From: Rubellimicrobium rubrum
GTDB taxonomy: Bacteria; Pseudomonadota; Alphaproteobacteria; Rhodobacterales; Rhodobacteraceae
Direction of reading: 5' to 3'
DNA: 60,321 nt
NCBI RefSeq assembly: GCF_006152115.1
Contig: NZ_VDFU01000025.1
Coordinates: 1-60,321 of the forward strand
Part shown: in pieces, positions 1 to 60,321 of the stretch
Position numbering within the stretch: position 1 is the first letter of the stretch
Layout: each line of letters begins with the position of its first letter
Notes under the pieces: model-generated
What the model was told of the DNA's origin: nothing
Seen by the model: the letters and a program-made list of their open reading frames with translations, nothing else
Databases searched by the model: none
Translations under genes and position numbers: made by a program

Positions 1-191
1 TCTCGTCCTCACGATGCTTCAGCCGCCGGATCTCCGGGCACCCCCATCCCGGCGACCTGCTTCTTCCAGCGTGAGACAGGTCGGTTCCGAGATCCCCAGC
101 TTGCGGCAGATCTCGTCCACCGCCGTCCCGCTCTCCGCTTGGCCCCCAGGGCAAAGGCGATCTGCTCGTCACTGGTGCGCTTCCGCGTCAT
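1..191 (-). pseudogene. IS3-family transposase orfA remnant, frameshifted and cut by the window edge
   Basis: The minus-strand reading from the ATG at 191 begins MTRKRTSDEQIAFAL and later shows SRWKKQVAGMGVP. These are the two hallmark segments of IS3-family OrfA helix-turn-helix proteins. The part between them is out of frame, and after GMGVP the frame is lost again; the expected PEIRRLK continuation is found in another frame. At least two frameshifts are therefore present and the gene is dead. A GGAGG ribosome site precedes the ATG. The rest of the element lies outside the window. Confidence 0.75.
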
Positions 192-305
192 GGCACTCCT
201 CCTCAGAGTTCAGAGGGCCCGAAGAACGGCCATCAGACCGGACCAGGCTTCGGGGTCAGGACCATCCCCTGTGTGCCCACGACCATAACCCGCCACATCC
301 GCTAG

Positions 306-863
306 AACGAGGCTGTCTTCTCCGAGCACGACGACTCCACGCATCTGTACCGGGTCGTGTCTGGCGCCGTTTGGACTTCGCGGCTCCTGAGTGACAGCCG
401 GCGGCAAATCGATAAGTTCCACTTCGTGGGCGACGTTTTCGGCTTGGAGAGCGGGGATGAATACCTGTGCAGCGCCGAGGCTATCGAGGACACCGTGGTA
501 GCGATCTACCCCCGCCACATCTTCGAGAGTGTGTCTCCGGCGGACGCCGTCCTGTCGGGGCAGTTGGTGACGGCCCTCGGTCATTCCCTGAGCCGCGCCC
601 GCGAGCACATGCTGCTCCTGGGCTGTAAGACAGCGATCGAGAAGATCGCGGCCTTCCTTCTGAGCCTCGCTGACCGCCTGAAGAACACCGTCCTCACCCG
701 GCCGATGACGCGCCTGGACATCGCCGACCACCTCGGACTCACCATCGAGACCGTCTCGCGTTCGTTCACCCACTTGGAACGTGAAGGCCTGATCGAGACC
801 GGCACGGGCCGTCGCTCTATCAGTCTTCGCGACATGCGGGGGCTCCGGCAGCTCGACGCGTGA
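306..863 (+). pseudogene. FixK-like Crp/Fnr-family regulator lacking its N-terminus
   Basis: The reading is a cyclic-nucleotide-binding-like beta roll (about NEAVFSEHD through VVSGAVW and GDVFGLE) followed by a C-terminal winged helix with MTRLDIADHLGLTIETVSR. This is the recognition-helix signature of FixK/FnrN-type regulators that control microaerobic and respiratory genes. An in-frame TAG at 303 stands just before NEAVFSE, where about 30-40 further N-terminal residues are expected; an internal GTG at 357 would only give a shorter protein. The 5' end meets the IS3 scrap at 1-191, so an insertion or deletion probably removed the start. No N-terminal Fe-S cysteines can be seen. Confidence 0.7.
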
Positions 864-874
864 GGCGGATATCA

Positions 875-1312
875 TCAAGAGTATCTATGCCTAATGTAGG
901 AGGTATGCCCTACGATCGGGGCCCATGATCGGAGCCGGAAGATGACGGCGGTCGCGAGCGCGACGGCGGACAGGAACAGGTCGCGGCAACGCGTGGAGCG
1001 CATGGCGAGGGCGCGCCAGTCCGTGAGGCTCACAACGGCGTTCTCGATGCGGCAGCGTGTCTTGGTGAGCTTTCGGTTGTGGGTTGCGGGACAGTTCCGC
1101 TTGCTCTGAGCCGGGATGCAGACGCGCAGACCGCCGCGAAGACCCCGGGCCTTCAACTCGTCACGCAGCCAGTCGGCATCATAGCTCTTGTTGCCCAACA
1201 GGCGCGTCGCTGGCGGAAGGTCTGCCAAGAGCACCAGGGCACCTTTGGCATCGCTCTTCTGGCCGGGCGAGAGGAAGAAGCTGAGTGGCCGGCCACGGCC
1301 GTCGGGTTCCAC
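875..1312 (-). pseudogene. IS5-family transposase, C-terminal remnant
   Basis: The translation contains GRGRPLSFFLSPGQKSD, LLGNKSYDADWLRDELKARG and, near the end, RCRIENAVVSLTDWRALAMR with SAVALATAVIF. These match the catalytic half of DDE transposases of the IS5 family (the D of the YDADW segment and the E of the RIEN segment). The N-terminal half, with the first catalytic Asp, is missing upstream (coordinates above 1312), so this is a decayed fragment. It abuts the 3' end of the FixK-like remnant by about ten bases. Confidence 0.75.
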
Positions 1313-2085
1313 CTCCCGTGGTTCAAGGATGTTCTACGGGCGCTACGGACCTGCGATGCCGGTCCGCACCGAGCCTAACTCGATTCCGATGGAGTCAGTG
1401 CAGCGCAAAGCTTGAGCGGGATCAGGCCAGTTGAAAGGCGTAGTGCTCCACTCGATCCACCGTCTCAGCGTCCCGGCCCGTTTGGCAAAGTTCAGTCCAC
1501 AATGCCTGATCGATGGAGAGATAAGCTGTCTGCGCCGTGAGACTGCCCTCAGGCCGTGCCGCGTCGTTCCTCCAATCGCTCCAACCCGTCCGTTCCCGGT
1601 CATCTCTGCCCATGCACCACCTATGGGACCGGAGTGATGGTGAATCAGCTTTGACAGCCTTCATACAGCCTAAGATCTGCGAAGCATTTCAGAGGCCACA
1701 GCCCAAGTCACGTCGCGAGAACCTAGCGGAATGCGCTGCGCCCCGCCTGCACATTATAGGCCCACTCGTACTCCGGTCGTTCTTGCGCCACGACCTGTGC
1801 GGTTCACGCAATCAATGAGAGCGCGAAGATTATCAGTGAACACTCAGCATCAAGCGTTGCGCAATGCAGCCCAATGACGCGCGCCAACCCGACCGTTGTT
1901 CCCTAACGGCCAAGAGCAACGCTTGTTCGGAGTCAGCACACATCATGGGCCGAGGTGACCGTGGCGCGTTCCAGATCGGCGCCATCCATGCGTCGGCCTG
2001 GCAGACCAACGCTGCACCACAACTGACCGGTCCTTGCTCGTACTTCACGCCCCGCAGCCCGGCTTAGTCCACAATCATCTCGTCG
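1313..2085. other. Gene-free stretch
   Basis: No open reading frame here has recognisable domains or a convincing ribosome site. Short readings on both strands (for example 1343-1664 minus, 1864-2067 plus) match no family I recognise. The stretch separates insertion-sequence debris from the sugar operon and may hold old IS remains that have decayed beyond recognition. Confidence 0.5.
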
Positions 2086-2104
2086 TTCTTGCAGGATACA
2101 AGAA
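2086..2104. promoter_or_regulatory. Inverted repeat TTCTTG-N7-CAAGAA upstream of the sugar operon
   Basis: TTCTTG at 2086-2091 and CAAGAA at 2099-2104 form a perfect 6-bp inverted repeat with a 7-bp spacer. It lies about 75 bases before the isomerase start and overlaps a weak TTGCAG box that could be a -35 element. It may be a regulator-binding site. It does not resemble the two LacI operators at 8.35 kb. Confidence 0.35.
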
Positions 2105-2121
2105 ATGATGTTAATCGCAGG

Positions 2122-2166
2122 CAAGCAAAAAAAGTCGAAAGCTCGAGATCAGATCTCGTTTGCTTG
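2122..2166. promoter_or_regulatory. Nested inverted repeats in the 5' leader of the isomerase gene
   Basis: CAAGCAAA (2122-2129) pairs with TTTGCTTG (2159-2166). Inside it lies the palindrome CGAGATC-A-GATCTCG (2144-2158). The outer right arm ends at the first base of the GGAGG ribosome site (2166-2170) of the gene starting at 2178. Folded as RNA, the leader would place the ribosome site at the base of a stem; as DNA, the inner palindrome could be an operator. Function is inferred only from position and symmetry. Confidence 0.4.
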
Positions 2167-2177
2167 GAGGAAGGGTG

Positions 2178-3704
2178 ATGACGCTAACCATCATGGGGGA
2201 AGAGGCTCCGACCGAAGAAGCGGCCACTGTTCCCGTCACGCCGCAGATCCGGCGCGATGTGACCCTGGGCGTCGTCATCGGCAGCCGTGCCTTCTTCAAC
2301 GGCGCACCGTGCCGTCAGGTGCGCCAAGAAGTGCTGGACCAACTGCAGCACCTAGGCGTCCGCGCCGTGATCCTGCCCTTTGAGGCGACGCATAACGGTG
2401 CGGTCCAATCGATCTCTGACGCGCAGTTGTATGCCGACTACTTCAAGCAGCACCGCGACCGGATCGATGGCCTTGTCATCTGCCTGCCCAACTTCGGCGA
2501 CGAGATCGCGATCGTGGAGTTGGTCAGCCGGGCGAAGCTCAACGTGCCGATCCTTCTGCAGGCTTCGAACGACGAGAACGACAAGGTTTCGGTCAAGGAA
2601 CGGCGGGACGCCTTCTGCGGCAAGATCAGCGTTTCCAACAACTTCTGGCAGTACAGCATTCCGTTCTCGGAAACGACCCTCCATACCGTCGATGCCGGAG
2701 GCGCCGAGTTCGCGGCCGACCTGGATCGCTTTGCCCGCGTTTGTCGCACCGTCCGGGGCCTGCGGAACGCTCGCCTCGGATCGATCGGGGCGCGCACCGG
2801 GGCGTTCCAGACGATGCGCTATTCGGAGAAACTGCTGCAGGACGCCGGCGTGACCGTGGTCACCGTGGACCTGTCCGAGATGATGGGCGCCGCCAACCGG
2901 CTCAGCGACAGTGACCCCGACCTTCTCGCCAAGATGGAGAGGATCAAGGTTTACGGCCGCATCCCGGCCCATATCTCGCCTGCGCAGATCCTGCGGCAGG
3001 CCAAGTGGTCCCTCACCGTGGACCGCTGGATTGTCGAGAACGGCTGCGACGCCTCGGCCATCCAGTGCTGGCGCTCGCTCCAGGACAACTTCGGCTGTGC
3101 CACCTGTGTCACCATGTCGATGATGGGTGAGGAGTTGATGCCCTCGGCCTGCGAGGTGGACATCATGGGCGCGCTGTCCATGTACACCCTGGCCCTCGCA
3201 TCAGCGGCGCCACCCGCGATCCTCGACTGGAACAACAACTTCGGCCGCGAGCCCGACATGTGCGTCTGCACGCACTGCGGCAACTTTCCCAAGACGTTCT
3301 TCGGCCACGTCCCCGAGGTTGGCGAGCTCGACGTTCTGGGCGAGACAATCGGGCGCGAGAAGTGCTTCGGAGCGGTCAAAGGCAAGGTGAAGGCCGGCCC
3401 GATGACCTACTTCCGGGTCTCGTCGGACGACAGGGCCGGCACTCTCAAAGCCTATCTCGGGCAGGGTGAGTTTACGGACGACCCCTATGCGATGGACGGC
3501 GGCATCGCGGTCTGCCGAGTGCCGCGTTTGCGCAACCTGATGCGCTTCGTCACTCAGAATGGCTTCGAGCACCACGTCGCCATGGTTCGCGGCCACCACG
3601 CCGAGGCCGTCAACGAGGCCCTCACCCGTTACCTCGGCTGGCCACTGTACGATCACGATACCCCGCCCGAGCCCATGCTCGTCCCCCCGCCGCGCCGCCT
3701 TTGA
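2178..3704 (+). CDS. L-fucose/L-arabinose isomerase-fold sugar isomerase
   Basis: A 508-residue protein predicted to interconvert an aldose and a ketose in the cytoplasm. The N-terminal and central parts (about residues 30-240) show the Rossmann-like layout of the fucose/arabinose isomerase superfamily. The C-terminal half carries MMGEE (315-319), DWNNN (350-354) and CVCTHCGNFP (362-371), places where metal ligands Glu, Asp and His would be expected. GGAGG at 2166-2170 favours the ATG at 2178 over an in-frame TTG at 2160. It is the first gene of an operon with a split transketolase and a sugar kinase; the next start lies 11 bases past its stop. Known D-apiose isomerases belong to another fold, so the substrate is open. 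Confidence 0.8.
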   Translation: MTLTIMGEEAPTEEAATVPVTPQIRRDVTLGVVIGSRAFFNGAPCRQVRQEVLDQLQHLGVRAVILPFEATHNGAVQSISDAQLYADYFKQHRDRIDGLVICLPNFGDEIAIVELVSRAKLNVPILLQASNDENDKVSVKERRDAFCGKISVSNNFWQYSIPFSETTLHTVDAGGAEFAADLDRFARVCRTVRGLRNARLGSIGARTGAFQTMRYSEKLLQDAGVTVVTVDLSEMMGAANRLSDSDPDLLAKMERIKVYGRIPAHISPAQILRQAKWSLTVDRWIVENGCDASAIQCWRSLQDNFGCATCVTMSMMGEELMPSACEVDIMGALSMYTLALASAAPPAILDWNNNFGREPDMCVCTHCGNFPKTFFGHVPEVGELDVLGETIGREKCFGAVKGKVKAGPMTYFRVSSDDRAGTLKAYLGQGEFTDDPYAMDGGIAVCRVPRLRNLMRFVTQNGFEHHVAMVRGHHAEAVNEALTRYLGWPLYDHDTPPEPMLVPPPRRL

Positions 3705-3715
3705 AGGACCTGCTG

Positions 3716-4540
3716 ATGAGGCTTCCCAACGACTTTCTTCCCCTGATCCGCGAGAAGGCCTTGTGGATGCGCCGGCGCGCCTTCCGCATGGTCTACGAGG
3801 CGCAGCTCGGCCATCCGGGGGGCGACTTCTCGGCGACCGACATCGTGGCCACGCTCTACTTCGGCGTACTGCGCCACGACCCGAAGAACCCCGCGGATCC
3901 GAACCGGGACCGTTTCGTGATGTCCAAGGGCCACGCCACGGGGGTTCTCTACACCGCACTCGCCGCGTCCGGCTTCTATCCCGAGGACTGGCTCGACACC
4001 TACATGCAGCCCGAGTCGCGGCTCAACGGGCATCCCAACCGCAACTATCTCCCGGGCGTGGAGACCAACACGGGGCCGCTCGGCCACGGCCTGCCCGTTG
4101 CCACCGGCATCGCCATCGCGGCCCAGCTCGACCGGGCGCCCTGGCGCACCTTCGTGCTGACGGGCGACGGCGAGCTCCAGGAGGGCTCGAATTGGGAAGC
4201 CATGATGACGGCGGGGCACCGCAAGCTCGCGGGCCTCACGCTCATCGTGGACCGCAACCGCCTCCAGCAGGGGGCAGGCACCGAGGAGACCAACGGCCTC
4301 GACCCCCTGGACGAGAAGATCCGCGCCTTTGGCTGGGACGTGGAGGTCGTGGACGGGCATGACCATGCCGCGCTGCTCGAGGTGCTGGGGGCGCCGGTCG
4401 GCGATCGGGTGAAGCCGCTTTGCGTGATCGCCAACACCGTCAAGGGCAAGGGCGTGTCGTTCATGGAGAACAAGGCCGCCTGGCACCACGGCGTTCCCAA
4501 CGCCGACCAGTTCGACCAAGCGATGAAGGAACTCGTGTGA
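3716..4540 (+). CDS. Transketolase, N-terminal (thiamine diphosphate-binding) subunit
   Basis: A 274-residue half transketolase. It has the thiamine diphosphate motif GDGELQEGSNWEA (from residue 150) ending in DRN (179-181), plus SKGHA and GHPNRNYLPGVE segments that line the active site in transketolases. The ATG at 3716 has GAAGGAC upstream; an in-frame TTG at 3701 overlaps the preceding stop. It must pair with the next gene, whose start overlaps its stop by one base. Split transketolases beside a sugar kinase are known for apulose-4-phosphate cleavage (AptA/AptB) and for sulfosugar breakdown; the kinase here favours a phosphorylated ketose. Confidence 0.9.
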   Translation: MRLPNDFLPLIREKALWMRRRAFRMVYEAQLGHPGGDFSATDIVATLYFGVLRHDPKNPADPNRDRFVMSKGHATGVLYTALAASGFYPEDWLDTYMQPESRLNGHPNRNYLPGVETNTGPLGHGLPVATGIAIAAQLDRAPWRTFVLTGDGELQEGSNWEAMMTAGHRKLAGLTLIVDRNRLQQGAGTEETNGLDPLDEKIRAFGWDVEVVDGHDHAALLEVLGAPVGDRVKPLCVIANTVKGKGVSFMENKAAWHHGVPNADQFDQAMKELV

Positions 4541-5493
4541 TGGCCCATGCCGCCCCCGTCCAAGCCGGCCTCCACGACTGCCGCGAGGCCTGGTCCGCGA
4601 CGCTCATCGCGCTGGCCCTGGCCGATCCCCGCGTGGTCGCCGTCGTCAACGACTCCGTGGGCTCCTCCAAGCTCGGCGGGTTCCAGAAGGCGTTCCCCGA
4701 GCGGCTCATCAACGTGGGCATTGCCGAGCAGACCATGGTGGCCGTGGGCGCGGGCCTCGCCAACGGCGGCAAGGTGCCGTTCGTCTCGGCCGCCGCTCCC
4801 TTCCTCACCGGGCGGGCTCTCGAACAGATCAAGGCCGACGCCGCCTACTCGAACGTCAACGTCAAGCTCGTGGGCCAGTCCTCGGGCGTGGCCTACGGCG
4901 AGCTCGGCCCCACCCACCACTCGATCGAGGATCTGGCTTGGCTGCGGGTGCTGAAGAACCTCGCGATCCTGGTCCCTGCTGACCCGGCCGAGACCGAGGC
5001 TGCGATCCGCTGGGCCCACGCCCACGAGGGCCCCGTCTTCATCCGGGTGAGCCGCATGCCGGTGCCCGACCTGGGCGAGCAGGGCGCCTACGAGCCCGGC
5101 CGGGCCGTCACGCTGCGCGAGGGCGGCGATGTGGCGATCCTGGCCTTGGGCACCACCGTCCACCTGGCCATGGCCGCCGCTGAGCCGCTCGCCGCTGAGG
5201 GGATCGCCGCGCGCGTGGTCAACCTGCGCTCGCTCGCCCCCCTGGACGAGGCGGCGGTCCTCGACGCTGCCCGGACAGGCGCCCTTGTGACCGTCGAGGA
5301 GGCCCATGTCTCGGGTGGCCTGGGCGGCGCGGTGGCCGAGGTCGTCACGGCCCATGATCCCGTGCCGGTGGAGCGCCTGGGCTTCCCGGGCTTCGTGCCG
5401 ACGGGCTCGGTCGAGTGGCTCTTCGACACGTTCGGTCTCTCACCCGAGGGCATCGCCGCCGCCGTGCGCCGCGCCATCGCGCGCAAGACGTGA
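4540..5493 (+). CDS. Transketolase, C-terminal (pyrimidine-binding) subunit
   Basis: A 317-residue protein with the Pyr domain and C-terminal domain of transketolases. NVGIAEQ (58-64) carries the conserved Glu that activates thiamine diphosphate. GPTHHSIEDLAWLR (about 127-140) is the usual ring around the substrate phosphate, and VTVEEAHVSGGLGGAV marks the C-terminal domain. The ATG shares its A with the stop of the N-terminal subunit, so the two are translationally coupled and form the active heterodimeric unit. The kinase follows with the same one-base overlap. Confidence 0.92.
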   Translation: MAHAAPVQAGLHDCREAWSATLIALALADPRVVAVVNDSVGSSKLGGFQKAFPERLINVGIAEQTMVAVGAGLANGGKVPFVSAAAPFLTGRALEQIKADAAYSNVNVKLVGQSSGVAYGELGPTHHSIEDLAWLRVLKNLAILVPADPAETEAAIRWAHAHEGPVFIRVSRMPVPDLGEQGAYEPGRAVTLREGGDVAILALGTTVHLAMAAAEPLAAEGIAARVVNLRSLAPLDEAAVLDAARTGALVTVEEAHVSGGLGGAVAEVVTAHDPVPVERLGFPGFVPTGSVEWLFDTFGLSPEGIAAAVRRAIARKT

Positions 5494-6956
5494 TGCGCAT
5501 CCTTGCCATCGACCAGGGCACCTCAAGCACCAAGGCGGTGCTGTGGGACCAGGATGGTGCGGTTGTCGCCCGTGCAAGCCGCCCGCTGGCCTCGTCCTAC
5601 CCCCAGGACGGCTGGGCCGAGCAGGACGCCAACGCCCTCTGGGATAGCGTCCGGGACGCCATCACCGACATCGTGGCCCAGACCGGCGCCGAGGGCATCG
5701 CAGGCCTCGCCATCGCCAACCAGCGCGAGACCCTGGTCGCCTGGGACGCGGAGACGGGCCGTCCCGTCGCCCCCGCGATCCTTTGGCAGGACCGACGCGG
5801 CGCGGCGCTCTGCGTGGCCCTCCTGGGCCAGGGCCATGGACCAGCCATCGAGGCCGCCACCGGCCTCGCCGCCAACCCGCTCCTGACGGCGGCCAAGCTC
5901 GGATGGCTCCTGGCACACCACGACGGCGCCCGCGGGCTCGCCCAAGCGGGGCGGCTCCGCGCGGGCACGGTGGACGTCTGGCTGCTATGGCGCCTGACGG
6001 ACGGGGCAACTTTTGCTACCGACCACGGGAACGCCTCACGCACTCAGCTCTTCGACACCGCGAGGCTTGCCTGGTCGGAGGAGCTTTGCGCCCTTTGGGG
6101 CGTTCCCTCCACCTGCCTTCCCGAACCGCGTCCCTCGGACGGGCTCTTCGGCGACCTCGCCGCCACCACGGCCCTGCCTGCGGGGCTCCCAATCCTCTCG
6201 GTGATGGGCGACAGCCACGCCGCGCTTTATGGGCACGGCGTGCGCGCGCCGGGGGCCGTCAAGGCCACCTTCGGAACCGGCTCCTCGCTCATGACCCTGT
6301 CCGGCTCGCGCGTGGCCTCGACGAACGGGCTTGCCAGCACCGTGGCCTGGTCCACCCAGCAAGGCGGGCCCGCCTACGCGCTCGAAGGCAACATCACCGT
6401 CTCGGCCCAGGCGGCGGCCTGGACGGCAGGGTTTCTTGGCCTCCCCGACGCGGCGGCCCTGTTCCGCTTGGCGGGCGAGGTCGACTCCTCCGAGGGCGTG
6501 ACTTTTGTTCCGGCCCTGGCCGGCCTGGGTGCCCCCCATTGGGACGAGGCCGCGCGCGGCACAATCACGGGGCTCAGCCTCGCCTCGCGCCCCGCCCACC
6601 TCGCCCGCGCCACTCTGGAGGCTATCGCGCTCCAGGTGGCCGACGTGTTCGAGGCCATGGAGCGGGACGTGGGCCACCGCCTGGACGCGCTCCGCGCCGA
6701 TGGTGGCGCCTCGAGTTCCGACCTCCTCATGCAGATCGAGGCCGACCTCCTGGACCGGCCCGTGACGCGCGGCGTGGTCGCCGAAGTGGGCGCCTTAGGA
6801 GCGGCCGCGATGGCCTTCGAAGCCTTGGGTCAGCCCATGGCCGCGGCCGCTCAGAAGGACAAGGGCCGCGCCTTTCGGCCCCGGATGGACCTGGACCGCC
6901 GCGAGACGATCCGATCGGATTGGCGTGAGGCCTTGCGGCACCTAACTGGACGCTAA
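5493..6956 (+). CDS. FGGY-family carbohydrate kinase
   Basis: A 487-residue sugar or polyol kinase with MRILAIDQGTSSTKAVLWD at the N-terminus (phosphate loop), WQDRR near 92, and in the C-terminal domain FGTGSSLM, GLGAPHWDEAARGTITGLS and RADGGASSSDLLMQ, the usual FGGY nucleotide-binding elements. The start overlaps the transketolase stop (TGATG). In context it should phosphorylate the ketose made by the isomerase at 2178, giving the donor for the transketolase. Sequence alone does not separate apulose, xylulose, erythrulose or glycerol kinases; the combination resembles AptK-AptAB. Confidence 0.88.
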   Translation: MRILAIDQGTSSTKAVLWDQDGAVVARASRPLASSYPQDGWAEQDANALWDSVRDAITDIVAQTGAEGIAGLAIANQRETLVAWDAETGRPVAPAILWQDRRGAALCVALLGQGHGPAIEAATGLAANPLLTAAKLGWLLAHHDGARGLAQAGRLRAGTVDVWLLWRLTDGATFATDHGNASRTQLFDTARLAWSEELCALWGVPSTCLPEPRPSDGLFGDLAATTALPAGLPILSVMGDSHAALYGHGVRAPGAVKATFGTGSSLMTLSGSRVASTNGLASTVAWSTQQGGPAYALEGNITVSAQAAAWTAGFLGLPDAAALFRLAGEVDSSEGVTFVPALAGLGAPHWDEAARGTITGLSLASRPAHLARATLEAIALQVADVFEAMERDVGHRLDALRADGGASSSDLLMQIEADLLDRPVTRGVVAEVGALGAAAMAFEALGQPMAAAAQKDKGRAFRPRMDLDRRETIRSDWREALRHLTGR

Positions 6957-7240
6957 GGCGATCGGGCCCGACCCCCTCGTCAGGAACGTGTTCCCTAGTT
7001 GATGCCAAAAAAGATCGCTTGGCCGCTCAGCGGCAGGGGTTCGCACCGACTCAGGCGTATTCGACGTCAACACCACAGGTTCCAGATGTCGCGGTGGCTG
7101 CCAGGTTTAGGTCATCCCTGCGCAAGGGCCTTTCATGGGAGGCCTTTCGACCGGGATGCTGAGACGCTGTGCTGCGGCACCCTGGCCCCTTCCAGTAGAC
7201 TGGTCGTCGTCCCGGGAAAGCCCAGCGTGGTAGGACGGGG

Positions 7241-8308
7241 CTAATCCGCCTTGTGGGCTGGTCCGGTGCTATTCCGGATCACCAGGGACAGGGGCAGCAC
7301 CTCGCGGCCAGCGGGGATGGCATCATCCAGGATCGCGGCGACTGCCCGTTCCGCAATTTGTCGATAAGGCTGCTCGACGGTGGTCAGAGAGGGAACGGCG
7401 GCTTCGGCTTCCGGTACGCCGTCGAAGCCCACAACCGATACATCTCCAGGAACTCGCAACCCTTGATGGTTCAGCCAGTCCAAAGCCGCCAGCGCGACAC
7501 GATCCGACATCGCCAGCAAAGCCGTGGGGCGAACCTCGCTGGTTTGGAACAGTTCGGCAAGTGCCGGCCCGATCATGCTGCCGTCATCCTGTCCGACCAG
7601 GATGGGGACATCCTCGGGGCCAATGCCAGCTTCGGCAAGCCCGGCCCAAAAGCCCCTGGCCCGTTCGCGGACATTCACGAAGCGCGTTGACCGAGCCAAC
7701 TCGGGTGAGGCTCTGCCTGGACCATCCCCCAGTCCGATCCCGATAATCGCAATGTGTCGATGTCCGAGAGCGACAAGATGACGGGCTGCGTCGCGGGCAC
7801 CTCCGAAATCGTCGATGTCCACTGCTGGAACGTCCGGCTCGGCGGTGTCCAGGGACAGCGCCACGAAGGGCAACCCTCGTCGCTGCGCGATCTCCACCAA
7901 GAGTTCCCGACCGGCGCAGCGAAGCAGGAAGCCATCCACCAACGCACTTTCGATGCCCCAGCCCAAGGGGCCACCCCTGCCGACCGAAACGAGCGCCAAG
8001 CCGGCTCCGCGGGCGTCGCACACGGCAGCCACCTCGCGCAGGAGACGACGTGCCCAGGGGTCAGCGAAGAAGTAGTCGAGCGGTTCGGCTGCCGCGACGC
8101 CGATCGCGTTGACTTTCCCGGCCCGCAGGAGACGGCCTTTCGGGCTTGGTCCCGCATAGCCAAGAGCCTGGGCTGCGGCATGGACCCGAGATCTCACTTC
8201 CTCCCGGACGAGCTCGGGGCGGTTGAAAACGTTCGAAGCCGTGCCTTGCGACACCCCGGCCCGCTCCGCCACATCCCGAAGTTTGATCGTCTTGGTCAGT
8301 CGCGTCAT
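7241..8308 (-). CDS. LacI-family transcriptional repressor
   Basis: About 355 residues: an N-terminal LacI helix-turn-helix (IKLRDVAERAGVSQGTASNVFN, with the hinge helix after it), then a periplasmic-binding-like effector domain with VDIDDFGGARDAARHLVALGHR and the C-terminal SVVGFDG and TTVEQPY motifs. I prefer the ATG at 8308 because the helix-turn-helix begins a few residues later; a longer reading from 8338 adds ten residues. Upstream are two perfect 14-bp operators typical of the family, which point to autoregulation. It sits between the isomerase-transketolase-kinase operon and the ABC importer and probably answers to the imported sugar or an intermediate. Confidence 0.9.
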   Translation of the reverse strand: MTRLTKTIKLRDVAERAGVSQGTASNVFNRPELVREEVRSRVHAAAQALGYAGPSPKGRLLRAGKVNAIGVAAAEPLDYFFADPWARRLLREVAAVCDARGAGLALVSVGRGGPLGWGIESALVDGFLLRCAGRELLVEIAQRRGLPFVALSLDTAEPDVPAVDIDDFGGARDAARHLVALGHRHIAIIGIGLGDGPGRASPELARSTRFVNVRERARGFWAGLAEAGIGPEDVPILVGQDDGSMIGPALAELFQTSEVRPTALLAMSDRVALAALDWLNHQGLRVPGDVSVVGFDGVPEAEAAVPSLTTVEQPYRQIAERAVAAILDDAIPAGREVLPLSLVIRNSTGPAHKAD

Positions 8309-8349
8309 GCCACCCCACCAACCGGTCCAGCCCGGCATCCTGCGGGCGT

Positions 8350-8363
8350 TTGAACCGATTCAA
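8350..8363. promoter_or_regulatory. LacI-type operator 1 (TTGAACCGATTCAA)
   Basis: A 14-bp near-perfect palindrome of the form TTGAANCGNTTCAA, the classic shape of LacI/GalR-family operators with a central CpG. It lies 42 bases upstream of the repressor start. Operator 2, 46 bp away centre to centre, is its exact reverse complement. Confidence 0.75.
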
Positions 8364-8395
8364 CAAAATTCTTGACGCGAAGCTACCACTGGTAT

Positions 8396-8409
8396 TTGAA
8401 TCGGTTCAA
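8396..8409. promoter_or_regulatory. LacI-type operator 2 (TTGAATCGGTTCAA)
   Basis: The reverse complement of operator 1, so the same site read from the other strand. Paired sites four to five helical turns apart suit cooperative binding of LacI-family dimers. Position between the repressor (minus) and the gene at 8461 (plus) means either or both could be controlled. Confidence 0.75.
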
Positions 8410-8460
8410 GAGCGGTCACTATTGTTCGTAGCTTGTGTTGCCTCAGCTTGGGAGGTCAGA

Positions 8461-8889
8461 TTGGGTGAGTTCGGACAGGCTTCCTTGGGCAGCCCATCCC
8501 CATGGGTCCAAAGCTATGTGGGTCTACCCTATGTGTTGGGCGTCGCAGAGTGCGGTCATCGTGCCGCGCTCGTCTGGCGTGAGCGGTTCGGTCTCCACGT
8601 CAGCGCCTCGCCTGCTTTCGGGGACATGGCTGCTGCCCAGAACCACATCCAGGATCACCTGTCAGGCGGGGACTGGCTCCGCGTTTCGTCACCCCTCGAA
8701 GGCGACGCCGTCATCATGTGGAAAGGCGCGCACGTCTCGCATGTCGGCGTCTGGATCGCGCCCGGATATGTCCTGCACTGCACAAGGAGGGACGGAATGG
8801 TGCTGACACCAGAAGCGGAGTTGGAGCACCAGGGTTTTCCGGTCTACGGATACTTCCGTCACTATCATCAGCAAAGGCTGGCTGCGTAA
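8461..8889 (+). CDS. Orphan NlpC/P60-like cysteine peptidase or amidase
   Basis: A 142-residue protein with the compact fold of phage-type NlpC/P60 domains: WVQSYVGLPYVLG, then AECGH with the candidate catalytic Cys31, SHVGVW with His94 and VLHC with a third polar residue (His106), ending VYGYFRHY. A TTG at 8461 with GGAGG at 8451-8455 is the best start; a longer reading from 8350 would begin inside LacI operator 1. No signal peptide is visible, as is usual for tail-associated or cytosolic members. No phage genes lie nearby. It is probably a relic or a small peptidoglycan or peptide hydrolase. Confidence 0.6.
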   Translation: MGEFGQASLGSPSPWVQSYVGLPYVLGVAECGHRAALVWRERFGLHVSASPAFGDMAAAQNHIQDHLSGGDWLRVSSPLEGDAVIMWKGAHVSHVGVWIAPGYVLHCTRRDGMVLTPEAELEHQGFPVYGYFRHYHQQRLAA

Positions 8890-9210
8890 CCAATCTCTGC
8901 TGTATTGTGATGACGGTTTCCCACGCTCTCGGCCAACCCTGGTCTGTCGGAACTGTACGAGGCGGGGAGGACTTGTCAGGACCACGAGCGCCCGTCGTTG
9001 CCCGTGAATGCACCGGTTTGACTTGGGGCGTTTAACGCCGCGCAAGTCCGACCGGAGCGGTCTAACTCATCCCGGAGTCAAGGGCTATTCGCGCAGCCAC
9101 AAACACCTTGGTCCCGCGCAAGAGATAGGCACATGTTGAGCGATACCCAGAAAAGCGGGCATCCGTGGCCCTCGGCGATCCAGACGTCTCTGCCAGGTCC
9201 AGAGGTGTCA
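8890..9210. other. Gene-free stretch
   Basis: Between the convergent NlpC-like gene and the ABC binding-protein gene I see no supported coding sequence or clear repeat. A hairpin at 9211-9230 follows it. Confidence 0.5.
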
Positions 9211-9230
9211 CGCGCCGCCAGCGCGGCGCG
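9211..9230 (-). terminator. GC-rich hairpin after the ABC operon
   Basis: CGCGCCGC (9211-9218) and GCGGCGCG (9223-9230) form an 8-bp stem with a CAGC loop, beginning 13 bases past the stop of the binding-protein gene. No T tract follows on the minus strand, so it may protect the 3' end of the mRNA rather than act as a strong intrinsic terminator. Confidence 0.4.
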
Positions 9231-9242
9231 CGACGAGGAATT

Positions 9243-10196
9243 CTAGAACGGGCTGTCCGGGAAGTAGTACTGCTCGGCGTTCTCGGGTGTGACGAGTTCG
9301 GAGCCGATGATGAACCGGCCTGCCACCGGTGCGTCCGACACGAGCCCCAGGGCTGTGATCTCGATAGCGGAAGCAATCATCGAAGGCGGATAGGTGACAT
9401 TAGCAGGAACCATCGGATCGCTGTCGCGCGTGCGGGCGATCATCTCTTTCATGCCAGCGCCGCCCAACACGAACTTCACGTCGCTCCGGCCAGCGGCCTC
9501 GATGGCAGCCAGCACGCCAACGGCCATATCGTCATCCGAGGCCCAAACGGCGTCGATCTGAGAATGCTTGGACAGAAAGTCCTGCATGACCGTAAAGGCG
9601 TCGTCGCGGTTCCAGTTGCCATGCTCCATGCCCAGGACTTCGATGCCCGAACCGGCGATGGCTTCCTCGAACCCGGCCACGCGTTCGTTGTCGATGGTGG
9701 TGGGAATGCCGCGAAGGGCGACGACCTTGCCACCTTCGGGAAGGGCCGAAACCATGTACTCGCCGGAGACGCGCCCGAAACCGGGGTTGTCACCCGCGAC
9801 ATAAAGATCCTCGATGCCCGGCTCGGACAAGCCGCGGTCCACCACCGTGATCCAGACTCCCTGGTCGGCCACAGCCTTGACCGGTCCGGTCAGCGGCTCG
9901 GATTCAAAGGGCAGCACCACGAGGGCGTCGATGCCGCGCGTAGCCACCATGTCTTCGATGTCGCTGACCTGCTTGGACGGGTCGGAGGCGGTCGCCAGCA
10001 CGAAATCGAGCTGCGGATAGACCTCTTCCAGGCGCTCAACGGCAGCTTGCGCGAAGTAGTTCATGCCTCCGGCCCAGCCATGCGTAGCGGCCGGGATGGA
10101 GATGCCGATCACTTGGGTCTCTTCGGCCTCTTGAGCCCAGAGCGGCGCGGCTGACAGCGTCAACGCCGTCGTGGCCATCAGTGCGAGATGTTTCAC
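9243..10196 (-). CDS. Ribose-type sugar ABC transporter, periplasmic binding protein (copy 1)
   Basis: A 317-residue binding protein with a cleavable signal peptide (MKHLALMATTALTLSAAPLWAQ) and a type I periplasmic-binding fold: VIGISIPAATHGW, ALVVLPFES, TVVDRGLS, LRGIPTTIDNERVAGF, VWASDDDMAVGV. It captures a sugar for the permease and ATPase encoded just upstream. Translation starts at a GTG (10196) after GGGAGGATACCC. It is closely related along its whole length to the protein at 49742-50698, including the shared ending TPENAEQ(Y/F)YFPDSPF. As last gene of the operon it is 41 bases from the permease. Confidence 0.92.
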   Translation of the reverse strand: MKHLALMATTALTLSAAPLWAQEAEETQVIGISIPAATHGWAGGMNYFAQAAVERLEEVYPQLDFVLATASDPSKQVSDIEDMVATRGIDALVVLPFESEPLTGPVKAVADQGVWITVVDRGLSEPGIEDLYVAGDNPGFGRVSGEYMVSALPEGGKVVALRGIPTTIDNERVAGFEEAIAGSGIEVLGMEHGNWNRDDAFTVMQDFLSKHSQIDAVWASDDDMAVGVLAAIEAAGRSDVKFVLGGAGMKEMIARTRDSDPMVPANVTYPPSMIASAIEITALGLVSDAPVAGRFIIGSELVTPENAEQYYFPDSPF

Positions 10197-10237
10197 GGGT
10201 ATCCTCCCTTGTTTGTGCTGTTGCGGCCGTTCGAGCC

Positions 10238-11245
10238 TTAGCCCTCGGGCCGGTTTTCACGCTGCAGGATCACAGCGAGAACGATGATGACGCCCTGGAT
10301 CGCGCCGTTCAGATACGGGCTGACCCAGTCGGTCAGGTTCAGAAGGTTGTCGATAAGGCCCAGGATCAGGACGCCCACCACGGTGCCCCAGACCCGCCCG
10401 AAGCCGCCCTTGAGCATCGTGCCCCCGATGATGACGGCAGCGATGGCCTCCAGTTCCCACAGCACGCCCGTGGAACTGGACGCCGACCCGAGCCGGGGGA
10501 CATACATGATCGTCGCGATGCCAACGAGCAGCCCCAAGCCGACATAGGTCAGGAGCCTGATACGGTTGACGTCGACCGATGAATAGCGGGCTACCTGATC
10601 ATTGGAGCCGATGGCCGCGCAATAGCGGCCGAACGCGGTCTTGCGCATCCCGATCTCCCCCAGGATGGCCACGACCAGGAACACGATGATGGGCCAGCTC
10701 ACGCCCAGGAGACCACCGTAATAGACAGGACCGTATGCCTCTCTGAGGCCGAAATCGAGGCTGAGGGTTCCGCCGTCCGCGAGCCAAGTGACGAGGCTCC
10801 GGTAGATCCCCATGGTCCCCAGCGTGACGATGAACGCCTCGATCCGCATGTTGGTGATCAGGAAGCCGTTCAGGAACCCAGCTAGGAGCCCTGCCCCCAG
10901 CGCCACCGCCATCCCCACCAGGATCACGGAGATCCCTGCTCCCATCGACGGCACAAGAAGGTTCATGACCAGGATCATGAGCCCGGCAATGAAGGCAGCC
11001 ATCGACCCCACCGACAGGTCGAGCCCTCCAGCGGTGATGACGAAGGTCATGCCGACCGCGATGATGCCGATGAAAGCCGACCGGGCCAGCACGTTGGTGA
11101 TGTTGGCGTAGCTCAGGAAATTGGGGTTCATTAGGGCGCCGGCTACGATCAGCACCAAGAGCGCCACGATCGGCCCGAGCACGTGGAGATTGATGCCGTG
11201 GCCCGGCCCGGCGGGCTGCCCGGGCCGTGTGACTTGGGTGGTCAT
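10238..11245 (-). CDS. Ribose-type sugar ABC transporter, permease (copy 1)
   Basis: A 335-residue hydrophobic protein of the RbsC/BPD_transp_2 family with about eight to ten membrane segments. GGLDLSVGSM (about residues 72-81) is the family hallmark, and FIVTLGTMGIYRSL and AVIIGGTMLKGGFGRVWGT are typical later segments. It forms the inner-membrane channel. The start ATG overlaps the ATPase stop (ATGA) and has AAGGAG upstream. It is paralogous to the permease at 48710-49699. Confidence 0.92.
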   Translation of the reverse strand: MTTQVTRPGQPAGPGHGINLHVLGPIVALLVLIVAGALMNPNFLSYANITNVLARSAFIGIIAVGMTFVITAGGLDLSVGSMAAFIAGLMILVMNLLVPSMGAGISVILVGMAVALGAGLLAGFLNGFLITNMRIEAFIVTLGTMGIYRSLVTWLADGGTLSLDFGLREAYGPVYYGGLLGVSWPIIVFLVVAILGEIGMRKTAFGRYCAAIGSNDQVARYSSVDVNRIRLLTYVGLGLLVGIATIMYVPRLGSASSSTGVLWELEAIAAVIIGGTMLKGGFGRVWGTVVGVLILGLIDNLLNLTDWVSPYLNGAIQGVIIVLAVILQRENRPEG

Positions 11246-12792
11246 GCCGCTTCTCCTTTGGTCCGCGCTTCCAGCCCCATGGCGAGGCGGACGATGGCAT
11301 CCTCGGTCTTTTGCGGCCCTTCGACCCCGCCCGTGATACGGCCCTGCCTCATGACGAGCACCCGGTCGGCAAGGCCAATGACCTCGGGCAGTTCCGACGA
11401 GATCACGATGACGGACACCCCCTGCGCCGAGAGCCTGTGGATGAAGTCGTAGATCTGCTGCTTGGTCCCGATGTCGATGCCGCGCGTCGGCTCATCGATG
11501 ATGACGATGCGGGGGCCGGTCTGCATGATCTTGGCGATCAGCAGCTTCTGCTGGTTGCCGCCCGAAAGGTTGCGGACGCGGACAGCGCGAGACGGAGCCC
11601 GGATGTCGAAGTCGCGTACGGCCTTGTCGAGAGCCGTTTCTTCGGCCTTGCGGTCGAGGAAGGGCTTGGCAAACTGACCGAGGCTCTGAAGGGTCAGGTT
11701 CTCGCGCATTCCCATGTTGAGCACGAGGCCTCGTCCCTTGCGATCCTCGGTCAAGTAGACGAGGCCCTGCATCTGCGCGTCGCGGGGGCTGCGGATCGTC
11801 ACGGGGCGGCCTTCGATCTCGACCTGTCCGGTGTGACGCCGCAGAGCGACCAGTCCTTCCATGGTTTCCGTGCGGCCAGAGCCCACGAGGCCGGCGATGC
11901 CCAGGATCTCTCCGCGCCTCAGGTCAAAGGACACGTCGTCGGCGTAACGCGGCACGGTCAGGCCACGCACCCGGAGGGCGATGTCCTGTCCCAAGGCCGA
12001 GACGCGCTTGGGAAAGAGATCAGACATCTCGCGTCCGACCATGGCGTTCGCCATGGCGTCCTCGGTCATAGCGGACGTCGGTCCGCTTTGGACCACCCGG
12101 CCGTCCCGCATGACCGTGACCCGGTCCGAGATGCGCTTGACCTCATCGAGCTTGTGGGAGGTGAACAGGATGGCCACTCCCTCTTTCCTGAGACGGTCCA
12201 CCTGCTCGAACAGGACCTCGGCTTCGCGGTTGGTGAGCACGGCCGTCGGCTCGTCCATGATGAGGACCTGCGCATCCCGGCCGAGGGCCTTGGCAATCTC
12301 CACCATCTGCTTGTCCGAGTTCGAGATGTCCCGCACCCGTGCATCCGGATCCACGCGGCAGTGAAGACGATCCAGCAGTGCCACCGTCTGGGCCCGCATC
12401 GCATGCTTGTCGAGGAACAACCCCCGTCTCAGCTCACGCCCGAGGAAGACGTTCTGCTCCACCGTAAGCTGATCGGCCAAGTTGAACTCTTGGTGGATCA
12501 GAACAACCCCGCGGCTCTCGGCTGCCTGGCTGCCACCAAAGACCATGGCTTTGCCGTCGAGCCGCACCTCACCCGAACTGGGGGCGAGGTAACCGGACAT
12601 GATCTTCATGGTCGTGGATTTGCCTGCGCCGTTCTCGCCGATCAGAGCATGAACCTCGCCGGGCAACAGGTCGATCGAGACATCGAACAGGATCTGAACA
12701 GGGCCGAAACTGCGGTTGACAGCCGACAAGGACAGCTTTGCTGCAGTCAAATCCGTCCCCCTCGCGGATGGCAACATTGTGCCATCGGCCAT
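11242..12792 (-). CDS. Ribose-type sugar ABC transporter, duplicated ATPase (copy 1)
   Basis: A 516-residue RbsA-type protein with two nucleotide-binding domains. Domain one has Walker A GENGAGKST (52-60) and Walker B VLIMDEPTAVL. Domain two has the usual degenerate Walker A (GLVGSGRTE), the signature LSGGNQQK and Walker B IVIIDEPTRGIDIG. It energises import from the cytoplasmic face. It is the first gene of the ATPase-permease-binding protein operon, preceded by a good promoter at 12843-12871. No strong ribosome site stands before the ATG at 12792; an ATG five codons later is possible. Confidence 0.93.
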   Translation of the reverse strand: MADGTMLPSARGTDLTAAKLSLSAVNRSFGPVQILFDVSIDLLPGEVHALIGENGAGKSTTMKIMSGYLAPSSGEVRLDGKAMVFGGSQAAESRGVVLIHQEFNLADQLTVEQNVFLGRELRRGLFLDKHAMRAQTVALLDRLHCRVDPDARVRDISNSDKQMVEIAKALGRDAQVLIMDEPTAVLTNREAEVLFEQVDRLRKEGVAILFTSHKLDEVKRISDRVTVMRDGRVVQSGPTSAMTEDAMANAMVGREMSDLFPKRVSALGQDIALRVRGLTVPRYADDVSFDLRRGEILGIAGLVGSGRTETMEGLVALRRHTGQVEIEGRPVTIRSPRDAQMQGLVYLTEDRKGRGLVLNMGMRENLTLQSLGQFAKPFLDRKAEETALDKAVRDFDIRAPSRAVRVRNLSGGNQQKLLIAKIMQTGPRIVIIDEPTRGIDIGTKQQIYDFIHRLSAQGVSVIVISSELPEVIGLADRVLVMRQGRITGGVEGPQKTEDAIVRLAMGLEARTKGEAA

Positions 12793-12842
12793 ATGCCTAA
12801 TGGAGTGCTTCCGTTCATTCCGCTCGTCCTCCCCTGGGCCAG

Positions 12843-12893
12843 ATTATGGTTGCCAAGCGGAGTGCGGTCAACGGTTCTGCTTGAAAATCAAGC
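12843..12893 (-). promoter_or_regulatory. Sigma-70-type promoter with upstream palindrome for the ABC operon
   Basis: On the minus strand TTGACC (12871-12866) and CATAAT (12848-12843) are separated by exactly 17 bases, a strong housekeeping-type promoter. Eight bases upstream of the -35 lies the perfect palindrome GCTTGA-AAA-TCAAGC (12879-12893), well placed for an activator. It has an odd centre and no CpG, so it is not the same kind of site as the LacI operators at 8.35 kb. Confidence 0.6.
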
Positions 12894-13086
12894 CTTATCG
12901 TTCTGCACTTGGTTCCCCACCGCGGTCCGCCCCGACTCCAGCCGGAGTTCGCCCCAACCGCTGGATGAGTTGTTCCCCGCCTGCTCATACTTGAGGGAGC
13001 ATCGCCCTGGAACCGCAGGAGCGGATGATGATCGAGGCATGGTCAAGCGACCCGCCCTGCAGGCTGGATACGGACGCACCGCCCTG

Positions 13087-13914
13087 TCAGCCCAGTTCCA
13101 TGGTCGCAATGGCCTGCTCCCAACCATTGCCCGGCGCATGCGACCCGCGGTACATCCGCGCCGTTCGGAACGTTTCGTGGTACCCCAACGCCCGGAGGTC
13201 GCGAATGAACGCGTCGTTGGCCTCGGGCACGTCGATGATCCAGGGTTCAGGACCGTCGGCCGAGGCGACCAAGGCCATGGCATGAGCCGCATCGGGCGCG
13301 ACGATCGGGCCGATCTTGCAGCCTGTTCGGCAGGCCCGCACGGTTGCGAACGCCTGGACTCCCTGATTGTCCTCGAACACCAGCGTTCTTCGATGGAGCG
13401 AGGGTTTCACCCATGCCGACAGGAAACGGGGCCGTTCAACGCCGGTCGCAGCCCGGTCGAGATGCTCGATCCGCTCAAGATCCTGGGGCAGCGCCGGGCG
13501 GACCCCTGGGCGCCTCGAGCCGTTCTGCCGTCCTTCGAAGCGCAGCGTCGCACCGTTCCTGACAAAGCCTGACCGCGCGTAGTTGGCCTCTTGGGCGGCC
13601 ACCCCGTCGAGCCCGATGGTCCGTGCGCCGCCATGGGCGAGGCCGCGCTTCCAGAGCATGGAACCGATGCCCTGCCCTCGCCAGTCTGGGCGGCAGATGT
13701 ATAGGCCAAGGAAGGCGTACCGGTCGGAGTGGTTCACGACGGAGATGGCGCCAACGGGCTCGCCGTCGCAGAGCGCAAGAAGGAATCCAGCTGGATCGGC
13801 AGAGTGGAAGGCCGCGGCATCGTCCAGTCCAGGGTTCCAGCCCTCGGTTTCGGCCCAACCCAGGACTTCATCCAGTTCCCCGCTCTCCATCCCCTTGATG
13901 CACACCCGTGTCAT
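13087..13914 (-). CDS. GNAT-family N-acetyltransferase with C-terminal GNAT-like domain
   Basis: A 275-residue protein. The N-terminal half is a GNAT acetyl-CoA-binding domain: LALCDGEPVGAISVV, then LYICRPDWRGQGIGSMLW (about residues 72-89), the R/Q-x-x-G-x-G/A motif. The C-terminal half (about 135-270) resembles the second domain found in YitH-type acetyltransferases. The acceptor is unknown. Its ATG overlaps the stop of the GntR gene upstream (ATGA), so the two are co-translated and may be controlled by the palindrome at 14682. It may acetylate the substrate carried by the divergent ABC system. Confidence 0.85.
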   Translation of the reverse strand: MTRVCIKGMESGELDEVLGWAETEGWNPGLDDAAAFHSADPAGFLLALCDGEPVGAISVVNHSDRYAFLGLYICRPDWRGQGIGSMLWKRGLAHGGARTIGLDGVAAQEANYARSGFVRNGATLRFEGRQNGSRRPGVRPALPQDLERIEHLDRAATGVERPRFLSAWVKPSLHRRTLVFEDNQGVQAFATVRACRTGCKIGPIVAPDAAHAMALVASADGPEPWIIDVPEANDAFIRDLRALGYHETFRTARMYRGSHAPGNGWEQAIATMELG

Positions 13915-14600
13915 GCTCCCAAAGCCTCTCGCAGGGACCGGGGCGCCGAAGGCAAGGACCGCAAGTCGAGCGAGGACACGAGGTCGAGCAGATGGCCCTT
14001 CATCATCTGCTCGGCCCCCTCACCGTCGCGGTCGGCCAAAGCGTTCAGCAAAGCATGGTGCGCGTGGCTTTCGCAGAGCGCGTTGCGACGCCGCCAGTAC
14101 AGCGCAATGATGAGAGAGGATCGCGCGATGAGTTGCCCGATGAACTCCGCGATCGTGTCCTGGTCGGCAATCCGCGCGATCTCGAGATGGAACAAGCCGG
14201 ACTGGCGGAGGGCTCTTCCTGGGTGGTTGTCGGCAATGGCACGGTGCTCCTCGTCGATCAGTTCCCGGAGGCGGGCGACCTCCGCAGGGCCGGCGCGCTC
14301 TGCCGCCGAACGCGCAGTCCGAGGCTCCAGCAAGGCGCGCGCCTCGAAGACCTCGCGGGCCTCGCGAACCGTCGGTTGCGCCACGAACGCACCCTTGTTG
14401 CGCTTCAGAGTGATCAGTCTTTCGTGGCCGAGGCGCTGAAGCGCGGCACGAACCACTGTCCTGCTCACGCCAAAGACCTCGCCCACGTCGTCCTCACTGA
14501 GCTTCGTTCCCGGCACGAGACGATGCTCGTGAATCGCGAGCGCCAACTGATCAGCGACCGCTTCAGCCGGTCCTGCGACTCGGCCCGCCTCCCTATCCAT
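13911..14600 (-). CDS. GntR-family regulator, FadR/FCD subfamily
   Basis: A 229-residue regulator. The winged helix is at residues 10-75 (LSEDDVGEVFGVSRTVVRAALQRLGHERLI), followed by an all-helical FCD effector domain (about 85-215) with FEARALLEP and HLEIARIA, in which Asp/His side chains usually bind a metal and a carboxylate effector. A GAGGCAGC ribosome site precedes the ATG. It diverges from the polyamine-type ABC operon, with the operator-like palindrome ATTGTATACAAT between them, and probably represses both transcripts. Confidence 0.9.
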   Translation of the reverse strand: MDREAGRVAGPAEAVADQLALAIHEHRLVPGTKLSEDDVGEVFGVSRTVVRAALQRLGHERLITLKRNKGAFVAQPTVREAREVFEARALLEPRTARSAAERAGPAEVARLRELIDEEHRAIADNHPGRALRQSGLFHLEIARIADQDTIAEFIGQLIARSSLIIALYWRRRNALCESHAHHALLNALADRDGEGAEQMMKGHLLDLVSSLDLRSLPSAPRSLREALGA

Positions 14601-14681
14601 GCTTGCTGCCTCAAGGTTTTTCGATGTTCACACGACCGGGGGTCCGACCCGGAGGCAACACCCAAATGGACCCGCGGCCGT

Positions 14682-14693
14682 ATTGTATACAAT
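14682..14693. promoter_or_regulatory. Palindromic GntR/FCD-type operator ATTGTATACAAT
   Basis: A perfect 12-bp palindrome halfway between the divergent GntR gene (start 14600) and ABC ATPase gene (start 14834). Sites with a TTGTATACAA core are typical of FadR-subfamily regulators, which supports local control by the GntR protein encoded next to it. Confidence 0.7.
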
Positions 14694-14833
14694 CAAGTCT
14701 ATGATTTAGGCGCAGCACGTCTACGAACGCTCTCATTTTCATCAACGGCTGTCTGAGGGGGACAAAGGCGCGATTTCTTCTCCGCTTCCGGTTCGTCGTT
14801 GCCCAGTGTTCCCAAGAGCGAGCGGGAGTGCCC

Positions 14834-15808
14834 ATGCGAACTGGCCAAGACCTTGAGTTGATCCACCTGACCAAGCGCTACGGCGACACGGTGGCGGTGG
14901 ACGATGTGAGCTACCTGTTCCGGGGCGGCAGCTATGTGTGCCTGCTGGGTCCGTCCGGCTGCGGGAAAACCTCGACCCTCCGGATGATCGCGGGTCACGA
15001 AACCGCCTCGCAAGGCTCGATCGTCCTTTGCGGGACCGAGGTCACGGGGCTGCCGCCTGCCAAGCGCGGCACGGCCATGATGTTTCAAAGCTATGCGCTG
15101 TTCCCGCATCTGACCGTGCGCGACAACGTGGCGTTCAGCCTCAAGATGAAGGGCGTGGACCAAGCCGTCCGGCACAAGCGCGCGGGCGAACTCCTCGAAC
15201 TGGTCGACATGACCCGCTACGCCGACCGCCTGCCCTCGCAACTGTCGGGCGGCCAGCAGCAGCGGGTCGCGCTGGCCCGGGCCTTGGTCACCAATCCTCA
15301 AGTCCTTCTTCTCGATGAGCCGCTCTCGGCGCTGGACCCGTTCCTGCGTGTGCGGATGCGGACAGAACTCAAGAAACTCCAGCGCGAGCTTGGAATAAGC
15401 TTCATCCACGTCACCCACGGTCAGGACGAGGCGCTGGCTCTCGCAGACGAGATCGTGCTGATGAACAACGCCCGCATCGAGCAGGCCGGCCCCGCGCGCG
15501 AGATCTTCAATGCCCCGCGCACAGAGTTCGTGGCCCGGTTCATGGGGGGGCACAACGTGGTCGCCCTTCCGCAAGGTCGCTTCGCGCTTCGGGCCGACAG
15601 TGTGCGCTTGGCCCAGAACGGGACCGAGGCCGTCGTCCGTGCCGTCGAATACCAGGGGGGCCATGTCGCGCTGACGGCGCGCCTTGCAGGGGACCAGGAG
15701 ATTCTGGCCCTCATCCCCGAAGGCGACTTCTACGCGGATCCGAAATCCCCGGGCGACGCCGTTCGGCTCGCCTGGGATGAGGGGCGGCTCCACCGCCTCC
15801 AAGCCTGA
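14834..15808 (+). CDS. Polyamine/iron-type ABC transporter ATPase
   Basis: A 324-residue PotA-type ATPase: Walker [10 protein letters not shown] near residue 40, Q-loop [16 protein letters not shown], signature LSGGQQQR, Walker [12 protein letters not shown] and the H-loop HVTHGQDEA. After about residue 235 comes a short TOBE-like regulatory domain. A GTG two codons earlier (14828) is an alternative start. It is the first gene of a five-gene operon: ATPase, binding protein, two permeases, racemase. Confidence 0.92.
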
Positions 15809-15837
15809 CACGACATCCAGACAGGGACAGAAGACCG

Positions 15838-17103
15838 ATGACCAAGATGCGATACAGCCGGCGCAGCCTGCTCAAGACCGGGGCCGCCGCCCTTGCCGCC
15901 AGTGCGCTGCCCGCACCGATGATCTGGGCGCAGGAGATCAAGGACATCACCCTGCGCCAGTTCGGCACCGGCGTGTCGAACCTCAACGAGGTCGCGCAGA
16001 AGGTGAAAGAAGACCTCGGCTTCACGCTTGAGATGACGGCCCTCGACTCGGATGCCGTGACTCAGCGCGCTGCGACCCAACCGGACAGCTTCGACATCGC
16101 CGATATCGAGTATTGGATCGCCAAGAAGGTCTGGCCGACCGGCAACCTTCAGGCCATGGATACCTCCAAGATTGCGAACTACGACAAGATCGTGGGCATC
16201 TTCCGCAACGGCAAGCTCACACCTGACAGTACCATCGCACAGGGTACCGCGCCGCACACCGTGGGCTTCACCTCCGGGCCCGGCGGCACCGACTTCGTCG
16301 CCGAGGAGTCAGGTTGGATGACCTTGATCCCGACGATCTACAACGCCGACACACTGGGCATCCGCCCCGACCTCATAGGCCGCCCCATCGAGTCCTGGGC
16401 CGAGCTGCTGAACCCCGAGTTCAAGGGCAAGGCCTCGCTCCTCGACATCTCCTCCATCGGCATCATGGACGCCGCCATGGTCTGCGAGGCGATGGGAGAA
16501 ATCCAGTACGGCGACAAGGGCAACATGACCACGGACGAGATCGACCGCACCATGGCGATCATGACCGAGGCCAAGCGCGCCGGCCAGTTCCGGTCCTTCT
16601 GGAAGACCTTCGACGAATCCGTGAACCTCATGTCCTCGGGCGAGGTGGTGATCCAGTCCATGTGGTCACCGGCCATCACCGCCGTGAAGTCTCGCGGCAT
16701 CCCCTGTGTGTACCAGCCTCTCAAGGAAGGCTACCGCAGCTGGGGCGGCGGCATCGGCCTGTCCTCAAGCCTCGATGGCATGGCGCTGGATGCGGCCTAC
16801 GAGTACATCAACTGGTACCTGTCGGGCTGGGTCGGCGGCTTTCTGATGCGTCAGGGGTACTACTCGGCGGTGCCCGAAACCTCCAAGACCTTCATGACCG
16901 CCAACGAGTGGGGTTACTGGTTCGAGGGCAAGCAAGCCGTCGAACCGATCACCAACCCGTTCGGCGATGTCCTGGCCCAGGCCGGCGAAGTGCGCGATGG
17001 GGGCTCCTTCGAGGAGCGCATGGGCAAGGTCGCCTGCTGGAATTCCGTCATGGACGAAAACCAGTACATGGTCCGCAAGTGGAACGAGTTCATTGCCGCC
17101 TGA
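15838..17103 (+). CDS. Polyamine-type ABC transporter binding protein with Tat signal
   Basis: A 421-residue extracellular binding protein. The N-terminus, MTKMRYSRRSLLKTGAAALAAS, contains the twin-arginine motif S-R-R-S-L-L-K, so export of a folded protein by the Tat system is expected. The body follows the type II binding-protein layout of the spermidine/putrescine group (PESWAELLNPEFKGKASLL-like and MSSGEVVIQSMWSPA segments). The ligand is not evident. The hydantoin-racemase-like gene in the same operon hints at an amino acid derivative or other nitrogenous compound rather than a plain polyamine. Confidence 0.88.
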   Translation: MTKMRYSRRSLLKTGAAALAASALPAPMIWAQEIKDITLRQFGTGVSNLNEVAQKVKEDLGFTLEMTALDSDAVTQRAATQPDSFDIADIEYWIAKKVWPTGNLQAMDTSKIANYDKIVGIFRNGKLTPDSTIAQGTAPHTVGFTSGPGGTDFVAEESGWMTLIPTIYNADTLGIRPDLIGRPIESWAELLNPEFKGKASLLDISSIGIMDAAMVCEAMGEIQYGDKGNMTTDEIDRTMAIMTEAKRAGQFRSFWKTFDESVNLMSSGEVVIQSMWSPAITAVKSRGIPCVYQPLKEGYRSWGGGIGLSSSLDGMALDAAYEYINWYLSGWVGGFLMRQGYYSAVPETSKTFMTANEWGYWFEGKQAVEPITNPFGDVLAQAGEVRDGGSFEERMGKVACWNSVMDENQYMVRKWNEFIAA

Positions 17104-17116
17104 GTCGATCAGCATC

Positions 17117-17138
17117 GCGGGGTCCTTCGAGACCCCGC
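17117..17138 (+). promoter_or_regulatory. Intercistronic hairpin between binding protein and permease
   Basis: GCGGGGTC (17117-17124) and GACCCCGC (17131-17138) form a perfect 8-bp stem with loop CTTCGA, starting 14 bases past the binding-protein stop. No T tract follows, so it is better seen as an mRNA-stabilising or attenuating element, a common way of making more binding protein than permease. Confidence 0.5.
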
Positions 17139-17143
17139 CTCTC

Positions 17144-18025
17144 GTGCGGCCCCAGCGGACGCGCCGGGGTCACCTCGCGTCGCGCCACGTAACCGGCTGG
17201 TTGCTGGCCGCTCCTCTGGCTGTGGTGCTTCTGGCGTTTCTCGTGCTGCCGATCATCATGATCGTGGTCGTCAGCTTCTGGACCGCGACCGAGTTCTCGA
17301 TCGTGCCAGCTTTCTCATGGGAGAACTATGAGTTCCTCCTGGGCTCGGACGTGACCTGGCGCGTGCTGCTGAACACCGCCAAATACGCCGTCGTCACATG
17401 GGCCATCACCGTCGTGCTGGGCTTCACGGTCGCGTATTTCCTGGCCTTCCACGTTCGCTCGCAGACCTGGCAGACGGCGCTGTTCCTTCTTTGCACCATC
17501 CCCTTCTGGACCTCGAACATCATCCGCATGATCTCCTGGATCCCGTTCCTGGGCCGCGAAGGCCTCGCGAACTCGGCGCTTCTGTCCTGGGGCGTGATCG
17601 ACGAGCCGCTGGATTGGCTGCTGTTCTCCGACTTCTCGGTGATCCTCGCGTTCGTGCATCTCTACACGCTGTTCATGGTCGTTCCGATCTTCAACACGAT
17701 GATGCGGATCGATCGGACCCTGATCGAGGCCGCAAACGACGCGGGCGCGAGCGGGTTTCAGACACTCTGGAACGTGGTGCTGCCGCTGACGAGACCCGGC
17801 ATCATGATCGGCACGATCTTCGTCATTACGCTGGTGATGGGCGATTTCATCACCGTGCGCTTCATGTCGGGGTCGCAGTCCGCCAATGTCGGCCGCCTGA
17901 TCCAGAACGACATCGGCCTGCTTCAGTATCCCTCGGCCTCAGCGACATCGGTGCTGCTTCTCATCGTCACGCTGATGGTCATCGGCATCCTGCTGCGTCT
18001 CGTGGACATCCGGAAGGAGCTTTGA
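17144..18025 (+). CDS. Polyamine-type ABC transporter permease (PotB-like)
   Basis: About 293 residues with six predicted membrane segments, the first being LLAAPLAVVLLAFLVLPII, and the cytoplasmic EAA loop LIEAANDAGASGFQTLWNVVLP that docks onto the ATPase. The start is uncertain. The GTG at 17144 lies just after the hairpin but lacks a good ribosome site. A TTG at 17093, within the end of the binding-protein gene, has GGAACGAG upstream and would add 17 residues. The stop overlaps the start of the second permease. Confidence 0.85.
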   Translation: MRPQRTRRGHLASRHVTGWLLAAPLAVVLLAFLVLPIIMIVVVSFWTATEFSIVPAFSWENYEFLLGSDVTWRVLLNTAKYAVVTWAITVVLGFTVAYFLAFHVRSQTWQTALFLLCTIPFWTSNIIRMISWIPFLGREGLANSALLSWGVIDEPLDWLLFSDFSVILAFVHLYTLFMVVPIFNTMMRIDRTLIEAANDAGASGFQTLWNVVLPLTRPGIMIGTIFVITLVMGDFITVRFMSGSQSANVGRLIQNDIGLLQYPSASATSVLLLIVTLMVIGILLRLVDIRKEL

Positions 18026-18861
18026 TGAACCCGCGCCCCCGTTCCTTCTACGTGCTGGCCGCGATCTTCGGGCTCTTCCTGCTGTTTCTTTACGGCCCCA
18101 CCATCACCATCGCGATCCTGAGCTTCCAAGGGCCTGAAGGCGGCCTGACCTTCCCGATGCGGGGCGTGTCGCTGCACTGGTTCCGCGACCTCTTCCAAGA
18201 GCAGGCCGTCGGCGACATATGGGGCAGCTTCGGCCGTTCGTTTGTCTTGGGTCTCATGGTCATGGTCACGACGGTCGTTGTGTCGGTCATGGGAGGCCTT
18301 GCCTTCCGCAAGCGGTTCAAGGGATCGGCCGTCCTGTTCCAGCTCGTCATCGCCAGTCTCGTGATTCCCTCGATTCTCGTCTCGCTGGGTGTGGGCCTGA
18401 TCTTCTCGCAGGCAGGCCTGCCAGTTCACTGGGCGTCGTCGGGCTTCGGAGCACAGCTGACCTGGACGGTCCCATTCGGCCTGCTGATTATGTTCGCCGT
18501 CTTCAACCGCTTCAACCCAGCCTACGAAGAAGCGGCCCGTGACCAGGGCGCCACCGCATGGCAGACGATCCGCCATGTCGTCCTGCCGATCATCGCCCCG
18601 TCCCTGCTGGGTGTGGCGCTCTTCGGATTCACGCTCAGCTATGATGAATTCGCGCGGACGCTGCTCACCGCCGGAAGCCGCAACACGCTCCCGCTCGAGA
18701 TCTATGGCATGACCACCAACGTCACGACGCCTGTCATCTTTGCCTTGGGCACACTGACGACGGTGTTTTCCTTCGTCGTGATCGGTGCCTTCCTCCTTAC
18801 GTTGGGCGCAGCAAGCCGACGCAGGGCAAAGGCTGGCTCGGACGCGGGCAGAGCTGTCTGA
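18025..18861 (+). CDS. Polyamine-type ABC transporter permease (PotC-like)
   Basis: A 278-residue partner permease with six membrane segments and the EAA loop YEEAARDQGATAWQTIRHVVLP. Its ATG shares a base with the stop of the first permease (TGATG), and its own stop overlaps the racemase start, so the four genes are translationally chained. The two permeases form the heterodimeric channel. Confidence 0.9.
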   Translation: MNPRPRSFYVLAAIFGLFLLFLYGPTITIAILSFQGPEGGLTFPMRGVSLHWFRDLFQEQAVGDIWGSFGRSFVLGLMVMVTTVVVSVMGGLAFRKRFKGSAVLFQLVIASLVIPSILVSLGVGLIFSQAGLPVHWASSGFGAQLTWTVPFGLLIMFAVFNRFNPAYEEAARDQGATAWQTIRHVVLPIIAPSLLGVALFGFTLSYDEFARTLLTAGSRNTLPLEIYGMTTNVTTPVIFALGTLTTVFSFVVIGAFLLTLGAASRRRAKAGSDAGRAV

Positions 18862-19538
18862 TGCGTATCCTGTTCATCAACCCGAACTCCACGGTTGCCA
18901 TGACGGACGCTGCTGTCCGAGTTGCTCGCCTCACCCTCCCGGAAGCCGAGATCCTGGGCTGGACAAACCATGACGGCCCGCCAGCAATCCAGGGCCCTCG
19001 GGACGGTGAAGCCGCCGTAGCGGGAGTGCGGGCGCTACTGCCCCGCGCACGGGCGGAGCGGGTGGATGCTATCGTCATCGCCTGCTTCGACGACACCGGC
19101 CTGGAGGAGATCCGCGCCGCAGCCCATTGTCCTGTCATCGGCATCGGACAGGCTGCCATGCACCTCGCCGCGCTCATTGGCCGCCGTTTCACGGTTGTGA
19201 CCACCCTTCCCGTCTCTGTCCCCGTGATCGAGGCCAACGTCGCTGCTTACGGGTTCGGCGAACGCTGCGCCCGGGTGCGGCCATCGGGCCTGCCCGTGCT
19301 TGAGGTCGAGGCCGGGGGGCCGGCGGTCGTGTCGCGGCTGCAGGAGGAGATCGCCGCCGCGAGGCAGGAGGACGATGCGGAGATCGTGGTGCTGGGCTGC
19401 GCCGGGATGGCCCTCTTGCGTGGCGAGTTGCAGGAAGGCGCAGCCGTCACCCTGATCGACGGCATCGAGGCTGCCACCGTGCTTGCCGGCGCGCTCGCCA
19501 ACTGGACGGCGACCACGCAGCAGTTGCTTCGGGTCTGA
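18861..19538 (+). CDS. Hydantoin/Asp-Glu racemase-family protein
   Basis: A 225-residue protein of the Asp/Glu/hydantoin racemase superfamily. It starts MRILFINPNSTVAMTDA, the phosphate-like/carboxylate loop typical of HyuE-type racemases. The two catalytic cysteines are in IACFDDTG (about residue 73) and VLGCAGM (about 178). Members racemise 5-substituted hydantoins, or related amino acid derivatives such as allantoin. Overlap with the permease stop ties it to the ABC system, so the imported compound is probably its substrate or precursor. No hydantoinase or carbamoylase is nearby. Confidence 0.85.
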   Translation: MRILFINPNSTVAMTDAAVRVARLTLPEAEILGWTNHDGPPAIQGPRDGEAAVAGVRALLPRARAERVDAIVIACFDDTGLEEIRAAAHCPVIGIGQAAMHLAALIGRRFTVVTTLPVSVPVIEANVAAYGFGERCARVRPSGLPVLEVEAGGPAVVSRLQEEIAAARQEDDAEIVVLGCAGMALLRGELQEGAAVTLIDGIEAATVLAGALANWTATTQQLLRV

Positions 19539-19597
19539 TCCGTCGCCGCACTGCACCCGGTGGACGCCAGAAGCGTTGCGGGGGGCTTGGCGGTGGA

Positions 19598-20917
19598 TCA
19601 GGCGCCCGTTGCGGCGACCGCCATCAGGATCGCGCTGGCCACCTGATTGCCGCCCACATCGCTATGCGAACTCACAAACCGGTCTGCGCGCAGGTTGTAA
19701 ACCTTGCCGGCTTCGAAGCCGTAGTCCTGCCCGGCTTCTTCCAACAGGGTGCTGGTTTCCTCGACTTCGGGGGTGTGCTGCGCTCCGTTCCGGCCCATGC
19801 CACCGTAAGGATCGTTCTCGTCCCCCAGCGCCGCAGCCGCTTGGCGGGCGATGCGCGAGGCCAAGGGGTAGGCGATGCCGACAGCCGTGTCGTTCTTGGT
19901 GTGGGTGATCAGGATCGGACCGGAAGCACGCCGCTCCGCCAGAAGTGCCCGGAACGCGCCGTCGCGCCCGTTCTCATCAAAGTTGTCGGCCAAGCCATTA
20001 TGGGAAAAGGCAGCCTGGAGAAGGCTGAGGGTCACGCCGTGCGTACGGGGCGGAAGGTCATGGGCTGCGACCGTGACGAGGCGTCCCCCGAAACTGTGGC
20101 CGACCAGATGCAGGCGCAAGGTCGGATGTCGGTCGCGCAAGCGCCTGAGCACCGGAGCAAGGCCAACCCGCCCGACAATGCCGGCCCGGCTCTTCATGCC
20201 ATAATAGGTCGTATAGTTCGCCAGCCGCCGCGCCGCCGCACCGACCCCGCCCAGGAAATCCCCCAAACCTGCTGCGCCGCCGGAACCCACGCCCGTGGCT
20301 CCACCGGCTTTGGGGGCTCCCGGAGCGACAACCTGCCCATTCAGACCTGCAAACAGCTCGTCTGCCGGGCGCGTGAAGAAAGCATCCGATCCATCGTCAG
20401 CATGCGCCTCGGCCGGGTCCAGAACCGATCGCAAGATGGCCACAAACCGCTCTCGCGCTGCAGGATCCTCACTCAGGCTAGGTGCCAGTGCTTGCGCTTC
20501 GGACAAGAGCGCTTCCCGGATCTCGTTCCGTTCCGTGCCACCCAGGGTTTCCGGATCGTGCTTCATTGCCTCCAGAAGCCGAGCGAGCGCCTCGTCGTTC
20601 TCGTGGGTCGCCGATGCGGCACCGCCGCCTGGGATGAGGTCCTCGTCCGCGAACTTCTTCGACGGCCAGAACACCCGCAGCGCGCCCATTCGGCGATCTT
20701 CGAGGCCCGACACGAGATTTGCCGCCGTTACCCGTTCCAGGCTCTTGGTCAGGCGGTCGAACAGAGCGCTGGCTTCGGCCTTGTCGTTGTTCCAGCCGTG
20801 GCAGAGCACCAGCAGGTCCGTGTAGCCTCCGGCCTTCTCCAGCAATCCGGTCACCTGGGCTTCGTCGAAAACGCGACCATCGCGGGTGAATTCGATCTCG
20901 TGGTGCTCGATGACCAA
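19598..20917 (-). CDS. Cytosolic alpha/beta-hydrolase, partner of a subtilase
   Basis: A 439-residue serine hydrolase with the nucleophile elbow LVGHSFGGRL (Ser275) and an N-terminal oxyanion segment LLVLCHGWNND (35-45). No signal peptide is visible. A Gly/Ala-rich low-complexity stretch (about 198-226) separates an N-terminal region from the catalytic core. It starts at a TTG with GGGAGG upstream, 12 bases after the stop of the S8 peptidase, so the pair form one transcription unit. Lipase-, esterase- or peptidase-like chemistry is possible; the substrate is unknown. Confidence 0.75.
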   Translation of the reverse strand: MVIEHHEIEFTRDGRVFDEAQVTGLLEKAGGYTDLLVLCHGWNNDKAEASALFDRLTKSLERVTAANLVSGLEDRRMGALRVFWPSKKFADEDLIPGGGAASATHENDEALARLLEAMKHDPETLGGTERNEIREALLSEAQALAPSLSEDPAARERFVAILRSVLDPAEAHADDGSDAFFTRPADELFAGLNGQVVAPGAPKAGGATGVGSGGAAGLGDFLGGVGAAARRLANYTTYYGMKSRAGIVGRVGLAPVLRRLRDRHPTLRLHLVGHSFGGRLVTVAAHDLPPRTHGVTLSLLQAAFSHNGLADNFDENGRDGAFRALLAERRASGPILITHTKNDTAVGIAYPLASRIARQAAAALGDENDPYGGMGRNGAQHTPEVEETSTLLEEAGQDYGFEAGKVYNLRADRFVSSHSDVGGNQVASAILMAVAATGA

Positions 20918-20928
20918 GACCTGCCTCC

Positions 20929-22647
20929 CTAAACCGCCTGAAGCGCTCGCATGAGATCGACCAAGCCGTGCCCCTCGAAGTACCGTTCACGTCCCAACGG
21001 CGTGGCGTTCTCGAGAAAGATCCGTTTCACTTCCAGGGGTCGGCCGATGAACTCCCGCCTGATGGACAGGAAGGCCGCGATGGCGCCCGACACGTGCGGC
21101 GCAGCCATGCTCGTGCCGGTGTCGTCCAGGTAATGCGCCGCCTCATCTTTCGCGCCACCCGCTTCCGCCAGCTTGTGGCCTGCGGCGCAGGAGGTGATCC
21201 GCTCGCCCGGGGCTACGAGATCGGGCTTGAGCCGCCCATCCGTCGTCGGCCCTTTCGATGAGAAATAGGACACCCCGTAAGTGTGCGGCGAATCCCGGTG
21301 CGTGGCTCCCACCGTGATGGCCATGTCCGCATTGCCAGGATCGTTGATGCTGTTGGAAATCCCGACCTGAGCCGATCCCGAGCTCGATGCTGCAGCACCG
21401 TATCCCGTGTTGCCGGCCGCCGTCACCACTACGACGCCCTCCTGGACCAGGCGGTTTACCGTTGCGCAAAGCGGGCTCTGACCGCAGGCGAACACCTCGG
21501 GGTCGAAGGAGTATCCGACGCTCAGGTTGACCCCATGGACCCGCATGACCTTGGGGTTGTCGTTGATCTTCTCTCGCAGGTACTCCAGTGCCTCAATGAC
21601 TTGGCTGGATCGCCCTTCCCCCTTGTCGTCCAGCACCCGTAGGCTGATCAGTCGGCATAAGGGGGCCATGCCCCGAGGCTCGTGCTTCCCGCGCGAGGCT
21701 GTTTTCCGCGCCTTCGGCCGATAGCGCCGCTCGGCGAAGCGCGATGTGACAGCCTTGCCGTCCGGGTTCACGACGAACTGCCGCTCCAGAAGCCGGAGTG
21801 CCGCCCGTTCGGCTGGGGGTGCTTCTCCAGCGATGATGCCGGCAACATGTGTGCCATGGCCGAAATCGTCCGTCAGCGCCGCACGCCGATGCTGCTCAAT
21901 CAGGTCGTCGCGGACCTCGGGTGCCAAGGTCGTGTCCCAGTCGGGGCTGGGGAGAGAAGGCAGGGGTAAACGATCATCCCCGGTCCCACTGAACAGATCG
22001 GCGAAGTTCCTGTGGAGGTCGCGCACCGTGTCGTTCAGCAGAAGATGCGTAGCTTGCTCCTCGGGGGTGCTGGACTCGCCAAAATGCAGGTGGCTGGCGT
22101 CGATACCCGAGTCGATGACCGCCCAGGTGATGTCCTCTCCGGCGGCGCCGAAAGAGTTGAGCGCCGCATCCGACTTGATCGTGGTGACCGAACGGTCAGT
22201 GTAGGCCCGGACCTTGAAGTCGGGCCAAAGCCGGAAGATCGCCCGCTCCGGGGACGGTTTCTGTTCGTCTTCGGCGATCAGCGCCCGCCATTCATCATCC
22301 GTCAGATCGCATCGGTAGTAGGATTTTCCAATCCGGATGGGAAACCGTCCAGGGCTCTGCCCCGGATCGGACGTCGGATCGGGCTGCTGGACGTGGAGCC
22401 GATGCAGGGCGAAGAAGTCACTTTCAGCCCCAGGCAGCCCACCCCGATGCTGGGCGTTCAGCTCGACGATGTATCGACCCGGCTCGGCCGAACCGGGTGC
22501 GGGAAGCCCCCACTCTTCCCGCTTGGCGGCATCGCGCATCTCGACCGGAGCGACCATCCGACCGAAAGCACGGAACGGACGGCCCATTATCTGGTCCTGT
22601 CCACCGGATTGAGGACCCGCAGAATTTTTGGATGGTCGTCGGGCCAT
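20929..22647 (-). CDS. S8-family serine peptidase (subtilase), apparently cytosolic
   Basis: A 572-residue subtilisin-like protease with a complete triad: Asp179 in AVIDSGID, His264 in DFGHGTHVAG, Ser513 in GTSMAAPHVSG, and oxyanion Asn413 in AAGN. There is no signal peptide; the first 165 residues form an uncharacterised N-terminal domain, and the D-to-H spacing is enlarged by an insert of about 50 residues. The alpha/beta hydrolase gene follows after 11 bases. The N-terminal region could be an inhibitory prodomain or a sensor. Cytosolic subtilases paired with a second hydrolase are candidates for proteolytic toxin or defence modules, but this is inference. Confidence 0.85.
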   Translation of the reverse strand: MARRPSKNSAGPQSGGQDQIMGRPFRAFGRMVAPVEMRDAAKREEWGLPAPGSAEPGRYIVELNAQHRGGLPGAESDFFALHRLHVQQPDPTSDPGQSPGRFPIRIGKSYYRCDLTDDEWRALIAEDEQKPSPERAIFRLWPDFKVRAYTDRSVTTIKSDAALNSFGAAGEDITWAVIDSGIDASHLHFGESSTPEEQATHLLLNDTVRDLHRNFADLFSGTGDDRLPLPSLPSPDWDTTLAPEVRDDLIEQHRRAALTDDFGHGTHVAGIIAGEAPPAERAALRLLERQFVVNPDGKAVTSRFAERRYRPKARKTASRGKHEPRGMAPLCRLISLRVLDDKGEGRSSQVIEALEYLREKINDNPKVMRVHGVNLSVGYSFDPEVFACGQSPLCATVNRLVQEGVVVVTAAGNTGYGAAASSSGSAQVGISNSINDPGNADMAITVGATHRDSPHTYGVSYFSSKGPTTDGRLKPDLVAPGERITSCAAGHKLAEAGGAKDEAAHYLDDTGTSMAAPHVSGAIAAFLSIRREFIGRPLEVKRIFLENATPLGRERYFEGHGLVDLMRALQAV

Positions 22648-22786
22648 TCGGTCTCAACCGATTAGACTGCATGGGTGAAAGCATAGCAGCACCGCCCGAA
22701 TTCATCCAGTCGCTATGTGCGTGAACCGGAGCGGCGAGATGCGGGGCTCGGATGACCCTGGGAGATTGAAGAATGCAAGTTTAGCT

Positions 22787-22817
22787 TGACACTACGGCAA
22801 CTGTTCGCGTTATGATT
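22787..22817 (+). promoter_or_regulatory. Possible promoter before the PG-binding/CHAP-like gene
   Basis: TTGACA (22787-22792) is followed after 19 bases by TATGAT (22812-22817). Both boxes are good but the spacing is two bases longer than ideal. It lies about 200 bases before the gene at 23024 and points towards it. Nothing else is evident between 22648 and 23010. Confidence 0.4.
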
Positions 22818-23023
22818 TCGGTCAAAGATCAGGAATGTCCTGCTTGGCTATGGACCCATAAGCTAAAGGGTCTGCTATCGGCTTGGCAGCCGATTTTCAG
22901 TGTCCCTCCTGGCATCGATCAATCGGAGCCAGCGTCTTGATGCAACTGCTCCGCATCCTCCGTTATTCATTGCATGGAAGTCTCTCTGGTAGATTGGTGG
23001 TTTCAGATTAGAGGAGTTACACG

Positions 23024-23740
23024 ATGCCTTTAGAGAATGTGGATTATGAAGCAATTCAACGGCGACTGCATAAGTTGGGGTACAATCCCGGTCCGATAGA
23101 TGGCGTACGCGGCCGTCTGACCATCAATGCGATCAAGCTGTTCCAATCCCAGAACGACCTTGTGGTCGATGGCCTCGTGGGGCCTAACACCCATGCCGCG
23201 CTGTTTCGCGGTAGCTCTGCAGGCATAGCGGCAACTCATGATCTTATGCCATGGATGCAGGAGGCCCGACGCCTGATCGGTCTCAAGGAGGATGTCGGCC
23301 CCGGCTCGAACCCGACGCTCATAGACTTTGGCGAAGCCTTGAACATCGACTACGCCAACGACGACGTTCCGTGGTGCGGGCTGTTCGTGGCCCATTGCGT
23401 CGGGTCCAGCCTTCCCAGCGAGCCCCTTCCGACGACACCACTGCTGGCTCGGGCCTGGCGCAAGTTTGGCCAGTCCTGTGCGCCCCAGTCGGGTTCCGTC
23501 CTTGTGTTCTGGCGGGGATCGCCTGATGGCATCAAGGGCCACGTAGGCTTCTACGAAGGCGAGGACCCGACCCACTACCATGTGCTGGGCGGCAACCAGT
23601 CGGACGCTGTGAACGTCCGCCGGATTGAACGCAGGCGGCTTCTTGCGGCCCGGTGGCCGCTCTCAGCTCTGGCCCCGACCGGGCAGACGCTGATGGCATC
23701 GGCTGACAGCGGAGTGGAGGCATCGACGACAGAGGCTTGA
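23024..23740 (+). CDS. Peptidoglycan-binding plus CHAP-like (TIGR02594-type) amidase/endopeptidase
   Basis: A 238-residue two-domain protein. Residues 8-60 are a PG_binding_1 repeat (IQRRLHKLGYNPGPIDG, LFQSQNDLVVDGLVGPNT). Residues 75-205 match the TIGR02594 family: DVPWCGLFVAHC with catalytic Cys118, GHVGFYEG with His173 and VLGGNQ with Asn191. Such proteins cleave peptidoglycan peptides and are common in phage and secretion contexts. No signal peptide is seen, so release would need a holin or injection apparatus, neither of which is nearby. GAGGAG precedes the ATG. Confidence 0.85.
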   Translation: MPLENVDYEAIQRRLHKLGYNPGPIDGVRGRLTINAIKLFQSQNDLVVDGLVGPNTHAALFRGSSAGIAATHDLMPWMQEARRLIGLKEDVGPGSNPTLIDFGEALNIDYANDDVPWCGLFVAHCVGSSLPSEPLPTTPLLARAWRKFGQSCAPQSGSVLVFWRGSPDGIKGHVGFYEGEDPTHYHVLGGNQSDAVNVRRIERRRLLAARWPLSALAPTGQTLMASADSGVEASTTEA

Positions 23741-24018
23741 GACAACGTCAGCGACGCAAGCCATTGCGATGTCACGGCTTCAACGAGACAGAACTAGACG
23801 CTTGGCCCGGAAGCGCCGATCAGCCGTCCTTGACTGCACATCTAGAGGCGGTGTCGGGAACGAAATTATCTTGCTCGCAGCGACGCGATAGCCTCTGGGC
23901 CACTGCGAACTCCGTCCGAAGCAATGTGATCGTCCGGTTTGACTGTTCTGACGGGCCGAGATGCCTGACGATGGTGTCCGCTTGTGGATGATGAACACTA
24001 TCGGGGTTGCGGGTCGTG

Positions 24019-24370
24019 GGTGGCGCGAGGTCGGAAGCGTCGGGTCTGGTCGGGCGAGGAGACGCGGGCGATCTGGGCGCGGGTGTCGGGGGTCTGGGGG
24101 AGCTAGGTCGCGCGGCGCTGCGACGCGAACACGAACCTGGTCTTCACCGGGCTGCGCGACCCTCGGTTTGCGCCTGACAAGGCGGCCGGGGAAGCGGCCC
24201 TCTTCCGGCCCGTCGAGGTCGTCGCGGAGCGCGACTGTCCTGCTGAGCCTGCAGCACCAAGCGTCCAGAGCCGGATCGAGATCGATCGTGCAGGCGGCCA
24301 CCGGCTGCGGATCACGGGCCGCTACGACCCCGATGCGCTGGCGCAGCTGATCGGGGGCCCCTCGGTGTGA
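24019..24370 (+). pseudogene. IS66 tnpA remnant with in-frame stop
   Basis: The frame reads GRKRRVWSGEETRAIWARVS, a TAG at 24104-24106, then DANTNLVFTGLRDPRFAP and [17 protein letters not shown]. This is the usual TnpA helix-turn-helix start and C-terminal tail. The stop codon disrupts it. Confidence 0.7.
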
Positions 24371-24690
24371 TCCCTGTCCCCAGCAACACTCGGGTCTGGC
24401 TCGCGGCCGGGGTGACCGACATGCGCCGGGGCTTTGCCGGGCTGGCGGTACAGGCCGAGGCGCTGCTGAAGCAGGACCCCTTCGCGGGCCATCTCTTCGT
24501 TCGGCACGGCCCTCGGAGCGGTGGCGTGCTCGTGCCTTGCTCCGCAGCCGGCGCGGTGACCTGGTCAGGGTGATCTGGTGGGATGGCCAAGGGCCCTGCC
24601 TTTTCGTCAAGCGCTTGGAGAAGGGCCGCTTCCTGTGGCCGGCGGCGGCCGAGGGCAAGGTGGCCCTGACCCCGGCGCAGCTCGCTATTT
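24367..24690 (+). pseudogene. IS66 tnpB (Orf2) remnant, frameshifted
   Basis: It begins [23 protein letters not shown], the TnpB hallmark, at a GTG overlapping the tnpA stop. After HLFV the frame breaks through about 20 foreign codons and resumes as [19 protein letters not shown] in another frame. TnpB is required for IS66 transposition, so the element is inactive. Confidence 0.75.
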
Positions 24691-25545
24691 TCGCCGACGA
24701 CACGCCCGTGAGCATGCTCGCACCCGGCACCGGCAGGAGGCACACGGCAGCTCTGGACCTATGGTCGTGATGAGCGCCCTTGGGACGGCGGCACGCCCCC
24801 GGCGGCCCTCGCCATGGTCCTCGGACCCATGGCGGACCCTGGCTCGATATCGCTTCTCGACCGACCGCAAGGGCCAGCATCCGAAGGATCACCTCTCGGG
24901 CTTCTGCGGCTGGATGCACGTCGACGGCTACGCCGGCTTTGAGGACCTCTACCGCGCCGGCAGCGTCCGCGAGGTCGCCTGCCTGGCGCATGTCAGGCGC
25001 AAGTTCGTCGATGGGCATCGGGCGCAAGGCTCTGCCCTTGCCGAGGAGGCCATCGGGCGCATTGCCCAACTCTATGCCGTCGAGGCGGAAGCCCGGGGCT
25101 CACCCCCAGACCAGCGCGTCGCGATCCGGCAGGCCAGGGCCAAGCCGGTCTTCGAGGATCTCGAGAGGTGGCTCGTCGCCCAAGCTCCCCGCCATCTCCG
25201 GCAAGAGCCCCCTCGCTACAGCGATCCGCTCCGCGCTGGCCCGAATGGCACGGCTCAGGCTCTCTCTCGAGCCCGGCCTGCTCGAGATCGACAACAGCGA
25301 GCCGTTGTCCGCCCTCGGTCCGCCGACAATGGCAAGCGCCGAGCGCAGCATGCGCGCCATCGCCCTCGGCCGGAAGAACCACCTGTTCGTGGGCTCGGAG
25401 GCGGGCGGCCGCGCCGCGGCCATCGCCGACACCCTGAGCGAGACAGCCAAGCTCAACGGTGTCGGCCCGCAGGCCTGGCTCGGCCTGTCCCCTGGCGCGC
25501 CTGCCTGACCACAAGATCACCAGGCGATGACCTGCTGCCTTGGCG
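24691..25545 (+). pseudogene. IS66 tnpC transposase remnant, truncated and frameshifted
   Basis: It starts in mid-gene (ADDTPVSMLAPGTG), then YRFSTDRKGQHPKDHLSGF and CLAHVRRKFVD in one frame. It moves to another frame for SGKSPLATAIRSALARM, LLEIDNSE and MRAIALGRKNHLFVGSEAGG. These are the core and C-terminal segments of the IS66 DDE transposase. The N-terminal helix-turn-helix and zinc finger are missing. Confidence 0.75.
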
Positions 25546-25735
25546 CCCCCGGGCCCAGCAAATACGCCGGACGCCGACGAAGCAATTCGGCCGCTTGCGG
25601 ATCTTCATTGGCTACGCCTGAGAGGGCGGAACGTCATGGCCGCAGTCGTTTGATCCACGTGTCAGGAACGGCCTTCATAGCCCCAGTTCCGCCAATGCCG
25701 GCCGGTCGCAACGACCATCCAGCCCTTTGATTCAG

Positions 25736-25769
25736 AAAAAGGGCCCGCTGCGATTCCTGCAGCGAGCCC
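25736..25769 (-). terminator. Intrinsic terminator of the cold-shock gene
   Basis: Read on the minus strand, GGGCTCGCTGC, a 7-base loop and GCAGCGGGCCC form an 11-bp stem with one mismatch, followed directly by TTTTT (25740-25736). This is a textbook rho-independent terminator about 57 bases past the cold-shock stop codon. Confidence 0.85.
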
Positions 25770-25826
25770 GAACGGCGAGACCTCTGCCGATGCGGGTCGC
25801 ATCAGCCTAGCCGTGCCGGCGTCGGA

Positions 25827-26369
25827 TCAGTTGTCCACGCGCAGGTTGCCTGCGGCGGCCTTGCCGCTGCGAGCGTCGCGTTGGATGTCGAAGGACACGA
25901 CTTGTCCTTCGTGCAGATCACGTAGGCCAGCTTGCTCCACGGCCGAGATGTGGACGAACAGATCCTCGCCGCCTGACTCGGGTTCGATGAATCCAAAGCC
26001 CTTGGTCGCATTGAACCACTTGACGGTGCCCCTGCCGCTTCCCTCGACCTGGCGGGATGCACCACCCCGCGGACCGCCGGAAGACCGCTCGTAGCCGCCC
26101 TCCGAACGGAAGCCGCCCTGCGACCGCGGCGCGGGACGTGAGGAGGCGCCGCCGCCGGAGCCAGTGACCCGCAGCTCGACCGCGGCAACCTTGCCCGAAC
26201 GACGATCCTGTTCGACCTCGTAGCTCACGGTATCCCCGTCGTTCAGGGACCGGATTCCCGACCGCTCGAGCGCGGAAGCGTGAACAAAGATATCGGGGCC
26301 GCCGTCCTGCGGCGTGATGAAACCAAAGCCTTTGGCTGTGTTGAAGAACTTGACAGTGCCGCTCGCCAT
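25827..26369 (-). CDS. Cold-shock protein with two cold-shock domains
   Basis: A 180-residue RNA/DNA-binding protein. Domain one (about 2-68) has [15 protein letters not shown] and DIFVHASAL; domain two (about 112-178) has [15 protein letters not shown] and DLFVHISAV. Both carry the RNP1/RNP2 aromatic patches. A Gly/Ser/Arg-rich linker joins them. This double-domain form is typical of alphaproteobacteria. The ATG at 26369 follows GGAGAT; a reading from 26489 would add 40 unrelated residues and is rejected. A strong terminator follows. Confidence 0.93.
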
Positions 26370-26528
26370 TCCGGATCTCCTGAGAAAGCGCGCCGCCTCT
26401 AGCACAGGTTGCGGGACGAAGGGAGTAGGAAGTGGAGAAAGACGAAACGTCACGGGAATCCTGCCGATCCGTTGGAGATCAGCAGCCAAACTCCAATGAT
26501 GCCCAGACTACGAATTCAGCGACCGTGG

Positions 26529-27434
26529 TCAGGCTTTGGCACGCTCCGCCGAACGCTCCTGGAGGAAGATCACCAAGCCTGCGCCCGTGATGAGGGCACC
26601 CCCGAGGATCATCGCCGGCCTTGGCATGTCGGCGAAGAACAGCCACCCGAGAAAGATCGCCCAAGGCAGGAGGGTGTACTGGAACGGGGCGATCACAGCC
26701 GCATCGGCAAGTTTCAGGGCACGATTGACGCAAACATGGGCCAGCATCGCCACCACGCCGAGCAGACCCAGTAGCGTCAAATCCAGCCCTGTCGGGTCAG
26801 TCCACCCCCAAGGAGAAGCCAAGACGCCAGCCACCAAGGCGCCGGCAATCTGCCAGAACACAAGCGTGGTGTCCGGCGTGGCCCGGAGTTGCCGACCGGT
26901 CAGCATCATGGCGGCAAAGCAGCCCATACCCAGCAGCGCGACCCACACCGCCCTGCCCTGGCCTGCGCCGAATGGATCGAGGGCGATGAGCACGCCGACG
27001 AAGCCCACAGCAATCGCCATCCAGTTCCACCGGCCCACTCGCTCCCCCAGCAGCAGCGGAGCAGCTACGGCGACGCAGATAGGCGCGGCCATCCAGTAGG
27101 TCATCACGTCCGCCAACGGGAGAAGCATCACGGCCCAGTAGAAGCAGAAAACTTCGCCTGTCGAGAAGACGACGCGAAGCGCCTGCAACCCTGGTCGCTC
27201 CACCGCAAGAAGCCGTTTGAACCCCCAGCGCCAGAGAACCGGAGCAAGGACAATGAGAGCGACCGCGCTGCGGATCAAGAGCACCTGACCAACGGAATAG
27301 GTCGCCACCAAGAGCTTTCCCATCGCGTCGTTCAGCGAGAAAAGAAGCATGCCAAGCAGCATGAGCCCGATGCCTGCCCCGGCTGCAGAGAACAGCCCGG
27401 CACGAGAAACGCGGTTTGCTGTGCGGGCGGTCAT
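26529..27434 (-). CDS. EamA/DMT-superfamily transporter
   Basis: A 301-residue membrane protein with about ten membrane segments in two EamA repeats (roughly 18-148 and 163-292); the first ends LLLGERVGRWNWMAIAVGFVGVLI and the second ends MILGGALITGAGLVI. Members export or exchange metabolites, amino acids or drugs. The start lies 56 bases past the stop of the TRAP binding-protein gene on the same strand, so it is probably the last gene of that operon and may handle the same solute or an overflow product. Confidence 0.88.
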   Translation of the reverse strand: MTARTANRVSRAGLFSAAGAGIGLMLLGMLLFSLNDAMGKLLVATYSVGQVLLIRSAVALIVLAPVLWRWGFKRLLAVERPGLQALRVVFSTGEVFCFYWAVMLLPLADVMTYWMAAPICVAVAAPLLLGERVGRWNWMAIAVGFVGVLIALDPFGAGQGRAVWVALLGMGCFAAMMLTGRQLRATPDTTLVFWQIAGALVAGVLASPWGWTDPTGLDLTLLGLLGVVAMLAHVCVNRALKLADAAVIAPFQYTLLPWAIFLGWLFFADMPRPAMILGGALITGAGLVIFLQERSAERAKA

Positions 27435-27490
27435 GGCGCAGTCCGTCCAGGGAAGGGCCGGCCCGGCTCCGGGCGGCCCTCCGTGTCTGC

Positions 27491-28498
27491 TCAGCCGCCG
27501 GACCGCAACTCGTCGAGCGCCGCCTGCATGGCCTCGACGACGTCGCGGCCGATCGTGTCAGCGTGCGTTTCGTAGACGGTCGCGACCGCCTCCCGAATGC
27601 GCTCCATCTCGGTGGGCTCAAGCTGGTTGAACTTCATTCCGGCTTCCTGCACGCGCTCAAGCGATTGCTGGGAGAGTTCGCGGCTCGCCTGCCGCTGCAC
27701 GGCCTGACCCTCCATGGCACAGTCGCGCAGGATCTGCTGCTCCTCGGGAGAATAGGTGTCGAAGATGGCCTTCGAGAACAAGACCATGAACGGTGTATAG
27801 GCGTGGCGCGTTTCGGTCAGGTACTCCTGCACTTCGGAGAACTGGGAGGTGTCGATGGTGACGTAAGGGTTCTCCTGCGCGTCGATCGTGCCCGTCTCCA
27901 GTGCAGTGAAGACCTCGCCAAAGGCCATCGGCATGGCGTTCGTGCCGAGATTGGAAAAGGTGTCGAGGAAAATGTCGTTCTGCATCACGCGAACGCGCAT
28001 GCCCTCGAGATCCTCCAACTTTGTCACGGGCCGGACGGAGTTGGTCAGGTTGCGGAAGCCGTTCTCCCAGTAGGCCAAGTTGATGAGGCCATGAGCCTCC
28101 ATCTTTTCGGAGATCATGGCCCCGAACTCGCCGTCGAGGATGGCATCTGCCTCTTGGTCGTCGGCAAAGAGGAACGGCAGGTCGAACACTCCCAACGCGG
28201 GCTCGATCCCGACAAGCGGCGAAGTCGAGGTGACCACCATTTCCTGCGTGCCCGACCGCAGCGCCTGCGTCGCGTCGAGGTCGTTGCCCAAGGCGGCCGA
28301 CCAGAACGCATTGAGGGTCCAGGTGCCGCCCGTCCGTTCGTCGAAGCAGGCTTGCATCGCCTGTACGCCATTGCCGACGGGATGGGTCTCGGCCACTCCG
28401 TTCGAGATGGTGATCGTGCGTTCCTGGACCTGGGCGGTGGCCGGCAGCGCGGCGGCCGAGGCCAGAAGGGCTGCCAAGGCAGTTGTAGTCGCTCTCAT
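27491..28498 (-). CDS. dctP: TRAP transporter solute-binding protein (DctP family)
   Basis: A 335-residue periplasmic protein with a signal peptide (MRATTTALAALLASAAALPATAQ) and the DctP fold: LAYWENGFRNLTNSVRPV (about 140-157), LEGMRVRVMQND with the Arg that binds the ligand carboxylate, and FGEVFTALETGTIDAQENP. It delivers an organic acid to the DctQM permease encoded upstream. The conserved Arg points to a carboxylate, but not to a specific one. Confidence 0.9.
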   Translation of the reverse strand: MRATTTALAALLASAAALPATAQVQERTITISNGVAETHPVGNGVQAMQACFDERTGGTWTLNAFWSAALGNDLDATQALRSGTQEMVVTSTSPLVGIEPALGVFDLPFLFADDQEADAILDGEFGAMISEKMEAHGLINLAYWENGFRNLTNSVRPVTKLEDLEGMRVRVMQNDIFLDTFSNLGTNAMPMAFGEVFTALETGTIDAQENPYVTIDTSQFSEVQEYLTETRHAYTPFMVLFSKAIFDTYSPEEQQILRDCAMEGQAVQRQASRELSQQSLERVQEAGMKFNQLEPTEMERIREAVATVYETHADTIGRDVVEAMQAALDELRSGG

Positions 28499-28538
28499 CG
28501 TTGGTTTCCTCCCATAAGTTTCCGTCTATTGGGTTCTG

Positions 28539-29816
28539 TCAGCGCAGCCATTCCAGCGGAACCGTCACGATCTGCGGAACCAGGACCAAAAGGAAAAGGA
28601 GCGCGATCTGTCCCAAAAGAAAGGGCGTGACCCCAACGACGACCTGACCGAACGGCACCCGGGCCACCCCGCTCACGACGTTCAGCACGACACCGACGGG
28701 TGGGGTGAGCAGGCCGATGCAGTTGGCCATGACGAAAATGACGCCGAAGTAGACGGGGTCGATCCCGGCCTGAATGATCAATGGCATGAGAACGGGCGTA
28801 AGGATGAGGATCGTCGGGGCCAGATCCAGCGCCGTTCCCACCAGAAGCACCAGAAGCACGATCAGCAGCATCAGCAGCCGGGGTCGGTCGATGACGGGGG
28901 CCAGGAACTGGCTGATCTCGCCAGGGATGTTGGCGCGGGTGATGAGCCAGGACGTGACCAGCGCAGCGGCTACCAGGAACAGCACCACCGAAGTCACCTT
29001 GGCCGCATTGAGGAACACAGCATAAAGATCGCGGATCTTCAGTTCCCGGTAGATGAACAGCCCCACCAGCAAGGCGTAGGTCGCCGCGACGACGGCCGCT
29101 TCGGTCGGGGTGAAGATCCCAAGGCGGATGCCCCCCAACACGATCACCGGCATGACCAGCGCCCAAGTGGCCCGCCCGGTCGCGCGCAGACGGCCGCTCA
29201 TGGGGACTCTGGGCAGGACCGCTACTTTCTCCTTGCGTGCCACGATGATCCAGATCACGACAAGCGTCAGCGCCATCAGGATTCCCGGGACGACACCGCC
29301 TAGGAACAGCCCGGTGATGGAAACGTTGGCCGCCACCCCAAAGATGATGAAAGCGATGGACGGTGGGATGACGGGCGCGATGATCCCGCCTGCGGCCATG
29401 AGGCCGGCCGCGCGGGGGACATGATAACCCGCCTCGCGCATCATCGGGATGAGGATCGAGGCCAGCGCCGCACTGTCGGCGGCAGCCGAACCCGACAGCG
29501 ACGCCATGATGACGGCTGCAATGATGGCCACGAGCCCCAGACCACCGCGGATGTGACCCACGCAGGCGATGGCGAAGTCCACGATCCGCTTGGAAAGTCC
29601 CCCCGCGTTCATGAGTTCGCCCGCAAGCAGGAAGAACGGGATGGCCAGCAGTGTGAACGTGTTGGCACCCTGGATCATCTGCTGGGAGAGGATCGACGAG
29701 TTGAAGATCCCGAGCCACTGCATCAGCACGACGCCGCAGAACATCAGAGCAAAGGCCACCGGCACGCCGATGGCCATGGTGACGAAGATGGTGACCAGGA
29801 AGACGATGATTGTCAT
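28539..29816 (-). CDS. dctM: TRAP transporter large permease (DctM family)
   Basis: A 425-residue membrane protein with about twelve membrane segments, including the family motifs GSAAADSAALASILIPMM and GIIAPVIPPSIAFIIFG. It is the sodium-coupled transport subunit. The ATG at 29816 overlaps the dctQ stop (ATGA), so a longer reading from 29852 is unlikely. It ends 40 bases before dctP. Confidence 0.92.
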   Translation of the reverse strand: MTIIVFLVTIFVTMAIGVPVAFALMFCGVVLMQWLGIFNSSILSQQMIQGANTFTLLAIPFFLLAGELMNAGGLSKRIVDFAIACVGHIRGGLGLVAIIAAVIMASLSGSAAADSAALASILIPMMREAGYHVPRAAGLMAAGGIIAPVIPPSIAFIIFGVAANVSITGLFLGGVVPGILMALTLVVIWIIVARKEKVAVLPRVPMSGRLRATGRATWALVMPVIVLGGIRLGIFTPTEAAVVAATYALLVGLFIYRELKIRDLYAVFLNAAKVTSVVLFLVAAALVTSWLITRANIPGEISQFLAPVIDRPRLLMLLIVLLVLLVGTALDLAPTILILTPVLMPLIIQAGIDPVYFGVIFVMANCIGLLTPPVGVVLNVVSGVARVPFGQVVVGVTPFLLGQIALLFLLVLVPQIVTVPLEWLR

Positions 29817-30352
29817 TCGCCGCCCCTGTTCTGGACCACGCCATCGCCCCATTCCCCCGCGAAATGTGCGACCTCGGCCTCGGTCGTGCGGCCGGTCAGG
29901 ATACGGAACAGACGGATCGTGGCGATCACGCCGATGCCCAGCGCAGTGAAGTAGCCTACTCCGAACACCCAGATCATCGATAGGCCCACCACCGCAGCGG
30001 TCATGGATGCGTTGATGTCATGTTGGATCCATGTCCCCCAGAACATCACCCCCGAACAGATCAGAATGATCGCGTTGCTGATGGCCATGCAGATCAGGCG
30101 GCCACTCCGGCCGAACCGGCGCACCAGGGTCTCCACCCCGATGTGACCATGCTCGCCGAAGGTGAGCACGGCACCGATGAACGTAAGCCAGACGAAGAAG
30201 TAGCGCGACATCTCCTCCGAGAAGGTCAGGCCGCTATTGAAGCCGTATCGCAGGACGACATTGAGCAGCACCATGGCCGCCATGCCCGCAAGAAGTCCGA
30301 TCAGGATCCATTCCAGCAAACGCGTGATCGCAGCCACGGCCCAGTCCGTCAT
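29813..30352 (-). CDS. dctQ: TRAP transporter small permease (DctQ family)
   Basis: A 179-residue protein with four membrane segments. FSEEMSRYFFVWLTFIGAVLTF (about 43-64) is the DctQ signature. It associates with DctM. The ATG at 30352 follows GGGGAGGTGAG, clearly better than the upstream reading from 30487. It is the first gene of dctQ-dctM-dctP-eamA. Control probably comes from the hairpin-rich region upstream. Confidence 0.9.
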   Translation of the reverse strand: MTDWAVAAITRLLEWILIGLLAGMAAMVLLNVVLRYGFNSGLTFSEEMSRYFFVWLTFIGAVLTFGEHGHIGVETLVRRFGRSGRLICMAISNAIILICSGVMFWGTWIQHDINASMTAAVVGLSMIWVFGVGYFTALGIGVIATIRLFRILTGRTTEAEVAHFAGEWGDGVVQNRGGE

Positions 30353-30480
30353 CAACTCACCTCCCCTAGGCGGATCTCCGGTGAGCTTGGCGCCCCCTGG
30401 GTCCAGTTCGCAACCTGCTTGCCTGTAACGCATCATAGGGCAAACGAGACGGATGACGACCCGTCCATCAGAGGACTGGC

Positions 30481-30539
30481 GACACAACCGTCCATGTGTC
30501 GTGGGTTTGGCGTGACTTCATCCGCAAGTCGCCAAACCC
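30481..30539. repeat. Two consecutive hairpins in the dctQ-flavin reductase divergent region
   Basis: GACACA (30481-30486) pairs with TGTGTC (30495-30500). Immediately after, GGGTTTGGCG (30503-30512) pairs perfectly with CGCCAAACCC (30530-30539), the stem being lengthened by ACTT/AAGT around a 7-base loop. No T tract follows on either strand. The gap 30353-30928 holds no gene I can support. Confidence 0.55.
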
Positions 30540-30928
30540 TGGCGGCGCGCCTGGGGTGCATGCCAGGAGGCCGGCGCCGTCCCCTGGGCGGCCCGAGCAC
30601 GGCCTCGGGCGTAGTGGCCACCCCGCAGCCGGGACTAACGCCGGTGGCGCCTCGTAAGCTCCAGCCGAAGTTCACGACGGGAGATATGGTCACTGGCCCG
30701 CGCGACGGAGAAACAAGGCGGGGTTGAGGCCACGATACAGCCCGGATCCCCTGCGGGACCTGCTCCGCCACTGTCCGCGTCAGGCAGCATCACGAACTGC
30801 GGTTGCAATCCCCCCAAGATTCAGTGTGATCAAGTTCGGCCGTTTCAGGATCCGATCCAAACGAGGAAACCCTGTGCGGAACGGCTATTGCTGCCGCTTG
30901 GCCGACTCTTGAAGGGGACCTTCGTACG

Positions 30929-31456
30929 ATGAGCGCTACCAACCAGTCCGTTCTTTCGGAGGTTTTCCGCGAGGCTTTCCGCAACCATCCCGCTGGCGTT
31001 TCTGTCATCGCCGCAGATCCGGGGGACGGTCCGGTCGCTCTCACCGTGAGCTCCCTTATCTCCGTCAGCGCCAGCCCACCCACGGTGGCCTTCTCACTAT
31101 CAGCCCAGTCCACGACGGCCGTCACCATCCTGAGAGCCGAGACGATGGTGATCCATCTGCTCCGGCACAAGGACATGCCCCTCGCCCAGCTTTGCGCGAC
31201 CAGCGGCGCTGACCGCTTCGGAGCCGAAGTAAGATGGGCACGCCTGCCGACCGGAGAGCCTCGTTACATCGACGTGGGCATATGGTTCCGCGCCCGACCT
31301 CTGCACACATTGCCGGTGTCCGGAGCAACCCTGATCGTGGCCGAGCTTCTCGAAGGTCAAGTGGCGGAGGCGGAGGTGAGCGAGGACGAACTGTCGATGG
31401 TTTACCTCAATCGACAGTGGCATGGGCTGCGGCCTGTCTTGGAAGTGTCTCTCTAA
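30929..31456 (+). CDS. Flavin reductase-like FMN-binding protein
   Basis: A 175-residue protein with the flavin-reductase domain: FREAFRNHPAGVSVIAA, GPVALTVSSLISVSASPPTVAFSL (about 40-64) and HLLRHKDMPLAQLC, the split-barrel FMN site. Such proteins use NAD(P)H to supply reduced flavin to a two-component monooxygenase. No oxygenase partner is present nearby, and a broken thioredoxin-reductase-like gene follows. The start ATG is preceded by GAAGGGGACC. Confidence 0.85.
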   Translation: MSATNQSVLSEVFREAFRNHPAGVSVIAADPGDGPVALTVSSLISVSASPPTVAFSLSAQSTTAVTILRAETMVIHLLRHKDMPLAQLCATSGADRFGAEVRWARLPTGEPRYIDVGIWFRARPLHTLPVSGATLIVAELLEGQVAEAEVSEDELSMVYLNRQWHGLRPVLEVSL

Positions 31457-31840
31457 GTTGAGGAGTGGGTCGCAACACCGTCCGGAATAGGTCAACTCCC
31501 CTGCAAGGTTGTCACGCGCTCCTTCCATCGACAAGGATTCCGTTGTCGGTGACAGCCTTGTCGATCAAGGCCCTTCCGGGCGTGAAAGCTCTGCTTCGTG
31601 CTGCGCTTCGATGGGCTCAGGACCTGCAAGCGCTGATCTGGAACCACGTCGCCTGGTCGGGGGAGTTTGCCGATGAGATCCCGGCCAACCCCCGGTTCGC
31701 GATCGCAACTCGAGCCGGTCCTGTGCCTCCCTCCCTTTCGCCGGGAAAGAACGGATGATGCGGCCCAGATCGCCCTGTCGAACGGCAACAACCGGGACGG
31801 GTGCATCGACCCAACGGACACCAAGGTGGGTTCGGAGATC
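31457..31840. other. Gene-free or unrecognised stretch
   Basis: Readings on both strands are open here but match no family I know and have no good ribosome sites. The 5' part of the oxidoreductase pseudogene may begin within it. Confidence 0.4.
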
Positions 31841-31844
31841 GCGA

Positions 31845-32659
31845 TCCGGGGGCCCTGGTGATAGACACAGGCCAGCGGCGCACCCGCTTTGCCCGCCACT
31901 GCCACACGGTTCCTGGGACAAAATGGGGCCGACCCGGCCGAGATCGCAGGTGCGGCGAGACGTCAACTGGACGGCTACCCGACCCTGACTTGGCTTGAGG
32001 GCCGGGCCGTTGCAGCTCCGACGGCCCCGACGCCTTCACTATCAGGACCGAGGACAGACAGATCCACGAAGGATGGTGCATCGTCTTGGCCATCGGGGTG
32101 TCCGACCAGCGTCCAGAGATCCCGGGGACAGCCGAGCGGTGGGGGCGGAGGGTGCTCCACTGTCCCTACGGCCACAGCTACGAACTCGATGAGGGCCGCG
32201 TCGGCGTGATCGCGACAGGACCGATGTCCGTGCATCAGGCGGAACTCCTGATTGAATGGGGCGACGTCACCTTCCTGACCAACGCCGCCCAAGAGCTTGA
32301 CCCGAACACGCGGCGCACCTGCGTAACCGGGGCGTCACAATCGAGGAGAATCATATCAGCCGGATCGAAGAAGAGGCAGACCTCCTACTGTCGCACGGAC
32401 GCCGCCTGCCCTTCGCGGGCCTTTTCACCGCAACCCGCTGTGTGCCCGCAGGCCCCCTGCCCGCAGAAATGGGCTGCGCCTTGGACGAAACGCCCATGGG
32501 TCTTCAGATCCGAACTAGCGCGGCCCAGGAGACCACCCTGCCCGGTGTCTTCGCCTGCGGGGACGTGGCCTCTGTCCCGCATCAATCTCCCTCGCCATGG
32601 ACAACGGCGCCATGACCGGCATCCACATCCATCGCTCCCTTGTCTGGTCGGAGCACTGA
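31845..32659 (+). pseudogene. Thioredoxin-reductase-like FAD oxidoreductase, multiply frameshifted
   Basis: Segments of one protein appear in order but in changing frames: VIDTGQRRTRFA, FLGQNGADPAEIAG, QLDGYPTLTWLEGRA, VSDQRPEIPGTAERWG, HCPYGHSYELDEGRVGVIA, GRRLPFAGLFTATRCVPA and TTLPGVFACGDVASVPH. These belong to the TrxB-like NAD(P)/FAD oxidoreductases that often occur as stand-alone dehydrogenases. The usual redox pair CxxC is here HCPYGH, with only one Cys. At least three frameshifts make it non-functional unless the assembly is poor. Confidence 0.7.
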
Positions 32660-32958
32660 GGGATGGAGGCAGCAGGCTCAGCCTTCTCGGGCTACGCCGA
32701 AGGAACGGCGTGAAGACCGAGGTCAGCGGCGCCGGCGCTATCACGCCTGTGGACGAGCGTACGCCGCCCGGTCCGGTTCGCGCTCGGCGGCGAAGAAACG
32801 GGCCGGTTCGTCGGGCCCGATAGGACGACGCCGTGCGGAGGCTACGGACTTCGCCAATCTAGTTAATCGCAATGTATCGGTTCCGTGGAGCATGATTGGT
32901 CCACAGCCGGACACATCAATCCTGGACTTCGTCGCAGAGGCGTCTGGCTGGCCAGCGC

Positions 32959-33951
32959 TTAGGCTTGCTTGGCCTCCCGCCGTGCCCAGGTCGCTGGCGC
33001 CACCCCCTGCTGGCGGGTGAAGGCGGCGCTGAAGGCGCTTGCCGAGCCGTAGCCCGCACGGGCGGCGACCAAGGCCAGCGGCGCATCGCCTTGCCGCAGC
33101 ATCTCGCGCGCAAGCGCCATGCGCCACTGCGCGAGTTAGGTCATCGGAGGCATGCCGACGGCGCGGCGGAAGCGCTCGAAGAAGGCCGAACGCGACAGCG
33201 CCGCCTCTCCTGCCAGCGCTTCCATGGTCCAGGGAGCATCCGGGCTTTCGTGCAGGCGGCGCAGGGCGGGCGCGAGGCGCGGGTCGGCGAGCCCGCGCAG
33301 GAGCCCAGGCGCCGCCGCCGAGCCGCCCGCTCCGCGCAGCGCTTCGATGAGCAGGATCTCGACCAGTCGCCGCAGTACGGCATCGCGCCCCGGACGCGCC
33401 GTGCGACCCTCGTCATCGAGCAGGCGGGCCAGCGTGGCAAGCCGGCCGCCGCCGTCGCCCTCCTCGGCGTCGCTCCGCGCCAAGGCCAGCCGGGGCAGCA
33501 TCCCTACAAGGAGTTGCGCGTCCGGCGAGCCGAAGCGGCAGTAGCCGACCACGAGACGCGTGTCCGGCGTCACGGCCGCCTCGCCCACCCGCACGCGACC
33601 CGGTCCCGTCAGCACCGGGTCGGGATCGAGCCGGCGCGCGGGTGGCACGACGCTCGATGCCTCGAAGTCCTGAGCCTCGGGGATCAGCGCCACGTCGCCC
33701 TGTCGGAGGGTCGCCTCGGGTTCGCCCAGCACGGCGAGTCGCACGGCGCCCTCCAGCACGGCGCAGTAGAAAGGTCGCCCAAGTTCCGACCGTCGCACCC
33801 GCCAGGGGCCCGACGCTTCGACCAGCTTGGATGCCCGCGCTTCGGGTCGCAGGAGCGCGACAATCTCGCTGAACGGATCCGACGACGGGCGGTCGGGGTC
33901 CGCAACGGCAGGTGCCTCGGGCACCGGGGAGTCGAGAAAGGAAGCGGACAT
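32959..33951 (-). pseudogene. AraC-family regulator (cupin type) interrupted by one nonsense codon
   Basis: About 330 residues in one frame. An N-terminal cupin-like effector domain (GPWRVRRSELGRPFYCAVLEGAVRL, LRQGDVALIP) is followed by a C-terminal AraC double helix-turn-helix (WTMEALAGEAALSRSAFFERFRRAVGMPPMT, then LAQWRMALAREML and YGSASAFSAAFTRQQGVAP). A TAA at 33136-33138 separates GMPPMT from LAQWRM where a Tyr codon is expected. It removes the second half of the DNA-binding domain. One base change, or a sequencing error, would explain it. It diverges from an SDR gene. Confidence 0.75.
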
Positions 33952-34042
33952 CCGGACGCTCTCTAATGAATGATGGATGGTCGATGATAGCGCATCCGGC
34001 AGACTCCGCCCATGTCCTGGTCTCAGATCACAGGAGATCGTC

Positions 34043-34774
34043 ATGCCTACCGTTCTCGTCACCGGAGCCTCGTCCGGCTTCGGCCTCGCCACCGCGCGGT
34101 TGTTCCTCGACCGCGGCTGGACTGTCGCAGCCGCCATGCGCGTCCCGCAGGAGGGGCTGCTGCCCGCGTCCGACCGGCTACGCCTCGTCGCCCTTGACGT
34201 CACTGACCCCGAGGGGCCGCTACGCGCTGCAGCTGAGGCAGGGCCTGTGGACGTTCTCGTCAACAACGCCGGCATTGGCTTCTTGGGCGCCGTCGAGGGC
34301 ATGCCCGCGCAGGACATCCGCGATATCCTCGATACCAACCTCATCGGCGCCATCGCCATGGCGCAGGCGGTGCTGCCGCGGATGCGCGAGCGGCGCTCGG
34401 GCACCATCGTCCACGTCACCTCGTCGGTGACCCTCGCTCCTATCCCGCTGCTTGCGGTCTACACTGCCAGCAAGGCCGCGCTCTCGGCGTTTTCGGCCGT
34501 TCTTTCGCGCGAGGTCGAGGGGTTCGGGGTCCGCGTGCGAGAGGTGCTGCCGGGCCGCGCGCCCTCGACGCCGTTCGGTGCCAAGGGACGGGTGCGGATG
34601 CACCTGCCCGAAGCCTACCGACCAGTCGCCCAGGCGCTCATGGCGGGCTGGCAGAGTCCCGGCCCGCTCACCACACCCGACGACGTGGCCGAGGCGGTCT
34701 GGCGCGCGGCCAACGACGAGGGCGCGCCCGAGCGCCTGCCTGCAGGGGTCGACGCAGAGGCACTCATGCCGTGA
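34043..34774 (+). CDS. Short-chain dehydrogenase/reductase
   Basis: A 243-residue classical SDR: TGASSGFG (7-14) binds the NAD(P) phosphate, NNAG lies near 73, catalytic Ser is in VTSSVT and the YTASK motif (near 145) provides Tyr and Lys. The segment after the catalytic helix reads VLPGRAPSTPF, where many SDRs have a PG-x-x-x-T substrate loop. The ATG at 34043 follows CAGGAGATCGTC; an upstream reading from 33977 is rejected. It diverges from the broken AraC gene and was probably its target. Confidence 0.9.
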   Translation: MPTVLVTGASSGFGLATARLFLDRGWTVAAAMRVPQEGLLPASDRLRLVALDVTDPEGPLRAAAEAGPVDVLVNNAGIGFLGAVEGMPAQDIRDILDTNLIGAIAMAQAVLPRMRERRSGTIVHVTSSVTLAPIPLLAVYTASKAALSAFSAVLSREVEGFGVRVREVLPGRAPSTPFGAKGRVRMHLPEAYRPVAQALMAGWQSPGPLTTPDDVAEAVWRAANDEGAPERLPAGVDAEALMP

Positions 34775-35013
34775 CGAGTGCCGCCCCCGCACCAGCGCGG
34801 CGGAGCAGGCACTCGGACCAAGATCAGGTCGCCAGCGCCGTCCTCATGAAAGGAACAGCTTTCGGTTCCGGCATTCGAAGTGGACGTGGTCCTCCTCGTT
34901 GCAGCCGGTCTCCCGGACGTCGAGTCGTTCTATGCCGCCCTCACATTCATAGGCTGGCTCGGCACCAAGGCCCGACCGCTGCAAGGAGCGGGGCCCTCTG
35001 GTCGAGCCCCTCT

Positions 35014-36015
35014 TCAGGCGGGATGAGCCGCAGGCTCGTCCCGGGCAGCAAACTCGTGTGGCTCGGTCTCTAGACGAAGTTCATCGCCTTCGGGAAACTG
35101 GGCCCGATCCTGTGCCCTAGAGGCTCTGGCATCCTTGGCGGGCGGAAGGCCGAACAGCCTCCCGTACTCGCGGGTGAACTGTGGCACGCTTTCGTAGCCG
35201 ACCTCATAGGCGGCGCGGCTCGCGGACAAGTTCTCGGTACGCATGAGGCGGCGCGCCTCGACAAGGCGCAGATGCTTCTGGAACTGCAAAGGCGAGAGCG
35301 AAGTCACGGCGCGGAAGTGCCCGTGGAACGACGACAGGCTCATCCCAGAGACGGCGGCCAAGCGGCCGACCCGGAGCGGTTGCGTGTACTCGGCCCGCAG
35401 CACGGCTACAGCACGGGCAATGCGGCTCACATGGGCGTCGGGCCGGCCCAAGCGCTGGATCGCCGCCCCATGCCGGCCCACCAGGAGCCAATAGTGGAGC
35501 TCGCGCAAGAGTTGGCCTTGCAGCACCGGCTGGGAATCCGGACGATCAAGCAAGCGCAGGAGCCGCAGGGCCGCGTCCGACACCTCGGCTTCGGTAGGCT
35601 CGGACCACAGGGACCGGTGAAGGGGAGCTGCCGGGCCGGACACCGTTGTCCGCATCTCCATCGTGAGCTCGGTCAGGGTCGCCAAGTCCAGGTCGATGAC
35701 CAGGGCCAAGTAAGGCTGGGCAACGCTGGCCCCGGTAATCCGGCTCCGTGTTGGCACGTCGGCGCCGATCACGAGCGAGTCACCGGCGTGCATGACGATA
35801 TCCTGATCCCCAAGTGTCACGCGCTTGCTGCCTTGGACGACCAAGGCCACCAAGGGATGGAAGATCTCGTACTGGATTTCGCTCGCGGCCGTCGCGCGAA
35901 CGGCCGTCAAACCGGGAATAGGCAGGCGTGCGATCCCGGCTGGGTCGGCATGTGCCTCGGCAAGGCGGTGAAGGGCGTCGCAGAGATCAAGGTGCATGGA
36001 CACGAGTGTAGGCAT
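35014..36015 (-). CDS. AraC-family regulator with AraC_N domain
   Basis: A 333-residue regulator. Residues 20-185 form the AraC-type N-terminal cupin (YEIFHPLVALVVQGSKRVTLGD, HAGDSLVIGADVPTRSRITGAS). Residues 215-305 form the DNA-binding domain (LRVGRLAAVSGMSLSSFHGHFRAVTSLSPLQFQKHLRL, AAYEVGYESVPQFTREYGRLFG). An Arg/Glu-rich tail follows. GGAGGCGGG precedes the ATG. It is divergent from the SDR at 36134, its likely target. Confidence 0.92.
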   Translation of the reverse strand: MPTLVSMHLDLCDALHRLAEAHADPAGIARLPIPGLTAVRATAASEIQYEIFHPLVALVVQGSKRVTLGDQDIVMHAGDSLVIGADVPTRSRITGASVAQPYLALVIDLDLATLTELTMEMRTTVSGPAAPLHRSLWSEPTEAEVSDAALRLLRLLDRPDSQPVLQGQLLRELHYWLLVGRHGAAIQRLGRPDAHVSRIARAVAVLRAEYTQPLRVGRLAAVSGMSLSSFHGHFRAVTSLSPLQFQKHLRLVEARRLMRTENLSASRAAYEVGYESVPQFTREYGRLFGLPPAKDARASRAQDRAQFPEGDELRLETEPHEFAARDEPAAHPA

Positions 36016-36133
36016 TGGGACCCGCCTCCGTAAAGGAAAGCCGGAGGAATAGGCAAGAACAATTAAGGATCCGGCAAATTTGGGAGTGTGTCTTCGGCGA
36101 TGTTGGGCACATCACCTCATCGGAGACACAATC

Positions 36134-36889
36134 ATGACCACCATCACCCTGATCACCGGCGCCGGCCGCGGCCTTGGCCACAACACGGCCCTCAGCATCG
36201 CTCGTCGTGGGGGCGACGTCGTCCTCACCTATCGCTCGAGCGCGAGCGAGGCTCAGGCCGTTGTGGCGGAGATCATGGCTATGGGTCGCAAAGCGCGCGC
36301 CTTCCAGCTCGACTCGGGCGACATCGCGGCCTTCCCGGCCTTTGCCAAGACCCTTCGCGCCGCCCTGCGTGAGACCTGGGGCCGCGACAACTTCGACGCC
36401 ATCGTCAACAACGCAGGCCACGGCGAATACGCCATGTTCGGCGAGACTACCGAGACGCAGTTCGACGGCCTCTTCGACGTCCACGTCAAGGGCCCATTCT
36501 TCCTCGTGCAGGCTCTTCTGCCACTCCTCGCGGACGGAGGACGCATCATCAACATCGGAACGGGCCTGACCCGCGTCTCCTACCCGGGCTTCTCGGCCTA
36601 TGCCGCCGCCAAGGCCGCAAGCGACATGCTCACCGTCTATATGGCGCGGGAGCTAGGTGCGCGCGGCATCACCGCCAACTCAGTGGCGCCCGGGGCCGTC
36701 GAGACCGACTTCGGCGGCGGCCTCGTGCGCGATACACCCGAGGTCAACAGCCAGTTCGCCGGGTTCACCGCGCTCGGGCGCGTGGGCGTGCCCGACGACA
36801 TCGGCCCCATGATCGCAAGCCTTCTCGGACCGGAGAACCGCTGGGTCACCGGTCAGCGCATCGAGGTCTCGGGCGGCCAAGTGATCTGA
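36134..36889 (+). CDS. Short-chain dehydrogenase/reductase
   Basis: A 251-residue SDR with TGAGRGLG (8-15), NNAGHGEY, the catalytic YAAAK motif and the C-terminal WVTGQRIEVSGGQVI typical of FabG-like enzymes. The ATG at 36134 follows GGAGAC; an upstream reading from 36080 is rejected. It is divergent from AraC at 35014, repeating the AraC/SDR arrangement of the preceding 3 kb. The substrate is unknown; quinone, aldehyde or alcohol reduction is usual for SDRs in this setting. Confidence 0.9.
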   Translation: MTTITLITGAGRGLGHNTALSIARRGGDVVLTYRSSASEAQAVVAEIMAMGRKARAFQLDSGDIAAFPAFAKTLRAALRETWGRDNFDAIVNNAGHGEYAMFGETTETQFDGLFDVHVKGPFFLVQALLPLLADGGRIINIGTGLTRVSYPGFSAYAAAKAASDMLTVYMARELGARGITANSVAPGAVETDFGGGLVRDTPEVNSQFAGFTALGRVGVPDDIGPMIASLLGPENRWVTGQRIEVSGGQVI

Positions 36890-36988
36890 GGCGCAAAGCC
36901 CGCAGGACTGGCGCGGAAGTCGGCCCAGCTGACTGCCCGAGCCACGGCCAGCCCCTGGAAGCTGGCCGTGTCATCTTGCTGCCCGCCA

Positions 36989-37537
36989 TCAGCGCGGCGG
37001 CAGGAACTCGGACCGGAAGCGGGCGGCGAGCGACAGGGCCAGCACCCGCTTGGCCGCGACCTCCTCGGACGAGAGCCGAGGAGCCGGCGCGGTGCGCGAG
37101 GGCAGCCGGTCGCCCACGGCCTCGAAGAACTCCTCCTGGCCGGGGCCCACGCAGAGGCACAGGAAGCGCGCTGCCGTCGCGGACGTCACGCGGAAGCCGT
37201 GCGGGGCGTTGGCCGGGATGTTCAGGCTCTGGCCGGCCCTGAGACGCATGGTCTCGCCCCGGAAGGTCACCTCCAGCTCGCCCTGGAGGACGTGGAACAT
37301 CTCCTCGAAGTCGTGGCGGTGCGGGGGCGGCCCGCCGTTGGGCGGCACCAGCATGTCAATGAGGGCGTAGGCCCCGCCGGTGTCCGAGCCGCGCAGCAGG
37401 ATCGTGTAGGTGCCCGGGCCGATCGCGAGGTGGGTGAGGCCGGGCTCGTCGGGGTCGACGAGCGTGGCGGCGCGCGACAGGTCGTCGGCGGGGAGTTCGG
37501 CGGGGAGTGAGGCAAAGGTCGGGGTTGTGTCGGCCAT
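36989..37537 (-). CDS. Cupin-domain protein
   Basis: A 182-residue single-domain cupin: GGPPPHRHDFEEMFHVLQGELEV (metal-binding His-x-His-x4-Glu pattern) and LRAGQSLNIPANAPHGFRV with the second His. The enzymatic role is unknown; such proteins are often isomerases, quercetinase-like dioxygenases or small sensors. The ATG at 37537 follows CAGGAGGCCGCC. The same frame continues 25 codons upstream into a scar of another gene (37538-37612). Confidence 0.85.
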   Translation of the reverse strand: MADTTPTFASLPAELPADDLSRAATLVDPDEPGLTHLAIGPGTYTILLRGSDTGGAYALIDMLVPPNGGPPPHRHDFEEMFHVLQGELEVTFRGETMRLRAGQSLNIPANAPHGFRVTSATAARFLCLCVGPGQEEFFEAVGDRLPSRTAPAPRLSSEEVAAKRVLALSLAARFRSEFLPPR

Positions 37538-37612
37538 GGCGGCCTCCTGTGAGTGGGCGGGGATTAGGTCGGCGACGGCCTGACCGGTGGCGCCGGTGAC
37601 GAGGATGGTCAT
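37538..37612 (-). pseudogene. N-terminal scar of an NmrA-like NAD(P)-binding protein fused in frame to the cupin
   Basis: The reading from 37612 is MTILVTGATGQAVADLIPA. The first ten residues are a Rossmann Gly-rich loop as in NmrA/NAD(P)H-binding proteins, whose remaining 250 or so residues are absent. It continues in frame into the cupin. A deletion seems to have removed the rest and left the first codons as leader. Confidence 0.55.
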
Positions 37613-38809
37613 GGGAGCTTTCTGGAGTGGGCTGGTTGCGATGAGATCAATATCGGTGGATCAACGATGATCCGACAGACGCTCAATCGGGACAGGGCGT
37701 CTCGCCCATGGGACACAATGCTGGAAGCTAGAGCGCTGACTTCCGCCCGCTCCCGTCGACTGGGTCGCCGATCATCGGCCATCTCGGGCCCCTCGCCACG
37801 GGCCGCATGAACGCCGTCCGTGCCCGCATCTACGCCGAGCGCGACATCGCCGCCTCTCGTCGGGCGGATGTCCGTCGCGAACGTCGGGAGCGGCAGGAGC
37901 GCCACTGGTCTCGGAAGCCGAGCCGGCTGGTCACGGTCGAACGGCGGCCCTCCAGGGGGGAGCCGGTCGTGCCCCTCTCGCGCGGGCCTTCCGGTACCCG
38001 GAACCCGGCGGGAGGGCACCCTCTCTCCCCACTATCACCTGGCTTGGAGCCCCGGAATAACCCTGCCCTCCTCTCTCGACATCGCCGCTTACAGCGACAT
38101 CGAAGCGCTCGCGGCCGCGACTTACGCCCAAGGCCGGGCATGCCTGCACGTCCTACGCACTGTTATGGTTCCGGCTCTGCTCCCCATCCAGCGGTTCAAG
38201 CCGGAGCGAGTCATCCACCTCATCGAGGCGCGCAACCGCGTTGATGATCGGACGGTCACGGAGATCGACATCCTCCTCGACCTTGTGGGCCGACTCGAGG
38301 CTCAGGGCACTGTTCAGGTGACGCGCTGGAGCGACGAGTTCAGGGCCATGTCGGCGAGCCGCGCGCCTTCACCGACACGCGCCGTACGCCCGAGGCCGAG
38401 CGCCTGGCGGAGGCTCAGGCCCACCTTGAGACGCTCCGAGATCTGGCGCAGGCGATCCTTGGCCACGTGCACGCGCAGCGGGCCATCCGGTGTCAGCAGA
38501 GCCGCGGCTGACCAAGACCAAGGGAGGCCCCGGTGAGACGCCCGGGCCGTCACCTTCACGCGGGACCCCTTCAACTGCTTCTTCAGGGGCAGTGGCCACG
38601 CTCACAACTTCCTGTCCGAGGCGCTGATCCCGGCGCCCGGAACAAGGGACAGACATCAGGCGGATCCACCGCCCCTCCTCGACCCCCGCCGCCCTCCTGG
38701 CAGCCAACGACAACGCCGGCGGGGCGACCTCCGCCTCCCTGGCGCTGACCGGCCTCGTGTCGGTGATGGCGCGCGCCTACGTGGCCAAGCTCCTGAAGGA
38801 AGCCCAGAG
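37613..38809. other. Coding debris without an intact gene
   Basis: Several short coding-like stretches on the plus strand change frame and have no clear start. About 37738-37920 reads GHLGPLATGRMNAVRARIYAERD, vaguely like the charged tails of MobA/MobL relaxases. About 38070-38340 is an unrecognised 90-codon stretch. 38640-38830 reads ANDNAGGATSASLALTG and ARAYVAKLLKEAQR, ending at the recombinase start. I cannot assign functions; this looks like the degraded left flank of the recombinase element. Confidence 0.4.
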
Positions 38810-40438
38810 ATGGAGACCCCCAGCCGCAAGGCTCGCCGGGCCGCGGCCGCGATCCAGCGCCAGGCCAAGACCCCGAGCAAGCCCCAGGCAGTCCTCTACA
38901 CCCGCTTCTCCTCGACAAAGCAGAACGAACTATCTGCGGAGGACCAGCTCGCCCTCAACCGCAACACCGCCGAGCGCCAGGATTTCGACGTCGCGGGCGA
39001 GTTGAAGGACTGCGCCCTCTCCGGACGTACCCATCTGCGGTCGCCTCCGGGCATCAGCGCGCTCAAGGCCTTCGTCGACGCCAACGACGTCCAGGTGCTG
39101 GTCGTCGAGAGTGTCGACCGCCTCGGTCGGCGCGCCGCCGATATCGCCAACCTGGCCAGCTGGTTCGAGAGCCGTGGCGTGGAGCTCTGGGCCTCGAACG
39201 GGGGGCGGATCGACTGGAAGTTGGTGCCGTCTCTCGGAGCCGTGGCCGAGCTCCAGTCCCGCGAGACGGGCGACAAGACCCGGCGGGGCGGTGCCAGCGC
39301 CACCAAGAATGGCCGTGTAGCCGCGGGCGTGGCCTACGGCTACTGTGTCATCCACGGCCTCAAGGGAGAGGTGAACCGCGCGGTCGTGCCCGAGGAGGCG
39401 CGGGTCGTGCGCCGTATCTTCTCGGACTACGCGGCCGGTATGTCCGCCCGCTCCATCGCGGACGCGCTCAACTCCGAAGGCATCCCCAGCCCCAAGGGCG
39501 GAACCTGGAACGACTCCACCATCCGCGGCAACGCCAAGAAGCGCGACGGCATGCTTTGCAACGAGGCCTACGTGGGCCTGATCGTCTACGGGCGCAACGA
39601 GCTCCACCGCGACCCAGACACCGGCAATCGCCTCTCCCGCCCCGGATCGGCAGAGGACATCGTCACGGGCGAGCGCCCCGAACTCCAGATCGCCGACGAT
39701 GCAACCTGGAACGAGGTGCAGGACCGGCTGGAGGCCACGCGCGAACATTTCGTGGGTCAGGAGAAGGATCCCACGACGAACCCACTGAACACGGTTCACC
39801 GGGCCAAATACCTCGTCGCCCGCCTCCTGACCTGCGGTTGCTGCGGGGGCGGCTACACCATCGTCGGCAAGGATCGGTATGGCTGCTTCACCCACAGGTC
39901 GAAGGGCGCCTCGGTTTGCAAGAACGGCAAGACCGTCTCGCGCTTCAGGATCGAGGAGCGCGTCTTGCGCCATGTGCGTCGGGGGCTGATCACGCCCGGA
40001 CTGGCGGAAGCCTTCGCGACTGAGGCGACACGCCTTCTCGCGGCCCACAAGGCCGAGGCACAGACGCAGATCAGCAACCTTGCGCCGAACCTCGCGAAGG
40101 TGGAGCGTCGGATCAAATCGCTTCTCGATCAAATCGAAGACGATCCACGCCCTAGTCTGCTGGATCGCCTCGGGAAGCGCGAGACCGAGCGGGACGAGCT
40201 CAGGGCCCACATTGCCTCACAGGCTGCCACCCGCCCTCGGCCCATGGCCCACACACCCGAGGACCTCCGCGCCATCTACGCCGACCAGGTGCGCCGCCTG
40301 GACACCCTGCTGGCCGGCCCGGGTCATGTCATTGAGGCGAACGAGCTCCTGCGCCACCTCATTGCCCGTGTGGTGCTACCCCCCGACCCCGAGGCACCGG
40401 ACGGGCTTGCCGTCGAGCTCCAGGGGGACCTGTCCTGA
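38810..40438 (+). CDS. Large serine recombinase
   Basis: A 542-residue site-specific recombinase. The resolvase domain begins AVLYTRFSSTKQNE with Y-x-R-x-S (Arg32, catalytic Ser34) and has VESVDRLGRRAADIANL. The recombinase domain (about 165-280) has GVAYGYCVIHG and ADALNSEGIPSPKGGTWNDSTI. A zinc beta-ribbon follows (LLTCGCCGGGY ... GASVCKNG), then a coiled-coil and a C-terminal tail. It would integrate or excise an element or plasmid segment. GAAGGA precedes the ATG. Flanking genes are degraded. A CHAT-like gene lies just downstream on the opposite strand. Confidence 0.92.
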   Translation: METPSRKARRAAAAIQRQAKTPSKPQAVLYTRFSSTKQNELSAEDQLALNRNTAERQDFDVAGELKDCALSGRTHLRSPPGISALKAFVDANDVQVLVVESVDRLGRRAADIANLASWFESRGVELWASNGGRIDWKLVPSLGAVAELQSRETGDKTRRGGASATKNGRVAAGVAYGYCVIHGLKGEVNRAVVPEEARVVRRIFSDYAAGMSARSIADALNSEGIPSPKGGTWNDSTIRGNAKKRDGMLCNEAYVGLIVYGRNELHRDPDTGNRLSRPGSAEDIVTGERPELQIADDATWNEVQDRLEATREHFVGQEKDPTTNPLNTVHRAKYLVARLLTCGCCGGGYTIVGKDRYGCFTHRSKGASVCKNGKTVSRFRIEERVLRHVRRGLITPGLAEAFATEATRLLAAHKAEAQTQISNLAPNLAKVERRIKSLLDQIEDDPRPSLLDRLGKRETERDELRAHIASQAATRPRPMAHTPEDLRAIYADQVRRLDTLLAGPGHVIEANELLRHLIARVVLPPDPEAPDGLAVELQGDLS

Positions 40439-40591
40439 GTCCTCATACGCGGCGGGCTTGAGGCCCGGTTCCACCCTCTCCAAGGCTCCCTCCGAGGAGC
40501 ATTTTCTCTTCAGGGGGTAGCACCCTTTTAGCTTACTCGCCGGACGCCCTGAGACGGTGCTGGCATCCAAGGAGACGCGAGCTATCGAGCC

Positions 40592-41256
40592 TCATTCAAC
40601 TACGTGACTGAAGTAACCTTCAATTCGACCATCTTCCGATGTTCTTTCAATTTGAGAAGCTCGACCACCTACCTGTCGATAGTACGCCACCTCAGTCCCG
40701 AACATGATGCATGCCTTCTGCAGGCTAGTCATGAGCTCCTTATGCTTCATACGTCGAGGATCCTCACTAAGCATCATATGATAAACAGCCGGCCAAAAAC
40801 CGCCGCAGTCGTAAAGTTGACATCTGATGTAGGGCCAACAACTGAGAAACACCCTGTTTTTGTTAAAAGATGATCCGTCACATCTTGGTGGACCATAGAG
40901 CATGCCGATAGGAATAGCCTACGGCCATTCAGAGCCAGGTCCAACAAATAGGCCAACTCATCAAAGTCGATCTCTTCGCCATTCGTAGTAACCATGCCTT
41001 CCGGGTCACCGAGGCACGAGAGATGTAGATAACGCGCTCGCGATTTCGCGAATTCATCAAGTGCTTCTTCGAAATCGTTTCTTGTCCGAACATATCGATA
41101 TTGGGGACTTTTGCCGTGGAGACGCAAGACATGCATTATGCTTTGGCCCTCGAAGCTGCCACTGCCCTCATCATCGGGATCCAAAGTTTCGATGATAAAG
41201 ACGTCTGCTTCAGTTGCAGCTTTCTTTGCAGGCTGACGAGCGAGATTTTTGGCCAT
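40592..41256 (-). pseudogene. CHAT/caspase-like protein split by a homopolymer frameshift
   Basis: From the ATG at 41256: a basic leader, then VFIIETLDPDDEG, a variable helix, ARYLHLSCLGDPEGM (about 75-88), IDFDELAYLLDLAL and RRLFLSACSMV (Cys119). This is the CHAT peptidase layout. The usual catalytic His of a H-G motif is Leu here (SCLG), though His78 and Cys81 lie close. The frame closes after AAVFGRLFII at 40774. The expected continuation (WPAVYHMMLSEDPRRMKHKELM) lies one frame away and runs to 40592. One extra T in the T5 run (A run 40795-40799 on the plus strand) would restore it. Lower G+C than its neighbours suggests transfer. Confidence 0.6.
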
Positions 41257-41283
41257 GGAGATATCACCTAAACTTCTGCACAT

Positions 41284-41737
41284 GAAAGATGAGCCGCAAT
41301 CCCCAAAACGCTTAGAAGACTGACTTTCACGACTACTTCGTACAGAAGGGGTAAACTATCAAGTATTAGTCGGCCCATGAGGAGGTGCGAGTCCCTGCAA
41401 CCTCTGGGCGATACGCCAATTGCTGATCATGAATTGAATTTGCGCCGAGGTTGCCGCATCCCGCTTCAGGTCTGCCGTTCAAAAGGAGAAACCAACAGTG
41501 GCGGCCCTCACCTGCTTAAGTCTCCCCGAAAGCCACTTTCGCGCGCCTGTGCAGGCTCGACAAAGCTCAGCCGCTGTTGTCAGTGTTTGGGACCCGAAAC
41601 CTACGCGTGGCAAGCCCAAGGCAAGGCTATGCGGTCGCGTTCTACCGAAAGTTGCGAATGCGACAAGGCCCCCGGGCTTTCGCCTCGGAGGCCTTCTCTG
41701 TCAGTCTTCGTCGACCCATGTCCTGAGTCAACTGTCG
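41284..41737. other. Gene-free stretch
   Basis: An open reading on the plus strand (from 41377) has no recognisable domain and no good ribosome site. Nothing else is supported up to the tRNA fragment at 41738. Confidence 0.45.
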
Positions 41738-41761
41738 GTGGTTGCGGGGGCAGGATTTGGA
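41738..41761 (-). repeat. Copy of a tRNA-fMet 3' end (putative attachment-site remnant)
   Basis: Read on the minus strand, these 24 bases correspond to the T-arm 3' strand, acceptor stem and CCA of bacterial initiator tRNA (…AAATCCTGCCCCCGCAACCA), with one mismatch in the T-loop side (GTCC for GTTC). The rest of the tRNA is absent. Duplicated tRNA 3' ends are the usual trace left by integration into a tRNA gene. The fragment overlaps nothing coding and abuts the hydrolase stop at 41762. Confidence 0.55.
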
Positions 41762-42616
41762 CTATGGCGAACGGCAGTTTAGTCCAGCCACCATGTCAGC
41801 GAGACGTTGGCCGAGCGGGTGGTCGGGGTCAGCTAGGGCCAGGACGATGCTCATGTGGTTGAGGGCAGGTTCGATCCGCAGGTCGGCGTGCAGGTCCTGG
41901 GACCCGAGGAGATCGCTCAGTTGCTGGCCCTGGTCGTGGAACGGTTGGGTTTCCGCCGCGCCCACGACCAGTGTTCGTTGGGGACCCGGATGCTGGGTTG
42001 AGGTGATCGGCGTCCAGGCTGTGGCCTCCTCCGCCGTCATCCGCGCCTCGGACCTCAGAAAGCTGCCAGGGATCTCGGACAGGTCATAAAGGCCGCTCAC
42101 GAGGAGCAGGCCCGCGACGGTCGGGAGAGCGGGCGCGCCCTCCCCCGGGCCGCTGGCGGCCAGATAGGAGGCGAGATGCGCCCCCGCCGAATGCCCGCTG
42201 ACCGTGAACCGGTCCGCGTCGGCGCCGAAGCTGGCGGCGTTGTTGTGCAGCCACTGCGAGCCGCGCCGGACCTGATCGACAAGCGTGGCGAGCCGCGCGC
42301 CGGGCATGAGGTCGTACTCGACCAAGGCCGCGATCCCGCCCGCCTTCAGCACCGGTTCCGCGACGAGTCGGTAGTTGGCCTTCTCTCCCGATCTCCAGTA
42401 GCCGCCATGGACGAACAGGTGGAGCGGCGCGCCGGGGGCGACCCGGTCGCGGAAGATCAGGTCGAGCGTCTCCCGCGGGCCCGGCCCGTAGGGGATGTCA
42501 GCCCGGAGGTTGGCGCGTTTGGTCAGGGCTTGGCTGCGCGAGGCGAACTCGGCCGCGATCGCGTCGAAGTCGGGGACGAAATCCCGAATTCGGTAGGGAT
42601 CCTCGCCGTTTGTCAT
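41762..42616 (-). CDS. Alpha/beta-hydrolase of the arylformamidase/esterase type
   Basis: A 284-residue hydrolase with the oxyanion motif HGGYW (about 71-75) and nucleophile elbow SGHSAGAH (Ser near 141), as in kynurenine formamidase-like esterases; the acid/His part is in DLRIEPALNHMSIV. The ATG at 42616 follows GGGGGAGGACTGGA. It is the last of four minus-strand genes (Ldh_2, iron ADH, ALDH, hydrolase). In this company it may open a lactone or release an acyl group from the imported substrate. Confidence 0.85.
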   Translation of the reverse strand: MTNGEDPYRIRDFVPDFDAIAAEFASRSQALTKRANLRADIPYGPGPRETLDLIFRDRVAPGAPLHLFVHGGYWRSGEKANYRLVAEPVLKAGGIAALVEYDLMPGARLATLVDQVRRGSQWLHNNAASFGADADRFTVSGHSAGAHLASYLAASGPGEGAPALPTVAGLLLVSGLYDLSEIPGSFLRSEARMTAEEATAWTPITSTQHPGPQRTLVVGAAETQPFHDQGQQLSDLLGSQDLHADLRIEPALNHMSIVLALADPDHPLGQRLADMVAGLNCRSP

Positions 42617-42646
42617 TCCAGTCCTCCCCCGCGCCGCAGGCACAAC

Positions 42647-44119
42647 TCAGAAGTCCACGGCGTAATACTTCGCTTCCATGAATTCGAGAATGCCGGTCGT
42701 TCCCCCTTCGCGGCCCAAGCCGCTCTGCTTCGCTCCGCCGAAGGGCGCCGCGGGGTCCGACATAAGGCCGCGGTTAAGGGCGACCATGCCGCTTTCCAGC
42801 GAACGGCCTACCCGGAGCGCGCGCTTGAGGTCGGCGGTGTAGACATAGGCGGCAAGGCCGTATTCGGTGTCGTTGGCGAGCCGGATCGCCTCGGCCTCCT
42901 CGGAGAAGCGGTAGATTGCGGCCACCGGGCCGAAGATCTCCTCGCGCGCCATGGCAGCATCGGCAGGCACGTTGTCGAGGACCGTGGGCGGATAGAAGTT
43001 CCCTGCCCCTGTCATCGCGGCGCCGCCGGTTCGCACCCGCGCGCCCCGTCCCACTGCATCCGTGACCAGCGCCTCGATTTTCGCCACCGCCTTGGCGGTG
43101 ATCATCGGGCCGCACTGCGTCATGGGGTCGGTTCCGGCGCCCACCCGAAGGGCCGCCATCCGTTCGGTCAGCCCGGCCACGAAGGCGTCATGGATGCCGT
43201 CCTGCACGTAGAAACGGTTGGCGGCGGTGCAGGCCTCGCCTGCGTTGCGCATCTTGGCCACCATGGCCCCGTCCAGCGCGGCCGAAAGGTCGGCGTCGTC
43301 GAAGACGAGGAACGGCGCGTTGCCGCCAAGCTCCATGGAGCAGCTCACCACGGACTTGGCGGCCTCCGCGAGAAGCTGGCGCCCGACCGGGGTCGAGCCT
43401 GTGAAGGACAGCTTGCGCACACGCGGGTCGGCCAGGATCGCGGCCACGACGGGCCCGGGCTGCCGGGTCGTCAGGACGTTGACCACGCCGGGCGGCACCC
43501 CGGCCTCCTCCCCCAGCCGCGCCATGGCGAAGGCGGTCAGGGGCGTCTCGCTCGCGGGCTTGAGGATCACCGTGCAACCAGCCGCAAGGGCCGGGCCGAT
43601 CTTGCGCGTGGCCATCGCGGCCGGGAAGTTCCAGGGCGTGATCAGGAGCGACACGCCGATGGGCTCGTGATCCACCAGGATGCGGTTCGCGCCCGAGGGG
43701 GCGGTCCGGAACTCGCCCGGGATGCGCGTCGCCTCCTCGGCGTACCAGCGGAAGAACTCGGCGGCGTAGGCCACCTCGCCCCGCGCATCGGCCAGGGCCT
43801 TGCCGTTTTCGAGAGAGATAAGGACGGCCAGATCCTCGGCGCGTTCGGTCATCAGCGTGAACCAGCGGCGCAGGATCTCGGACCGCTGCCGGGCGGGGGT
43901 GGCGCGCCAGCCTGGCGCGGCGGCGGCGGCGGCCTCCACGGCGGCGAGGCCGACTTCCACCGACGCATCCGGCACCTCGGCCAGGACCGCGCCCGTGGAC
44001 GGGTCTGTGACCGGGATGCCGCCGCCGGGGAGCCAGTGGCCGCCGATGTAGTGCCCTTCGGCATGCAGGGCGGGATCGGAGAAGTCCGGATGGAGGTTGA
44101 GGACGGACGCGAGGGTCAT
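42647..44119 (-). CDS. NAD(P)-dependent aldehyde dehydrogenase (succinate-semialdehyde dehydrogenase-like)
   Basis: A 490-residue aldehyde dehydrogenase. PWNFPAAMATRKIGPALAAGC (NAD-binding), SFTGSTPVGRQL, catalytic Glu in MELGGNAPF and catalytic Cys in GEACTAANRFYV are all present, and the GabD-type ending is clear (AAPFGGAKQSGLGREGG). It oxidises an aldehyde to an acid in the cytoplasm, presumably the product of the iron alcohol dehydrogenase encoded 19 bases upstream. AGGAAGG precedes the ATG. GabD is the nearest family, but the substrate here is set by the operon and unknown. Confidence 0.9.
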   Translation of the reverse strand: MTLASVLNLHPDFSDPALHAEGHYIGGHWLPGGGIPVTDPSTGAVLAEVPDASVEVGLAAVEAAAAAAPGWRATPARQRSEILRRWFTLMTERAEDLAVLISLENGKALADARGEVAYAAEFFRWYAEEATRIPGEFRTAPSGANRILVDHEPIGVSLLITPWNFPAAMATRKIGPALAAGCTVILKPASETPLTAFAMARLGEEAGVPPGVVNVLTTRQPGPVVAAILADPRVRKLSFTGSTPVGRQLLAEAAKSVVSCSMELGGNAPFLVFDDADLSAALDGAMVAKMRNAGEACTAANRFYVQDGIHDAFVAGLTERMAALRVGAGTDPMTQCGPMITAKAVAKIEALVTDAVGRGARVRTGGAAMTGAGNFYPPTVLDNVPADAAMAREEIFGPVAAIYRFSEEAEAIRLANDTEYGLAAYVYTADLKRALRVGRSLESGMVALNRGLMSDPAAPFGGAKQSGLGREGGTTGILEFMEAKYYAVDF

Positions 44120-44138
44120 GGCTGGGCCTTCCTGGGCA

Positions 44139-45338
44139 TCAGTGGACTAGGGCCAGGTCGCCCGCATAGGCGGCGGCGACGAGGCGGCGCATTCCGATCC
44201 GGTCAATCGGGCGCGGGTTGTTCTGGATCAGGCGCTCGATCCCGCAGGACTGGTCTGCGACCCAGTCGATGCGATCCTCGCGGAGGCCCAGCGCCTTGAG
44301 GGAGCCGGGGATGCCGATGCGCGCGAAGAGGGCGGCGATGGCCGGGATGACCTCCTCCGCCTGCGCCAGACCGATGACCGACGCGATCTCCTGGAGCTCG
44401 GGCGCGATGGCGGGCCGGTTCCACTCCATCACATAGGGCATGAGGCAGGCGACGCCGGTCCCGTGCGCCGTGTGGGTCGAGGCTCCGATCGGGTACTGGA
44501 TGGCATGAGCTGCCGCCGTTCCGGCAACCCCGAAGGCTAGTCCGGCGAAGGTGGCGCCCATCATGACCTTGGCGCGCGCCGTGCGGTCCGACCCATCGGC
44601 ACAGGCCGCCTCCAGTCCTTCCCACAGGAGGGCTATGGCCTGGAGAGCAAACCGATCCGACATCGCGTTCTTGCCGACGAAGACGCGCTCGGTCGCCAGT
44701 TGGGCGGTGACCGGGCGGCGGACGGCGGTAAAGGCCTCGATGGCATGGGTCAGCGCGTCGGCCCCCGCGATGGCGGTGAGGGCGGGGGGACAGGTCAGAG
44801 TGAGCTCGGGATCGCAGATGGCCGCGATGGGGATGAGGTAAGGGCTGGAGACGCCGACCTTGAGGCTGCGCTCGCTGTCGGACAGGACCGCGACCGGAGT
44901 GACCTCGGACCCAGTACCCGCTGTCGTGGGAACAGCGATCAGCGGCAGGATCGGACTTGGGACCTTGAGCTCGCCGTAGTAGTCCTGCGGCCGCCCGCCA
45001 TGGGTTAAGAGGAGCGCGATGCACTTCGCGAGATCAAGGCAGGACCCGCCCCCTACCCCGATGACGAGGTCGGGCGCAAAGGGTCGCGCCGCCTCGGAGC
45101 AGGCGAGCGCGGAGTCGACTGGCACGTCCGGCAGCGCCCCCGCCTCGACCTGCACCTCCACGCTACTCCTGCGGAGATCCTCGACCAATTTAAGGAAAGC
45201 TGGGTCCGTGGCCAGCCGCGCGTCTGTCACCACGAGCGCCCGCCGCCCCAGCCGACGCGCGACAGTCGCCAGGGCCTGCCGCTGGCCGTAGCCGAACAGC
45301 AGCTCCCGAGGCGCCCTGATCGTCCCAAAAAGATCCAT
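44139..45338 (-). CDS. Iron-containing alcohol dehydrogenase
   Basis: A 399-residue group III alcohol dehydrogenase: GGGSCLDLAKCIALLL (dinucleotide site, about 97-112), PTTAGTGSEVTPVAV, the metal ligands Asp and His around ADALTHAIEAF, and the further His ligands in AAHAIQYPIGASTHTAHG. It interconverts an alcohol and an aldehyde or ketone. GAGGGACGA precedes the ATG. It lies between the Ldh_2-type dehydrogenase and the aldehyde dehydrogenase with short gaps, so it is co-transcribed. Confidence 0.92.
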   Translation of the reverse strand: MDLFGTIRAPRELLFGYGQRQALATVARRLGRRALVVTDARLATDPAFLKLVEDLRRSSVEVQVEAGALPDVPVDSALACSEAARPFAPDLVIGVGGGSCLDLAKCIALLLTHGGRPQDYYGELKVPSPILPLIAVPTTAGTGSEVTPVAVLSDSERSLKVGVSSPYLIPIAAICDPELTLTCPPALTAIAGADALTHAIEAFTAVRRPVTAQLATERVFVGKNAMSDRFALQAIALLWEGLEAACADGSDRTARAKVMMGATFAGLAFGVAGTAAAHAIQYPIGASTHTAHGTGVACLMPYVMEWNRPAIAPELQEIASVIGLAQAEEVIPAIAALFARIGIPGSLKALGLREDRIDWVADQSCGIERLIQNNPRPIDRIGMRRLVAAAYAGDLALVH

Positions 45339-45359
45339 TCGTCCCTCGCGAAGGTTGGG

Positions 45360-46370
45360 TCAGGCCACGACGGCCCGAACTCGGTTAAGTTGGTCCATCA
45401 GTGCGTCCGGCACGTCGACGCCATCGCGGAGAGCGGCGGCCCGACGAGCCCGCATGCCGTCTCCAGGGATCGCGACCGGCCGCTCGGGGTCAGCCGGGCG
45501 CGAAGTGCGGAGCGCGTGGAGATACTCCGATAACCCGCATCGGTCCGCCGCCCCTCCGCGCGGATCGATCAGGAGGAGGATATCCCCCTTGTTGGCCACG
45601 TGGGTGTCGTCCAGCGTGCCCCGAACCTCCGGGGCAAGGTCGGAGCCTGCAAGAAGCGCCACCAGCAGTTCCACGGCCAGGCCCAGGCCATAGCCCTTCG
45701 CCCCGCCGAAGGGCGCGAGGGCTCCGGACTTGGCCGCCTCGGCGTCGGTCGTGGGGTGGCCGTCCGCAGCCACCGCCCAGCCGTCCTCCAGCGGTTCACC
45801 TAGGAGCGCGTGGCTATGGATGCGCCCCATGGACACTTGACTGGTCGCCAGATCGAGCACGAAGGGGTCCGTTCCGGTCGGGATGCCAATGGCGATGGGG
45901 TTCGTTCCGAGCATCGCGCGGGTCCCGCCGAAGGGATGCACCAGAGCCTCGCTCGTGCACATGACAATACCCGCCAAACCCCGATCCACCGCCTGTTCGG
46001 CGTAGTAGGCCAGCATCCCGATATGATTGGCGTTGCGGATCGCGGCCATTGCAATGCCAGTCTCGGCGACCCGCGCGAGAAGTGCGTCGAGCGCCGCCAT
46101 CATGACCACCGGACCGAGCCCGCGCTCGCCGTCCACTGTCAGGAGTCCGGGGCGGCGCCACTCCTGGCGCCCCATTGCTGCCGGATGGGCCAGTCCCGTC
46201 CCGAGCCGCGCGAGCAGCCGGGGAAGACGCTGGAGACCATGCGACGGCAGGCCTCGCAGTTCGGCCTCTACGAGCACCGAAGCCTGAAGGGCAGCCGCCT
46301 CGGGGGGCACGCCGTGATGCGCAAGTAGGTCGCCCGCCAGTAATCGGAGGTTCTGCTCCGGGACTATCAA
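45360..46370 (-). CDS. Malate/L-lactate dehydrogenase (Ldh_2) family protein
   Basis: A 336-residue NAD(P)-dependent 2-hydroxyacid dehydrogenase with the family features ELRGLPSHGLQRLPRLL (SHG, near 43-45), ANHIGMLAYYAEQA, MLGTNPIAIGIP and FGGAKGYGLGLAVELL. The family includes malate, lactate, ureidoglycolate and 2,3-diketogulonate enzymes. Translation starts at a TTG (46370) after GGGAGAGG. It is the first gene of the four-gene operon divergent from the GntR gene; a TATAAT box (46403-46398, minus strand) lies at a suitable distance. Confidence 0.9.
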   Translation of the reverse strand: MIVPEQNLRLLAGDLLAHHGVPPEAAALQASVLVEAELRGLPSHGLQRLPRLLARLGTGLAHPAAMGRQEWRRPGLLTVDGERGLGPVVMMAALDALLARVAETGIAMAAIRNANHIGMLAYYAEQAVDRGLAGIVMCTSEALVHPFGGTRAMLGTNPIAIGIPTGTDPFVLDLATSQVSMGRIHSHALLGEPLEDGWAVAADGHPTTDAEAAKSGALAPFGGAKGYGLGLAVELLVALLAGSDLAPEVRGTLDDTHVANKGDILLLIDPRGGAADRCGLSEYLHALRTSRPADPERPVAIPGDGMRARRAAALRDGVDVPDALMDQLNRVRAVVA

Positions 46371-46390
46371 GCGACCTCTCCCTCGATCCT

Positions 46391-46424
46391 ATACGATATT
46401 ATATTTGACATGTGATATGCTATC
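46391..46424. promoter_or_regulatory. AT-rich divergent promoter/operator region
   Basis: A sharply AT-rich island in high-G+C DNA between the Ldh_2 gene and the GntR gene. It contains ATAT-T-ATAT, GATA-TGC-TATC, a TATAAT box facing left (46403-46398) and a TTGACA box facing right (46405-46410). It is the obvious site for the GntR regulator to act on both transcripts; no single classical operator is certain. Confidence 0.45.
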
Positions 46425-46464
46425 TGGCAGGAAAGCACCTGTGTCAAGATGAATGGGGCTGAGC

Positions 46465-47151
46465 ATGGCGATCACGGCGGAACGGGACAGCAAGACGGCT
46501 CCGCTTCGCCCGTCCAGCATCGTGGACGGCGTCTATGACGCGATCTACGAACAGCTTATGGCGCTCCACATCGCGCCGGGCGTACGGATCACCATCGACA
46601 ATCTGGCACGCGCGTTGAACGTCTCGCAGACTCCTGTCCGCGAAGCCCTGAGCCGGCTCGAACGCGAAGGGCTGGTTCGCAAGGCCCACCTCATCGGATA
46701 CAGCGCCGCACCCCAACTCACACGCAAGCAGTTCGACGATCTCTACAGCTTTCGCCTGCTTCTCGAGCCCGAGGCCGCCCGCCTCGCGGTCCGCAACATG
46801 AGCCCCGAGGCGCTTGCCGAGCTGGAGGCAAGCGCCACCAAGATGCATTACGACGGAACCCCGCCGGATCGCAGCAGCCGGTATTCGAGCTTCGCCCGGG
46901 CGGATGCGGACTTCCATGACGAGATCCTCCGCATCGGCCGGAACGAGGTCATCCGCAACACGCTGGCCAACCAGCACGTCCACCTGCACATCTTTCGCCT
47001 CATGTTCCACACCCGCGTCACTCAGGAGGCGCTGGAGGAGCATGAACGCCTTCTTAAGGCCTTCCGCGCCGGGAATGAGGCTGCGGCGGCCACGGCGATG
47101 TACGAGCACATCGAGCGGTCGCGCGACCGCCTTCTGGCGGCCTTCGACTGA
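46465..47151 (+). CDS. GntR-family regulator, FCD subfamily
   Basis: A 228-residue regulator: winged helix at about 15-80 (ITIDNLARALNVSQTPVREALSRLEREGLV) and an FCD effector domain (LYSFRLLLEPEAARLAV, DADFHDEILRIG, HEEHERLLKAF-like helices). The ATG at 46465 is favoured; one at 46453 is four codons earlier. Its stop overlaps the ATPase start (TGATG), so regulator and importer are co-expressed. It probably senses the imported compound or a carboxylate made from it. Confidence 0.9.
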   Translation: MAITAERDSKTAPLRPSSIVDGVYDAIYEQLMALHIAPGVRITIDNLARALNVSQTPVREALSRLEREGLVRKAHLIGYSAAPQLTRKQFDDLYSFRLLLEPEAARLAVRNMSPEALAELEASATKMHYDGTPPDRSSRYSSFARADADFHDEILRIGRNEVIRNTLANQHVHLHIFRLMFHTRVTQEALEEHERLLKAFRAGNEAAAATAMYEHIERSRDRLLAAFD

Positions 47152-48713
47152 TGGCGTCGGGAGCCCTCCCCCTTCGCAGGCCGGACCTGGCTCCAGAGAC
47201 GGCACCGGCGCTGCGAGCCACCGATCTCGCCAAGGCCTTCGGCTCGATCACGGTGCTGTCGGGCATCACGCTCGATCTTCATGCGGGCGAGGTCCACGCC
47301 ATCATCGGGGAGAACGGGGCCGGCAAGTCGACCCTGATGAAGCTGCTCTCGGGGCATCTACGACCGAGCGCGGGCCATCTGGACATGGGCGGGCAGCGGG
47401 TCGCCTTCACAAGCGCCGCCGCAGCCGAAGGGGCCGGCATCGCCCTCGTCCACCAGGAGATCCTGCTTGCCGCAGACCTGACCGTGGCCGAGAACCTGTT
47501 CCTCGGACGCGAGATCACGCGGGGCATCACCGTCGATGACCGCGCCATGAACCGTCGGGCGGCCGAGGTACTGCGGTCCATTGGCGCCACTGGTCTTCCG
47601 CAGGATCTTGTCCGGGATCTCCCGCTGGCGCAGCGCCAACTCGTGCAGATTGCGCGGGCGCTGCTGGATGAGCGCAAGGTGGTAATCTTCGACGAGCCCA
47701 CAGCCGTCCTCGCCAACAAGGAGGTGGAGGCGCTGATGCGCATCGTCCGCCAGTTGCGGGATGCGGGCGTGGCCGTGCTCTACATCTCTCACCGCCTGGA
47801 GGAGGTGGAGGCGCTGGCGGACCGAGTCACCGTCCTGCGCGACGGGCAGATGATCGGGACCTACGACGCCGCCTCCCTGAGCCAGCGCAACATGGCGGAG
47901 CTCATGGTGGGGCGCGAGCTGGCGATGCTCTACCCGCCCAAGCGGCAGGCCTCCAAGGCCGCGCCGCTTCTGGAGGTCGGAGGCCTGTCGGTCGACCATG
48001 GCCGCCAGTCGGGGTCCTTCGACATCCGCCCGGGCGAGGTGCTGGGCATCGGCGGGATGATCGGATCGGGCAGGACGGAGCTGTTCGAGGGGCTGCTGGG
48101 ACTGCGCCCCGCCAAGGCCGACAAGGTGGTCCTGAACGGGCAGCCGGTCGCCCGCCGGTCCGTCGCCGCATGGCGGGATGTCGGGCTGGTCTACCTGACC
48201 GAGGATCGGAAAGGCCGCGGTCTCCTCCTGGAGGAACGGCTCGCGCCGAACCTGACGCTTCTGGCGCTGGACCGGGTGCACGGCGCGTTCGCCCTGAACC
48301 GTGGCAAGGAAGCGGCGGCTCTCGACGACGCGATCCGCGACTATGATATCCGCGTGCGGACCGTTCACCTCGATGCGGGGCAGCTGTCGGGCGGAAACCA
48401 GCAGAAGCTGCTTCTGGCCAAGGTCATGATGACGGACCCGTCCATCGTGATCATTGACGAGCCGACCCGCGGCATCGACATCGGCAACAAGAGCCAGATC
48501 TACGATTTCATCGACCGGATGGTCCGGGCCGGCAAGGCCTGCGTCGTGATCTCTTCCGAACTGCCGGAGCTGGTCGGGTTGTCCGATCGGGTGCTGGTGA
48601 TGCGCGGCGGACGGATCGTGGCCGAACTCGGCGGGGAGGAGATCACCGAAGCGAACGTGGTCTACGCCGCCACGAGCAGCCGAAGCGACACCCCAGCGGA
48701 GGACAACCCATGA
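47151..48713 (+). CDS. Ribose-type sugar ABC transporter, duplicated ATPase (copy 2)
   Basis: A 520-residue RbsA-type ATPase with two nucleotide-binding domains: Walker A GENGAGKST, Walker B VVIFDEPTAVL, degenerate second Walker A GMIGSGRTE, signature LSGGNQQK and Walker B IVIIDEPTRGIDIG. It starts at the ATG overlapping the GntR stop and its own stop overlaps the permease start. It is paralogous to the ATPase at 11242-12792. Confidence 0.93.
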   Translation: MASGALPLRRPDLAPETAPALRATDLAKAFGSITVLSGITLDLHAGEVHAIIGENGAGKSTLMKLLSGHLRPSAGHLDMGGQRVAFTSAAAAEGAGIALVHQEILLAADLTVAENLFLGREITRGITVDDRAMNRRAAEVLRSIGATGLPQDLVRDLPLAQRQLVQIARALLDERKVVIFDEPTAVLANKEVEALMRIVRQLRDAGVAVLYISHRLEEVEALADRVTVLRDGQMIGTYDAASLSQRNMAELMVGRELAMLYPPKRQASKAAPLLEVGGLSVDHGRQSGSFDIRPGEVLGIGGMIGSGRTELFEGLLGLRPAKADKVVLNGQPVARRSVAAWRDVGLVYLTEDRKGRGLLLEERLAPNLTLLALDRVHGAFALNRGKEAAALDDAIRDYDIRVRTVHLDAGQLSGGNQQKLLLAKVMMTDPSIVIIDEPTRGIDIGNKSQIYDFIDRMVRAGKACVVISSELPELVGLSDRVLVMRGGRIVAELGGEEITEANVVYAATSSRSDTPAEDNP

Positions 48714-49699
48714 GCATTGCCAGCGCGCAGGTCGGCGCCAAGAACCGGGGCTGGTCGATCCGCTGGAGCGACATGGGTCCCTTCATCGCGCTCGGCGTGA
48801 TCGTCCTTCTGGGGGCGCTGCTGAACCAGAGTTTCCTGTCCGAGACGAACGTCCTGAACGTCGTCACACGCAGCGCCTTTGTCGCGATCATCGCGATCGG
48901 CGCCACGTTCGTGATCTCCTCGGGCGGGATCGACCTGTCTGTGGGCTCGATGATGGCCTTTGTGACCGGCGTGATGATCATGGTAATGAACGCGCTCGCG
49001 CCGTCGCTGGGGAGCGGCGCCATCGTGGTCGGCGCGGGCTTCGCCCTTGTGGTGGGCGCCCTGTGCGGCGCGGCCAACGGGCTGATCGTCACCATAGGCC
49101 GGATCGAGCCCTTCATCGTGACGCTGGGGACGATGGGCATCTTCCGCGCGCTCATCACCTTCATGACTGACGGCGGCTCGCTTCCCATCGATCGTGGCCT
49201 TCGCGACGCCTACCGCCCCGTCTACTTCGGCAGCGTCCTGGGCGTCCCGATCCCGATCGTCATCAGCTTGGCCGTGATCCTTCTGGGTGCGTTCCTGCTG
49301 TACCGCACGAAGTACGGGCGGCGCTGCGCTGCGGTCGGGGCCAACACGGACGTGGCGCGCTTTTCGGGCGTGCCGGTCGCACGGGTGCAGACCACGGCCT
49401 ACGTGATCCAGGGGCTCTGCGTCGCCGTGGCCGCGATCTGCTACGTCCCGCGCCTTGGCGCCGCGACCCCCACCACGGGCCAGCTCTGGGAATTGCAGGT
49501 CATCACGGCCGTGGTGATCGGCGGCACCGCGCTGCGCGGCGGCAAGGGGCGCATCTGGGGCACCGTCGCGGGCGCCCTGATCTTGGAGGCCATCGCGAAC
49601 CTCATGGTCCTGTCCGACATGGTGTCCGAATACCTCGTGGCCGCCGTGCAGGGGGTCATCATCATCGTCGCCATGCTGGTCCACCGCTTCGCCAAATAG
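48710..49699 (+). CDS. Ribose-type sugar ABC transporter, permease (copy 2)
   Basis: A 329-residue RbsC-type permease with GGIDLSVGSM, FIVTLGTMGIFRAL, RCAAVGANTDVARFSGV and VIGGTALRGGKGRIWGT. Its ATGA overlap with the ATPase stop couples their translation. It matches the permease at 10238-11245 along its length more closely than the one at 54756-55808. Confidence 0.92.
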   Translation: MSIASAQVGAKNRGWSIRWSDMGPFIALGVIVLLGALLNQSFLSETNVLNVVTRSAFVAIIAIGATFVISSGGIDLSVGSMMAFVTGVMIMVMNALAPSLGSGAIVVGAGFALVVGALCGAANGLIVTIGRIEPFIVTLGTMGIFRALITFMTDGGSLPIDRGLRDAYRPVYFGSVLGVPIPIVISLAVILLGAFLLYRTKYGRRCAAVGANTDVARFSGVPVARVQTTAYVIQGLCVAVAAICYVPRLGAATPTTGQLWELQVITAVVIGGTALRGGKGRIWGTVAGALILEAIANLMVLSDMVSEYLVAAVQGVIIIVAMLVHRFAK

Positions 49700-49741
49700 C
49701 CGCGGCACAGAAACGCGGTCCATTCCAGAGGAGGAGAAGAC

Positions 49742-50698
49742 ATGAATACGATCACGAGGACGGCCCTGCTGTCCGTGTCGCTGGCGGCCCTTGGCGCCAC
49801 GGGCGCGATGGCCCAGGAGGACAAGACGGTCATCGCGGTGTCCATCCCGGCGGCGACCCACGGCTGGACCGGCGGCGTCGTCTACCACGCCGAACAGGCG
49901 GAGCAGGAGATCGAGGCCGCGTTCCCCGACATCGACATCGTGCTCAAGACCTCCCCTTCGGCCACGGCGCAGGTGTCCGCTCTGGAGGACCTGACGGCCA
50001 GCCAAGACATCGCCGCCCTGGTGATTCTGCCCTTCACCTCCGAGGAGCTGACCGGGCCGGTGGAACAGGTCAAGGCCGGCGGCACCTTCATCACCGTGGT
50101 GGACCGCGGCCTGACCGATCCGGCGATCCAGGACCTGTACGTCGCGGGCAACAACATCGCCGTGGGCGCGAACACCGCTGAGTACCTGGCCGAGCAGTTG
50201 GGCGGCGAAGGCGAGATCGTCGTGCTGCGCGGCATCCCGACCGTGATCGACGACGAACGCATCCAGGGCTTCACCGAGGTGATCGACGGCACGAATATCA
50301 AGATCCTCGACATCCAGTACGCCAACTGGAATCAGGACGAGGCCTTCACGCTCATGCAGGACTACCTGGCCAAGTACCCGCATATCGATGCGGTCTGGGC
50401 CAACGACGACGACATGCTGCTGGGCGTGCTGGAGGCCATCGAGCAGTCTGGCCGCACCGAGATCCGCTACGCCCTGGGCGGCAACGGCATGAAGGACGTG
50501 ATCGAGATGGTGATGGCGAACGACCCGGTCACGCCGGTCTCGACCCCCTACCCGCCCTCGATGATCAAGACGGCCATCTACATGACGGCCGCCCAGTTCC
50601 ATGGACAGGCCCCGGTCCGCGGCACGGTCCTGCTCGACGCGCCGCTCATCACGCCCGAGAATGCGGAGCAGTTCTACTTCCCCGACTCCCCGTTCTGA
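49742..50698 (+). CDS. Ribose-type sugar ABC transporter, periplasmic binding protein (copy 2)
   Basis: A 318-residue binding protein with a signal peptide ending AMAQ. VIAVSIPAATHGWTGG, LVILPFTSEELTGPV, TVVDRGLTDPAIQDLYVAGN, LRGIPTVIDDERIQGF and VWANDDDMLLGVLEAI line up with the same segments of the copy at 9243-10196, so the two probably bind the same or closely related sugars. GGAGGAG precedes the ATG. It lies 42 bases after the permease. Confidence 0.93.
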   Translation: MNTITRTALLSVSLAALGATGAMAQEDKTVIAVSIPAATHGWTGGVVYHAEQAEQEIEAAFPDIDIVLKTSPSATAQVSALEDLTASQDIAALVILPFTSEELTGPVEQVKAGGTFITVVDRGLTDPAIQDLYVAGNNIAVGANTAEYLAEQLGGEGEIVVLRGIPTVIDDERIQGFTEVIDGTNIKILDIQYANWNQDEAFTLMQDYLAKYPHIDAVWANDDDMLLGVLEAIEQSGRTEIRYALGGNGMKDVIEMVMANDPVTPVSTPYPPSMIKTAIYMTAAQFHGQAPVRGTVLLDAPLITPENAEQFYFPDSPF

Positions 50699-50775
50699 GC
50701 CCGACCCGCTCAGTCACAACTGGCACTCGCCGCGATCCGGCGGGCGCCCCCAGACCAAATGCGAAGGAGAGACTC

Positions 50776-51408
50776 ATGCCCGGCAAGAAAATCCTCATGC
50801 TCTGCGGCGAATTCACTGAGGAATACGAGATCTTCGTCTTCCAGCAGGGCATGGAGGCTGTAGGCCACACCGTCCACGTCGTCTGCCCGGACAAGGCCGC
50901 AGGCGACGTGATCGCGACCTCGCTCCACGACTTCGAAGGCCACCAGACCTATACCGAGAAGCCGGGCCACAACGCCCTCATCAACCAGACCTTCGCCGAG
51001 GTCGTCCCGGCCGAGTACCACGCCGTCTACTGCGCCGGGGGCCGTGGCCCGGAGTACATCCGCACGGACCCGCGGGTGCAGGACATGGTTCGCCACTTCC
51101 ACGAGACCGGCAAGCCGATCTTCACGATCTGCCATGGCGTGCAGATCCTGATGGCGGTGGACGGGGTGCTGACCGGGCGCAAGGTCGCGGGCCTCGGCGC
51201 CTGCGCACCGGAAGTGCGGCTGGCGGGTGGCACCTACATCGATCTCTCGCCGACTGAGGCCTACGTGGACGGCAACATGGTTTCGGCCAAAGGCTGGACG
51301 GCCCTCGCGGCATTCATGCGCGAATGCCTGAACGTCTTGGGCACGAAGATCATCCACACCGAGGAACAGACCTCCTCACCGATGTCTCGGGAGCGGCTGC
51401 CTGCCTAG
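50776..51408 (+). CDS. DJ-1/PfpI-family protein
   Basis: A 210-residue DJ-1/PfpI-fold protein with the nucleophile elbow FTICHGVQIL (Cys near 116) and CAGGRGPEYIRTD. Family members include glyoxalase III/deglycase-like enzymes, proteases and amidases. AAGGAGA precedes the ATG, 77 bases after the binding-protein gene, so it is likely the last gene of the GntR-ABC operon. A role in handling a reactive carbonyl from the sugar is plausible but not shown. Confidence 0.85.
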   Translation: MPGKKILMLCGEFTEEYEIFVFQQGMEAVGHTVHVVCPDKAAGDVIATSLHDFEGHQTYTEKPGHNALINQTFAEVVPAEYHAVYCAGGRGPEYIRTDPRVQDMVRHFHETGKPIFTICHGVQILMAVDGVLTGRKVAGLGACAPEVRLAGGTYIDLSPTEAYVDGNMVSAKGWTALAAFMRECLNVLGTKIIHTEEQTSSPMSRERLPA

Positions 51409-51837
51409 CACGCGGAAAGCTCGGCTTGCATTGCGTGACCTCAATTGGCCCCACGAGCGTCCGGGCCCGAGTGGCTTCTTGAGGCCACCTGATGTCGAGG
51501 AGCGTCTCGGCACCCACAAGGTCCTGTGGTCGCGCCGCTCTGACGGTGAACCCTCAGGTTAGGCTTCGATCACACCGTTCTCTGTTCGCCTTCAATCAAC
51601 GGCTGCTATCTATCGAACCTCCGGCACAGTCTGTGCCGGAGGTTCGAATGGTTGCGGGGGGGCCGACCCCACCGAGAGTTGAGCCTACTTCACTGATAAT
51701 GGCAGTCCAAAACTTAAACACCGCGGCGATAACGCAGTGTGAAAGGACGAGGTCGAGCGGGCCGCGACATCGCTCTGCGAACTGGCAGTCTTACGGCATA
51801 ATCGCTTCCAACCAGGCCGCGAGTTACTAGGGCGACA
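51409..51837. other. Gene-free region containing a long palindrome
   Basis: Between the DJ-1 gene and the convergent alcohol dehydrogenase I see no supported gene. It contains the palindrome at 51613-51647 and, two bases later, TGGTTGCGGGGG (51649-51660), which repeats the first 12 bases of the tRNA-fMet fragment at 41738 in the same orientation. Confidence 0.5.
51613..51647. repeat. 35-bp near-perfect palindrome
   Basis: TCGAACCTCCGGCACAG (51613-51629) and its exact reverse complement (51631-51647) flank a single T at 51630. There is no adjacent T tract on either strand, so a simple terminator is not indicated, although as RNA it would form a strong hairpin between two convergent genes. As DNA it could be a recombination or protein-binding site. 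Confidence 0.8.
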
Positions 51838-52872
51838 TCAGAACCGCACGACGGCTTTGATAAGTCGGGTGCGGTCGCTAGCCAGCGCCTCGAACCGGTG
51901 CTGGAACTGTTCAAGGTTCATGATCTCGGAGCACAAGGCTTCGCTGTCGACCGCGCCCGAACGCAACGTCTCCATCACCTGGTCGAAGTCCTCCTTCAGA
52001 GCGTTGCGGCTACCGATCAACCGCATCTCGCGCTTGTGGAACTCCGGGTCTTCAAAGGTGATCGTGTCGCGCACGACGCTCACCAGCACGTAGCTGCCGC
52101 CATGGGCGACCAAAGGAAAGCCCGCCTCGATGGCCCGCGCGTTGCCGGTGGCATCAAACACCGCGTCGAAGCCGTCGGCCAGGTCGCCCTGGGTCACGGG
52201 CTGGCCCACGACATGGGTCCGCTCGAAGCCGAAGCGCGTGGCGGCCAGGTCCAGCCGTTCGGGGCTGACGTCGAGGATGTGGACCTCCGCCCCGGCCAAG
52301 CGTGCGAACAGCGCGGTGCCCAAGCCGATAGGGCCGACCCCGGTCACCAGCACCCGGTCGCCGGCCTCAGTGCCCGACCGCCGCACCGCATGAGCTCCGA
52401 TGGCCAGGAACTCGACCATGGCGGCCTGGATGGGCGTCAGCCCCTCCGCCGCATAGAGGTTTCCGGCCGGAACCACGATCCGGGCGCAGAGCCCGCCATC
52501 GCGATGCACGCCCAGGACTTCGATCTTCTGGCAGCAGTTGGGCTTGCCACGCCGACAGGCCCGGCACGTCCCGCAGGCGATGTAGGGATTCACCACCACG
52601 AGCTGCCCCTTGGTCCAGCCCTCGGCCGTCTCAGCCACGGTCGCGCTCAGCTCATGACCGATCACCCGCGGATAGGCGAGGAAGGGGTGCTTGCCCTCGA
52701 GAATGTGGTAGTCGGTGCCGCAGATCCCGACGGCAGCGATGTCGATGAGCACATGGCCCGGCGGCGCGACCTGCGGGAGCTCATGCTCCAGCAGCGCGAA
52801 CTCACCGGGTTGGACGCAGGTCCCGGACAGCATGGTCATGACTGATCCGGGTGAGCTGGCTTCGAACGTCAT
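51838..52872 (-). CDS. Zinc-type alcohol dehydrogenase (L-galactonate/sorbitol dehydrogenase-like)
   Basis: A 344-residue medium-chain dehydrogenase. The catalytic zinc site is CGTDYH and GHEL; the structural zinc site is CGTCRACRRGKPNCC; the cofactor site is VLVTGVGPIGLGTALFA. It resembles sugar-acid and polyol dehydrogenases such as L-galactonate or L-gulonate 5-dehydrogenase. The ATG at 52872 overlaps the stop of the ATPase gene (ATGA), so it belongs to the third ABC operon and probably oxidises the imported polyol or sugar acid. Confidence 0.9.
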   Translation of the reverse strand: MTFEASSPGSVMTMLSGTCVQPGEFALLEHELPQVAPPGHVLIDIAAVGICGTDYHILEGKHPFLAYPRVIGHELSATVAETAEGWTKGQLVVVNPYIACGTCRACRRGKPNCCQKIEVLGVHRDGGLCARIVVPAGNLYAAEGLTPIQAAMVEFLAIGAHAVRRSGTEAGDRVLVTGVGPIGLGTALFARLAGAEVHILDVSPERLDLAATRFGFERTHVVGQPVTQGDLADGFDAVFDATGNARAIEAGFPLVAHGGSYVLVSVVRDTITFEDPEFHKREMRLIGSRNALKEDFDQVMETLRSGAVDSEALCSEIMNLEQFQHRFEALASDRTRLIKAVVRF

Positions 52873-53708
52873 TGGGCAACCCCTACGCGGGCCGAAAGGC
52901 TGGCGCTGTTCCGAGGCGCCCACCCGTCCGGCAGGGCCCCCTTGATGATCAGGCTCAGCACGTCGTCCTTGGTCACCTCCTCAATCCGATGGGAGCCTAC
53001 CAGCGCGCCGCGGTTCATGACCACGATGCGGTCGCAGAGATCGAAGACGTCGTGGATATCGTGGCTGACGAGGAAGATGCCGATCCCCTGTCCCTTGAGT
53101 CGTCGAACCAGGTCCCCGACCATGGCCGTCTCGGATGGACCCAGGGCGGCCGTGGGCTCGTCCATGACAAGTATATTGACGTCGAAGTAAATCGCGCGGG
53201 CAATGGCAATCACTTGTCGCTGCCCCCCTGAAAGGCGGGACACGGGATCGCTGAGGTTCCGGAAGTTCGGGTTGAGTCCACGCAGCGCCTCGGTGGCCTC
53301 CCGCATCATGCGGGCGTCATCCAGGTTGCCGAAACGAGTCTTAAGCTCCCGCCCCAGGAATAGGTTGGCCGGAGCATTCAGATGGTCGGCCAGGGCCAGC
53401 GTCTGATAGATCGTTTCGATCCCGTGAGAGCGCGCATCCTGCGGCGAGGCGATCTGGACGTCCCGGCCCCGCACGCGGATGCGTCCCTCGTTGGGGATCA
53501 TGGCGCCGGACAGGATGCGCATAAGGCAGGACTTGCCCGCGCCGTTGTGCCCCAGCACCCCCACGACCTCTCCAGGGTAGAGGTCCAGCGAGACGCCGTT
53601 GACGGCGCGCACCCCGCCGAAGTGCTTCTCGATGCTGATCATCTCGACAAGCGGCGTGACCCCTTGGGGTGGGTCGGCTTGCGCATGGGTGGACTCGGTT
53701 GCGATCAC
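52869..53708 (-). CDS. Sugar ABC transporter ATPase, single-domain type
   Basis: A 279-residue ATPase with one nucleotide-binding domain: Walker A GHNGAGKSC (Cys in place of the usual Ser/Thr after Lys-Ser), signature LSGGQRQ, Walker B ILVMDEPTAALG and H-loop LVSHDIHD. Ribose-type systems with a single-domain ATPase, as in FrcA-like fructose importers, are common in alphaproteobacteria, so this is not a truncation. It works as a homodimer with the permease at 54756. Confidence 0.9.
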   Translation of the reverse strand: MIATESTHAQADPPQGVTPLVEMISIEKHFGGVRAVNGVSLDLYPGEVVGVLGHNGAGKSCLMRILSGAMIPNEGRIRVRGRDVQIASPQDARSHGIETIYQTLALADHLNAPANLFLGRELKTRFGNLDDARMMREATEALRGLNPNFRNLSDPVSRLSGGQRQVIAIARAIYFDVNILVMDEPTAALGPSETAMVGDLVRRLKGQGIGIFLVSHDIHDVFDLCDRIVVMNRGALVGSHRIEEVTKDDVLSLIIKGALPDGWAPRNSASLSARVGVAQ

Positions 53709-53774
53709 GTGGCAGGCTCCGTTCGGGCAGAGCCGGCCGGGGCGAATAGCGTCGTCCCAGCCGGCCTCACGGTC

Positions 53775-54716
53775 TCAATAAAGCACGTTCTGCGCTTCGG
53801 GGGCGTCGATGTTGTCCTTGGTCACCATGACGACTCCAGTGTCGATCATGGGCTCGACCGTCCCGCCGGCAAGCAGGTCGAGAACGGCCTGCACGCCAAG
53901 CTCGCCCATCTGGAACGAGCCCTGCACGGCGGTCGCCGCCAAGACGCCGCTGCGGACCATGTCCTGAAGATCGGCGTTGCCGTCGAAGCCGATGGCCGTC
54001 AGCGTGCCCGCGCGGCCGGCCTGCTCGATCGCGCGGCCCATACCGATCGCGGTGGGCTCGTTGGCCCCGAAGATCCCCACGAGGTCGGGGTTCGCCGCCA
54101 GCACGTCAGTGGTCTGGTTCAGCGCCGTGGCCATTTGGCTCTGGGAGTAGAAGGGTCCGACGATCTCCAGGCTGGAGTTGGCCGCGAGGTACTCGGTGAA
54201 CCCTCCCACCCGCCCAATCTCGGAGCCGACGCCCGCGACATAGGACATGACGGCGACCTTCCCCTCGGTCCCCACCGCGTCGATCATCGCCTGAGCGGCC
54301 AGCTCGCCCGCCGTCTTGTTGTCGGTGGCGAGGAACGTCTGGTAGGTCCCCTCCGCCCCCTCGCCCAAAGCGCTGTCAATGATCGCAACCGGGATGCCCG
54401 CCTCGAAGGCCCGCTTGACCGACGGAGCGAGGGCATCGGGATCGGACGGCGCAAGGACGATGCCGGCCACACCGCGGCTTATCGCATTCTCGACCATGTC
54501 GACCTGGTCTGCGATGTCGGACTCGGCAGCGGGGCCGTCGAATGTCATCGTGTGCTCGCTCTGGCCCTCTATGGCCGCGGCCGCACCTTTGTTCACGTTC
54601 TGCCAGAAGTTCGAGTTCGTGGTCTTCACGATGACGGCGATCTCGCCGGCCATGAGCGCCATTGGCGAGACGGTGAGTATGCCGGCCGCAAGCACCGCCT
54701 TGAACAGTGTATTCAT
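53775..54716 (-). CDS. Sugar ABC transporter, periplasmic binding protein (third system)
   Basis: A 313-residue type I binding protein with a signal peptide ending LMAGE. IAVIVKTTNSNFWQNVNKGA, GIVLAPSDPDALAPSVKRAFEAGIPV and FGANEPTAIGMGRAIEQAG are typical of the ribose/fructose/polyol group. It differs clearly from the two paralogues at 9243 and 49742, so a different ligand is expected. Gene order in transcription is permease, binding protein, ATPase, dehydrogenase. Confidence 0.9.
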   Translation of the reverse strand: MNTLFKAVLAAGILTVSPMALMAGEIAVIVKTTNSNFWQNVNKGAAAAIEGQSEHTMTFDGPAAESDIADQVDMVENAISRGVAGIVLAPSDPDALAPSVKRAFEAGIPVAIIDSALGEGAEGTYQTFLATDNKTAGELAAQAMIDAVGTEGKVAVMSYVAGVGSEIGRVGGFTEYLAANSSLEIVGPFYSQSQMATALNQTTDVLAANPDLVGIFGANEPTAIGMGRAIEQAGRAGTLTAIGFDGNADLQDMVRSGVLAATAVQGSFQMGELGVQAVLDLLAGGTVEPMIDTGVVMVTKDNIDAPEAQNVLY

Positions 54717-54755
54717 GATGTCCTCCCTTAGTGTAATTCAGGCAGTGGGGCGCGT

Positions 54756-55808
54756 TCAGCGCCGGTTACGAAGCTGGTCGACGTAGACTGCGCCGATCAC
54801 GACAAGGCCAATGACGATCTGCTGGATGAAGGACGACACGCCCGCCATGTTCAGGCCGTTGCGCAGGACGCCAATGATGAAAGCGCCGATCATCGTCCCC
54901 GAGATATTGCCTACGCCGCCCATGAGGGAGGCGCCCCCGATGACCGCCGCCGCGATGGCATCAAGTTCGGCCATCACACCCTCGTTCGGCTGGACGGTGA
55001 TGAGGCGGGACATGAGCACCATTCCGGCCAGCCCGGCGAGCCCGCCCGAGAGCGCGTAGGCTGCGATCTTGGTGCGGTCGACGTTCACGCCCGAGAGCCG
55101 GGCCGCGTCCTCATTGGAACCAACGGCATAGATGTGCCGCCCAAGCTGACGTCGTCGTAGCAGGTAGGCGGCCAGCAGGGCCACCACGAGCAGCAGGATC
55201 GCAGGATAGGGGACGCCTGGGAAGATCACCCGGGGAAAGCCGTTCTCCCCCATCTCAACCACGCGGAAGAGAGCGCCGTTCCCCAGCAGGCCGAAGGTCT
55301 CCCCCAGTCGCGAGATCGGCGCCGCGCCGGTCAGCTGGAGCGCAAGGCCCCGCGCGATCAGCATCATGCCCAGGGTGGCCACGAATGGCGTGATCCGCAG
55401 CTTGGTGATGACCAGGCCGTTGAAGACGCCGCAGAGCGCGCCTGTTGCTACGCCCAGCCCCATCGCGGGCACCACCGGCAGACCGCCCTGGATCAGGAGC
55501 CCGCAGACCGTTCCCGACAACGCCAGGACCGATCCAACTGAGAGGTCGATCCCGCCCGTGACGATGACCAACGTCATTCCGATGCCGAGCAGGCCGATGA
55601 TTGAAGTCTGAAGAAGGACCGTCAGGCCGTTGTTGATCGACAGGAAGGCCGGGTTGCCGAAGCTGAAGGCCACAATCAGGGCGAGAAGCGTGACGAGGGC
55701 GGCCAGCTTCTGCGCCAGGCGCGAGACCCCCTCGATTCTGCCACGCTGTCCGAGCGGCTCCGCGCTGGCCTTCTCGACCTGTGACAAACGCGGTCCTCCC
55801 CTGGTCAC
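54756..55808 (-). CDS. Sugar ABC transporter, permease (third system)
   Basis: A 350-residue RbsC-type permease with GGIDLSVGSVLAL, FVATLGMMLIARGLAL, VGSNEDAARLSGVNV and AVIGGASLMGGVGNISGT. About 28 hydrophilic residues precede the first membrane segment. It is the first gene of the operon, divergent from the GntR gene, with the palindrome at 55851-55866 between them. Confidence 0.9.
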   Translation of the reverse strand: MTRGGPRLSQVEKASAEPLGQRGRIEGVSRLAQKLAALVTLLALIVAFSFGNPAFLSINNGLTVLLQTSIIGLLGIGMTLVIVTGGIDLSVGSVLALSGTVCGLLIQGGLPVVPAMGLGVATGALCGVFNGLVITKLRITPFVATLGMMLIARGLALQLTGAAPISRLGETFGLLGNGALFRVVEMGENGFPRVIFPGVPYPAILLLVVALLAAYLLRRRQLGRHIYAVGSNEDAARLSGVNVDRTKIAAYALSGGLAGLAGMVLMSRLITVQPNEGVMAELDAIAAAVIGGASLMGGVGNISGTMIGAFIIGVLRNGLNMAGVSSFIQQIVIGLVVIGAVYVDQLRNRR

Positions 55809-55850
55809 GCAAAGTAGTATTTTATCATTAAAGTCTGGCTATCAGCCGCG

Positions 55851-55866
55851 ATTGACTCGGGTCAAT
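55851..55866. promoter_or_regulatory. Palindromic operator ATTGAC-TCGG-GTCAAT
   Basis: A perfect 6-4-6 palindrome in the short divergent region between the third ABC operon and its GntR-type regulator. The left arm includes TTGAC on the plus strand and the right arm TTGAC on the minus strand, so a bound protein could cover the -35 boxes of both promoters. Confidence 0.6.
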
Positions 55867-55937
55867 GGTTTTTAATAGTTTTGGACATAAGGACCGACCC
55901 GGGCGGCAACCTGGGCCAAACCTGCCAAGGAGATGTT

Positions 55938-56840
55938 GTGGCTCGAACCGATGCGCGCTTTCGAGAGGCGTTCAACAGCCTGCTCGACCTCTGCGGCGGG
56001 CTCACGCCCGGGGACTCGCTCCCGTCCGAGGCGGCCTTGGCGGAGCAGATGAATGTCAGCCGCACGATCGTCCGGGGCGCACTGCGCGATCTGGACGAAC
56101 GCGGCCTCCTCCGGTGGGAGGGCCGGTCCAAGCTGCTGGTCCGCCCTCCCAAACGTTCCGACAGGATCGAACTGCGCGGAGACAGCGTGACGCTGGGGGA
56201 GCTCGAGACACGGTTCCTCGACTGGATCCTGCGGTTCGATGTTCCGGCAGACACGCCGCTCAACATCACGCAACTGGCCCGCCAGTTCGGCGTCACGCCC
56301 TACACGCTTCAGGAGTTCCTGTCGGGCTGGTCCCGTTTTGGGCTGGTCCAGCGCCGGCCGCGCGGCGGCTGGCTGCTGCTAGGCTTCACGGCGGACTATG
56401 CAGTGGAGCTTTCAGACTTCCGAGCCATTCTCGAAACCGACGCCGTCCGGCATCTTGTGGCGCTGCCGCCCGAGCATCCGGTCTGGTCCACGCTCGAAAG
56501 CCTGCGGGTCGACCATCACGCGCTGCTCGATCGGATCGAGACCGAATACCACGACTTCTCCAAGCTCGATGAACGCTTCCATGCAGCCGTCACCGGGGTC
56601 GTGCGCAACCGCTTCGTGGTGGAGTTCCAGAAGGTCATTTCGCTGATCTTCCACTACCACTTCCAGTGGGACAAGACGGACGAACGCCAGCGCAACGAGG
56701 CCGCGATCCGGGAGCACCTTCAGTGGATCAAGGCCATGCAGCGGCGCGACGAGGGAGCCGCCGTCGCAGCCGCGCGGGCGCACCTTGCCACGTCGAAGCA
56801 GACGCTCCTGTCATCCCTCCGGGGCCACAACCTCGCCTGA
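55938..56840 (+). CDS. GntR/FCD regulator with a duplicated winged-helix domain
   Basis: A 300-residue regulator. The first GntR winged helix (about 5-72) contains LPSEAALAEQMNVSRTIVRGALRDL. A second winged helix (about 92-150) reads PLNITQLARQFGVTPYTLQEFLSGW and RFGLVQRRPRGGWLLLGF. The FCD-type all-helical domain then follows (FRAILETDAVRHLV, LDERFHAAVTG). A GTG at 55938 with AAGGAG at 55927-55932 is the best start. It should control the divergent third ABC operon through the palindrome at 55851. Confidence 0.85.
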   Translation: MARTDARFREAFNSLLDLCGGLTPGDSLPSEAALAEQMNVSRTIVRGALRDLDERGLLRWEGRSKLLVRPPKRSDRIELRGDSVTLGELETRFLDWILRFDVPADTPLNITQLARQFGVTPYTLQEFLSGWSRFGLVQRRPRGGWLLLGFTADYAVELSDFRAILETDAVRHLVALPPEHPVWSTLESLRVDHHALLDRIETEYHDFSKLDERFHAAVTGVVRNRFVVEFQKVISLIFHYHFQWDKTDERQRNEAAIREHLQWIKAMQRRDEGAAVAAARAHLATSKQTLLSSLRGHNLA

Positions 56841-56841
56841 G

Positions 56842-57513
56842 GTCAGCAGGCGGCCCAAGACGCCCAGCGTCCGGAACGGAGCGCCAAGGACAACAACGGC
56901 CTATCAGCCAACCAAGCGCTGCGCCGGCCCAGGTACCTGCTCTCGCCCTTCCTGGTCTGCGGCCGCTGTGGCGGCAAGATGACGATCGCCGGGTCGGGCC
57001 GGAAGAAGTACTACTACTACTGCGCCACTGAGAAGACCAAGGGCAAGTCGGTCTGCGAGGGCATGCCCGGGTTGGTGCAGGACGACGTGGAGCACTTCGT
57101 CCTGGGTGGCCTCAAGACCCATCTCATGCAGGACGAGGTCTACCAGGCATTCCGTCGCAAGGTGGAGACCCAGATGACGGCCATGGTTGAGCGCTCCAAC
57201 TCCGGTCTCCTGGTGATCGAGGATCAGATCCGCAAGCGTGAACGGGACGTTGCCAATCTGGTGCGGGCCAGCTCGGAAGGTGGCTACAGCCGGGTCATCG
57301 CCGCAAGCCTCGCTGCCGCAGAAGCTGACCTCGAGACGCTTCAGGCGAAGCATGCGACGGAGACGCCGCAGGTCATCCATCTTCCTAAGGATCTGCCGTC
57401 GGTCTACCGGGCCTACGTCACCGATCTGACCGCTTCGCTGGCCCACGACCTCGTAGTGGCCCGGGCCAGCGACGCGCTGCGCGCCATCCTGGATCGGGTG
57501 GTCATCCGATACG
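56842..57513 (+). pseudogene. C-terminal fragment of a second large serine recombinase
   Basis: The reading KDNNGLSANQALRRPRYLLSPFLVCGRCGGKM, then YYYYCATEKTKGKSVCEG is a recombinase zinc beta-ribbon (split here over two segments), followed by a coiled coil (EDQIRKRERDVANLVRAS) and the tail LRAILDRVVIRYGV. The resolvase and DNA-binding domains are missing upstream, next to the GntR stop, and the 3' end is cut by the IS at 57513. It is not a close copy of the recombinase at 38810. Confidence 0.8.
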
Positions 57514-58567
57514 GCGTTGTTGCGTAACTCTTGAGCGAGGCGGCTCGCGCGGAGGGTTTGGCTGCCTACTTGGGCGGGCATGAGCAAGCCTGCCCCTCTC
57601 CGCTACCGCACAACGAACTGGCCTGAGACCAACGCGGCGCTTCGCCAGCGCGGCTCGTTGCTGGTTTGGCTCGACCGCGAGATGGAGTGGTCTGCCCCGA
57701 AGCTGGGGCGACCGGGCCGACCTCAGACCTTCTCGGATGCTGCCATCCAGTTCTGCCTCAGCATCAAGGTTCTATTCGGCCTGGCGCTGCGGCAGGCAAT
57801 CGGGATGGTAGAAAGCTTGGCTCGAGACTGGCGGGCCTGGACTGGCCTGTGCCGGACTTCTCCACCCTGTGCCAACGACAGAAGTCTGTCAGCATCCAGA
57901 TCCCGTTCCGCCGCGCGGGCGGCGATCTTCATCTGCTGATTGACAGCACGGGCGTGAAGATGCGGGGCGAGGGCGAGTGGCAGGTGCGCAAACACGGTCC
58001 CAGCCGCCGGAGACAGTGGCGCAAGGTGCATTCGGCCATGGACACGACCACCGGGGACATCCGTGGGGTGGAGTTCACCTCCAGCCGCGAGGGCGACAGC
58101 CCCGTTTTGCCCGATCTGCTGGCGCAGATCCCAGCCGAGCAGCCGATCGGCACCGTCACGGCCGATGGGGCCTACGACACCCGGACCTGCCATGCCGCCA
58201 TCGCCAGGCGCGGCGGCACCGCGATCATCCCGATCCGCGAGAACGGCAGGCCCTGGAAAGACGACAGTCCTGCTGCCCAGGCGAGGAACGAGAACCTGCG
58301 AGCAACCAAGCACTTCGGCCCAGCCTTCTGGAAGCGGCTGACGGGCACCCACGCCCGAAGTCGGATCGAGGCTCAGATGCGCCGCCTGAAAGCCTTCGGA
58401 GAACGCATCGCCTCACGAGACCCTGACCGCCAAGCCGCCGAGATCCACACGCGTATCGCCCTCATGAACCGCTTCTCAGCCCTGGGCAGGGCTGAGATCA
58501 CGCGCGTCGCCTGAACCAAAGGGGAAAGGGGCACCCTCGGCTTCAGCCCGAGTTACGCAACAACGCT
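57513..58567 (+). mobile_element. IS903-type (IS5-family) insertion sequence, about 1.05 kb
   Basis: Terminal inverted repeats: GCGTTGTTGCGTAACTC at 57514-57530 and its exact reverse complement at 58550-58566, with one further mismatched base outside. One frameshifted transposase gene fills the element. The nine bases on each side (57504-57512 and 58568-58576) differ, so no target duplication is present. The flanks are unrelated genes, each cut off at the IS border. Confidence 0.85.
57580..58514 (+). pseudogene. IS903-type DDE transposase with one frameshift
   Basis: It begins KTTN-like (LRYRTTNWPETNAALRQRGSL) with SIKVLFGLALRQAIGMVESL in the first frame. The reading must then shift near 57820 to continue as LAGLDWPVPDFSTLCQRQ, LHLLIDSTGVKMRGEGEW (catalytic Asp), TVTADGAYDTRTCH (second Asp) and RSRIEAQMRRLKAFGERI (Glu). 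Catalytic residues are intact but split by the shift, so it is inactive unless frameshifting or a sequencing error is involved. Confidence 0.85.
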
Positions 58568-59037
58568 CCCAACATGTACTCGTAAAGGTCGCCCTTGGTG
58601 TCGCGATCCCGCATCGGGATCTCGTCCAGCATCTGGACGACCTTGGCGAGGAGGGTGGGCGTGGGGATCCCCAATCGCGCATCGCGCATGTGGGCGCCGT
58701 AGGAGGAGCCTGTCTCGCCCAGCGAGCGCCGGAACGGGAAGACATGCTCGTCCACGACCGTGAACATCTCGCGGGGCTCGAAGTTCTTGAAGCGCAACCA
58801 GCGCAGGTCGTCGTAAGCCCGGCCCTTGCCATCCGTGCCTTGCGGGAAGACGGGTCGCGTCATGGGCACGCCCAAGGTCGCGGCCTTGTTCTCCTCGCGA
58901 GTGTGGATGTCGTCGAGACCCTTGATGAACAGCAGGAAGGTGATCTGCTCGATGACCGCGAGAGGGTTCGCCACGCCACCTGACCAGAATGCGTTCCAGA
59001 TCTGATCGACCTGACTGCGGATCGGGCCTGTGAGCAT
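58568..59037 (-). pseudogene. hsdM: Type I restriction-modification methyltransferase subunit (HsdM), N-terminal fragment
   Basis: 157 residues of the HsdM N-terminal domain: SQVDQIWNAFWSGGVANPLAVIEQITFLLFIKGLDD, DDLRWLRFKNFEPREMFTVV and DTKGDLYEYML. GGGAGGGCAGC precedes the ATG. After YEYMLG the reading enters the IS and stops. The catalytic domain with NPPF is gone, and no hsdS or hsdR is in the window, so no functional restriction system remains here. Confidence 0.85.
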
Positions 59038-59156
59038 GCTGCCCTCCCTGGTTGTGTCTCAACCACCGATAGCGGGCTCTCAGACCTGCCACAACGAAGC
59101 GCGCAGAAAAGAACTGTTGCACCCCGCATCTGCCACGGACACGTCGCCACCACGGA

Positions 59157-59480
59157 TCAGAGGAACGGTAGCTTTGGTGCGTCGGCATCTGGGTCTGCCA
59201 CCACCCCCTTGACCTTCGCGATCTGGGTTTCCGGCTGCTTGAGGGTCGGCAGTCCCAAGAAGGCGCGGTCCTTCGGGTTCGTGACGGCGCCATGCACGCG
59301 CGCCAGACTCCTGGCGCGCTGGTCCTCGGACAGCGTTTCCACCATGGCCAGATACGCCGCGCCATAAAGGATCTTCCGACGCGTGTCCGCCTTGCGCTCT
59401 TGGCGCTTCACCTGCGCCTTCAGATCCCTCAGCCGCGCCTCGTACTGGGCGATCACAACGTCGAGGTTTTTCACAGCCAT
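59157..59480 (-). CDS. Mobilisation accessory protein (MobC/TraD-like coiled coil)
   Basis: A 107-residue charged protein: a coiled coil (VIAQYEARLRDLKAQVKRQERKADTRRKILYGAAYL) and a less ordered tail. Small proteins of this type stand divergent to MobA/MobL relaxases and help assemble the relaxosome. The ATG at 59480 follows GGGAGACG. The relaxase gene starts 217 bases away on the other strand, with a candidate oriT between. Confidence 0.7.
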   Translation of the reverse strand: MAVKNLDVVIAQYEARLRDLKAQVKRQERKADTRRKILYGAAYLAMVETLSEDQRARSLARVHGAVTNPKDRAFLGLPTLKQPETQIAKVKGVVADPDADAPKLPFL

Positions 59481-59606
59481 CGTCTCCCGTGATGATTGGT
59501 CTTGCATGAGGAGAGCTGGGGCCTCTGATCAGGATCCGCTCGCGACGTTGGACGACCTTGGCCTCTCGCCCCACACGTGGCACGATCCCGCAGCCCCGAA
59601 GGGTCC

Positions 59607-59642
59607 AGGGCGCAGTTACGCAAACAGGGGGTTTGCCTGCGC
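59607..59642. other. oriT: Candidate origin of transfer (MOBQ-type nic region)
   Basis: AGGGCGCAGTT (59607-59617) differs by one base from the reverse complement of the RSF1010-type nic core (AAGTGCGCCCT) and resembles the Ti-plasmid nic region. Next to it GCAAAC (59620-59625) and GTTTGC (59631-59636) form a hairpin around AGGGG, inside an outer pair GCGCAG/CTGCGC (59610-59615, 59637-59642). It lies between the divergent mobilisation genes, where oriT is expected. Caution: AGTTACGCAA here also occurs in the nearby IS inverted repeat. Confidence 0.55.
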
Positions 59643-59667
59643 GCCTCGGCGGCGGGCCTAGTGCCGA

Positions 59668-59689
59668 ATGTCGGGCGCGGGCCCGACAT
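59668..59689. repeat. Inverted repeat just upstream of the relaxase
   Basis: ATGTCGGGC (59668-59676) and GCCCGACAT (59681-59689) form a perfect 9-bp inverted repeat with a GCGG spacer, ending seven bases before the relaxase ATG. It may be a binding site for the relaxosome or an autoregulatory hairpin over the ribosome site. Confidence 0.6.
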
Positions 59690-59696
59690 CCCCGGC

Positions 59697-60254
59697 ATGA
59701 GCGCCGAAACCAGCAACCCCCTGCACCCCGCAAGGCACTTCTCGATGTGGATCCTGTCACGATCCAAAGGAGGGTCCGCCGTGCGCGCTGCCGCTTACAT
59801 CGATCGGACCAAGATCACGGACGGGCGGACCGGGATCAGCCATGACTCACGCCAGAAGGCTGGCCTCCTGCGCACCGGTATTGTGAACTGGAACGACGGC
59901 GACGGACCCGCCCTCTGGAACGGTTTCGAGGCGGTCGAGACCCGCATCAACGCCCGGCTCGGGCGAGAGCTTCGCATCGCGCTTCCCAAGGAACTTCCAA
60001 TCGGGGAGCAGGTCCGTCTCGTGCGCAGCTACTGCCTCTGGATGAAGGACCAGTACGGCCTCGCCTGCGAATGGGCGATCCATGCCCCCACTTTTCATGA
60101 CGAGAAGGAGGGCAGACAGCTGTGGCAGGAGCGCTCTGCGCCCGATGGTTAGTTGGCCTACGAGGCAGCGCTCCGCGATCCCACGCGAACGAACCTGAAC
60201 TTCCACGTCCACATCCTCCTGACGGGCCGCACCGTCGACCGCGCGAGCCGTGGT
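59697..60254 (+). pseudogene. MobA/MobL-family relaxase, N-terminal part with an internal stop
   Basis: The relaxase domain is clear: ILSRSKGGSAVRAAAYIDRTKI, TGISHDSRQKAGLL, LWNGFEAVETRINARLGRELRIALPKELP, then a TAG at 60150-60152. The same frame continues with LNFHVHILLTGRTVD, the His-x-His metal motif of the family. The stop separates the catalytic N-terminal motif from the metal site, and about ten codons past TVD the sequence passes into an apparent IS end. The gene is therefore non-functional here. Confidence 0.75.
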
Positions 60255-60321
60255 CTGCCCCCTGAAAAGTGGTCCTCCCTGAAGTAGGCTTTCGGGCCTG
60301 AGGAGGACGAAGGAATGCCCC
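60255..60321 (+). mobile_element. Probable left end of an IS3-like element, cut by the window edge
   Basis: TGCCCCCTGAAAAGTGG (from 60255) looks like the terminal repeat of an IS3-family element. It is followed by AGGAGG and an ATG at 60315, where orfA would begin. Only two codons are visible, so this rests on the end sequence and spacing. Confidence 0.35.

Follow-up and report, generated by a model that had tools for sequence, protein, structure and literature searches.

A predicted D-apiose operon of Rubellimicrobium rubrum that begins with an isomerase of the AraA/FucI fold

The window analysed here, a 60,321-nucleotide stretch of Rubellimicrobium rubrum DNA, contains genes for an isomerase, two transketolase halves and an FGGY kinase (Table 1), and our analyses confirmed the proposal of a first-pass annotation that the four form a single operon at 2178-6956. 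A transposase fragment 5' of the operon occupies the place where importer genes are found in many relatives. The DNA homology of the R. thermophilum locus with the window begins only at 2259.

Table 1. Genes and other features of the operon and its surroundings in the window.
Feature	Position	Strand	Evidence and remarks
Proposed D-apiose isomerase, AraA/FucI fold, 508 aa	2178..3704	+	
Transketolase N-terminal (ThDP-binding) half, AptA-like	3716..4540	+	PF00456 1.8e-43; tree; alternative start TTG at 3701
Transketolase C-terminal half (pyrimidine-binding and C domains), AptB-like	4540..5493	+	PF02779 1.7e-36, PF02780 3.3e-29; tree
FGGY kinase, proposed D-apulose kinase, AplK-like; profile GlpK-like	5493..6956	+	PF00370 6.9e-58, PF02782 1.9e-34; tree
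DDE transposase fragment	875..1312	-	PF01609 E 6.1e-5, 23.3 bits against a cut-off of 23
LacI-family regulator	7241..8338	-	PF00356 and PF13377
CUT2 ribose-type importer	9243..12792	-	Pfam; binding protein 9243-10196, permease 10238-11245, ATPase 11242-12792

The first protein of the operon had, over its whole chain, the fold of the AraA/FucI isomerase superfamily instead of an ApsI-type TIM barrel. Its identity to AraA and FucI, whose gene partners also differ, was only 10-14%, and it had no PDB sequence relative at E below 0.4. Comparison of the isomerase alignment with the profiles of E. coli AraA and FucI gave probabilities of only 7% and 6%, respectively, so that the protein is assigned to the superfamily by its fold and by PF02952. 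Residues E326, D328, D350, H366 and H465 were invariant in the isomerase sequences (37/37 and 11/11), and by analogy with the AraA/FucI sites they may be metal ligands. The protein is predicted to be, probably, a metal-dependent aldose-ketose isomerase.

The AptA-like half was 78-80% identical to its counterparts in Rhizobium operons of the TIM-barrel type and 45% identical to AptA of E. coli SE15, and the AptB-like half was 45-49% identical to AptB of that strain. In the transketolase tree, from which sequences beyond the length limits had been dropped, the window pair grouped with the AptAB-type split pairs of TIM-type operons, and the genome's own single-chain transketolase stood far from it. 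Based on this tree, in which the outgroup branch was long, a housekeeping transketolase was ruled out.

The kinase was 43% identical to SE15 AplK. Its closest curated profile was GlpK (TIGR01311), but its score of 479 bits was under the cut-off of 590, as was that of SE15 AplK (495 bits). In the kinase tree, a clade of 31 sequences joined the window kinase to the kinases of TIM-type operons with an SH-aLRT value of 100, and the link to the SE15 AplK clade and GlpK was weakly placed. The GlpKs sat within one broad kinase clade, with the window kinase close to GlpK, and the genome's own GlpK (contig C80) fell into a clade separate from the window kinase; glycerol kinase was rejected on this separation. 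The rooting of both trees was weak because their outgroups were long branches. Trees of the kinase and transketolase halves had been suggested as a check in the first-pass annotation, and the firm grouping with glycerol kinase and housekeeping transketolase that it named as a refutation was not observed.

A scan for relatives identified at least 579 isomerase relatives among at least 596 stretches, of which the best 80, with identities down to 44%, were looked at; many of the others could be remote homologues that serve a different function. Among these best 80 of at least 579 loci, 59 had an AptA-type gene at 50% identity or more, accompanied in 55 by the kinase, and the 21 that had none at this threshold included 7 on loci of at least 18 kb. 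The 80 loci were not independent, since about half were from Rhodobacterales. The operon was also present in Rhodobacter capsulatus DSM 1710 (L083). None of them had a TIM homologue at 40% or more. As a control, distant PF02952 homologues were inspected at 10 loci (L053-L062, 10 of 29 places), none of which, at the thresholds applied to the 80 loci, had an AptA-type gene, an AplK-like kinase, a 4RY0-type binding protein or an apiosidase-like gene.

In three transketolase/kinase lineages the isomerase was replaced by a TIM barrel or by a pair of short-chain dehydrogenases (SDRs). Rhizobium operons had an AP_endonuc_2 TIM barrel in the position of the isomerase, and their kinases and transketolases were nested inside the window's clade (SH-aLRT 99 and 98, respectively). 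E. coli SE15, which has the SDR pair, formed a group with Rahnella, Klebsiella and Sodalis that had a support of 100 in each tree; in these three genera an AraA/FucI-type isomerase was present and no SDR pair was found in the locus DNA examined. Most loci of an Agrobacterium-type clade had the SDR pair, and one from Aliiruegeria (L092) had the isomerase and no SDR in the locus. Two loci (L088 and L103) contained the isomerase together with a complete SDR pair, which indicates redundancy rather than replacement, and L098 was similar, its second SDR being cut by the locus end. The clean swap in a Deinococcus-type clade was between TIM barrel and SDR pair, the AraA/FucI-type isomerase being absent. 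These replacements beside orthologous transketolases and kinases support the earlier suggestion of a non-orthologous isomerase in an apulose-type route.

A D-apiose transketolase pathway consisting of ApsI, AplK, AptA and AptB was reportedly described by Carter et al. in 2018. The locus resembles it in having a split transketolase, an FGGY kinase, a sugar importer and a repressor, and the order of reactions would be the same. However, the isomerase of that pathway is a xylose-isomerase-like TIM barrel, and the regulator and importer of R. rubrum also differ. The E. coli SE15/ST131 cluster is alike in AptA, AptB and AplK, which in SE15 were 79, 76 and 72% identical to those of the Rahnella cluster, but it has two short-chain dehydrogenases for the isomerase, a SorC-type regulator and an importer with DUF2291.

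The SE15 genes ECSF_RS02670-02715, which are those of our locus L039, are taken as an apiose cluster in the excerpted text of PMC13001218. According to the same excerpts, four cluster-bearing Escherichia strains and Pectobacterium grew on D-apiose and K-12 did not, and the Escherichia cluster is without apsI yet functional. The SE15 anchor is an association, in that cluster-bearing strains grew, SE15 itself was outside the growth test and the excerpts describe no gene deletion. The excerpts of PMC11968277 and PMC8112048 do not decide the substrate or ligand. In 11 of 49 genomes, against 0.25 expected, apiosidase-like genes (PF13204) lay no more than about 10 kb from the isomerase. The chance model behind the expected value takes no account of the clustering of glycosidases at sugar loci, and six of these 11 matches scored only 57-80 bits. 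Operons of Listeria and Monoglobus also carried PF13204 genes. In R. thermophilum, the linked binding protein was 76% identical to PDB 4RY0 and matched PDB 5IBQ, which we take to contain apiose, at 477 bits. Because the title of 4RY0 refers to a ribose transporter, the binding protein cannot distinguish ribose from apiose.

Based on these comparisons, we consider it likely that the operon encodes a D-apiose transketolase pathway opened by an AraA/FucI-fold, probably metal-dependent isomerase, all activities being predicted. The first-pass annotation had left the choice between apiose and another aldose open, and the comparative evidence favors D-apiose. Besides the conserved co-occurrence of the genes, the analysis showed purifying selection. 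The isomerase would convert D-apiose to D-apulose, which the FGGY kinase would phosphorylate with ATP to D-apulose 4-phosphate. The split transketolase would then move the C1-C2 glycolaldehyde unit from apulose 4-phosphate onto glyceraldehyde 3-phosphate. One product would be D-xylulose 5-phosphate; the other would be dihydroxyacetone phosphate, since C3 of apulose is a branched carbinol. These intermediates are those of the known apiose route. The final step would account for the need for a dedicated transketolase. In one Rhizobium operon the kinase was followed by tpiA, as would be expected if dihydroxyacetone phosphate were made.

A route for ribose or another pentose, in which the isomerase would form ribulose or another ketopentose for phosphorylation by the FGGY kinase and the split transketolase would only provide extra capacity, seems unlikely. 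Pentoses are substrates of AraA/FucI-fold isomerases, the linked binding protein belongs to the ribose type, and 4RY0 has a ribose transporter in its title. However, a ribulose 5-phosphate-type product feeds the ordinary pentose phosphate pathway, so that a dedicated transketolase would be superfluous, yet the split transketolase was present at 59 loci (best 80 of at least 579). The recurrence of apiosidase-like genes near the isomerase also speaks against this route, as does the apiose growth of Escherichia strains bearing the SE15-query cluster (PMC13001218, as excerpted). Less probable again is a route for a tetrose, for a deoxy-sugar or for some as yet unknown branched sugar with a chemistry close to that of apiose. 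Sequence cannot give the exact substrate, deoxy-sugar isomerases occur among AraA/FucI-fold enzymes, and 21 loci (best 80 of at least 579) were missing an AptA-type gene at 50% or more, but apiose is indicated by the link to SE15, by a binding protein of the 4RY0/5IBQ type and by the apiosidase-like genes.

The sole NCBIfam match of the isomerase was to the sulfoquinovose isomerase SftI (NF048012), and a transketolase variant of sulfoglycolysis is on record. The isomerase could accordingly be imagined to form 6-deoxy-6-sulfofructose for cleavage by the split transketolase. We regard such a sulfosugar route as very improbable and rejected it, as the isomerase scored 84 bits with the SftI model, whose cut-off is 700, and the FGGY kinase, which this route would not need for a ketose, was kept at 55 loci (best 80 of at least 579). 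In addition, no sulfoglycolysis partner was seen, and there was no sulfonate gene among the 25 commonest Pfam families (96 of 162 flanking proteins, with 115 rarer families outside this set).

The apulose-type route with a non-orthologous isomerase is the part of the first-pass reading that stood. The LacI repressor and the ribose-type importer next to the operon, which that reading had included, were not supported as parts of the pathway. In the best-hit table, which covered the best 80 of at least 579 related loci and among them 25 shorter than 18 kb, the window LacI had no match above 30% identity and the CUT2 binding protein none above 25%. Both were rejected as pathway members, being absent beside the operon in the neighbourhood table of these relatives. 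Most relatives had another importer and most Alphaproteobacteria a DeoR-type regulator, as did the Rhizobium operons. The window binding protein was closest in the PDB to 4JOQ (469 bits) and just 28% identical to that of the Rhizobium operon; the CUT2 importer is a possible candidate for a substitute apiose importer. The best match of the usual importer's binding protein in the R. rubrum genome was at 30% identity or slightly above, and the DeoR gene of R. rubrum was near the end of another contig. Whether R. rubrum itself uses apiose is uncertain because its genome had no PF13204 match and lacks the usual importer.

Beyond this operon, we lean towards the view that D-apiose isomerase activity evolved independently in an AraA/FucI-fold family of at least seven phyla. 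This family would replace the TIM barrel or the dehydrogenase pair beside a conserved core of kinase and transketolase, as one of three unrelated entry solutions, and would include the diverged Listeria/Monoglobus branch (about 25% identity) with its apiosidase-like genes. A keyword match of the open-licence literature returned no paper linking D-apiose with fucose isomerase or arabinose isomerase, and among the matches listed "apiose isomerase" appeared in one paper and "apulose" in none. Apiose is the sugar through which borate cross-links the pectin rhamnogalacturonan II, and it is present in many plant glycosides. If the proposal is correct, many genes labelled in databases as L-fucose/L-arabinose isomerase family, together with a set of GlpK-like kinases, would gain a specific function, and apiose use would reach gut and soil phyla. 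It would also represent a non-orthologous replacement within one operon that is testable with four purified proteins.

Some parts of such systems were also observed apart from one another. TIM homologues of Pantoea (62%) lay outside any such operon at the one locus viewed, and Erwinia sp. E602 had a transketolase pair of the SE15 type together with a sugar-binding regulator, with no kinase or entry enzyme annotated within 8 kb on either side. On a Croceibacterium plasmid, the transketolases and kinase were together and the TIM barrel was elsewhere on the plasmid.

The first-pass annotation had described an operon of four genes in the window, encoding an isomerase of the AraA/FucI fold, the two halves of a split transketolase (AptA/AptB) and an FGGY kinase, and all four were found to be present and intact, with gene overlaps at 4540 and 5493 (see table). 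In comparison with Rubellimicrobium thermophilum, the closest named relative, dN/dS was approximately 0.1 for the isomerase and both transketolase halves and 0.26 for the kinase, whose gene in R. thermophilum aligns in two pieces. A single-chain transketolase is encoded separately in the window's genome, as is a GlpK-like kinase (on contig C80) that grouped in the tree with the GlpKs of Azospirillum and Thermus (100 SH-aLRT).

Locations of the operon genes and of associated genes in related loci (L numbers) and in contig C12 of the same genome
Feature	Location	State
Isomerase	window 2178-3704	intact
Transketolase halves	window 3716-4540 and 4540-5493	intact
FGGY kinase	window 5493-6956	intact
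DeoR regulator	C12 70542-71309	
PF07632 gene	L119:11404-12882	
PF07632 genes	L123:4628-5923 and 8461-9885	
PF07632 gene	L128:3523-4962	
PF07632 gene	L130:7131-9128	
PF07632 gene	L134:17493-18782	
PF07632 gene	L187:5005-6459	
PF13204 near isomerase	L063, L064, L090, L100, L120, L121, L123, L124, L127, L129, L132	

In the proposed pathway, apiose would be converted to apulose, apulose to apulose 4-phosphate, and the latter to xylulose 5-phosphate and dihydroxyacetone phosphate, which are the products of the known apiose route. The pathway type itself is already known. No description of the AraA/FucI-fold isomerase family in the apiose pathway was found in the open-licence literature, and its newness there is provisional. 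The putative substrate of the isomerase, proposed from replacement at the entry step and from neighboring genes, is one of the two weakest links; the other is transport in the window's own genome.

Replacement was evident in four Rhizobium-type operons (L040, L041, L044 and L179), in which a TIM barrel (PF01261, 2.4e-19) occupied the position of the isomerase, and which otherwise carry the gene set of most alphaproteobacterial relatives: an importer, a DUF2291 protein, a DeoR regulator, both transketolase halves and the kinase. In the kinase tree, L040 and L041 nested in a 26-row clade (99 SH-aLRT) that includes the window's kinase, and in the transketolase tree L040, L041 and L179 belonged to a group of 25 rows, itself part of the 29-row clade that contains the window's transketolase (98 for each). 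The Rhizobium-type TIM protein matched PDB 3KTC with 423 bits, which we take to be ApsI, the D-apiose isomerase, of Pectobacterium.

A second pairing sets E. coli SE15, which has two short-chain dehydrogenases (SDRs), against Rahnella, Klebsiella and Sodalis, which have the AraA/FucI-fold isomerase; AptA was 78-79%, AptB 73-77% and the kinase AplK 70-72% identical between them, and the SorC-type regulators of SE15 and Rahnella were 72% identical. The best matches to the SDRs in the Rahnella and Sodalis loci were only 37% or less. Passages of a published study (PMC13001218) give SE15 genes ECSF_RS02670 to ECSF_RS02715 as the D-apiose cluster query, describe Escherichia as having two putative oxidoreductases in place of apsI, and report growth on D-apiose by four cluster-bearing Escherichia strains and Pectobacterium but not K-12, SE15 being outside the tested strains.

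A third pairing lies in an Agrobacterium-type clade: the SDR pair is present in L045, L169, L180, L181 and L183, L092 (Aliiruegeria) has the isomerase and no SDR in its locus, and L085 has the isomerase in a locus truncated at the regulator. In a Deinococcus-type clade, the TIM barrel (L178, L182) was swapped with the SDR pair (L043, L167, L168, L170), and the isomerase occurred only alongside SDRs (L098). The isomerase and SDR routes can coexist, since L088 and L103 have both.

Genome contigs were scanned using an 11-isomerase alignment, which yielded at least 596 pattern matches and at least 579 relatives; the best 80 were kept. Going by their record titles, these 80 belong to Alpha- and Betaproteobacteria, Chloroflexota, Clostridia, Verrucomicrobiota, Acidobacteriota, Bacteroidota and Trueperaceae, and roughly half of them to Rhodobacterales. 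Among their loci, 59 had an AptA-type half (at least 50% identity), 55 an AptA-type half and kinase, 32 a binding protein at least 55% identical to those of Rhizobium, Rahnella or E. coli, and none a TIM barrel of at least 40% identity. For the 55 loci of at least 18 kb, the AptA-type half was present in 48 and accompanied by the kinase in 47. As a control, 29 distant homologues (about 24-32%) were found, and none of these partners occurred in any of the 10 loci fetched. Across 390 genomes of the same order, the close isomerase family was identified in the window's genome and 7 others, 2 of the 7 as fragments. Close relatives of the isomerase in L067, L069, L071, L077, L086, L087, L107 and L108, several of which are incomplete loci, had no AptA-type transketolase or such kinase above thresholds in the available DNA.

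Genes near the isomerase also point to apiose. The operon-linked binding protein of R. thermophilum was 76% identical to PDB 4RY0, titled as ribose transporter binding protein RHE_PF00037 of Rhizobium etli, and matched PDB 5IBQ, presumably an apiose complex, with 477 bits. In one Rhizobium operon a triose-phosphate isomerase gene follows the kinase, as expected if dihydroxyacetone phosphate is produced. The apiosidase-like family PF13204 was sought in 49 isomerase genomes (drawn from 50 of the 80 loci) and 14 control genomes, and was matched in 27 and 2, respectively. In 11 of the 49 a match lay no more than about 10 kb from the isomerase (by coordinates, tblastn and hmmscan), compared to 0.25 genomes expected from uniform placement of hits; five of these matches were strong (174-390 bits) and six weak (57-80 bits). 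Diverged isomerases (about 25% identical to the window's) were observed with the same transketolase-kinase core and an apiosidase-like gene in Listeria monocytogenes (L036) and Monoglobus pectinilyticus (L037), with PF13204 at 3.6e-93 and 3.2e-16. The Listeria locus also has a beta-glucoside-type PTS, which suggests import of apiose-bearing glycosides.

The importer block usual in relatives is absent from the assembly of the window's genome, in which the best-scoring match to the linked binding protein was only 30% identical. DNA homology to the R. thermophilum locus begins at 2259, within the isomerase gene, and the 5' flank of the operon contains a transposase fragment. The enzyme genes lie just after the contig start (1-2178), and the DeoR regulator was kept (79%) on C12, 1.3 kb from the contig end, with no match to importer genes in the DNA following it. 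An ancestral divergent operon seems to have been broken, leaving DeoR on C12 and the enzymes on the window's contig, while the intervening importer block was not found in the assembly; as there are contig ends near both pieces, there may be an assembly gap. The downstream LacI regulator and 4JOQ-type importer could be a substitute. No PF13204 match was found in the window's genome, therefore free apiose or another glycosidase would be needed. Inspection by eye showed CGAAA-containing repeats, which could be DeoR operators, in the divergent promoter region that precedes the isomerase gene in L063, L064, L065 and L083 (Rhodobacter capsulatus); the window has only a degenerate version of them.

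Genes of PF07632 (Sde182 nucleoside-hydrolase-like) were repeatedly found near the isomerase. This was the commonest family among 96 flanking proteins scanned (11/96), and was present in 18 of 49 isomerase genomes versus 2 of 14 controls. Nucleoside-hydrolase folds cleave furanosides, and as apiose is a furanoside, PF07632 is an apiosidase candidate and may represent an unrecognised apiosidase family, an idea for which no published support was found in the open-licence literature. On a Croceibacterium plasmid, a PF07632 gene adjoins a TIM-barrel isomerase.
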